From NCBI GenBank assembly GCA_020055845.1, contig JAGVIV010000118.1:1-43420 (forward strand): a stretch of 43,420 nt of DNA, read 5' to 3'. Source of the DNA: Betaproteobacteria bacterium (lineage in GTDB: Bacteria; Pseudomonadota; Gammaproteobacteria; Burkholderiales; Gallionellaceae). Each line of letters opens with the position of its first letter. Position 1 is the first letter of the stretch. The position numbers and the translations under genes are program-made. A model generated the notes under the pieces. The model was not told where the DNA came from and made no database searches. It was given only the letters and a program-made list of their open reading frames with translations. This document shows, piece by piece, positions 1 through 43,420 of this stretch.

Positions 1-12
1 CTCTTCCGATCT
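1..12. other. Residual Illumina adapter (CTCTTCCGATCT) at contig edge
   Basis: First 12 bases are identical to the 3' end shared by Illumina TruSeq adapters (...GCTCTTCCGATCT). Confidence 0.9.
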
Positions 13-779
13 CCGAAACCGACTGCATAACCACGCAAGCCTGTTTTATCTTCGCGCGTTTGGGTCTTGTCGATGCCTTCGTAAATCACCACGCGCGCAG
101 CCTTGCGTGCCAGCGCAAGTGAAAACTCATCAAGTTTTTTGGCTAGCAGAATCGCTGCCAAATTTGAAATCGTCCAACCGCCCTCTACACGCTCAATCAA
201 ACCCTCTCCACTCAACCGCTCCAGCACACTCTCGCGGGTCGTCGGATACGGCAACCGTGACAAATCGAAATAAGTCTGAGTATCAAGCAGCGCAATCACT
301 TCGTCGGCGCTGGCATTTTGTTTTGCAGCTTGTGCAAACCAATCCGGTTGACCTTCAGCGAAAATGCGCCGCAACTGATCTGGCGTCATCGGCACCAAAT
401 CTTCTCCGGCGCGCATCAGGTAAGCGCCGTCGTAATCCAAAGGATGGCCCGTTGGTCGTGGAGGAATCTCAAACACCAGCACCCGACCATCGGGATGCGC
501 CAACTCCACCGCATCCACCCGAATGTGCAGCTTATCGACAATACGCGCCTTGATGTCGTTTAGATGCGATTGGGATGCAAACGCCTGCGAACCGACCACT
601 CTGCGCGGCAACTTATCCGTCACGCCCAACACCAGATACCCGCCGCCCTCGTTGGACAAGGCCACGCAATAGCGCAGCAGCTTCGTCGTATCGTATTGCT
701 GTTTCGCCTCCTTGAATTCCAGACGCTCGGATTCGGCAGGGGTAGAGAGCCAGCGATTAAGGGTGTCGAGAGTAATCAT
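13..779 (-). CDS. AlbA_2/Schlafen-type putative DNA-binding protein, 3' truncated by contig end
   Basis: Minus-strand reading frame open from ATG at 779 to the edge (absent from the ORF track because it has no stop): MITLDTLNRWLSTPAESERLEFKEAKQQYDTTKLLRYCVALSNEGGGYLVLGV...; ESERLEFKEA and ALSNEGGGYLVLGV are typical of the AlbA_2 domain. Confidence 0.8.
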
Positions 780-789
780 GGCCGATATT

Positions 790-2007
790 CTACAACACCC
801 CGCTGAACGCCTGATGCAGCAGCGACTTCTTCAGCTCGGCTAGGGCGGCGAGCTTGCGCTGGTAGAGGGATTCGAGGCGTTGGGTTTCTGCATCAATCTC
901 TCTAACGCTGGCTACGATTTTGCGTTGCGACTCCAATATATTGGGCACCGGGATTTCAAAATCAATGAGCGTTTTTATTGGCAACTGAGGTTGTGCGGCA
1001 CCAGATACATGACGAGTCATTTGACTCTTCATAATCCCAGATCGAAATACCTCAAAAAGAAATGAAGGCAAAATCTTCTCTGTATTTGACCTAAAAATAA
1101 GCATTCCTGAATTGATTCGGATGTTCTCAAATTCAACATTCTCGTCGTAAATTGCAACATTTCCAATCGTACCGCGAGTTGTAAGAATTACGTCTTGGCG
1201 CTGTAGTTTTCCCTTGCGCAAGGCTTTATCTTTTTCCTCTGTAACGAACATCGTGGTGTCAAAGTTAAACCCGTCAGGCCGTACATTTTTTGTGTTGAGA
1301 AAAAGACAAAATCCCTCATCCGAGAAATCTTCCTTGCTGGGGTAATTACTGCCTCTATCACCGTCGATTATTTTCAATATGGAAGTGTCGCCCAACTTCT
1401 TCTCCACCCACCCCTCACCGCGCTGAGAGAAAATGGATTGCAGATGGCTTTCGAACAGGGCGCGGGCGTTTTGCAAATTCTGTTCGGCGTTGGCTTTGGC
1501 GGTAGCGATGCCGTCAAATGCATCGTCGAGAATGCCGACGATGCGCTGCTGTTCGGGGAGCGGTGGTAGCGGAACTTGGAGAGCTTTCACAAAGGGAAGC
1601 TTTACGCCCTGAACCGTTGCTCCCGTACCTTCAGCCACGATCACATCAGCAATACTCTTCAACCACCAAAACAAAAACCGAACATCAAGCTTCGTGGTGT
1701 CGTGCGGAACAATGCCGCGCAAGTCTTGATTGATGGCGGTGTCTTGCCCGAGCAAGCAAATCTTCCCAAGGCCAACGCGAGTGGCAATTACTACATTGCC
1801 GCTTGGAATAATATTGGTGGCACTGCTCTTTACCGCTTCCTTGGTGATCTTGAATTCGGTTGAGGTAATGACTTCTTGCTTGAGGTCACGAACAGTTGCC
1901 CAAGGAATATCACCGGAATAAAACGCTGGCTTGTCCTTTGATGGCGTACCGCCGCCGACAACATCGCAAACATCGCCGAGATTTTTCGTCTGCCAACCTG
2001 CCATCAC
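790..2007 (-). CDS. hsdS: Type I restriction-modification specificity subunit HsdS
   Basis: Two target-recognition-domain halves, VPLPPLPEQQRIVGILDDAF conserved region, start overlaps hsdM stop. Confidence 0.9.
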   Translation of the reverse strand: MMAGWQTKNLGDVCDVVGGGTPSKDKPAFYSGDIPWATVRDLKQEVITSTEFKITKEAVKSSATNIIPSGNVVIATRVGLGKICLLGQDTAINQDLRGIVPHDTTKLDVRFLFWWLKSIADVIVAEGTGATVQGVKLPFVKALQVPLPPLPEQQRIVGILDDAFDGIATAKANAEQNLQNARALFESHLQSIFSQRGEGWVEKKLGDTSILKIIDGDRGSNYPSKEDFSDEGFCLFLNTKNVRPDGFNFDTTMFVTEEKDKALRKGKLQRQDVILTTRGTIGNVAIYDENVEFENIRINSGMLIFRSNTEKILPSFLFEVFRSGIMKSQMTRHVSGAAQPQLPIKTLIDFEIPVPNILESQRKIVASVREIDAETQRLESLYQRKLAALAELKKSLLHQAFSGVL

Positions 2008-3476
2008 AGCAACGCCCTGATATTCCCCAACACTTCCGCACTCTCTGCATCCAGCGCGGCGATCTCATCCATGATGTGCTGCGGGCTGCGATGCACCACG
2101 GCTTCGCCGCCATTCGGATTCTTCACCGACAGGTCGAAGGTCGCGGAGTCGATGCTTGCCGCATCCACGCTCCAGCTCTTGGACGAATCGGCGCTGGTCT
2201 TTTGCAGCGCGATGAATTCGGCGAGGTCGGCGTCGTTGAGCGGGTTGGTCTTGCCCAAATTCCGGGCCTGCCCTGAGCTTGTCGAAGGGGAGAGCTGGTA
2301 GTACCAAACCTTTCTTGTCGGTGCGCCTTTCTCGAAAAACAGCACCACGGTTTTCACGCCCGCACCTTGAAACGTTCCGCTGGGGCAATCGAGCACGGTG
2401 TGCAGGTTGCAGCTTTCGAGCAGGTGTTTGCGCAGGCTCACCGAGGCGTTGTCGGTGTTGCTAAGGAAGGTGTTTTTGATGACCACCGCGCCGCGTCCGC
2501 CCGCTTTCAATCGTTTGATGAAATGCTGCAAGAACAGGAAGGCGGTTTCGCCGGTTTTGATAGTGAAGTTTTGCTGCACTTCCTTGCGTTCCTTGCCTCC
2601 AAAGGGCGGGTTGGCGAGGACGATGTCGAAGCGATCCTTGTCCTGCATGTCGGCGAGTTTCCACGCAAGGGTGTTGGCGTGAGCGATGTTGGGCGCTTCG
2701 ATGCCGTGCAGGATCATGTTCATGATCGCGATGACGTAGGCGAGGCTTTTCTTTTCGATGCCGTAGAAGGTGCTTTCTTGCAGGGTTTTGAGGTCGCGCG
2801 TGGTGAGCTGCGGTTTCGTTCTCAAATAATCGAACGCTTCGCACAAAAAGCCTGCACTGCCGCAAGCACCGTCATAAATGGTTTCGCCGATCTTGGGGTT
2901 GACCACTTGCACCATGGCGCGAATGAGCGGGCGCGGGGTGTAGTACTCGCCGCCGTTGCGCCCTGCGTTGCCCATGTTTTTGATCTTGGCTTCGTACAGA
3001 TGAGAGAGTTCGTGCTTCTCGGCTTGCGAGCCGAAACGCAATTCGTCGATGTGCTCAATGATGTCGCGCAGGTTGTAGCCGCCTTGTATTTTGTTTTTAA
3101 TCTCGCCGAAGATTTCGCCTATTTTGTATTCCAGTGTTTTGGAGTTGTCGGCTTTTTCCTTGAAGCGGTGCAGGTAGGGAAACAGCGTTTGGTTGACGAA
3201 GTCGCGCAGGTCGTCGCCGGTCATGGCTGCGTTGTGGTCGATCTTGCCATCCTTGCCCTTGGGCGCAGCCCAAGTTTCCCAGCGGTAAGGCGGGTCGATC
3301 AGGTACGTGTATTTTTTGCCTTCTAGTTGGGCTTCGGTTTCTTTTGTGCGTTCTAGTGCATCAAGGTATTTGAGGAACAGCAGCCAGGAGCTTTGTTCGG
3401 TGTAGTCGAGTTCGCTGGCGCAGCCCGCTTCTTTGCGCAGCACGTCGTCGATGTTTCTGAAGGTTTGTTCGAACAT
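2004..3476 (-). CDS. hsdM: Type I restriction-modification N6-adenine methyltransferase HsdM
   Basis: HsdM N-terminal region, GEYYTPRPLIRAMV, NPPF catalytic motif (VLANPPFGG), C-terminal RNLGKTNPLNDADL. Confidence 0.95.
   Translation of the reverse strand: MFEQTFRNIDDVLRKEAGCASELDYTEQSSWLLFLKYLDALERTKETEAQLEGKKYTYLIDPPYRWETWAAPKGKDGKIDHNAAMTGDDLRDFVNQTLFPYLHRFKEKADNSKTLEYKIGEIFGEIKNKIQGGYNLRDIIEHIDELRFGSQAEKHELSHLYEAKIKNMGNAGRNGGEYYTPRPLIRAMVQVVNPKIGETIYDGACGSAGFLCEAFDYLRTKPQLTTRDLKTLQESTFYGIEKKSLAYVIAIMNMILHGIEAPNIAHANTLAWKLADMQDKDRFDIVLANPPFGGKERKEVQQNFTIKTGETAFLFLQHFIKRLKAGGRGAVVIKNTFLSNTDNASVSLRKHLLESCNLHTVLDCPSGTFQGAGVKTVVLFFEKGAPTRKVWYYQLSPSTSSGQARNLGKTNPLNDADLAEFIALQKTSADSSKSWSVDAASIDSATFDLSVKNPNGGEAVVHRSPQHIMDEIAALDAESAEVLGNIRALL
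2267..2290 (-). repeat. Short interspersed repeat (CCCCTTCGACAAGCTCAGGGCAGG) inserted in frame in hsdM
   Basis: Matches the recurring TTCGACAAGCTCAGG repeat that translates as FDKLRAG/STSSGQA/PELVEG; interrupts the conserved HsdM segment YYQL..RNLGKTNPLND. Confidence 0.75.
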
Positions 3477-3654
3477 TTATTGATTCACTCAGTGCGGGAA
3501 GTGCCGCTGTCATTTGTGCCGCAGCACAAAACGGCGCGGCATTTTTATCAGGGGCGGATGGTGCCATAAGGCGGCAGACGATGCAGCCCAATCTGCATCC
3601 GCAAAAAAGTTCGCGTTACAATCCGCACCTTTGTCGAACCTTGAAAGACTATTC

Positions 3655-4914
3655 ATGCGCGCTTTGACCCGCCAAGACTATAAAACTCTGCTGCTGGCCG
3701 CCCTAGGCGGGGCGCTGGAGTTTTACGATTTCATCATTTTTGTGTTCTTCGCAGTGGTGATCGGACAGCTGTTCTTTCCGCCCGACATGCCGGACTGGCT
3801 TCGCCAAGTGCAGACCTTCGGCATCTTTGCGGCGGGTTATCTGGCACGTCCGCTGGGTGGCATCGTGATGGCGCACTTCGGCGACCTACTGGGGCGCAAG
3901 CGCATGTTCATGCTGAGCATCCTGCTGATGGCCTTGCCGACTTTGGCGATTGGCTTGTTGCCGACTTACGCGAGCATCGGCATCTGGGCACCGCTGTTGC
4001 TGCTGGCCTTGCGTGTGTTGCAGGGCGCGGCGATTGGCGGCGAGGTGCCGGGCGCGTGGGTGTTTGTGTCGGAGCATGTGCCGCCGCGCCATGTGGGCTT
4101 TGCCTGCGGCACGCTCACAGCGGGGCTGACCGGCGGCATCCTGCTGGGTTCGCTGGTGGCGATGGCGATACACACGCACTACACCGATGCGGAAGTGCTG
4201 GCCGAAGGCTGGCGCGTGCCGTTCATTCTGGGCGGCGTGTTCGGCCTGTTCGCGGTGTGGTTGCGCCAGTGGCTGCACGAGACGCCGGTGTTCAAAGAGC
4301 TGCAGGCCAAGCAGGCACTGGCGAACGAGTTGCCCTTGCGCCGGGTGGTACGCGAGCATCGTCCGGCGGTGGCGCTCACCATGCTGATGACATGGCTGCT
4401 GTCAGCGGCGATTGTAGTGATGATTTTGATGACACCGACGCTGATACAAAAGCTCTACGCCATCCCCGCCGCAATCGCTTTGCAGGCCAGCAGTATCGCG
4501 ACGGTATTTTTGAGTATCGGCTGCATCACCTTCGGCGCGGCGGCAGATCGTTTCGGCGCGGGGCGGGTGCTGATGCTAGGCTGCGCGATGTTGGGCATCA
4601 GCTCGGCGCTGTTTTACCAGCAGGTCGCCATCGCTCCTGAGCACATCAACGCGCTGTATGCGCTGTGCGGATTTTGCGTGGGGGTAATCGGTGTGGTTCC
4701 CAGCGTCGCGGTCAAAGCCTTTCCCGCCGAGGTGCGCTTCTCCGGGTTATCGTTCTCTTATAACGTGGCGTATGCGATTTTTGGCGGTTTGACTCCGGTG
4801 CTCGTGAGTCTTTTGTTGCCCTTGGACAAACTGGCCCCGGCGCATTATGTAGAAGCGCTGAGTGTGCTGGGTGTGGCGATTGGCCTGTATGTCTGGCGCA
4901 AGGCTATGCCTTAG
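3655..4914 (+). CDS. MFS transporter (metabolite:H+ symporter-like)
   Basis: Start trimmed to ATG at 3655 (MRALTRQDYKTLLLAALGGALEFYDFIIF); about 12 hydrophobic segments, GDLLGRKRMFMLSI MFS signature. Confidence 0.85.
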   Translation: MRALTRQDYKTLLLAALGGALEFYDFIIFVFFAVVIGQLFFPPDMPDWLRQVQTFGIFAAGYLARPLGGIVMAHFGDLLGRKRMFMLSILLMALPTLAIGLLPTYASIGIWAPLLLLALRVLQGAAIGGEVPGAWVFVSEHVPPRHVGFACGTLTAGLTGGILLGSLVAMAIHTHYTDAEVLAEGWRVPFILGGVFGLFAVWLRQWLHETPVFKELQAKQALANELPLRRVVREHRPAVALTMLMTWLLSAAIVVMILMTPTLIQKLYAIPAAIALQASSIATVFLSIGCITFGAAADRFGAGRVLMLGCAMLGISSALFYQQVAIAPEHINALYALCGFCVGVIGVVPSVAVKAFPAEVRFSGLSFSYNVAYAIFGGLTPVLVSLLLPLDKLAPAHYVEALSVLGVAIGLYVWRKAMP

Positions 4915-5028
4915 GGCGGCGGCGGTACGGGCTTATCCGCCGGAGCAAATCCGGGGGGTAAACCTGCCGCCGGGTTTGTGCGACAATGCGCGACTTTATT
5001 TTTTCACTACGTATTTTCAGGATATTCC

Positions 5029-5997
5029 GTGTCGCTAGAAAATCTTAATCAGTTGCTTGCGCCAGATATGGCCGCTGTGGATCAGGTCATCCGTTCCCGT
5101 TTGCATTCCGATGTGGCGCTGGTCAGCCAGGTCGGCGAATACATCATCGCCAGCGGCGGCAAGCGCATGCGTCCGGCGCTGGTCATTTTGTCGGCGCAGG
5201 CTTTCGGCTATCGCGGCGCACTGCACCACGAACTGGCCGCCGTGGTCGAGTTCATCCATACCGCCACGCTGTTGCACGACGATGTGGTGGACGAGTCTGA
5301 ATTGCGACGCGGTCGCGAGACGGCGAATGCGATGTTCGGCAATGCCGCCAGCGTGCTGGTCGGCGACTTTCTTTATTCGCGCGCCTTCCAGATGATGGTG
5401 GAAGCGAACGACATGCGCGTGATGCAGACGCTGGCGGACGCGACCAATCTCATCGCCGAGGGCGAGGTGTTGCAGTTGCTCAATTGCAACGACGCGGATG
5501 TGGACGCGGAAAATTATCTGCGTGTGATCCATCGCAAAACGGCCAAGCTGTTCGAGGCGGCCATGCGTTTGGGTGCCATCCTCGCCAAACAGGACGAGGC
5601 TTTGGAAGCCGCCGCGGCAAGCTACGGCATGCACCTGGGTACGGCCTTTCAACTAGTGGACGATGTGCTGGATTATTCCGGCAACGCGGAAGAGATCGGC
5701 AAAAACCTGGGCGACGATCTGGCCGAAGGCAAGCCGACACTGCCGCTGATCTACGCCATGCAGCACGGCACGCCGGAACAGGCGCAGGTGATACGCGAGG
5801 CCATCGAGCAGGGCGACATCAAACGCTTCGCCGAAGTGCTGGCCATCGTGCAGCAGACCGGCGCGCTGGACTACACGCGGCAACAGGCGCAGCGCGAGGC
5901 GGAGTTGGCCTGCGCGCAACTCGCCGCCTTCCCGGATACTCAATACAAAAAATCTTTGTTAGAATTGGCCAAGCTTGCCGCGACGCGACAAGCTTAG
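5029..5997 (+). CDS. ispB: Octaprenyl/polyprenyl diphosphate synthase
   Basis: Probable GTG start at 5029 (SLENLNQLLAPDMAAVDQVI); DDVVDES and DDVLDYSG aspartate-rich motifs, GGKRMRPALV. Confidence 0.9.
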   Translation: MSLENLNQLLAPDMAAVDQVIRSRLHSDVALVSQVGEYIIASGGKRMRPALVILSAQAFGYRGALHHELAAVVEFIHTATLLHDDVVDESELRRGRETANAMFGNAASVLVGDFLYSRAFQMMVEANDMRVMQTLADATNLIAEGEVLQLLNCNDADVDAENYLRVIHRKTAKLFEAAMRLGAILAKQDEALEAAAASYGMHLGTAFQLVDDVLDYSGNAEEIGKNLGDDLAEGKPTLPLIYAMQHGTPEQAQVIREAIEQGDIKRFAEVLAIVQQTGALDYTRQQAQREAELACAQLAAFPDTQYKKSLLELAKLAATRQA

Positions 5998-6009
5998 TTT
6001 TTATGATTT

Positions 6010-6086
6010 CGGAGTGTGGCTCAGCCTGGTAGAGCACTGCGTTCGGGACGCAGGGGTCGGAGGTTCGAATCCTCTCACTCCGACCA
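6010..6086 (+). tRNA. tRNA-Pro (anticodon CGG)
   Basis: 77-nt cloverleaf: CGGAGTG acceptor strand pairs with CACTCCG; anticodon arm CTGCG-TTCGGGA-CGCAG; T-loop GGTTCGAATCC; encoded CCA. Confidence 0.95.
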
Positions 6087-6264
6087 ATTTTAAGTTTTTC
6101 CAATCGCAATTCAAACAACAGGCCGGCTTTGTTCGCAGCACTTCCCGCCCGGCCCTGTTTGTCCGGCACCCCCGGCATTCCCCGTTCCCAATTATGGTTT
6201 TTAGGTTTTCCGGTGTTTCAGTTAGAATGCTCGTCCAAAATTTAAACCCTTTAAGGATCCAACC

Positions 6265-6954
6265 ATGACTTACCAGATCGCTCCCTCGATTCTCTCCGCC
6301 AACTTTGCCAAGCTGGGCGAGGAAGTGGACAACGTGCTGGCTTCCGGCGCGGACATCGTGCACTTTGACGTGATGGACAACCATTACGTGCCCAACCTGA
6401 CCATCGGGCCTCTGGTGTGCGAAGCCTTGCGCAAGCATGGCGTGACTGCGGCGATTGACGTGCATCTGATGGTGAAGCCTGTTGACCGTATCATTCCCGA
6501 CTTCGCCAAGGCGGGCGCGACTTACATCACTTTCCACCCGGAAGCTTCCGAGCACGTTGACCGCACCATCGGTCTGATCAAGGAATTGGGCTGCAAAGCC
6601 GGTCTGGTGTTCAACCCGGCCACTCCTTTGGATATTCTGGAATACACGCTGCCCAAGCTGGACATGGTGTTGCTGATGTCGGTTAACCCCGGTTTCGGCG
6701 GCCAGAAATTCATTCCCCATGTGCTGGACAAGGCACGCGCCGTGCGCAAGATGATAGACGCAGGCAAATACAACTGCCGTCTGGAGATCGACGGCGGCGT
6801 GGGCCCAGCCAACATCAAGGAAGTGGCTGAAGCGGGTGTGGACACCTTCGTTGCCGGTTCCGCTGTGTTCAGCAAATACAATGCTGCCGACAAAAACCAC
6901 TACGACACCGTCATCGGCGAACTGCGTGCCGAATTGGCCAAAGTGAAGAAGTAA
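6265..6954 (+). CDS. rpe: Ribulose-phosphate 3-epimerase
   Basis: [52 protein letters not shown] motifs. Confidence 0.97.
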
Positions 6955-6962
6955 GTAAGTCA

Positions 6963-7083
6963 AAACCATTCACCACAGAGACACCGAGACACGGAGAAAA
7001 ACGAAGCAAAACAAAAAACCAATCCGATAACGATTGTGGTTTGCTTTTGATTTACTCTGTGTCTCGGTATCTCTGTGGTGGGA
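6963..7083. repeat. MITE-like palindromic element with CACAGAGA-unit arms
   Basis: Left arm TTCACCACAGAGACACCGAGACACGGAGA (6969-6997); right arm ACTCTGTGTCTCGGTATCTCTGTGGTG (7054-7080) is its imperfect reverse complement. Confidence 0.8.
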
Positions 7084-7096
7084 TTTTTAGGCCGTT

Positions 7097-7774
7097 ATGA
7101 ACTTCCCTATTCCTGTTTCAGCCATTGTCATCGACCTCGACGGTACGCTGCTGCACACCGCACCTGAATTGGCCGAGGCGGCGAACCTTATGCTGCGCGA
7201 CATGGAGCGGCCTGCCGTGTCGCAGGAGCTGCTGATGAGTTATATCGGCAACGGTGTCTCGTGGCTGGTGAAACGCGCGTTGACGCGCGACATGCACGCC
7301 GAACCGGATACCGCCCTGTACGACAAAGCGCTGCCTGTTTTCGAGAAGCATTACACCGCGCTGCTGCTAAACAGCAAAGTGTTTGACGGCGTGATCGCCG
7401 GATTGGATGCGATGAAGGCCGCGGGCTTCCGTCTGGGCTGCATCACCAACAAGGTGGAGCGTTATACCTCGCCGCTGCTCAAGGGCATCGGACTCGCGCA
7501 GTATTTCGACATCGTGCTGTCTGGCGACTCGCTGCCGGAGAAGAAACCGCACCCCATGCCACTGCTGCATGCCGCGAAATTCTTCGGCATCCCCGTGGAA
7601 AGACTGCTGCTGATCGGCGACTCGCTCAACGATGCTGTGGCCGCCCGTGCCGCGGGTTGTCCTGTGTTCTGCGTGCCTTATGGTTATAATCACGGCGAAC
7701 CGGTAGACGGGCTTGATTTGGATGCAGTGATCCCCGACCTGCCCGCCGCATTGAAGTTAATCAAACACGCTTAA
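7097..7774 (+). CDS. gph: Phosphoglycolate phosphatase (HAD superfamily)
   Basis: DLDGTLLHT motif I, GCITNK motif II, LLIGDSLNDAVAARAAG motif IV; located between rpe and trpE. Confidence 0.93.
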   Translation: MNFPIPVSAIVIDLDGTLLHTAPELAEAANLMLRDMERPAVSQELLMSYIGNGVSWLVKRALTRDMHAEPDTALYDKALPVFEKHYTALLLNSKVFDGVIAGLDAMKAAGFRLGCITNKVERYTSPLLKGIGLAQYFDIVLSGDSLPEKKPHPMPLLHAAKFFGIPVERLLLIGDSLNDAVAARAAGCPVFCVPYGYNHGEPVDGLDLDAVIPDLPAALKLIKHA

Positions 7775-7820
7775 TTATGAAATTTATAAACCTCCTCAGT
7801 TGGCGATGGTGCTGATGTTT

Positions 7821-7884
7821 TTGCAGGGCGGGCGTGTGCCCGCCGTTTTGTAAAACGTCTGCGCGGGCACTGCCCGCCCTACAA
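7821..7884. repeat. Imperfect inverted repeat (GTAGGGCGGGCAGTGCCCGC family) upstream of trpE
   Basis: TTGCAGGGCGGGCGTGTGCCCGC (7821-7843) against GCGGGCACTGCCCGCCCTACAA (7863-7884). Confidence 0.65.
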
Positions 7885-7900
7885 ACACCGGAGGTTTTAA

Positions 7901-9388
7901 ATGCTGTCTCCCATCACCGAACAAGAATTTCACGCGCTCGCAGCGCAAGGCTACAACCGCATCCCGCTGGTCACTGAGACTTTTGCCGATCTCGACACGC
8001 CGCTGTCGCTGTATCTCAAACTCGCCAACAAACCTTTTTCCTATCTGCTGGAATCAGTGCAGGGCGGCGAGCGTTTCGGCCGCTACTCCTTCATCGGCCT
8101 GCCCGCTGACACGCGCATCACAGTGCGCGGCACGCAGGTCACGCTGACCACACCCGCAGGCGAGACCACCGAGGAAGCTGCCAATCCGCTGGATTACATC
8201 GAGAACTATCAGGCGCAGTTCAAAGTCGCACCGCTGTCGGGCTTGCCGCGCTTCACCGGCGGACTCGCGGGCTATTTCGGCTACGACACCGTGCGCTACA
8301 TCGAGCCGCGCCTCGCCAAGACGGTGAAAAAAGATGTGATCGGCACGCCGGATATTTTGCTGATGCTCACCGAGCAGCTCGCAGTGATCGACAATCTTTC
8401 CGGCAAACTCACTTTCATCGTGTATGCCGACCCCGCACAGCCCGAGGCCTACGCGCGGGCCAAGCAACGCCTCGACGCGCTGCTGCGCGCGCTGCGCCAA
8501 CCGGTGAAGATCCCCGAGGCGCCGCAGTTACGCGGCTTCGAGGCGAAATCGGAATTCGGTGAAGATGCGTTTAAACACGCGGTAGAAACTGCCAAGCAGT
8601 ACATCTTCGACGGCGACATCATGCAGGTAGTATTGGCGCAGCGCATGGTGCAACCTTTCGCTGCCTCGCCGCTGTCACTGTATCGCGCGCTGCGCAGCAT
8701 CAATCCCTCGCCCTATATGTTTTATTACGACATGGGCGACCACCATGTGGTCGGTTCCTCGCCGGAAATATTGGCGCGACTGGAAGGCGACACCGTCACC
8801 GTGCGCCCCATCGCCGGAACGCGTCCGCGCGGAAAAACGCCGCAACAGGATGCCGCACTTGCCGAGGAGCTGCTGGCCGACCCGAAAGAGCTGGCCGAAC
8901 ATCTGATGCTGATCGACCTCGGGCGCAACGACATCGGCCGCGTGGCGCAAAACGGCACGGTGAAACTCACTGATAAAATGGTGATCGAGCGTTACTCGCA
9001 TGTGATGCACATCGTCTCCAATGTTGAAGCACAACTCAAACCTCAGCTCACCGCCATGGATGTGCTCAAAGCCACCTTCCCGGCGGGCACGGTGAGCGGC
9101 GCGGCGAAAGTGCGCGCCATGGAAATCATCGACGAACTCGAACCCAGCAAGCGCGGCATCTACGCGGGGGCGGTGGGCTACCTCGCCTTCAACGGCGATA
9201 TGGATGTAGCCATCGCGCTGCGCACCGCCGTGGTGAAAAACGAAACGCTGTACGTGCAGGCTGGCGCAGGCATCGTGGCCGACTCGGTGCCGGACAGCGA
9301 ATGGATGGAAACGCAAAACAAAGCGCGCGCCGTGCTGCGCGCGGCAGAGATGGTGCTGGACGGCCTGGATGCGAAGGTGCATCGATGA
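7901..9388 (+). CDS. trpE: Anthranilate synthase component I
   Basis: [62 protein letters not shown] motifs. Confidence 0.97.
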
Positions 9389-9804
9389 ACGTCCAAACCA
9401 TTCACCACAGAGACACAGAGACACAGAGAGAAACATCTAGAGATTCACTGACTGAAACTGTGATTGGTGCTGCAATTGAGGTTCACCGAACGCTAGGACC
9501 GGGCTTGCTGGAATCGGCTTACGAGGAATGCCTGTGCTACGAATTGGAATGCCGCAATCTGAAATTCGCGCGACAGCTTGCACTGCCCATCCATTACAAA
9601 GCCATTACGCTCGATTGCGCCTATCGCATGGACGTCGTTGTAGAAAATCTACTTATCCTTGAGCTAAAAGCCGTGGATAAACTATTACCTATCCACGATG
9701 CTCAATTGCTGACCTATCTCAGGTTGAGCGGTTTAACAACCGGCCTGCTGATGAACTTCAATGTCCCTGTCCTCAAGGATGGCCTGAAAAGGATGATGTT
9801 ATGA
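9385..9804 (+). CDS. GxxExxY family protein (PDDEXK_3-like)
   Basis: In-frame ATG at 9385 overlaps trpE stop (ATGA); [33 protein letters not shown] contains [34 protein letters not shown] core. Confidence 0.93.
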
Positions 9805-9848
9805 CTCCGCTTTTCTCTGTGTCTCTGTGTCTCTGTGGTGAAAGTTTT
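9394..9848 (+). mobile_element. Candidate mobile element: GxxExxY gene bounded by inverted repeats
   Basis: Perfect 29-bp inverted repeats TTCACCACAGAGACACAGAGACACAGAGA at 9401-9429 and 9814-9842, flanking the gene body and lying between trpE and trpG. Confidence 0.55.
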
Positions 9849-9865
9849 TGTAGTGGAGGTTTTTC

Positions 9866-10435
9866 ATGCTGCTAATGATCGACAACTACGACTCCTTCAC
9901 TTACAACCTTGTGCAGTATTTCGCGGAACTTGGCGCGGAGGTGCAGGTGTACCGCAACGACGAAATCACGATGGAGCAGATTGAGAAACTGAATCCGCAG
10001 CATCTGGTGGTTTCGCCCGGCCCGTGCACACCGAACGAAGCGGGTATCTCGGTCGCTGCGATCAAACATTTCGCCGGCAAGATCCCGCTGCTGGGTGTGT
10101 GCCTCGGCCACCAGAGCATCGGCCAGGCCTTCGGCGGCAAGATCATTCACGCCAAGACGCTGATGCACGGCAAGACCTCGCAGATTCACCACCATAGCAC
10201 CAGCGTGTTTACCGGCCTGCCCAGCCCGTTCACCGCGACGCGTTACCACTCGCTGGTAATCGAACGCGAGACAATTCCCGATTGTCTGGAAATCACCGCG
10301 TGGACGGACGACGGCGAGATCATGGGCGTGCGCCACAAGACGCTGGCGGTGCACGGTGTGCAGTTCCATCCCGAGTCCATTCTTACCGAACACGGGCACG
10401 ACATGCTGAAAAACTTTCTGGAGGGCAAGCCATGA
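9866..10435 (+). CDS. trpG: Anthranilate synthase glutamine amidotransferase component
   Basis: [52 protein letters not shown]. Confidence 0.97.
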
Positions 10436-11454
10436 TTACGCCGCAACAAGCACTGGTGCGCCTGATCGAACAGCGCGAGATTTTTTACGACGAGATGCTG
10501 TCGCTGATGCGCCAGATTATGGGCGGGGAAGTGACACCGACCATGATTGCGGCGATTTTGGTCGGACTGCGCGTGAAGAAAGAAACCATAGGCGAAATCT
10601 CCGCCGCCGCGTTTGTGATGCGCGAATTTTCCAGCAAGGTGCCCGTTACTCAACGCGAGCATCTGGTGGACACCTGCGGCACCGGCGGCGATGCGGCGCA
10701 CACCTTCAACATTTCCACCGCCAGCGCTTTCGTGGCGGCGGCGGCGGGTGCACGTGTAGCCAAACACGGCGGGCGCTCGGTCTCCTCCACCTGCGGCTCG
10801 GCGGATGTGCTGGAAGCGCTGGGCGTGAATCTCAACCTCACACCGGAACAGGTGGGACACAGCATCGACCAAATCGGCATCGGCTTCATGTTCGCGCCCA
10901 ATTTCCACGGCGCGATGAAATATGCCGCGCCGGTGCGCAAAGAACTCGGCGTACGCACGATGTTCAATGTGCTGGGGCCGCTAACCAACCCTGCGGGCGC
11001 GGACAATCAGGTAATGGGTGTATTCCATCCCGACCTCGTCGGCATTCAGGCGCGCGTGCTGCAACGCCTCGGTAGCCGCCATGTGCTGGTGGTGAACGGC
11101 AACGACGGGCTGGATGAAATCACCATCAGCGGCGCAAGCAATGTGGCCGAACTGAAAGACGGGCAGGTGAACGAATACACCGTCACGCCGGAAGAATTCG
11201 GCTTGCAGTGCGCGCCGCTGGACAGCATCAAAGTCTCCAACACCGCCGAGGCCAAGGCCATGCTGCTGGGTGTGCTGGACAATCAGCCCGGTGTCGCGCG
11301 CGACATCGTGCTGCTCAACGCGGGTGCGGCGATCTACACGGCTGGGCTGTCCGATACGCTAGCACACGGTATCAAGAAGGCGGGCGAGACACTTGCCTCC
11401 GGTGCCGCGAAGCACAAGCTGGAGCAGTTGATCCAGATCAGCAACGGGAAGTGA
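10432..11454 (+). CDS. trpD: Anthranilate phosphoribosyltransferase
   Basis: Start trimmed to ATG at 10432 (ATGA overlap with trpG); [38 protein letters not shown]. Confidence 0.96.
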
Positions 11455-12310
11455 TTTCCGCCAGTGCGTGCTGCACTGTCGGGTGATACAACACTACTTT
11501 TAACTCGCGCTTCATGCGGATGTTCGTCAGCTTCCGCGATTCGTTCATGAATGACCACAGCGTCGGCGACACGGCACGCTCGACTTCGGCGCGCGGCAGG
11601 CGCAACGGGCGCGGCAGCGCGAAAGCATCCGCCACCACATCGAAATACCCTCCCATCTTTAATTCGCTGTCGTCGCTGGCGTGATACACGCGGTTCGGCT
11701 TGCCGTGGCGCAGTGCCGCCACGAGGGTGCGCGCGAGATCGTCGGCATGGATGTGGTTGGTGTAACTATCCTCATGCGCGCAAATGGCCGGGGTGCCCGC
11801 GCGCAGCCGCTCCAGCGGCAGGCGCTGCTCCGCATAGATACCCGGCACGCGCAGGATGCTGGCATGCACGCCGTTGCGCTGCGCCCAAGCGCGGATACGT
11901 TGTTCGGCATCGACCCGGCGCTGCGCGCGCGACGACTGCGGAGACAGCGCACGCGTCTCATCCACCACAGCACCGCCACAATCGCCGTATACGCCGCTGG
12001 TACTGATGTAGACGAGCCGCTGCGGCAAAGATCCGCGCGACAGCGCGGCGAGCAGATTGCGGGTGCGTATATCGCTCTCTCCCGCGTTGGCGGGAGGTGC
12101 CAGATGCAGCACGGCATGCGCCAAACCCGCGATGCGGGAAAGGCTGTCGCGCCGGTCCAAATCACCCGATACGGGCACGATTCCGGCGGCGCGCAACACA
12201 GCGTGATGCGCACTGTTGCGCACCAGACCGAACAGACGGTAACGCCCGCGCAGCAGCGCCGCCGCGCGCAATGCGATGTCGCCGCAGCCGATGATGAGAA
12301 TGCTTTGCAT
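11438..12310 (-). CDS. NAD-dependent epimerase/dehydratase family protein (atypical SDR)
   Basis: N-terminal [17 protein letters not shown] Rossmann fold; [23 protein letters not shown]. Confidence 0.85.
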
Positions 12311-12360
12311 GCACCGATTATGCGTTAAAATCGCGGCCTTCGTGAATCCATAATATCGAC

Positions 12361-13362
12361 ATGACTTTCAAAATCAGCATCCATCCCAGCAACCACAGTT
12401 TCGAAACCAAACCCGAGGAGACTGTCCTTGAAGCCGCGCTGGAGCACGGCTACACCCTGCCCTATAGCTGCCGCAATGGCGCGTGCGGGGTGTGCAAAGG
12501 CAAAATCCTGCAAGGTACGGTAGACCATGGCGAGCATCAGGCCTACGCGCTGAGCGATGCCGAAAAAGCGGATGGACTGGCGCTGTTCTGTTGCGCGAAG
12601 GCGCGTTCCGATCTGGTCATTGAAAGCCACGAAGTCACAACCGGCGAAGAGATCCAGGTCAAGACACTGCCGTGCCGCGTGCAAAAGATGGAAAAGCTGT
12701 CCGACGATGTGATGGCGCTGTATTTAAAACTGCCCGCCAACGAGCGTCTGCAATTTTTGGCGGGGCAATATATCGACATCCTGCAAAAAGACGGCAAGCC
12801 GCGCAGCTTCTCGCTGGCCAACGCCCCGCACGACGACGAGTTCCTGCAGCTGCATGTGCGCAACATCGCGGGCGGCACATTCACTCAGCATGTGTTCAAC
12901 GAGATGAAAGAGCGCGATATCCTGCGCATCAAAGGCCCACTGGGCACGTTCTTCCTGCGCGAAGATTCAGACAAGCCCATCATCTTCATCGCCAGCGGCA
13001 CCGGCTTCGCCCCCATCAAAGCCATCATCGAGCACGCCCTGCACATCGGCATCAAACGTCCCATGCACTTCTACTGGGGCGTGCGCAAACAGGCCGATCT
13101 ATACATGCTGCAACAGGCCAAAACATGGGAGCAAAACGGCATCAAATTCACCCCGGTGATCTCCGACGAGGCCTGGTCCGGACGCACGGGATTCGTACAC
13201 CAAGCAGTGGTTGAGGATTACGCCGATTTGTCAGGCCACCATGTGTACGCCTGCGGCGCGCCGGTGGTGGTGGAAGCCGCCCACCGCGATTTGACCGGCA
13301 AGTGCCGGCTGCCCAACGAGGCATTTTTCTCCGATGCCTTCACCTTCGTGGCGAAAAGCTGA
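12361..13362 (+). CDS. 2Fe-2S ferredoxin-FAD/NAD(P)H oxidoreductase (annotated in relatives as CDP-6-deoxy-delta-3,4-glucoseen reductase)
   Basis: N-terminal plant-type ferredoxin CRNGACGVCKGKI...LFCCAKA, FAD-binding RSFSLANAP, NAD-binding IFIASGTGFAPIKA. Confidence 0.88.
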   Translation: MTFKISIHPSNHSFETKPEETVLEAALEHGYTLPYSCRNGACGVCKGKILQGTVDHGEHQAYALSDAEKADGLALFCCAKARSDLVIESHEVTTGEEIQVKTLPCRVQKMEKLSDDVMALYLKLPANERLQFLAGQYIDILQKDGKPRSFSLANAPHDDEFLQLHVRNIAGGTFTQHVFNEMKERDILRIKGPLGTFFLREDSDKPIIFIASGTGFAPIKAIIEHALHIGIKRPMHFYWGVRKQADLYMLQQAKTWEQNGIKFTPVISDEAWSGRTGFVHQAVVEDYADLSGHHVYACGAPVVVEAAHRDLTGKCRLPNEAFFSDAFTFVAKS

Positions 13363-13370
13363 AGGTAGGC

Positions 13371-13385
13371 CGGAAAAGTTTTCCG
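13371..13385. other. Perfect palindrome CGGAAAA-G-TTTTCCG in intergenic region
   Basis: 7-bp arms around one base, between the oxidoreductase stop and the pentapeptide gene. Confidence 0.5.
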
Positions 13386-13430
13386 CTATATTTCCGCCGT
13401 CTAAAAAACACCAAAAATCCAGGGGGTCGC

Positions 13431-14105
13431 ATGCAAAAACTTCTCTTCACTTCAATCTCGGCGCTCTTGCTCGCGTCTTCACCATCCGCCCGCGCGGAGG
13501 ACAGCGCCGCCATCTTTGCCGCGCCGTGTAGTGAATGGAAATCATCCACCCCCATCGACATGGAAGCACTGGATAAACTCAAGAAAGATTCCGTGAACGA
13601 GCGCCCCGCGAACGGACTGTCGCAGACAAAAAAACAATTCGTCGTTCTGCTCGGCAAAAATACAGTAGGAGCCAAAGACACGTTGGCGCATTACAAAGAC
13701 AAATTACCCAAGACCAGCGAGGGCAAGGTGGACTTGAGAGATGTCACACTCAACGGTTTCAATCTATCGGGTATGAATCTGGACAATGTGGATTTGAGCG
13801 GCGCGGAAATGAATGGTGCTGACCTGTCCGGTGCCACGCTGCGCGGGGCTTTGCTGCACAAGACAGAGCTGCAAGGGGCCAACCTCAACAACGCTGATCT
13901 TGCCCATGCCACAGCCACAAAAACGCGCTTCACCAATGCCAGCTTATGCCAGGCCACGCTGGCCTATACCGAGCTGGAAGATGCCACATTCACCGGCGCG
14001 TACGTGAAGTCCGCCAAATTCGACATGGCCAAGAACGTCCCCAAGGTCATCTATCTCAACGCCGACGGCGTGCTGCATTTCGGACTTCCTGTTCCCAAGG
14101 AGTGA
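13431..14105 (+). CDS. Exported pentapeptide-repeat protein
   Basis: Signal peptide MQKLLFTSISALLLASSPSARAED; repeated A(D/N)LxG units: LDNVDLSGAEMNGADLSGATLRGALLHKTELQGANLNNADL. Confidence 0.85.
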   Translation: MQKLLFTSISALLLASSPSARAEDSAAIFAAPCSEWKSSTPIDMEALDKLKKDSVNERPANGLSQTKKQFVVLLGKNTVGAKDTLAHYKDKLPKTSEGKVDLRDVTLNGFNLSGMNLDNVDLSGAEMNGADLSGATLRGALLHKTELQGANLNNADLAHATATKTRFTNASLCQATLAYTELEDATFTGAYVKSAKFDMAKNVPKVIYLNADGVLHFGLPVPKE

Positions 14106-14120
14106 CCGCGGCGGGCGGTC

Positions 14121-16949
14121 TTATGGAGGGGATAGCAGGCTCTCCGCTCTGCTCCTGACCAGCAGCGCTTCGAATTCCTCCGCCGGAAGCGCCTTCGAGA
14201 ACAAGAATCCCTGCGCATAATCGCATCCCGCACGCGCCAGTATGTCGCGCTGCTTCTCCGTCTCCACCCCTTCCGCGATGACTTTCAAACCCAGCTTGTG
14301 CGCCATAACGATGATGGCCTCGCACAGCGCCAGATCATCGGTATCGTTTTCCAGATTGCTCACAAACGACTGGTCGATTTTAAGGTAGTCGATGTCGAAT
14401 TTTTTGAGGTAGGCAAGCGACGAATAACCCGTGCCGAAATCGTCGATGGAGACCTGCACCCCCGCGTCGCGCAATGCGAACAGTTTGTTCTGCACATCAC
14501 CTTCCGCGTTCAGCAAAAGCCCCTCGGTGATCTCGACCGAGATACTCTGACCGTGCAGCGAGAGCGCGGCAAGCTGCGCCAGCCAACTGCTTTCGCTGTC
14601 GATATTGTTCTGGCGGAACTGCACCGGGGATTTGTTGACGCTAATCTGGAACAGGGGGGCGTGCGTCGCGCGCCAATGTTTGACCTGGCGCGCCGTCTCC
14701 TGAAATACCCAGTCGCCGATCTGGTTGATGAGACCGGACTCCTCCGCCAGCGGGATGAACTGCACCGGGCTGACCATGCCACGTTCCGGGTGCTGCCAGC
14801 GGATGAGCGCTTCCGCTTTGTGTATCTCCCCGGTCGCCATTTCCACGATAGGCTGGTAATACACCCGGAACTGTTCGGCCTCGAGCGCGCCGCGCAGATC
14901 GCTGGTCAGTCGCATGCGCGTCTGCGCCGCATCCTGCAGCGCCTGGGTAAAATAACTGAAGCGGTTGCGGCCGGCATTTTTGGCCACATACATGGCCTGG
15001 TCGGCATTTTTGAGCAGCGTTTCGATCTCGTCCGCGTCGCCGGGATAAAGCGTGATGCCGATACTTGCGGATATAAAGACGTTCTCATTGCACAGCATAA
15101 ACGAGCGCATCAGACTGTCGATGATGGCCTGCGCGATACGCTCGACACTGTCGGTGTCCTCAAGCGCGGGCAGGATGACGGTGAATTCGTCGCCACCCAG
15201 TCTGGCCACGGTGTCGGATGAACGCACACAGTCCGCGATACGCCGCGCGGCTTCAATCAGCAGGTAATCCCCCTGGTCGTGCCCTAGCGTATCGTTCACC
15301 TCTTTGAAGTGATCGAGGTCGATAAACATCAGCGCCAGCGGCAAGCCGCTGCGCGCGGATTTTTTCAGCTCCTGTTCCAGACGGTCATGAAACATTCTGC
15401 GGTTGGGCAAGCCGGTCAGAGAATCAAAATTCGCCTGCCGCCAAATCAGCTCTTCCGTGGCCTTTTTCTGCGTGATGTCGGAGAACAACGCAACATGGCG
15501 ATGCACCGAACCGTCCGCATTGAAGATGGCATTGATGGTCTGCCACTCGACATAAATCTCGCCATTCTTGCGCCGGTTCCACATCTCGCCCTGCCAGCTG
15601 CCGCCGCTCTTGATGGCATGCAGCATGGCGCTATAGAAGGCCGCATCCTGCCGCCCCGAATTCAGAAAGCTCGGTGTTTTGCCGCGCACTTCCTCCAGCG
15701 TGTAACCCGTGGTGCGGGTGAATGCGGGATTGATATCCAGGATGCGGTTCTCGCCATCGGTGACCATCATGCCTTCGCTGCTGCTCTCGTACACCAGTGC
15801 CGCAAGTTTCGATTTGTCCTCGGCCAGTTTGCGTTCGGTGATATTCAGGCCTGTCCCGCGCAGCCCGATGACCACACCGCGGTCATCGCAGAAAGGCACG
15901 CCGTTCACTTCCTCCCACATGATCTCGCCGGACTTGGTGATGTCGCGATGCTCGACGCGAAAGGGGGTTTTGTTGGCAATAGCACGCGCGACAACATCGG
16001 GCTGAAAATCCCCGGGTGGCATAAATTCCACGGGCGTATGTCCCAGCAACTCTTCCGGCGTATAGCCTTTTACCTCCACGGAACGCCGCGACACATAGGT
16101 GTAAACGAGGTTCGCATCCGTCTCCCACAGATATTCGCCGGCGGCCTCGCTCACATCACGGAAACGCTGTTCGCTATAACGCAACGCGTCTTCCGCCTGC
16201 TTGTGCTCGGTGATGTCGCGGGTGACCGCCAGCATCACCGTTTCACCGCCGTCCTGCATGGGCACGGCATGCGTTTCCAACCAGCTACGCCGTCCCTTTA
16301 AACCGACTACCTCGAACTGCAGCACCCCATCCTCACCGCCCATCACTTTTTTGTGCATCTCGGCAAAAGCGGCGCGGCACTCGGGAACAATGAGCGTAAG
16401 CAATGCCTGACCCACCACCTGCTCAAGCGAATCGGCCTCTATCATCGCCAGACCGGCCGGGTTCATCTCGCGCAGTTTGCCAAAAGCATCCAGCACCTTG
16501 ATACATTCGGGTTCGTTCTCGAAGATGGCGCGCAGACGCGCCTCGCCCCTCTCGTGCCGCGCCTCCGCTTCCTTGCTGTCGGTGATGTCAATCGTGATGC
16601 AAACCAGATACAAAGGTCTGCCGTCATTGTCATAGATGGGTTTCTTGAAGGTATGCCCGATACGGTTCTGTTTGAGCGCGGCATTCCAAAATATTTCCTC
16701 GAACTCGACCTGAACGCCCCCCTCGAAAACCTCCCGGTCCTTGGCGAGAAACAGCGCCATCTGCTCGGGTGGAAAGAACTGGCCGGCATCGTTCCCGCAC
16801 AGGCTGGAAAAAGCCATGCCCCATTGTGCTTCGCAGGCTTTGTTCATCACTTGAAAGCGGCTCGCGGCATCCTTCACGAAGATCGCCACCGGCAGAACAT
16901 CAACCAAGGCCTGCATGGCATTCACGTCTTCAAATATCTTCGGCTGCAT
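14121..16949 (-). CDS. PAS(x4)-GGDEF-EAL c-di-GMP turnover protein
   Basis: Four PAS/PAC-like segments; RSSDTVARLGGDEF (I-site RxxD plus GGDEF); KAEALIRWQHPERG (EAL), DDFGTGYSSLAYLKKF, AEGVET. Confidence 0.95.
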   Translation of the reverse strand: MQPKIFEDVNAMQALVDVLPVAIFVKDAASRFQVMNKACEAQWGMAFSSLCGNDAGQFFPPEQMALFLAKDREVFEGGVQVEFEEIFWNAALKQNRIGHTFKKPIYDNDGRPLYLVCITIDITDSKEAEARHERGEARLRAIFENEPECIKVLDAFGKLREMNPAGLAMIEADSLEQVVGQALLTLIVPECRAAFAEMHKKVMGGEDGVLQFEVVGLKGRRSWLETHAVPMQDGGETVMLAVTRDITEHKQAEDALRYSEQRFRDVSEAAGEYLWETDANLVYTYVSRRSVEVKGYTPEELLGHTPVEFMPPGDFQPDVVARAIANKTPFRVEHRDITKSGEIMWEEVNGVPFCDDRGVVIGLRGTGLNITERKLAEDKSKLAALVYESSSEGMMVTDGENRILDINPAFTRTTGYTLEEVRGKTPSFLNSGRQDAAFYSAMLHAIKSGGSWQGEMWNRRKNGEIYVEWQTINAIFNADGSVHRHVALFSDITQKKATEELIWRQANFDSLTGLPNRRMFHDRLEQELKKSARSGLPLALMFIDLDHFKEVNDTLGHDQGDYLLIEAARRIADCVRSSDTVARLGGDEFTVILPALEDTDSVERIAQAIIDSLMRSFMLCNENVFISASIGITLYPGDADEIETLLKNADQAMYVAKNAGRNRFSYFTQALQDAAQTRMRLTSDLRGALEAEQFRVYYQPIVEMATGEIHKAEALIRWQHPERGMVSPVQFIPLAEESGLINQIGDWVFQETARQVKHWRATHAPLFQISVNKSPVQFRQNNIDSESSWLAQLAALSLHGQSISVEITEGLLLNAEGDVQNKLFALRDAGVQVSIDDFGTGYSSLAYLKKFDIDYLKIDQSFVSNLENDTDDLALCEAIIVMAHKLGLKVIAEGVETEKQRDILARAGCDYAQGFLFSKALPAEEFEALLVRSRAESLLSPP

Positions 16950-17007
16950 GTCTTACACCCTATGTTTGTACGCATCCAATCTGCGGATAATAATTCAACA
17001 ATATTTG

Positions 17008-19368
17008 TTACTGAACACCATGTGCCAACAAATATTTTGCCAGCGGGATATCTGAATAATGTATGTGATTCAACAGCCAATCCTTAATCGACTGCAAAGC
17101 CAAGAGGTCGCCACCCTGCGTTAAACGCGACTTGAAGTGTACCGCCTCATCCACCAGATGCACGTGCTCCTGATCGTGCTGTTTCAGCTCGGGGTAACCG
17201 TATCGCTCCATCAAGCGGTGTTCTGTCGCAAAATGGAATGCCGTAAATTCGAGCAGCTCATCGTACAACTGCAAGCTAGTCTCATCGCTCTCTTTATTCT
17301 TAATCGCACCATTGAGGCGATTGACCATCCGCACCAATTCACGATGCTGCTCATCAATTTCGACCACACCGACATGATGCGCCTTGTCGAACACAATCCA
17401 CGCTTCGGCATCACTCGCCGTTGCCGGCGTTCCGCCAAAATAAGTATAGGTATTTTTGCCCTTATGCTTGCTTTCATACATCGCGGCATCTGCAGCAGCC
17501 AACAGGCTGTCCATCTCGTCACCGTTGTCGGGATAAACGCTGATTCCCATGCTGACACCCACCGAGCACTCCCGTCCATCCGGCAAAGTCATCATCTGTA
17601 CGAATGCCTGCAATATCTGCTCCGCAATGTGCTCGACCTCCGACGGGCTATCCAGCTCCCCCACGATGATGGCAAATTCGTCCCCGCCCAAACGTGCAAC
17701 CGTATCCACCGCACGCAGACACGCCAGCAAACGCTGTGCCACCATCTTCAACACGGCATCTCCCGCCTCGTGTCCGTATATATCGTTGATTGGCTTAAAT
17801 CCGTCCAGATCAAGGAACAACAACGCCACATGTGTGCGGCTGCGTCTGGCCTGCGACAAGTTTTGCGATAAGCGATCAAAGAACAAAGCGCGATTTGGCA
17901 GCCCGGTCAGCTTGTCGTGGTAAGCCATAAAACTGATCTGCTGCTCAGCCCGCTTGCTTTCAGTGATGTCCTGAATCGCGCAAATAAAGTAATCCGGCTC
18001 ACTCTTTTCATTGCGCACCAGCGACACTTGTACCGTTCCCCACAACACTTTACCGTCTTTGCGGAGATAGCGTTTATCCATTTTAAAGTCTTCAAGCTCT
18101 CCGGTAATCAGTTTTTTTACCTGCGCAACACCCGATTCCAAGTCGTCTGGATGCGTGATCTGCTGCCATGACAGATGCTGCGATGACGCTGCCTCACGGC
18201 CGTAACCAAACATGGCGCACCATGCATCATTAACTTCAATGAATTCACCGTTGAGCGAATTACGTACCATGGGCAATGCGGTATGCTCAAAGACCATGCG
18301 GAAACGCTTATCCGCCTCTATTTGCAGCACATCGGCGCGCACGCGCTCCTTCAGAATTGCCGTATCCACCGCCAGCTGTTCACGCCTCCACCATTGCCAG
18401 AACCATGCCCCGCCCAGAGTACAAATAAAAATCATCAACAACGTGGCGAGCAACTCGATACGGTTCACCAGCGCATAGGCTTCATCCTCGTACACCTTAG
18501 AGACCAACACCCAGGGCGTACCCGCAATCAGGGTCGCAAATGACAATACCGCGGCCCCCGTATAGTCATGCGCATGTTCCAGCAAACCGCTCTTGCCCAA
18601 TACGGCTTGTGCAGCGGCTAAATTGGGAGAGCTCAATGGCAAGCTGAATGTCAGCGGCGCATCTTCGCGTTGGCGTAATTTATTCAGAAACAGCACTCGG
18701 TCACCTTCGGCACGAACCAACTGCACTTCCGCACCCTCGCCTGCCACAGACCGAGTCTCGATCAGCGGGAACAAGTAGGTCGCGGGATTCTCCGAAAAAT
18801 ATATCGCACCGATAGATTTTTTGCCCACGCTCAATGCGCTCATAAAACCCAAGCCCACGGGCAAATCGAGATCGTCATGACGGTGCAAGTCAATCATCTC
18901 CATCTGCCGGAAACTCATGGCACGGCGTGCATATTCGGTCAGATTTTCTTCATAATCAATATGCCTTCCGGCATGCAACACGAGTAGACCCCGTGCATCG
19001 TAGAGCGAAATGGAATGGTAGTGATGGGAGACAATGAAGGCATCCAAGCGCTTCACAATACGTTCGCGCTGAACTCCATTTTTTTTACCGGACAATATCC
19101 ATTGCTCGATATCCAGCGGAAAATAAGGGTCGTCGGAAAGTGTCTGAATGTCCGAACGGCGGTCATCAAGCCAATCTTTTATCTGGTCGGCTTTGAGTTT
19201 ACCGATAGCGGCAATCTGTTCTTTTTTGTCTGCTTTTATCGCGTCGCGCAAATTCAGAAAAACAAGGTTCCCTGCCACCACCAGCGCTGCTGCAACCGTC
19301 AGTAATGCAAGCAACGGTTTTAAGCCCGGCTTGAAGCGCCCTTGTTCGATATTGAGATGGGGATCCAT
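17008..19368 (-). CDS. Membrane sensor-PAS-diguanylate cyclase with C-terminal bacteriohemerythrin domain
   Basis: Start trimmed to MDPHLNIEQG at 19368; TM helices flanking a periplasmic sensor; PAS; RAVDTVARLGGDEF; hemerythrin ligands H(EQH), HFATE, HDQEH, HIHYSD. Confidence 0.93.
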   Translation of the reverse strand: MDPHLNIEQGRFKPGLKPLLALLTVAAALVVAGNLVFLNLRDAIKADKKEQIAAIGKLKADQIKDWLDDRRSDIQTLSDDPYFPLDIEQWILSGKKNGVQRERIVKRLDAFIVSHHYHSISLYDARGLLVLHAGRHIDYEENLTEYARRAMSFRQMEMIDLHRHDDLDLPVGLGFMSALSVGKKSIGAIYFSENPATYLFPLIETRSVAGEGAEVQLVRAEGDRVLFLNKLRQREDAPLTFSLPLSSPNLAAAQAVLGKSGLLEHAHDYTGAAVLSFATLIAGTPWVLVSKVYEDEAYALVNRIELLATLLMIFICTLGGAWFWQWWRREQLAVDTAILKERVRADVLQIEADKRFRMVFEHTALPMVRNSLNGEFIEVNDAWCAMFGYGREAASSQHLSWQQITHPDDLESGVAQVKKLITGELEDFKMDKRYLRKDGKVLWGTVQVSLVRNEKSEPDYFICAIQDITESKRAEQQISFMAYHDKLTGLPNRALFFDRLSQNLSQARRSRTHVALLFLDLDGFKPINDIYGHEAGDAVLKMVAQRLLACLRAVDTVARLGGDEFAIIVGELDSPSEVEHIAEQILQAFVQMMTLPDGRECSVGVSMGISVYPDNGDEMDSLLAAADAAMYESKHKGKNTYTYFGGTPATASDAEAWIVFDKAHHVGVVEIDEQHRELVRMVNRLNGAIKNKESDETSLQLYDELLEFTAFHFATEHRLMERYGYPELKQHDQEHVHLVDEAVHFKSRLTQGGDLLALQSIKDWLLNHIHYSDIPLAKYLLAHGVQ

Positions 19369-19452
19369 ATGCGGCGACAAGCTACTCGTCCGATTATTAT
19401 ATTTGCTTGCAACCCTACACTTGCCAGAAAATATTTCAAGTTTTATAAACAC

Positions 19453-19478
19453 AAAACCCGCTTGAAAAAGCGGGTTTT
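19453..19478 (-). terminator. Rho-independent terminator (AAAACCCGCTT-GAAA-AAGCGGGTTTT)
   Basis: Perfect 11-bp stem with 4-nt loop and flanking T-rich/A-rich tracts, directly downstream of the ferredoxin gene on the minus strand. Confidence 0.85.
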
Positions 19479-19496
19479 ATTTGGTTTACAACTGGC

Positions 19497-19754
<258 letters not shown>

Positions 19755-19764
19755 TTACTCTCCT

Positions 19765-20768
<1,004 letters not shown>

Positions 20769-20858
20769 TTTGTTAATTTTACTTCCCCTCCCGGTTTAAC
20801 CTCCGCATCACAAACTAATGATGGGCGTGCCCCAAGCTCTGCACTCTCTGCGGCGTAT

Positions 20859-22178
20859 TTATTTTTTGAGCTCTACTTTTTCTTCCGGCGCACCGACCAT
20901 CACGGTTGCCATGGCATCGGGATGGATACGGCGTTTAAACGCGTCGCGTATTTGTTCAACTGTCACTTTGTCGACCTTGGCGCTGAAATCATCCAGATAG
21001 CTCAGCGGCAGGTGATAGAAACCGATCACCGCGAGATAGTCGAGAATTTTTTTGTTGCTGTCGATGCGTAATGGAAAACCGCCAATGATGTTGTCTTTGG
21101 CGGCCTTTAGCTCTTTTCTTGTCACGCCTTTGTCCACGAATTCGCGCAGCGTGGCGCGAGTTAGTCTGAGCGCCTCATCGGCCTGTTCTTTTTTAGTTTG
21201 CAGGCCAATTTGAAACGCACCCGGTTGCTGCATGGGCATGAAATAGCTGTAGACACTGTAAGCCATGCCGCGCTGCTCGCGAATCTCATGCATCAAGCGC
21301 GAGACAAACCCGCCGCCGCCGAGAATGTAGTTACCAACATACAGGGGGAAATAGTCTGGATCATTGCGCGCGATACCCGGCGCGCCGATCAGGATGTGGC
21401 TCTGGGTGGCAGGATGCGCGATGCGCTGCTCACTGGCGGGAATAGATTCCGTCACGGCGGCGATATGCGTGGGTGCTCCGCCTGCGGGCAGATTTGCGGT
21501 GAGTTGCTGCGCGATTTGCTCTGCCTGCGCGCGCGTGATGTCGCCCATCAGCGCGACGATTGCGGCAGCCGCGCCGAAATACGTGCGGTAAAAACTTTCC
21601 AGATCGGCGCGTTGGATTTTTTCCACATCGGCCACATCCTGCGCCCAGCCGTAGGGATGCGCACCAAACACCGCTTTGCCGAATGCCTTGCCGGCGATAC
21701 TTTCCGGTTTGGTCTCCGCCTCCTTCAATGCCGAGATTAAGCGCGTCTTTTCGCGCGCGAGTACGGCATCGGGAAATAGCGGGTGTTGCAGTGCCCGCGC
21801 CATAATATCCAGCGCTACATCGCGTTCTGCGGCGTTGCTCAAGGTGCGCAGACTCAGCCCGGAACGGTCCGTATCGGAATGCCCGCCCATCTGCGCCCCG
21901 ATGTCCGCAAGCTTGCGCGCGATGTCGTCCTCATTCATGCCTTCCACGCCCAGATTCAGCAGGCCGTTGGTCAAACCCGCCACGCCTTTTTTCTGCGCGT
22001 CATCAAAGCCGCTGCCCGCCGCAAAATCGACAGCCACATCCAGCATGGGGAGATCGTGATCCTCCACGAAATAGACCTGCGCGCCGGAAGGCGATTGCCA
22101 GTGCTGTATCCGGGGTGAAGCATAAACATCAGCCGCGCAGCCGCAGAGCAGCAATAAGATAGCGAATTTAGTGCGCAT
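20859..22178 (-). CDS. M16 family peptidase-like subunit lacking the HxxEH zinc motif
   Basis: Signal peptide MRTKFAILLLLCGCAADVYA; M16 fold, but GVAGLTNGLLNLG where HxxEH is expected. Confidence 0.9.
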   Translation of the reverse strand: MRTKFAILLLLCGCAADVYASPRIQHWQSPSGAQVYFVEDHDLPMLDVAVDFAAGSGFDDAQKKGVAGLTNGLLNLGVEGMNEDDIARKLADIGAQMGGHSDTDRSGLSLRTLSNAAERDVALDIMARALQHPLFPDAVLAREKTRLISALKEAETKPESIAGKAFGKAVFGAHPYGWAQDVADVEKIQRADLESFYRTYFGAAAAIVALMGDITRAQAEQIAQQLTANLPAGGAPTHIAAVTESIPASEQRIAHPATQSHILIGAPGIARNDPDYFPLYVGNYILGGGGFVSRLMHEIREQRGMAYSVYSYFMPMQQPGAFQIGLQTKKEQADEALRLTRATLREFVDKGVTRKELKAAKDNIIGGFPLRIDSNKKILDYLAVIGFYHLPLSYLDDFSAKVDKVTVEQIRDAFKRRIHPDAMATVMVGAPEEKVELKK

Positions 22179-23529
22179 GGGAATTCCCCCCGGTGTGTTT
22201 TGACTCGCCCGAAAGCGGCTGCGGATCAAGTATCGCCACAGTGAGGTTGTCATCCTGCAAAATATCGCGGGCGACTTGCTGGACTTGTTGCGCAGTCACT
22301 TCCCGAATCTTTTTCAACATCACCGGTATCGCCCCGTATCCCAGTCCGATACTTTCCATCTGGCCGATCTGCATGGCTTGGTAAAAGACAGAATCGCGTT
22401 TGTAAACTTCGTTTGCCGTGACTTGCGCCTTGACGCGCTGCAGCTCCTCGGCGCTCACGCCATCACGCGCAAGGCGTGTCAATTGCTCGCGCAACGCCGT
22501 TTCAAGTTGCTCCAGCGTCTTGCCCTCGGAGGGTGTACCTTCCAGCACAAACATACCCGGCCCGCGTGCCGTGCTGTCATATCCGGCACCCACCTCGCTC
22601 GCGATCTGCTGCTCGCGCACCAACGTTTTGTTCAAACGCGCCGACTCGTTGCCGTCAAGCACGCCCGCCAAAACCTCCAGTGCGTATGGCACACTGTCCT
22701 TCTCCGCATCGCGCACAGTCGGGGCATGGTAGGCCATGATGAGATGTGGCAGTTGCGCCGGGGCTTTCACCGTGATGCGTTTGATGCCGAGCTGTACCGG
22801 CTCGCTGTAATGCTTGCGCGGCGGCAATACACGCGCCGGGATGCCGCCGTAATAGCGTTGCGCCATGGCGAACACATCCTGCGCATGCACATCGCCGGCG
22901 ATAACCAATACCGCGTTGTTGGGCGCATACCAAGTCGCGTACCAGTGCTGCGCGTCGCGCACCGTCATTGCCTGCAGGTCGTTCATCCAACCGATGACCG
23001 GATGCTGGTAAGGGTGTTCCTGATACGCCGCCGCCATGAGTTTTTCATACATGAGCGCGTGTGCTTCGTCGTCGGTGCGCATACGCCGCTCCTCCATCAC
23101 CACCCTGATCTCTTTGCCGAACTCTTGCGCAGTCAATTGCAAATTGTGCATGCGGTCCGCCTCCAGACGCATCGCCAAAGGCAGTTTGGAACGGTGCAGC
23201 TGCTGGAAGTACGCGGTGTAATCGTAACTGGTGAAAGCGTTCTCGCGCCCCCCAGCCGCTGCGATACGCTTGGAGAACTGCCCCATCTGAACAGCGCGTG
23301 TACCTTTGAACATCATATGTTCCAGCACGTGCGCCACGCCTGTCGTACCGGTGCTTTCATCCATGCTGCCGGCGCGATACCATATCTGCTGCACCAGAAC
23401 CGGTGCACGGTGGTCTTCTTTGACGATGACTTTGAGACCGTTGGACAGCGTCCGCTCGAACACTTCGGCCTGAACCGGGACGGTACTCAACAACAGCGCG
23501 ATACAAACACTCCACAAGCTTGTGTGCAT
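22168..23529 (-). CDS. M16 family zinc peptidase (catalytic)
   Basis: GVAHVLEHMMFKGT inverted zinc motif HxxEH; GGRENAFTSYDYTAYFQ; signal peptide. Confidence 0.94.
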   Translation of the reverse strand: MHTSLWSVCIALLLSTVPVQAEVFERTLSNGLKVIVKEDHRAPVLVQQIWYRAGSMDESTGTTGVAHVLEHMMFKGTRAVQMGQFSKRIAAAGGRENAFTSYDYTAYFQQLHRSKLPLAMRLEADRMHNLQLTAQEFGKEIRVVMEERRMRTDDEAHALMYEKLMAAAYQEHPYQHPVIGWMNDLQAMTVRDAQHWYATWYAPNNAVLVIAGDVHAQDVFAMAQRYYGGIPARVLPPRKHYSEPVQLGIKRITVKAPAQLPHLIMAYHAPTVRDAEKDSVPYALEVLAGVLDGNESARLNKTLVREQQIASEVGAGYDSTARGPGMFVLEGTPSEGKTLEQLETALREQLTRLARDGVSAEELQRVKAQVTANEVYKRDSVFYQAMQIGQMESIGLGYGAIPVMLKKIREVTAQQVQQVARDILQDDNLTVAILDPQPLSGESKHTGGNSHAH

Positions 23530-23648
23530 ATTTATAGCCCAAGACAGATCAATCAGAATAAAATACTACCGGCACCAAAACACCGCCGCAAAGGGCGCGT
23601 ATTATGCGCCATTTCATCGGCTTTCGACCACCCGCTAAAACAACCCAT

Positions 23649-24593
23649 ATGTTCGGTTTCCTGAAAAAATCCAATCCTGAATCCCCGTCTGAAAACAGCG
23701 GCTGGCTGAGCAGTTTAAAAAACGGACTGGCGCGCACAGGCAGGCAATTTGGCGAACTGTTCGGCGCTGGCGGCCACATCAACGAAGACCTCTACGAAGA
23801 ACTGGAGACCATTCTGATTTCGGCCGATGTCGGCATGGATGCCACGCGCCTGTTATTGGCCGATGTGCGCCGCCAAGTTAAAGAACAAAAACTCACCGAA
23901 GCCTCGCAACTTAAAGAAGCGCTGGCACATGCGCTACTCAAGCTGTTGCAGCCGCTGGCACAACCGCTGACGACCGAGCGCAACAAGCCTTTTGTCATCA
24001 TGCTGTGCGGCGTAAACGGCGCGGGCAAAACCACCTCCATCGGCAAACTCGCAAAGCACTTCCAGAATCAGGGGAAGTCAGTATTGCTTGCAGCAGGCGA
24101 CACTTTCCGCGCGGCGGCACGGGAGCAGCTGTTGGAATGGGGCGCGCGCAACAATGTCACGGTCATCGCGCAACAAAGCGGTGATGCGGCGGCGGTGATC
24201 TTCGATGCAGTACAGGCCGCTCAGGCGCGCGGCATCGACGTGGTGCTGGCGGATACCGCTGGACGGCTGACCACGCAGGCGCACCTGATGGAAGAAATCA
24301 AAAAGGTGAAGCGCGTGATCGCCAAAGTGCTGCCCGATGCGCCGCATGAAGTGCTTCTGGTACTGGATGCCAACACGGGACAAAATGCGCTGAGCCAAGT
24401 TAAAGCCTTCGACGAAGCCTTGGATGTGACCGGCTTGGTGCTGACCAAGCTGGACGGCACGGCCAAAGGCGGCGTCATCGCCGCTATCGCCAAAGCCCAC
24501 CCCATTCCCGTACGCTTCATCGGCGTAGGCGAAGGTCTGGAAGATTTGCGACCGTTCGTTGCGGAAGAGTTTGTTGCGGCACTATTGGGATAG
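23649..24593 (+). CDS. ftsY: Signal recognition particle receptor FtsY
   Basis: Start trimmed to MFGFLKKSNPES; GVNGAGKTTSIGKLA, DTFRAAAREQL, DTAGR, TKLDGTAKGG. Confidence 0.97.
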   Translation: MFGFLKKSNPESPSENSGWLSSLKNGLARTGRQFGELFGAGGHINEDLYEELETILISADVGMDATRLLLADVRRQVKEQKLTEASQLKEALAHALLKLLQPLAQPLTTERNKPFVIMLCGVNGAGKTTSIGKLAKHFQNQGKSVLLAAGDTFRAAAREQLLEWGARNNVTVIAQQSGDAAAVIFDAVQAAQARGIDVVLADTAGRLTTQAHLMEEIKKVKRVIAKVLPDAPHEVLLVLDANTGQNALSQVKAFDEALDVTGLVLTKLDGTAKGGVIAAIAKAHPIPVRFIGVGEGLEDLRPFVAEEFVAALLG

Positions 24594-24602
24594 GTTTTTA
24601 AA

Positions 24603-25256
24603 ATGATCAAATTCAACCAGGTCTACAAGCGTTATCCCGGCGGGCACGAAGCGCTGAAAAATTTGAGTTTCGAGGTCGCCGAGGGCGAGATGGTTTTTCT
24701 CACCGGCCACTCCGGGGCGGGCAAGAGCACGCTGCTCAAACTCATCGCCGCGATCGAGCGCCCCACCAACGGCAGCGTAATTGTCAAAGGACAGAACATC
24801 AAATCGCTCAAGAGCGGTGCTCTGCCCTATTTGCGCCGCAACCTCGGCCTCATCTTTCAGGACCACAAGCTGCTGTTCGACCGCAACGCCTTCGACAATG
24901 TGATGCTGCCATTGCAAATCTGCGGCTTCGACCATCGCGAGAGCGCCAAACGCGTGCGCGCCGCGCTCGACAAAGTGGGTTTGCTCAGCCGCGAGAAAGC
25001 CAATCCCATCGCGCTGTCGGGCGGTGAACAACAGCGCCTGTGCATCGCACGCGCGATTGTCAATCGCCCCACCATCCTGCTGGCCGACGAACCCACCGGC
25101 AATCTCGACTCGGAGTACTCCGGCGAGATCATGCACATCTTTAAGTCCTTCCATCAGGTCGGAGTGACCCTGCTTGTATCGACACATGACGAGGGAATGC
25201 TCAGCCAATTTCCGGCGCGCGCGCTGTCTTTAAAACACGGGGAGTTGCAAGCATGA
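24603..25256 (+). CDS. ftsE: Cell division ATP-binding protein FtsE
   Basis: [17 protein letters not shown] Walker [16 protein letters not shown] signature, [12 protein letters not shown]. Confidence 0.97.
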
Positions 25257-26161
25257 AAAGCGCCGCGATTCAACACCTGCAGGTGCTCCGCTTCACGGCA
25301 CAGCGCGTGCTGCACACGCCCGTTGCGAGCCTGCTCAACATCATAGTCATTGGCATCGCTTTGAGCCTGCCGGTGGGCGGATATGTGCTGCTGAAGAATG
25401 TGCAGAGTCTGGCGGCGCAAATGGCCGACACACCGCAGATCAGCGTATTCCTTGCGAACGGCACACGACCTGACGAGATTGCACAGTTCGGCAGACAGCT
25501 CAAAGAACATGCCGCCATAGAGCATATCGAATTCGTGCCGCGCGATTTGGCCTTGCGGCAATTGCAGCAAAGCACTGGGCTGGCGGATGTCGTGGGAGGA
25601 CTCACGCAAAATCCGCTGCCGGACGCTTTCATCATCTACCCCGTAGCGCTCGATGCCAAAAAACTCGAACTGCTGCGCGACGACCTTAAGTCATGGCCGA
25701 AGTTCGAACACGTACAACTGGATTCCGCCTGGGCGCACAAACTCGAGGCTCTGCTCAGATTCGCGCAATTGGCTGTCGTGATACTGGCTGCCATGCTCAG
25801 CTTCGCGCTGGTGGCGATCACGTTCAATACCATACGCCTGCAGATACTGACCCAGCGTGACGAAATCGAAGTATCAAAACTGATAGGCGCCACCAACGGT
25901 TTCATCCGCCGCCCCTTCCTGTACTTCGGGCTGGTGCAAGGTTTACTGGGAGGTGCGGCGGCATGGATTATCATCGCCGCGAGCCTGACTTTGTTGAACT
26001 ATAGCCTGGGTGAATTGATGCAACTCTACGGCAGCAGCTTCAGTCTGAGACATCTGTCGCTTGGCGACAGCATCACGCTGCTGGGTTTTTCCGCCTATCT
26101 GGGATGGCTTGGCGCATGGCTATCGGTCTCGCAACATCTGTGGCAGATCGAGCCGAAATAA
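25253..26161 (+). CDS. ftsX: Cell division permease FtsX
   Basis: Follows ftsE with ATGA overlap; four TM segments; EVSKLIGATNGFIRRPFLYFGLVQGLLGG. Confidence 0.95.
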   Translation: MKSAAIQHLQVLRFTAQRVLHTPVASLLNIIVIGIALSLPVGGYVLLKNVQSLAAQMADTPQISVFLANGTRPDEIAQFGRQLKEHAAIEHIEFVPRDLALRQLQQSTGLADVVGGLTQNPLPDAFIIYPVALDAKKLELLRDDLKSWPKFEHVQLDSAWAHKLEALLRFAQLAVVILAAMLSFALVAITFNTIRLQILTQRDEIEVSKLIGATNGFIRRPFLYFGLVQGLLGGAAAWIIIAASLTLLNYSLGELMQLYGSSFSLRHLSLGDSITLLGFSAYLGWLGAWLSVSQHLWQIEPK

Positions 26162-26190
26162 ACCGGACGATGCGCCCGCACCGGGGGGCT

Positions 26191-27432
26191 TTACATGTAG
26201 TTAAACATGGACAGCTCGGCAACCTGTTTGAAAGATTTTTGTGCCGCGGTGAGGCTGGTGGTCTGGCGATTCAAGTCACTGATGGCTTTGTTGTAGTCAA
26301 GGTCTTCCAGTGTGGACAGCGTCTGTTTGTATTGCAGACCGAGGTCCTCGCCCGTGGCCTGCAGGGAATCCAATTCGTTCATGCGTGAACCGAGCGAAGC
26401 GCGAACCGTCAACACTCTATCCAAGCCGCGATCCAAGCCGCTCATCGCTTTGCTCAAACTGCTCGTCAGCTGCGCGCCGGTGGCGGCATCCCCGGCCGGG
26501 TTGGTCGTTTGCAAAGCGGTAATCAGATCCGCCATGGTTTTGAACAAGCCCTCGTTGCTGCTGGGGGAGACGCTGAACGAGTCACCCGCCTCCGGCGTGC
26601 CAATAATTGAAAACTGCATGCCGGGGAAATTGATTGCCTCACCGCTCACGTAGGGACTTCCCATATTGTCCCCAGCCTCGTTGACGACCGAGTTTCCCAT
26701 GGGAATAACCGTACCCTGCTTGGCATCGGTAACGATGTAGGTGTTGGGACTGGTAAACGTCAGCTTATACGCGCTTCCCGTGAGCATGTTGGCATTGGTC
26801 ACCGCGCCCTGGCCGATAGAAGCAGCGCCGGTGTTGGCCGAACTGGCTTCCGTTACAAAAATACCGTTGCCGTTCTTCACCCGCATAAAAATATCCGCAC
26901 CAGAATCGCTGGCGGCCATTTTTCTGGAGCTGCTCACCTGCACCATGCGTTGCCCGTCGTCCGCCATGTACTGCACGCCCAAGCCCGTAGTGACGAAGGG
27001 GATGGTTTTTCCCTGAAAACCGGAAAACAGAAAATTGCCCGTACCGTCGGTACTGTTCGCCAGCGCGATGAGCTGATCCAGCCGTCCCTGCAATTCGCCC
27101 GCCACGGATTTTCTATCCGCCGGCGACAAGGTCCCGTTGCCGGCCTGCACCGCCATGGTCTTGGCATCCTGAATAAGCGTGCTCACACTTTGCAGCACCG
27201 CCTCAGCCATGCCCGTGGAGCTTTTGACCGCATTGCGGTTGATTGTGAACTGCGCGTTGGTACCGTCGGCCTGCGACACCTGCAGGGCATTCGCGGAAGC
27301 GGAAGGATCATCCGCCGGTGTCAGCATGCGCCTACCCGATGCGACTTGCTGATTCGTATGCAACAGAGAAGCCTGCTGTTGGTTCAGCATCGAAACATTG
27401 GTATCGAAAACGCTACCCGAACTGATACGCAT
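26191..27432 (-). CDS. flgL: Flagellar hook-associated protein 3
   Basis: MRISSGSVFDTNVSMLNQQQASLLHTNQQVASGRRMLTPADDPSAS flagellin-like N-terminus; adjacent to flgK. Confidence 0.96.
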   Translation of the reverse strand: MRISSGSVFDTNVSMLNQQQASLLHTNQQVASGRRMLTPADDPSASANALQVSQADGTNAQFTINRNAVKSSTGMAEAVLQSVSTLIQDAKTMAVQAGNGTLSPADRKSVAGELQGRLDQLIALANSTDGTGNFLFSGFQGKTIPFVTTGLGVQYMADDGQRMVQVSSSRKMAASDSGADIFMRVKNGNGIFVTEASSANTGAASIGQGAVTNANMLTGSAYKLTFTSPNTYIVTDAKQGTVIPMGNSVVNEAGDNMGSPYVSGEAINFPGMQFSIIGTPEAGDSFSVSPSSNEGLFKTMADLITALQTTNPAGDAATGAQLTSSLSKAMSGLDRGLDRVLTVRASLGSRMNELDSLQATGEDLGLQYKQTLSTLEDLDYNKAISDLNRQTTSLTAAQKSFKQVAELSMFNYM

Positions 27433-27439
27433 GGCTCAC

Positions 27440-29407
27440 TTACCTCCCTAGATCTAACACCGTATCAAACAGCGTATTGGATATCTGCATCGCCTTGCCC
27501 GCAGCCTGATAAGCGCGCTGATAGCGCATCAGATTGGCAGCTTCCTCGTCCAGATTCACACCGGAAAAAGATTGCTGAGTGGCGACCGACTGTTCGGCCA
27601 TACTGGTTTGCGCGGTGCTGGTCACTTGCAATTCGCGCGTCTTATTCCCCACGTCACTCACCCATTGCGCATAAGCGCCCTGGAATGTCGTGGTCGCCCC
27701 GCCGCCTTCCGGTGCTCCCAACGTATTTTTGGTCTGCAACTCCGCCATCACCAGCGCGTTTCTACCGTCTGCCGTGGCATTGTTGTTCGCCCCGACGGTA
27801 AAGCTGTCGCCCGCCGCAGGAACACCGCTGATTTGCGCTGTCCAACCGTTGAAATTGATGTCCTGCCCGTCAGCATACGCCACCCCCGTGGCGATATTCG
27901 CGCCGGCTTTTGCATCGAACACATCGAACGTCGTTGGGCTGGTGAAATTGATGGTGACCGGATTTTTAAGATTCACGTCCGTCCCGGGATGTGCCGGGTC
28001 GCGCATTCCGGAAGGCGCGCTCACCGCCCCCTCGGAAATCTTGGCATTACCCTGGTTGCTCAAATCCGCATTCGTGCGTATGGGCAAACCGGCTGCAATT
28101 TTGGACGGGTCGGTGACTCCCACAGAAATATCGCGCGCGCCGTTGACCGTAGGACGCAACAGATACGTGTCACCCGGCATTGCCCCTTCAGTGGTGCTCA
28201 GGGTCAAACCGTCGACCGCCGTCTCGGGCAGGCCGGAAGGAAAGACTGTTTCTTTATTGTCGGACAAACGTGTCAGGGTGTAACTCGTACCGCCGTCGAA
28301 TCGCAGTTTGTAATCGCTACCCGTCAACGCCGCGTAATCGGCAGGTGCGCCGATGGCGGCAGTCACAACACCGTTACCTTTGTTCAAAGTATTGGAATAG
28401 ACCGCAGGTGTCGGGGGAGTAAAAAAATTCTCGCCCAATGCCCCGTTCAAATCCTGCCCCTGCTGGTGCTGGTGATTCACCACGCCAGCGATACCCATCG
28501 CCACCCGCCCCAAAGCGTTTTGCGAATTGGCCAGCGTCGTATCCCGGAAGGCTAGGAATCCGCCCAGATTCCCTCCCTGCAAGCTGCTCTGCTGCAAAGG
28601 TGTTTTGCTTCCGTCTTTATTGTTGTAGACGATGTCCTGTTTGGAGGGATCTGAGGGCGACTGCGCAAGCGCCAAAGTGAATGCCGCGGTACCCACAACC
28701 AGAGACTGTCCGTTGCCGACGAACACGTTATAAGCACCGTCACTCTGCCGCACCACGGTCGCTTTGACCTCGGCATTCAGTTTGCTGACCAGCTGATCAC
28801 GCTGGTCGAGCAAGTCATTGGGCGGTTGTCCGCTGGCCGCTGTTTGCATCACGATATTGTTGTTAAGCGATGCAATCTGCTGCGCGTAACTATTCACTTG
28901 CGAAATGCTGTTCGATATCTGGCTGCTCACGGAATTATTGACATCGATGAAACGCTGGCTCAGAGACTGAAAACGCGCCGCGAGGGAGCCGGCGCTGTTA
29001 AGCATCGCCTGCCGCGCGGGCTGGGACTCTGGAGAGGTCGACACATTGTTCACCGCGCCGAAAAAATCCTGAATGGCGGGAGAGATTCCCGCGTTCGCAT
29101 CAGCGATGACATTGTCAACCTGCTGGATCTGCGCGTGATACGTATTCAACATCGCCGCCTGGCTTTGTTCCGACAACACCTGCCCGTTGAGAAATTCGCT
29201 GTATGCCCGCTTGACGGTATTCACATCGACACCCTGCCCGAGGTAACCGGCGCCGGTATATTGGGCCTGACGGGTACCCAGCTGAACTTCCTGGCGGGAG
29301 TAGCCCGGTGTGTTTGCATTGGCGATGTTGTGCCCGGTGGTCTGTAACCCCACCTGCGCCGCACCCAGCGCACTCACACTGATTCCCATCACTCCGCTAA
29401 CTGCCAT
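27440..29407 (-). CDS. flgK: Flagellar hook-associated protein 1
   Basis: ALGAAQVGLQTTGHNIANANTPGYSRQEV; C-terminal SGVNLDEEAANLMRYQRAYQAAGKAMQ. Confidence 0.97.
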   Translation of the reverse strand: MAVSGVMGISVSALGAAQVGLQTTGHNIANANTPGYSRQEVQLGTRQAQYTGAGYLGQGVDVNTVKRAYSEFLNGQVLSEQSQAAMLNTYHAQIQQVDNVIADANAGISPAIQDFFGAVNNVSTSPESQPARQAMLNSAGSLAARFQSLSQRFIDVNNSVSSQISNSISQVNSYAQQIASLNNNIVMQTAASGQPPNDLLDQRDQLVSKLNAEVKATVVRQSDGAYNVFVGNGQSLVVGTAAFTLALAQSPSDPSKQDIVYNNKDGSKTPLQQSSLQGGNLGGFLAFRDTTLANSQNALGRVAMGIAGVVNHQHQQGQDLNGALGENFFTPPTPAVYSNTLNKGNGVVTAAIGAPADYAALTGSDYKLRFDGGTSYTLTRLSDNKETVFPSGLPETAVDGLTLSTTEGAMPGDTYLLRPTVNGARDISVGVTDPSKIAAGLPIRTNADLSNQGNAKISEGAVSAPSGMRDPAHPGTDVNLKNPVTINFTSPTTFDVFDAKAGANIATGVAYADGQDINFNGWTAQISGVPAAGDSFTVGANNNATADGRNALVMAELQTKNTLGAPEGGGATTTFQGAYAQWVSDVGNKTRELQVTSTAQTSMAEQSVATQQSFSGVNLDEEAANLMRYQRAYQAAGKAMQISNTLFDTVLDLGR

Positions 29408-29489
29408 GATCCTCTCCTACCGCTCCACTCGGGAGCTTCTCTCGCTTACTATCGGCAATATTCCTACGAACTTTAATCACATCGGCGCA

Positions 29490-30332
29490 TCAGGCGAGCG
29501 TGTTGACGCTCTTGATTACCTTGTTCAATTTCTCGGCATAGTGCGGGTCTGTCGCATAACCGGCCTGCTGCAAAGCCGTCGCAAAGCCCTGAGCACTGTC
29601 GCCACGTTTCAACACCTCTGAATAACGCGGATTGTTGCTCAGCGTATTGGCATAATCTTTAAAGCCGTCGGCATACGAGTCATACGCGCGAAATTTCTCC
29701 ACCTGCTTGTGCGCCACACCATTGTGGTATTCCGTGGTCATAACCTCGGCCACTTTGCCGTTCCAGCTCGCACCGGCTTTGATACCGAACAGATTGTGGC
29801 TGTTCGTACCGTCCGCCATTTTGATCTCGCGCCGCCCCCAGCCGCTTTCCAGCGCGGCCTGACCAACCATCAGATGGGCCGGAACACCTGTTGCCTGACT
29901 GGCCTGTTCAGCATGCGGCATAAGTTTTTTAACAAAATCCTGCTGGAAGTTTTCGTTGTACGCAGAAGGGATAGAGGTCTTCACCCCGGCACCGGACACG
30001 CCGGGTGCGGCGGCATCGGCTCCCATGGAAGAGTGCTGCAATTGACGCACCATCACGGCAGCCAAGCCTACACCATGTCCCGACGACATACTTTGCGCCA
30101 ATTGTTGATCCAGCATTCCAGTGAACATCTTGGTCTGCTCGTTATCGAACATACCTTCTTGCGGGGTCGCTTCACGCATGCTTTTCAACATCATGTTCAG
30201 GAACACCTGCTCAAACTGCTGTGCCGCTCCTTTCAGCGCCTGATCCGGCGACTGTTTGGATTGCAGACGCAGCTTGTCCAAGCCTTGCGCGCCAATTGCC
30301 AAACTGCCGATATCATTCACCGAATTACTCAT
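29490..30332 (-). CDS. flgJ: Rod-binding/peptidoglycan hydrolase FlgJ
   Basis: N-terminal AAQQFEQVFLNMMLKSMREATP rod-binding domain; C-terminal AALESGWGRREIKMADGTNSHNLFGIKAG glucosaminidase domain. Confidence 0.96.
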   Translation of the reverse strand: MSNSVNDIGSLAIGAQGLDKLRLQSKQSPDQALKGAAQQFEQVFLNMMLKSMREATPQEGMFDNEQTKMFTGMLDQQLAQSMSSGHGVGLAAVMVRQLQHSSMGADAAAPGVSGAGVKTSIPSAYNENFQQDFVKKLMPHAEQASQATGVPAHLMVGQAALESGWGRREIKMADGTNSHNLFGIKAGASWNGKVAEVMTTEYHNGVAHKQVEKFRAYDSYADGFKDYANTLSNNPRYSEVLKRGDSAQGFATALQQAGYATDPHYAEKLNKVIKSVNTLA

Positions 30333-30361
30333 GATTGTGATTCCGTCTTACACTGATTTGT

Positions 30362-31414
30362 TTAAATAATCTCAAGCTCGGCGCGCAATGCACCGGCCGA
30401 TTTCATCGCTTGCAAAATCGCCAGCATATCCTGCGCCGTGGCACCAATGGAATTCAACGCGCTCACCACGTCAGCCAATGCCACCCCGCGCTTCAAGTGC
30501 ACCAAACTACCCTTGTCGGCATTGGCCTTGATTGCATCCTTGGCCAGCGCGCTTTCAGCGTTGATCACCACCGACAGATTACCATGCGCCACCGCGCAAT
30601 CATCCAGTCTCACCGACTGATTCATCACCACCGAACCGGTACGCGCATTGATAATCACTCTTGCAACAGGCTGTGCCGCCGCCACCTGCAGATTTTCCAC
30701 ACGCGAGATGAATGCCACGCGCGCGCCACCCACAGGTGCTTTGATCTGTATCGTACGCCCATCCAGTGCAGTTGCAATCTCCGTTTCCGGGGATATCTCG
30801 CGATTCACTGCATCAGCCAGACGTGCTGCCGTGGTGAAGTCACCGCTATTCAGCTCAAGATAGATGAAATCACCCTGTCCTACTGCAGTCGGCACCAAAC
30901 GTTCCACCGTTGCGCCGCCGGGAATACGCCCTACGATCAGATGATTGACATCATTTTTCGAGTTACCTGCCGCAGCAACCAGCAGACTACCCTGCCCTAT
31001 CGCGTACACCTGACCATCCGCACCTTTGAGCGGAGTCATCAGCAGGGTTCCTCCGCGCAGACTCTTGGCATTGCCGAAAGACGACACGGTGATGTCTATA
31101 GCTTGGCCGGGACGCGCGAAAGCGGGCAGCGCCGCAGTCACAGTCACCGCAGCGACATTTTTCAACTGCAGACTGGTACCGGGCGGCAAGTTCACCCCCA
31201 TCTGCGCGAGCATGGTCAGCGTGCTGTTCAGCGTGAAAGGCGCTTGTGTGGTTTGATCACCCGTTCCGTCCAAACCCACGACCAGACCGTAACCAAGCAA
31301 TTGGTTCTCGCGTACGCCCAAGACACTCGCCATATCTTTGATGCGCTCAGCCGCCACATCCAGCGACAACAAGGTCATCGATACGAGCAACAGCCATTTA
31401 AATAATGTTTTCAT
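30362..31414 (-). CDS. flgI: Flagellar P-ring protein
   Basis: GLVVGLDGTGDQTTQAPFTLNSTLTMLAQMGVNLPP; NARTGSVVMNQSVRL. Confidence 0.97.
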   Translation of the reverse strand: MKTLFKWLLLVSMTLLSLDVAAERIKDMASVLGVRENQLLGYGLVVGLDGTGDQTTQAPFTLNSTLTMLAQMGVNLPPGTSLQLKNVAAVTVTAALPAFARPGQAIDITVSSFGNAKSLRGGTLLMTPLKGADGQVYAIGQGSLLVAAAGNSKNDVNHLIVGRIPGGATVERLVPTAVGQGDFIYLELNSGDFTTAARLADAVNREISPETEIATALDGRTIQIKAPVGGARVAFISRVENLQVAAAQPVARVIINARTGSVVMNQSVRLDDCAVAHGNLSVVINAESALAKDAIKANADKGSLVHLKRGVALADVVSALNSIGATAQDMLAILQAMKSAGALRAELEII

Positions 31415-31422
31415 GATGCCTC

Positions 31423-32046
31423 CTAGAAATACAGTTTCTTCGGTGCAAAGAATCGGCTCAAACGACTGAACAGTGTCGGTGGCGCATTCGGTGAATCGAT
31501 GTTGTCCGCATTACGGTATTCAATCTGCACATCTGCCACTTGCGTTGAAAGCACCGTGTTCTTTGCCGAGATAGCATCAGGATTGACCGTGCCCGAAAAG
31601 CGAATATATTCAAAATTCGACTCACCGTTGGCATACTTAACCAGCTTGTCGCCGCACACCAGCAACTTTCCGTTGTCCATCACCACAATCACGGTGGCAA
31701 TGATTTCGCCGGAAAATACACTGCTGCTTTCGGAGCCGCCGGCTTTCTCGCTCTTGCTCGGCAGATCAGCGCTCACGCCAGTAGATTTTCCCGCATTTTT
31801 ACTGGACTTTTCCGTTTGCGCCGTAATCTCGCCCAGCGTGATTGTCAGCTCGTCGCCCACGTTGCGGGCATGGCGATCCTCGAATAATGGACGACTGGCA
31901 CTCGCCTGAAAAATACTGCCGTTATTCAATGCGGGGGCCTTCTGCGCAAGCGGGCAGGAGGTCAGAGGTGTCTTGGTGCGGATAGGGGTACATCCGACCA
32001 GTAACAACATCGCGACCAATAATATCCAGCTTGTTAGATTACGCAT
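31423..32046 (-). CDS. flgH: Flagellar L-ring lipoprotein
   Basis: Lipobox LLLVGC; RNVGDELTITLGE; GNLLVCGDK-like segment, FIRFSGTVNPDAIS-like segment. Confidence 0.96.
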   Translation of the reverse strand: MRNLTSWILLVAMLLLVGCTPIRTKTPLTSCPLAQKAPALNNGSIFQASASRPLFEDRHARNVGDELTITLGEITAQTEKSSKNAGKSTGVSADLPSKSEKAGGSESSSVFSGEIIATVIVVMDNGKLLVCGDKLVKYANGESNFEYIRFSGTVNPDAISAKNTVLSTQVADVQIEYRNADNIDSPNAPPTLFSRLSRFFAPKKLYF

Positions 32047-32074
32047 GGCAAATCTCCTAAAACTTGGGTTCCGA

Positions 32075-32857
32075 TTATATCTGGGACAATTTCTGCAGCA
32101 TCTGATCCGAGGTAGTGATGGCCTTGGAGTTAATCTCGTACGCGCGCTGAGTTTGAATCATGTTCACCAGCTCTTCCACGACATTCACATTAGAGGTCTC
32201 CACAAAACCCTGACCCAATGTTCCCGTGCCGTTCGTGCCGGGAGCCGCCGTGCTCGGGGCACCGGAAGAAGAGGTTTCCAGATACAGATTTTGGCCGTTA
32301 CTTTGCAGGCCGGTAGGGTTGATGAACGTCGCCAGTTGCATCTGGCCCACTTGCACCGGAGCGACGCTGCCGGCTTGCGTCACCGACACTACACCGTCTT
32401 GTCCTATCGTCACGCTGGAGGCGTTTGCCGGAATCGTAATCGCCGGCTGCACCACAAAGCCGCTGGATGTCACCAGCTGCCCCTGCCCGTCCGTTTGGAA
32501 AGAACCGTCGCGCGTGTATCCGGTCGCGCCATCCGGCATCAGTACCGGAAAGAAACCGCTGCCCTGAATCGCCACATCCAGCTTGTTCCCTGTCTGCGCG
32601 AGATTACCCTGGGTATGAATACGCTCTGCAGCGACCGGACGCACACCGGTACCGATCTGTAAGCCGGATGGAAGCTGCGTCTGCTGCGAGGACTGAGCTC
32701 CTGGCTGACGGATATTTTGATACAACAAATCTTCAAATACGGCCCGCGAACGCTTAAAACCGTTGGTGCTCACGTTGGCCAAGTTATTGGCGACCACATC
32801 CATCTGCGTTTGCTGGGCATCCAACCCGGTCTTGGAAATCCACAAGGAACGAATCAT
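32075..32857 (-). CDS. flgG: Flagellar distal rod protein
   Basis: [47 protein letters not shown]. Confidence 0.98.
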
Positions 32858-33074
32858 ATCGGTACTCCTTTATTTTCGGTGCTTCACGAATCTACAGGCA
32901 TAAAGCCATTGCACATGAGCTTATCCTACCGAAAAAGGCATAAACCAATCGAACGATGAGAGGCAGAAAACAGGGCTTATTCGCGCGCAAAGGGAATAAG
33001 CCCGGAACAACAGGGATAACAGACCGGCTAAAAAGCGATCGGAGTGTCCGCCCGCGAGTGCGGGCAGGAAAATA

Positions 33075-33818
33075 TTAGGCGTTGATATTGAGCAACTGGC
33101 TGGCTGATTTGGCGTTGTTATCTGCGGTCTGCAGCAGCTTCATCTGGGTATCAAATTGCCGCGCAAGCGTAATCATATTCACCATTGATTCAACCGCATT
33201 CACGTTACTGCTTTCCAGATTCCCGCCCACCACGGTGACTTTGCCATCGGCATCCGCGGCATTGCCGTCGCGCCGGCGGAACATACCGTCTTCGCCGCGC
33301 TGCATCTCGATTTCAGGGGGATTGGTCAATTTGATGCGGCCCACTTTGACCATCTCCGCCGGCTTGGCACCGGTGGGAACCGTGGAAATCGTGCCGTCTT
33401 TGGCGATGGTGATTTCCGCGTTGGGCGGCAGAGTAATCGGCCCTGAGTCGCCCATCACGTTCAAGCCGCTGCGCGTTTGCAAAATACCGTTGGTGGTGAC
33501 CTGGAAACTGCCGTTGCGGGTATACGCCTCCTTACCATCCGCGCCCTGCACGGCAATCCACCCCTTGCCGTCGATGGCGACATCCAGATCACGCCCGGTG
33601 GGTTCCATCGTACCCGGCGTAAAGTCTGCTCCTGCCACCGAATCCACCACGAAGACACGCGTTGCCAAACCCTCACCTTCCAATGGCACGGCACGAAACG
33701 TGTTGATTGCCGCACGAAAGCCCGGAGTGTTGTTGTTGGCCAAGTTCTCAGATACGGCAGCCTGTTGCTGCAGTATGTGTGAAGCTCCCGTCATCGCGGT
33801 GTATATCAGCCTATCCAT
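33075..33818 (-). CDS. flgF: Flagellar proximal rod protein
   Basis: MDRLIYTAMTGASHILQQQAAVSENLANNNTPGFRAAINTFRAVPL. Confidence 0.97.
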   Translation of the reverse strand: MDRLIYTAMTGASHILQQQAAVSENLANNNTPGFRAAINTFRAVPLEGEGLATRVFVVDSVAGADFTPGTMEPTGRDLDVAIDGKGWIAVQGADGKEAYTRNGSFQVTTNGILQTRSGLNVMGDSGPITLPPNAEITIAKDGTISTVPTGAKPAEMVKVGRIKLTNPPEIEMQRGEDGMFRRRDGNAADADGKVTVVGGNLESSNVNAVESMVNMITLARQFDTQMKLLQTADNNAKSASQLLNINA

Positions 33819-33845
33819 GACATCACTCCCTTAACTCACTCGCTC

Positions 33846-35192
33846 TTAACGCAGATTGGTGATGGTTTGCAGCACGGCATCCTGCGTCTTGATCGACTGA
33901 GCATTCGCCTGATAGACGCGCTGCGCCACAATCATGTTTACCAGCTCACCCGTCAAATCGACGTTGGCATCCTCCACCGCACCGGATTGCAACACCCCCA
34001 AACTGGCCGTACCCGGCGTGCCCGGCAATGGCGTACCCGCCGTGGAAGTCGGAGCCCAGCGGTTGTTACCCAGCGGTTGCAAGCCTTGCGGATTGGCGAA
34101 GTTGGCGATGGTCACCTGACCCAGCTTCTGCGACTGGCCGTTGGTGTAACGTCCCAAGATAGTGCCGTCGGGAGCAATATTAAAACCGCTCGGCATACCC
34201 GTGGTATAGCCATCCTGCACCATCGAACTTACCCCGAAGGCAGAACCGTACTGCGTCGTATTGGAGAAATCGAAGGTCAGCGTCATCGGATCCGCCGCTG
34301 CCGCGATACCGCCACCGGCGGGTGCAGCCAATGGCGGCACAAAGGCCGCAGCCATCGTCAACATGCTACCCGCGGGCAACTTACCCGTGGTATCAAATTG
34401 CAATCCCGCACCCATCGGGCTCGCGCTCGGTGGAACAGTGGCCACCGCGGACGGAGGCTGAATCTGATTGTCGATCGACAAATACACATTCCACGGATTG
34501 ACGCCGGGCGCGGGCGTATTCTTCTGGAAGTACAGCGTGGCCACATGCGGATTGCCCAAACTGTCATAGATCGTTGTCGAAGTCGAATTATTAAATGTCG
34601 TCGAATCTGCCGGGTCAAAACGGAAAGTTCCCGCCGCTCCCGGAGGCAGAGTCGCACCCGCCCCAGCATCCGCAGGCATGGCCGTAACCGCTCCGCGCGC
34701 ATCCACATTCAGACCCGCCATAATATTGGGATGCGGCGAAGTACCGGTCGCCCGCGCCGGAATCTGTGCCGTAGGAATCTGCAAAGGACCAGGAACGCCG
34801 TTCTTATCTATGCCGAACAAACGCATACCCTCGCTGGTCACAATAAAACCGCTGCTGTCTGTCTGGAACTGCCCGTTGCGCGTATAGAACTGCGGCGCAG
34901 TACTGGCGGAAGTACCCAACTGGAAGAAACCCTGACCGCTGATTGCGGTGTCCAGCGAGTTGTTACTTGTGGTTATATTCCCTTGCGAGAACTGCTGCGC
35001 AACGGTCGCCAGCTTGGTACCGATACCTGCAGCCGTACCGGCGGAACCGCCGACAGAGCTCGCATACACATCGGAGAACTGAGCCTGCGACTGTTTAAAG
35101 CCCACGGTATTCGCGTTGGCGACGTTATTGCCGATAACGTCCAGATTCTTGGCTGCTGCATTCAGTCCGCTTAGTCCTTGTTGAAAGCCCAT
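33846..35192 (-). CDS. flgE: Flagellar hook protein
   Basis: MGFQQGLSGLNAAAKNLDVIGNNVANANTVGFKQSQAQFSDVYA; C-terminal NVDLTGELVNMIVAQRVYQANAQSIKTQDAVLQTITNLR. Confidence 0.98.
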   Translation of the reverse strand: MGFQQGLSGLNAAAKNLDVIGNNVANANTVGFKQSQAQFSDVYASSVGGSAGTAAGIGTKLATVAQQFSQGNITTSNNSLDTAISGQGFFQLGTSASTAPQFYTRNGQFQTDSSGFIVTSEGMRLFGIDKNGVPGPLQIPTAQIPARATGTSPHPNIMAGLNVDARGAVTAMPADAGAGATLPPGAAGTFRFDPADSTTFNNSTSTTIYDSLGNPHVATLYFQKNTPAPGVNPWNVYLSIDNQIQPPSAVATVPPSASPMGAGLQFDTTGKLPAGSMLTMAAAFVPPLAAPAGGGIAAAADPMTLTFDFSNTTQYGSAFGVSSMVQDGYTTGMPSGFNIAPDGTILGRYTNGQSQKLGQVTIANFANPQGLQPLGNNRWAPTSTAGTPLPGTPGTASLGVLQSGAVEDANVDLTGELVNMIVAQRVYQANAQSIKTQDAVLQTITNLR

Positions 35193-35251
35193 GTTGTTCT
35201 CCTTTGATTTACTTGGCTCCGCAGCGCATCAGCGCAGCGGAGTTACCCGAT

Positions 35252-36025
35252 TTACAAAACTTGTTTTACATCCGACAGATTGAATATGCCCAATTTACCC
35301 ACATCCAGTTTGGCACCACCGGTTCCGGGTGCCACTCCACTCACCATGCCGAAAGACAGTGTTGTGGCAGCGGAAGTCTTGTCTCCGGCGACCGCTTCAG
35401 CAGAAATTTTATAAGTACCGTCCGCCAGTTCCTTGCCCGCATCATCCATCCCGTCCCAAGCCAGTGGTACCACGCCGGGCTTTTGCGCACCCATCTGCAT
35501 CGTACGCACCACATTATTGGCGCCGTCTTTGATAAGCACCTTGACGGAATCCGCGCCCTGGGCGAGATCCAGACCTCCGACCGCCTGGCCTTTACTAAGA
35601 TCCATCGTCGAACCGGGGACCAGCGCACCCCGTCCAATCATGCTGGTAGCCGACATAGCCTGACCTGCCGACATACTGTCGCTCAATGCTTTAAGGGTGG
35701 AATTAACCTTGTCGATGCCGCTCACCGTACTCAGTTGCGCCATCTGCGACGTGACTTGTGCGTTGTCCATAGGATTAAGCGGATCCTGATTCTTCATCTG
35801 GGTCACCAATAGCTTCAGAAAGCGATCCTGAGTATTGGCACCGCCGCTTGCTGCATCGGCGGCCGCAGCGGCCTGGCCTGCTGCAGTCTTATTCGCGCCC
35901 TGCGCCGGATTAGCTGCGCCGGCCTGCGCGGCCGCCATCTTGTTCGCCCCCTGTACCGCACTCACACTATTTGCGGAGGGTAATGCCGCCCCTACCGAAC
36001 CCGGACCTTGAACATTGTTAACCAT
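35252..36025 (-). CDS. flgD: Flagellar hook capping/assembly protein
   Basis: DRFLKLLVTQMKNQDPLNPMDNAQVTSQMAQLSTVSGIDKVN; located between flgE and flgC. Confidence 0.96.
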   Translation of the reverse strand: MVNNVQGPGSVGAALPSANSVSAVQGANKMAAAQAGAANPAQGANKTAAGQAAAAADAASGGANTQDRFLKLLVTQMKNQDPLNPMDNAQVTSQMAQLSTVSGIDKVNSTLKALSDSMSAGQAMSATSMIGRGALVPGSTMDLSKGQAVGGLDLAQGADSVKVLIKDGANNVVRTMQMGAQKPGVVPLAWDGMDDAGKELADGTYKISAEAVAGDKTSAATTLSFGMVSGVAPGTGGAKLDVGKLGIFNLSDVKQVL

Positions 36026-36036
36026 GAAAATTCTCC

Positions 36037-36441
36037 TTATTGTCCAATCGTGAGCGTCTTAAGCAACAAAGCCTTCGACGTATTCATCACATCCACGTTA
36101 TTTTGATAGGAACGCGATGCCGAAATCATATTCACCATCTCATCCACCGGATTCACATTGGGCATCGTGACATAGCCCTGCTCGTTCGCCATGGGATGCT
36201 TGGGGTCATACACCATCTTCATCGGTGCAGAATCTTCGACTACCGCATCGACCTTGACCCCCTGCCCCGGCTGTCCGGCAAAAGAAGTGGTGCTAAAGAC
36301 CACTTGCTTCGCATGATACGGCTGCCCGTCCGGCCCGGTCGTACTTTCCACGTTGGCCAGATTACTGGCCACCACGTTAAGCCGCTGCGACTGCGCCGTC
36401 ATCGCCGAGCCTGAAATGTTAAATATATTAAACAATGACAT
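36037..36441 (-). CDS. flgC: Flagellar rod protein
   Basis: [63 protein letters not shown]. Confidence 0.98.
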
Positions 36442-36446
36442 GATGA

Positions 36447-36851
36447 TTATCCTTGTAAAGCCGCCAAGACGTCTTTGGTGCGATCACTCACAAATCGCAC
36501 ACTTGCCTCGTAACGCAAAGCATTGTCAGCGAACTGCGCCCGTTCCACATCCATATCCACCGTATTACCGTCGGCACTCGGCTGCAGCACACTGCGATAT
36601 AATACTGGCGCGCCCATCACCGTATCACTATCACTGGTATCCAGATTCGCACCCGAACTCCCAGCCATTTGCAGCCTGCTTCCGTTCCCGGTGATCGCAC
36701 CTTGCAAGGCACTGGCGAAATCAATATCCTTCGCCTTGTAATTAGGGGTGTCCGCATTGGCGATATTGGATGCGATCAACTCCTGCCGGGCAGCGCGCAG
36801 ATTTAGCGCGGCCTGATGAAATTGGAACATGTTATCGATTCTGCTACTCAT
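36447..36851 (-). CDS. flgB: Flagellar rod protein
   Basis: [39 protein letters not shown]. Confidence 0.98.
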
Positions 36852-36992
36852 TTTCGGCGACCTCCCTAATACTCACCACTTCCATGACCTGCATACTAAA
36901 CTCAGCCCGTCTTCTGGCATCCTGCAATTAGAGGTGAAAAAGCACCTTACTTCCACCTTTAGGCAAAGCGATTTAAGGACGACAATAGCATC

Positions 36993-37676
36993 ATGAAAAA
37001 ACGGATCATTATATTTCTCTGTCTCTTGTCTTTATCTAGCGCAGCCTTGGCCGCGGAAAAGCAAAGCCACGCCGAGATACACCGGGTGGCCATGGAGTTC
37101 CTCCAAGCCAAAACACAGGATATACAGGGGAAAGTGAGCCTCAAAGTCGAAGATATAGACCCGCGTGTTGCCTTCCCCCCCTGCTCCCAACTGGAGGCAT
37201 TCCTCCCCACGGGCGCGCAGATGCGCGGAAAAACCAGTATCGGCATCCGTTGCAACGAAAAAACCTCATGGTCATTGTTTATTCCCGCCAGCATCACGGT
37301 GACGATGAATATGCTGGTCTCGAGCAGAGCGCTGCAACAAGGGACGGTCATTGGCAGCGGCGATTTCAGCATCCAATCGGGCGAGCTCACCCAGCCCGGT
37401 ATCATCACCGATGCCACCCAGGTCACCGGCCAAGTCCTTAAATTCAGCATCGGTGCCGGACAGCTATTCAAACAAGACATGTTTCGCGCGCCCTATGCGG
37501 TGACACAGGGACAAACGGTACAACTGTTTTCGGAAGGTGGCGGTATCACGCTGCGCAGCGAGGGCAAAGCCCTGAACAATGCCGCGGCAGGACAAACCAC
37601 CCAGGTTAAAGTTGCCTCCGGGCAGGTTATCAACGGCATCGCCAGAGAAAACGGAACTGTGGAAGTTCGCCCCTGA
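36993..37676 (+). CDS. flgA: Flagellar P-ring assembly chaperone
   Basis: Signal peptide; SAF-like domain, VLVSSRALQQGTVI-like and C-terminal QTTQVKVASGQVINGIARENGTVEV; divergent from flgB. Confidence 0.95.
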   Translation: MKKRIIIFLCLLSLSSAALAAEKQSHAEIHRVAMEFLQAKTQDIQGKVSLKVEDIDPRVAFPPCSQLEAFLPTGAQMRGKTSIGIRCNEKTSWSLFIPASITVTMNMLVSSRALQQGTVIGSGDFSIQSGELTQPGIITDATQVTGQVLKFSIGAGQLFKQDMFRAPYAVTQGQTVQLFSEGGGITLRSEGKALNNAAAGQTTQVKVASGQVINGIARENGTVEVRP

Positions 37677-37749
37677 TGTCCATTTACTCTGATACAACAG
37701 TGCGTTATTGTACGAACCTGCGATTTGAAAAAAATTTACAGGTTCACCC

Positions 37750-37776
37750 TAAAGTTTCTCCACAAGATGCCGATGA
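37750..37776 (+). promoter_or_regulatory. Sigma-28 (FliA) promoter upstream of flgM
   Basis: TAAAGTTT-N11-GCCGATGA, one mismatch from consensus TAAAGTTT-N11-GCCGATAA, 34 bp before the flgM ATG. Confidence 0.85.
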
Positions 37777-37810
37777 AGCATATGACTAGGACAGTTGAGA
37801 GGTGATTCAA

Positions 37811-38125
37811 ATGAAAATCGAAAAAAGCATGACCCCCTTGCCGCAATCCGCGGTGAACGAAGCGCCTGCGCGTGCGGTTCCGCCCAAGACGGCTGACGCA
37901 CCTGCACCGCAAACCAGCGGGGTTAATGTGAGTCTGGGCTCAGCCAGCAGCCAGCTGCGCAGCATGGGAGCCGATGTCAACGGTGGCGTGCCCGCTGTTG
38001 ATGCAAAGAAAGTCGCCGAAATAAAGCAGGCCATCAGCGAAGGACGCTTCCAGATTAATTCGGCAGCCATTGCAGACGGCCTGATCAATGATGTGGAAGA
38101 ACTGATTAACGCGAGCCAAAGTTGA
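37811..38125 (+). CDS. flgM: Anti-sigma-28 factor FlgM
   Basis: MKIEKSMTPLPQ...; C-terminal VDAKKVAEIKQAISEGRFQINSAAIADGLINDVEEL. Confidence 0.95.
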   Translation: MKIEKSMTPLPQSAVNEAPARAVPPKTADAPAPQTSGVNVSLGSASSQLRSMGADVNGGVPAVDAKKVAEIKQAISEGRFQINSAAIADGLINDVEELINASQS

Positions 38126-38589
38126 CCGGAAATACCCCAGCCTTCACCATCTCGGAACTCCCCTCTCGCCTAAGCAGCGAACGCGACGCGATGCGCGCGT
38201 TTATTGCCCTGCTTGAAAAAGAGCAACAAAGCCTGCTGCATCAGGATGCCGAACAGCTCCTCCCCATCGCGGAAGCAAAGACCGCCGCCGCGAATAAATT
38301 GACCGAACTTGCCAATGCGCGGCGGCAATTCATGAACAGTGCGGATACCGGCGCATGGCTCGCGCAACACGCGCCTGCCTGCAATGCGCTATGGAACGAG
38401 ATACGCAAACTCGGCGCGCACGCGCACCAGCTCAACCAAACCAACGGTGAAGTCATCCAGCTCAAATTACGCAGCAACCAGCAGGCCTTGACCGCCTTGC
38501 TGGGCGCTGCAAAAAATGCGGCGGGACTGTATGGCCGCGATGGTCAGCCCAGTATCGCCGTGTCGGGCCGCACATTGGGCAACGTGTAA
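38122..38589 (+). CDS. flgN: Flagellar export chaperone FlgN
   Basis: Helical protein directly after flgM (TTGA overlap, TTG start); LLEKEQQSLLHQDAEQLLPIAEAK. Confidence 0.88.
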   Translation: MTGNTPAFTISELPSRLSSERDAMRAFIALLEKEQQSLLHQDAEQLLPIAEAKTAAANKLTELANARRQFMNSADTGAWLAQHAPACNALWNEIRKLGAHAHQLNQTNGEVIQLKLRSNQQALTALLGAAKNAAGLYGRDGQPSIAVSGRTLGNV

Positions 38590-38710
38590 ATCGCTTGGCT
38601 GTATCGCGAATCCGCCACCCCGGCTTTTCTGGGTCTCGGTGGTGCAATTGAAATTTTGGGGTTTATGTGAACGCGGTGTTTCTCGCGTATTAAGAACTAA
38701 CGCGTAGGAC

Positions 38711-39532
38711 CTAGGGTTGCACGACTTCGGATGCCGTCGATAACGATGCCGCAGGATCGGTACTCGACTGCGACGGAGCCAGACCACGCTCCAACTCTGC
38801 CGCCAATACCGTTACCGTCACCCGCCGATTGCGGGTCCGCCCTTCCGCCGTGTCGTTGCTCAACACCGGATGGTTGTCCGCCGAACCGACTGCGGTAAGA
38901 CGCGTGGCCACCACACCCTGATCGATGAACAAACGCACCACGCTGCTTGCGCGCGCGGAGGACAACTCCCAGTTGGAAGGATAGACAGGTGTACTGATGG
39001 GCACATTATCGGTATGCCCCTCGACTTCGATGAGTTGACCGCTCTCGGCCAGCACCTTGGCCACATCGGCCAAAGTCTTCTGCGCCGCGGGCGCGATTAC
39101 TGCTTCGCCCTGCGCAAACAAAGCACTCGCGCTGATATCCAGCATCACACCGCGCCGCGTCTGCGACACGCTCACCAAACCGTTCTTGACGAATTTCCCC
39201 ATCGCCTGATTGAGTGCACTGACCAGACTCTGCATGCGCTCATTCTGCTTGCGCTGCTGCTCGGCCAGTTTGGCGTTGCGCCGGTCTACAATAGATTTGA
39301 AATAGATTTCCTGCTCGGTCAAACGAATGGTGCCCGACTCACCCGCCTTGGGCGCGCTGCTACCGAACGCGCTCCCCAGCGAAGTTCCCAAGACCTTGTA
39401 CTTGCCCTCGTTCACCGAAGAGATGGCATACATCACCACGAAAAAAGCGAACAGCAAGGTGATGAAGTCCGCATAGGAAATCAGCCAGCGGTCATGATTA
39501 TCACGATCAACTCTTTTTCTGCGTAATGCCAC
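38711..39532 (-). CDS. motD: Flagellar motor stator protein MotD (MotB/OmpA-like)
   Basis: WLISYADFITLLFAFFVVMYA TM/plug region; C-terminal OmpA domain IEVEGHTDNVPI; adjacent to motC and fliA. Confidence 0.93.
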   Translation of the reverse strand: MALRRKRVDRDNHDRWLISYADFITLLFAFFVVMYAISSVNEGKYKVLGTSLGSAFGSSAPKAGESGTIRLTEQEIYFKSIVDRRNAKLAEQQRKQNERMQSLVSALNQAMGKFVKNGLVSVSQTRRGVMLDISASALFAQGEAVIAPAAQKTLADVAKVLAESGQLIEVEGHTDNVPISTPVYPSNWELSSARASSVVRLFIDQGVVATRLTAVGSADNHPVLSNDTAEGRTRNRRVTVTVLAAELERGLAPSQSSTDPAASLSTASEVVQP

Positions 39533-39563
39533 GGTAAGTTAAACTCGTGAAGTAATTCGTTTG

Positions 39564-39602
39564 CCCCCTCCCCCGCATGCGGGGGAGGGTTGGGGTGAGG
39601 GA
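39564..39602. repeat. Palindromic interspersed repeat between motC and motD
   Basis: CCCTCCCCCGC-AT-GCGGGGGAGGG perfect palindrome (39566-39589) followed by TTGGGGTGAGGG. Confidence 0.8.
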
Positions 39603-39639
39603 AACGGACGCAACAAAGGCTTTTTCATCATTATGTCCG

Positions 39640-40380
39640 TTAGGAAATGTAACCCTGCAATTTGTTTTCAATGAAACGCGGACTTTCCAGATTGGCAATC
39701 ATCACCAAGCCATCGATCACCATCTCGCGCATAATCATTTGCTGCATAACGATCATCTTTAATTTTCCGGCGATGGGCAGAAACACCAGATTAGCGAGCC
39801 CGACCCCGTATATGGTGGCGATAAATGCGACCGCGATACCTGCCCCCAGCTTTGCCGGATCACCCAAACTTTGCATCACCTGAATCAAACCAAGTACCGC
39901 CCCCATGATACCGATGGTGGGCGAATACCCGGCTGCAGCCTCCCACACCCGCGCACCGTGCCAGCAAGACTCTTCATAGATATGCACATCGACTTCCAGA
40001 ACTTCGCGGATTTTTTCCGCATCGTTACCGTCAACCAGCAACTGCAGACCTTTCGCCACAAAAGGATCTTTGATGTCCTTGATTTGACTTTCCAACATCA
40101 GCAGACCTTCTTTGCGAGCCAGACTGCTCCAGGCGGTCATCTGACGCGACAAGCCTAGCAGATCAATCTTTGGCGTGAAAAAAGCCCAGCTTCCCATCTT
40201 GATCCCGGAGATAAACACCTTGCCCGGATGTTGCAGCATGACCGCACCCAGCGTGCCACCGAACACGATAAAAAAAGCCGCAGCTTGCAGCAACACCGAA
40301 ACGGCACCGCCTTCCAGCATCTGCCCGCCGATAATGCCGGAGAAGGCAACCAGAATCCCGAATAGACTCAACTTATCCAT
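39640..40380 (-). CDS. motC: Flagellar motor stator protein MotC (MotA family)
   Basis: MDKLSLFGILVAFSGIIGGQMLEGG; GYSPTIGIMGAVLGLIQVM; TIYGVGLANLVFLPIAGKLK. Confidence 0.95.
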   Translation of the reverse strand: MDKLSLFGILVAFSGIIGGQMLEGGAVSVLLQAAAFFIVFGGTLGAVMLQHPGKVFISGIKMGSWAFFTPKIDLLGLSRQMTAWSSLARKEGLLMLESQIKDIKDPFVAKGLQLLVDGNDAEKIREVLEVDVHIYEESCWHGARVWEAAAGYSPTIGIMGAVLGLIQVMQSLGDPAKLGAGIAVAFIATIYGVGLANLVFLPIAGKLKMIVMQQMIMREMVIDGLVMIANLESPRFIENKLQGYIS

Positions 40381-41111
40381 CAGTGCCCCTTCAATCCGCT
40401 GCGCAAACGTGCCACAGCCTGACTATGCAACTGGCATACGCGCGACTCGCTCACACCCATAACCTCGCCAATCTCGCGCAGATTCAAATCCTGCTCATAA
40501 TGCAAGGCCATCATCAATCGTTCCCGCTCCGGCAAAGCATCTATTGCCCTCACCAACGCGGAGCGGAAACGTCCGTCCTGCAACATCGCCATCGGATTGG
40601 CGGCACCATCAAACTCGTGCCGGTCAAAAAAGTCCTCGTCACCGTCACTGTGAAAATCCTCGTAATAGACCAGCTGTGCGCCGCGCGCTTCCAGCAGCAT
40701 CTGCTGGTACTCCGCTAGCGAAACCCCCAACTCTTTGGCGACCTCGGATTCGGCCGGAGCGCGTCCGAACATTTGTTGCAAACGATGGATCGCGGCCTCG
40801 ATACGGCGCATATCGCGGCGCAGGCTTCTGGGCAACCAGTCCGCCCCGCGCAACTCGTCCAGCATGGCGCCGCGAATTCGCTGCGCGGCATAAGTCTCGA
40901 ATTGCGCGCCGCGCAATTCGTCGTAACGCCCTGCCGCATCCAGCAGACCGATCATACCGGCCTGGATGATGTCGTCGACCTCCACGCTGCTCGGCAACTT
41001 CACCATCATATGGTGTGCTATGCGCTTCACCAGAGGCGCATATTCTTTCAGGCATTGTTCTTTGTCGCTTAAACCATTTGCCGTATACATAGCATTAACA
41101 TTGCTTCTCAT
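40380..41111 (-). CDS. fliA: RNA polymerase sigma factor for flagellar operon (sigma-28)
   Basis: YAPLVKRIAHHMMVKLPSSVEVDDIIQAGMIGLLDA; DWLPRSLRRDMR; NLREIGEVMGVSESRVCQLHSQAVARLR. Confidence 0.98.
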   Translation of the reverse strand: MRSNVNAMYTANGLSDKEQCLKEYAPLVKRIAHHMMVKLPSSVEVDDIIQAGMIGLLDAAGRYDELRGAQFETYAAQRIRGAMLDELRGADWLPRSLRRDMRRIEAAIHRLQQMFGRAPAESEVAKELGVSLAEYQQMLLEARGAQLVYYEDFHSDGDEDFFDRHEFDGAANPMAMLQDGRFRSALVRAIDALPERERLMMALHYEQDLNLREIGEVMGVSESRVCQLHSQAVARLRSGLKGH

Positions 41112-42073
41112 GTAATCGCAGACACCACACTCATGGTACGCGCCTGCCTAACCATGCGCTGCATCACCCGCTGCAAACCGCTCAGCTCTTCGTCCATCAT
41201 ACTTCCGGCCCCCTCCAGAGTGCGCGCCAACTCGGCAAAAGCAGAGGAACATTGCGCGCCCGGGAAAGCTTCAACCACCGGACGGCACAGCTGTGTCGCG
41301 CGCTTCAACTTTTCATCGGTCGGAATATATCCCATATATTCCAGTCGTACTTGCAAATTACGCCTTGCCAATTGTGCCATATTGTCAAAAATAGCTCTGG
41401 CTTCAGCTTCGTTCTGGACTTTGTTGACCACGATATCGAAAGCGAGCCGGCCATTCTGCAGCGCCATCTGCTTGAGCATCGCATAACTTTCGGTGATGCC
41501 GCTCGCGGTTCCATTCAGCACCAGCATCAAGGGCTCGTCACCGGACAAGCTGGCGCAGACAGAATGCCCCTCGCGCGCCGCGGCATCCACCAGCACCATA
41601 TCCATACCGCGGGATGCCTGCGCCAACACGTCCAGCAATTTTTCACGCTCCGCCTCGCCCAATTTCGGCAATGCCTGCATAGCACGGGCAACCGGCAAAA
41701 TCTGCACGCCGTCACTCCCGCGCAAGATGACCTCACGCAGCGACTTGTCGCCGCGTATCACGTTCAACAGATCGTAGCGCGGCTTCAGCGCCAAAGTATT
41801 GGCCACATTGTTTTGCGTCAGGTGTTCATCCAAGACGAGCACCTCTTTACCGGAGCGCGCCCAAACCGCCGCAAGATTCACCGCCACACTAGTCGCCCCC
41901 AGGCCGCTGCGCGCACCGACCACGGTGACTACACGCGCCGCGGACCTTGCCAGCAAACGGCGCAGCCCTTCAGCTTGATCCGCGAATAACGATTGAACTT
42001 CTCGTTCGCCTCCTCTCCCGCCTGCGGGAGAGGATTGAGGAGAGGGAAGGCCTGTCAGGTTCTCATAGCGCAT
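41108..42073 (-). CDS. flhG: FlhG/FleN-like MinD-type flagellar number regulator
   Basis: DQAEGLRRLLARS activation-helix motif, MinD-like fold beginning RVVTVVGARSGLGATSVAVNLAAVW; located between flhF and fliA. Confidence 0.93.
   Translation of the reverse strand: MRYENLTGLPSPQSSPAGGRGGEREVQSLFADQAEGLRRLLARSAARVVTVVGARSGLGATSVAVNLAAVWARSGKEVLVLDEHLTQNNVANTLALKPRYDLLNVIRGDKSLREVILRGSDGVQILPVARAMQALPKLGEAEREKLLDVLAQASRGMDMVLVDAAAREGHSVCASLSGDEPLMLVLNGTASGITESYAMLKQMALQNGRLAFDIVVNKVQNEAEARAIFDNMAQLARRNLQVRLEYMGYIPTDEKLKRATQLCRPVVEAFPGAQCSSAFAELARTLEGAGSMMDEELSGLQRVMQRMVRQARTMSVVSAIT
42012..42046. repeat. Palindromic interspersed repeat inside the 5' end of flhG
   Basis: CCTCTCCCGC-CT-GCGGGAGAGG (42012-42033) followed by ATTGAGGAGAGGG; translated in frame as PSPQSSPAGGRGG. 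Confidence 0.8.
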
Positions 42074-43346
42074 GTTCAGCTCGCATCATAGGTGCAGCAC
42101 CCGAACCCGCCATGAACGCGGGAAACTCCAGCTCTTGCACCGCGAACGCCGCAGGAGCGGCACTCACCTTGAATGTGCGATGCAGCAGATATTCCAGATT
42201 CACCTCGTGCAGATCTTCGGGAACACGCTGTCCGCTGGCGATGTAATGCACCGAGAGCTTGTGGCGGATCACCACATCCAGCACGGTTCCCAAAGTCACC
42301 GCCTCATCCAGCTTGGTGGGGATGCAGCCCACCACACCCGCACCGTGATACATGCGCACCACATCGTCCAGCGTGCTGCCGGCACTGGTGGCGTTCAACA
42401 ACAACAGACGTTTCACACCGGCGGCATCGAACATCTCCGCCTGCCCAGCCACACGGCTGTCGCGCTGTCCCACACCCATGGTGTCGATCAGCACCAGATG
42501 CTTGTGCTTTAGTCCGGACAAGGTGAGCTTGAGATCTTCCGTGTCGCGCACGGCATGCACGCTCACTCCCAGAATCTTGCCGTAAATCTTCAATTGCTCA
42601 TGCGCGCCGATACGATAACTGTCGGTGGTGATGAGCGCCACCTTGTCCGCGCCGTAGCGCACCACGGCACGCGCCGCCAACTTCGCCGTCGTCGTGGTTT
42701 TGCCCACACCGGTCGGGCCGACCAGCGCATAAACACCACCGCGTGTCACCACATCTTCCTGCGCCGAGGCCACACGGATATTGTGTCCCAAGATACGGCG
42801 TACCCAAGCCTGGTCTCCTTTGGCCGGCATCTTGTCGAGCAGCTGGCGCGACAGGGCGGGGCTGAATCCCACATTGATCATATCGCGCATCAAAGTGCTG
42901 CGTTTGGGATCGCGCTGTTGCATATCGCTCCAAGCCATACACGCCATCTGTTCCTGCAGCATCGTGTGCATAATCTTGATCTCGCTCAGGATGCCGGTAG
43001 TCTGATCGGCCACCGGCGCGCTTGGCGCAGCGGCTTTTTCAACCGTGGCAGCCGCACGCTGCAAATTCGCATCGAGTACCTTCGCGCCCAGTGTGGAAGC
43101 CTGATCCAGCGCCTTCTGATGCAAAGATGAGGCAGGTTTCGCCGCAGTCACTTTGGGTTCGCAGGCTTTGTCTTCGCGCAAACGGGTCTCACTCAGACGC
43201 GATAACTCCACACTCCCCATGGCAACAATCTCAACCCCTTCGGAGACTTTGCGATTGGACAGGATGACAGCGTCCTCCCCCAGTTCCGCGCGCACCAGCT
43301 TCAATGCCTCACGCGAATTCACTGCGATAAATTTTCTAGCGTTCAT
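42063..43346 (-). CDS. flhF: Flagellar biosynthesis SRP-like GTPase FlhF
   Basis: GPTGVGKTTTTAKLAARAV, TTDSYRIGAHEQLKIYGKILGVSV, LIDTMGVGQRD, PTKLDEA. Confidence 0.97.
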   Translation of the reverse strand: MNARKFIAVNSREALKLVRAELGEDAVILSNRKVSEGVEIVAMGSVELSRLSETRLREDKACEPKVTAAKPASSLHQKALDQASTLGAKVLDANLQRAAATVEKAAAPSAPVADQTTGILSEIKIMHTMLQEQMACMAWSDMQQRDPKRSTLMRDMINVGFSPALSRQLLDKMPAKGDQAWVRRILGHNIRVASAQEDVVTRGGVYALVGPTGVGKTTTTAKLAARAVVRYGADKVALITTDSYRIGAHEQLKIYGKILGVSVHAVRDTEDLKLTLSGLKHKHLVLIDTMGVGQRDSRVAGQAEMFDAAGVKRLLLLNATSAGSTLDDVVRMYHGAGVVGCIPTKLDEAVTLGTVLDVVIRHKLSVHYIASGQRVPEDLHEVNLEYLLHRTFKVSAAPAAFAVQELEFPAFMAGSGAAPMMRAEHAL

Positions 43347-43420
43347 GCTCTACCCCCTACCAAAGATGTGACTCTTACCGTTTTGAATCCCGGCACTTCC
43401 TCATGCGAAATAACTTTTAA
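43343..43420 (-). CDS. flhA: C-terminal 25 codons of flagellar export protein FlhA (partial)
   Basis: Minus-strand frame LKVISHEEVPGFKTVRVTSLVGGRA* with TGA overlapping the flhF ATG; resembles the FlhA C-terminus (VLSHxEIPxxxxVxVV) and sits in the expected flhA-flhF order; absent from the ORF track. Confidence 0.75.
   Translation of the reverse strand, partial: LKVISHEEVPGFKTVRVTSLVGGRA

Follow-up and report, generated by a model that had tools for sequence, protein, structure and literature searches.

The window, the whole 43,420-nucleotide stretch of a Gallionellaceae contig that was analysed here, contains a short gene enclosed by a pair of inverted repeats, hereafter called arms (Table 1). 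The original prediction described it as a GxxExxY/PDDEXK_3-type gene, bracketed by perfect 29-bp inverted repeats and located between trpE and trpG, and each of these elements was confirmed. The product carries the GxxExxY motif, matches PF13366 and passes the curated threshold of TIGR04256 (150.6 bits, cut-off 35). The arm sequence TTCACCACAGAGACACAGAGACACAGAGA is exact on both strands, and the expected count of such an exact 29-bp pair in 100 dinucleotide shuffles of the window was 0. Beyond this perfect core, the pairing extends to 38 nt per arm at 92% complementarity.

Table 1. Positions of the GxxExxY unit, its neighbors and a related doublet in the window
Feature	Position	Strand	Basis or remark
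trpE (anthranilate synthase component I)	7901..9388	+	TIGR00564 5e-169; sequence
GxxExxY / PDDEXK_3 ORF, 139 aa	9385..9804	+	TIGR04256 2.1e-44; PF13366 1.1e-42; AlphaFold2 pLDDT 92.8
GxxExxY domain within ORF	about 9448-9801	+	ORF part 9385-9447 contains left arm
Left inverted arm	9395..9432	+	perfect core 9401-9429; head CACCAC, then 3x CACAGAGA
Right inverted arm	9811..9848	-	perfect core 9814-9842
trpG (anthranilate synthase component II)	9866..10435	+	TIGR00566; junction comparison
Gene-less doublet, same arm family, rpe-gph gap	6969..7080	.	absent with interior from G003, G005

The ATG of the GxxExxY reading frame overlaps the trpE stop codon in the sequence ATGA. Because this is the sole ATG ahead of the domain, the left arm falls inside the reading frame as drawn and would be translated as the N-terminal part of the protein; with no second ATG available, this start is to be taken as provisional. 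Comparison of junctions showed that the trpG start codon and a Shine-Dalgarno-like GGAGG are retained after insertion. An Rfam search of this site matched no known RNA element. The gene-less doublet in the rpe-gph gap, which the original prediction did not list, forms a single long hairpin when folded as DNA (z = -8.9). A lone, weak arm-like match at 38627-38644 on the minus strand (3 mismatches in 18) lacks a partner and is probably a remnant or a chance occurrence.

The unit had been read as an insertion into the trp cluster, a view that would suffer if all relatives carried the gene at this junction by vertical inheritance. They do not. The trpE-trpG unit is common to the host genome (G000), G003 and, at a contig end, G007, whereas two congeners, G004 and G005, and several further members of the family have an empty junction, with a gap of about 12-15 nt that includes the trpG Shine-Dalgarno sequence. 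Such empty junctions, found in no fewer than two congeners and elsewhere in the family, support the insertion reading. Trees of trpE and trpG do not resolve the branching around G000, G003, G004 and G005, and loss or recombination in G004 and G005 is a possible source of the empty junction. The original prediction had also called for a search for target duplications; none could be read at the empty trpE-trpG or rpe-gph sites, since even the nearest relatives share no more than about 80-90% identity. No movement of the repeats was observed. At rpe-gph the doublet is missing from G003 and G005 together with its interior, which indicates that the interior is part of the DNA that was gained or lost and not pre-existing host sequence.

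G000, G003, G004 and G007 have many further doublets in common by descent, and 12 of 24 ortholog doublet pairs have interiors that align well (z above 5). At others, such as L032/L154, L076/L139 and L056/L130(/L163), flanks are 85-95% and arms 85-100% identical, and the interiors have no detectable similarity. Interior exchange, fast decay and independent hits at one site are all possible sources of this pattern; on sequence comparison, it suggests replacement of the interior or repeated insertion at the same site.

The arms are not confined to the window. The host assembly (2.79 Mb in 343 contigs) is 89% complete with 7.3% contamination, so that counts from this draft are approximate. A 20-nt arm sequence, searched with up to 3 mismatches, gave 91 matches, compared with 0 for the reversed pattern. 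These resolve into 50 gene-less doublets and the gene-bearing one, with the left arm always facing the right arm and with an end consensus of AAAACC(A)TTCACCACAGAGACACAGAGACACAGAGAAAACCAAA and its mirror image. One TIGR04256 gene was detected in the genome. About 50 gene-less doublets with the same arms around a single gene are what would be expected from the resemblance to RAYT/REP arrangements that had been noted at the locus, and this part of the original prediction is strengthened accordingly. The doublets fold as single hairpins (z about -8.9) and are mostly intergenic, since by a crude test 30% of their midpoints fall in long open reading frames, compared with 84% of random points.

Interiors of these doublets, after trimming 36 nt per side, range from 0 to 187 nt (median about 47). 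They are not copies of one common sequence, being mutually unrelated except for nested copies of two other REP-like repeat families. Nor do they appear to be decayed GxxExxY genes: when the 50 interiors were searched by tblastn with every GxxExxY protein, the best E was 0.03. Among the doublets that were read, GxxExxY was the only gene found inside. The two nested families are palindromic and contain ATGAAACTACTAGCCATTCGACTAAGGCTGGC and CACCCGCAAGGGGTAGGCCGTGGTTGTA, respectively; they occur at L048, L058, L059 and L078 and at L047, L051, L061 and L068, and both break the TCTCTG stretch of the arm, as though it were a target.

To place the locus in a wider setting, GxxExxY loci were gathered from 60 relatives, from a sample of 299 genomes of the phylum, and from 80 named loci across prokaryotes. 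Arms were called from the best inverted repeat between the 220-bp flanks, with a score of at least 14, and the controls were 1136 windows of matching size taken from other parts of these loci. Inverted arms were found at 114 of 142 GxxExxY loci (80%), compared with 12 of the 1136 control windows (1%), and the proportion held at 93 of 118 once proteins at least 75% alike were removed. The association between gene and arms is thus far above the chance level that would have counted against it; 28 of the 142 genes lack a clear arm pair. We found no description of it in open-access PMC full text or in family libraries.

The arms share an internal structure. Two or more units of the form CRCVVAD (the word is roughly CRCRRAK) are present in 106 of the 114 arms, compared with 2.6% of shuffled arms. 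There are two to five units per arm, most commonly three, at a spacing of 8-10 nt, and their reading direction is inward, starting from the outer end, in 97 of the 106 arms. Variants include CACAGAG, CACGGAG, CACGAAG, CGCAGAG, CGCAAAG and CRCAGAT, among others. The sampled loci cover more than 15 phyla, and groups with iterated-word arms include Pseudomonadota, Planctomycetota, Acidobacteriota, Chloroflexota, Verrucomicrobiota, Bacteroidota and Cyanobacteriota. GxxExxY itself is present in 38 of the 299 sampled genomes of the phylum and in archaea, where one of two loci has an arm pair, in a weaker form.

We then asked how arm type relates to gene type by counting three arm types (CACAGAG, CACGAAA and CRCAGATT) in the same 60 relatives. 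CACAGAG arms number 36 in G000, 26 in G003 and 13 in G007, all of which hold the CACAGAG gene type; they also occur in two genomes in which no matching gene was detected, G004 (17) and G013 (20; 75% complete). CACGAAA arms are found in G005 (37), G007 (29) and G003 (8, with gene fragments only), and also in G033 (26) and G028 (12). G033, which is 99% complete and in which no TIGR04256 gene was detected, therefore holds an orphan repeat population. CRCAGATT arms number 69 in G014, 63 in G005 and 24 in G004, all with the CRCAGATT gene type, and 7 or fewer in the remaining relatives, including G058, which has a single arm and itself carries this gene type. Arm type matches gene type in Mann-Whitney tests that ignore kinship (p = 1.5e-5 for CACAGAG, 9e-7 for CACGAAA and 5e-6 for CRCAGATT) and in within-genus permutations (p = 0.02-0.04 for each of the three). 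Among named genomes of other phyla, extra CACGGAG arms beyond the locus were present in 5 of 7 with the CACGGAG gene type, as opposed to 2 of 17 with other types (p = 0.009). The dispersed copies in each genome tend to match its GxxExxY gene type.

The arms at the gene itself behave in a similar way. The last base of the arm unit changes twice on the protein tree, compared with a shuffled mean of 16.4; this, together with the presence of different types in one genus, indicates that arm type follows the protein and not the host. Physical linkage of the gene to its arms means that co-inheritance accounts for part of the agreement between arm type and protein clade, and the dispersed copies are stronger evidence for a type match than the arms at the locus. 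Orphan populations, as in G033, G004 and G013, indicate that repeats can persist after loss of the gene or can come from elsewhere.

An AlphaFold2 model of the window protein was obtained at high confidence (pLDDT 92.8, pTM 0.82). Its nearest solved folds in Foldseek are Cas4 (4ic1, 4r5q), the LHK and lambda exonucleases, the AdnAB nuclease domain and Hjc. All top matches are PD-(D/E)XK nucleases, with weak E-values (best 7.5e-3) and a probability of at least 0.9 for several, and on the model we are confident in assigning GxxExxY to this fold. No relative of solved structure was found by sequence search. The active-site D, E-x-K and Q are conserved, the nuclease residues varying little or not at all, and the G, E and Y of the GxxExxY motif are invariant in alignment A1. 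The genes are mostly single-copy, and in three ortholog pairs dN/dS is about 0.05-0.08, with synonymous sites near saturation. Such low ratios indicate that the gene is kept by selection as a protein, and it is probably kept as a nuclease. GxxExxY has no PADLOC match that would mark it as a defence gene, and a phage origin was set aside on finding neither a PHROGs match nor a phage record with a relative. Relatives occur in eight plasmid records, all below 60% identity.

GxxExxY is not the only small gene found between iterated inverted arms. TIGR02436 genes (23S rRNA intervening-sequence type), which encode a four-helix bundle, are so placed at 17 of 23 loci (inverted-repeat score of at least 14), and differ from GxxExxY in both protein fold and arm word. 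Their words are TAGGCAG, GTGAGTAG, GGCGAATG and GGCTTA, and iterated arms were noted at L296, L297, L299, L305, L309, L310, L313 and L316. The CRCVVAD motif is found in 0 of 18 TIGR02436 arms and the TIGR02436 word list is matched by 1 of 114 GxxExxY arms, although only the CRCVVAD side is an independent test, as the word list was drawn up after seeing the arms. With almost no overlap in motif, each class of arm goes with one protein family, and TIGR02436 with its arms is possibly a second, parallel repeat system.

We think it reasonably probable that GxxExxY and its arms form a miniature two-part repeat system resembling REPIN/RAYT, in which a PD-(D/E)XK protein takes the role of the HUH transposase. 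The features observed for it are its anatomy, dispersal, insertion polymorphism, motif, match between clade and gene type, fold and purifying selection; from these we infer DNA binding, cleavage, mobilisation in trans and a route by which interiors arise or change. GxxExxY, as a minimal nuclease, would recognise the iterated CRCRRAK arms, probably with its subunits on successive arm units or on a hairpin/cruciform of the paired arms. It would then cut or nick at the arms, and repair or replication would copy the arm-bounded DNA into new intergenic sites. The arm-gene-arm unit would be the source element, located in the host at the trpE-trpG junction with both reading frames left intact, and the gene-less doublets would stand to it as REPINs stand to RAYTs, being derived from it and non-autonomous. 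Recognition of the arms is supported, at the level of sequence, by the arm-type counts, the extra CACGGAG copies, the last base of the unit on the protein tree and the contrast with TIGR02436. The modelled fold and its residues point to cutting, and the polymorphism and matched copy numbers are consistent with spreading by GxxExxY. Weighing against the proposal are the orphan repeat populations, the 28 genes with no clear arm pair, the linkage of gene and arms, the weak Foldseek E-values, and the fact that neither movement nor a target duplication was seen.

The same data can be read in other ways. GxxExxY could be a domesticated DNA-binding protein whose arms serve as operators or hairpin terminators in regulation or chromosome structure, their spread being old or otherwise driven. 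Strong purifying selection on mostly single-copy genes, the retention of many orthologous doublets across species and the intergenic placement of doublets would fit such a role. We nonetheless consider it unlikely, because the nuclease residues show next to no variation, congeners differ in their insertions, and the arm populations of close relatives differ in step with gene type. It is less probable again that a different enzyme moves the repeats as a mobile hairpin family in their own right, with GxxExxY as cargo between two arms. The orphan populations in G033, G004 and G013 and the similar placement of TIGR02436 are what one would expect of cargo, but one motif is found around one protein family across more than 15 phyla, the TIGR02436 arms use another word with next to no crossover between classes, and GxxExxY is the sole gene found inside the doublets read in the host. 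The least probable reading, that GxxExxY processes repeats without spreading them, trimming or resolving cruciforms to protect the chromosome with replacement of interiors as a side effect, draws on the strong arm hairpins, a fold near Hjc and Cas4, and the several orthologous doublets that keep arms and flanks around unalignable interiors, but leaves new insertions and the tracking of gene type by repeat number unexplained, and many interiors are conserved normally.

The reading of GxxExxY and its arms as a two-part repeat system bears on a widespread family for which we know of no function, and whose protein is, to our knowledge, unrelated to any enzyme known to spread such repeats. The tie to a defined, iterated DNA word provides a testable substrate, and the link to GxxExxY provides an origin for a class of dispersed intergenic repeats in many phyla. 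Some repeats of this type fall inside predicted proteins, as HHRDTETQR-like N-termini. If the nuclease does spread the repeats, bacteria would propagate repeats by means of a PD-(D/E)XK core and not, as expected, a transposase, and TIGR02436 would point to a second route of the non-transposase kind. More tentatively, and with the balance of our judgement still against it, prokaryotes may have a general class of repeat system that relies on a small protein other than a transposase to spread inverted doublets of three iterated words. GxxExxY (PD-(D/E)XK, CRCRRAK arms) and TIGR02436 (four-helix bundle, TAGGCAG/GTGAGTAG-type arms) would be two independent members, with a mechanism unlike DDE, HUH, serine or tyrosine transposition.

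Several known systems invite comparison. In its predicted fold and D...E-x-K...Q active site GxxExxY resembles Cas4, lambda-type exonucleases and Hjc. It differs in consisting of a core alone, about 118 residues long, in whose conserved columns no cysteine cluster was noted, and in lying here outside CRISPR, recombination and resolvase operons. Like MITEs, the doublets are short, gene-less inverted-repeat elements related to a gene-bearing copy. MITEs, however, are deletion derivatives of IS elements, whereas the doublet interiors are unrelated between copies, the unit has no DDE transposase, and no target duplication was seen.

The closest parallel is with REPINs, which are inverted REP doublets with a spacer, thought to be moved in trans by RAYT (PMC3116915; PMC8266576). 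GxxExxY is not itself a RAYT. RAYTs are HUH tyrosine transposases, and when an HUH enzyme was looked for in the doublet, the enclosed gene proved to be of the PF13366/TIGR04256 family, with its PD-(D/E)XK fold; a search of the arms for a GTAG-tagged palindromic REP (20-50 nt) returned iterated CRCRRAK words instead. The GxxExxY arm consists of three iterated 7-nt words under an ACC head; a single arm forms no hairpin, and the two arms pair with each other. The gene, moreover, lies inside its doublet, unlike RAYT genes, which lie beside their repeats. In other respects the likeness to REPIN/RAYT systems (TnpA-REP, REPtron) is extensive. Both usually have one gene copy with its own repeats close by (PMC3116915, PMC8266576), and both have many gene-less inverted doublets, mainly intergenic and with variable linkers. 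In both, the repeat type matches the protein, and more than one independent type per genome is possible. One mark of a REPtron is a set of inverted doublets scattered through the genome and agreeing in type with a gene that is usually single-copy, and this pattern was found for GxxExxY.
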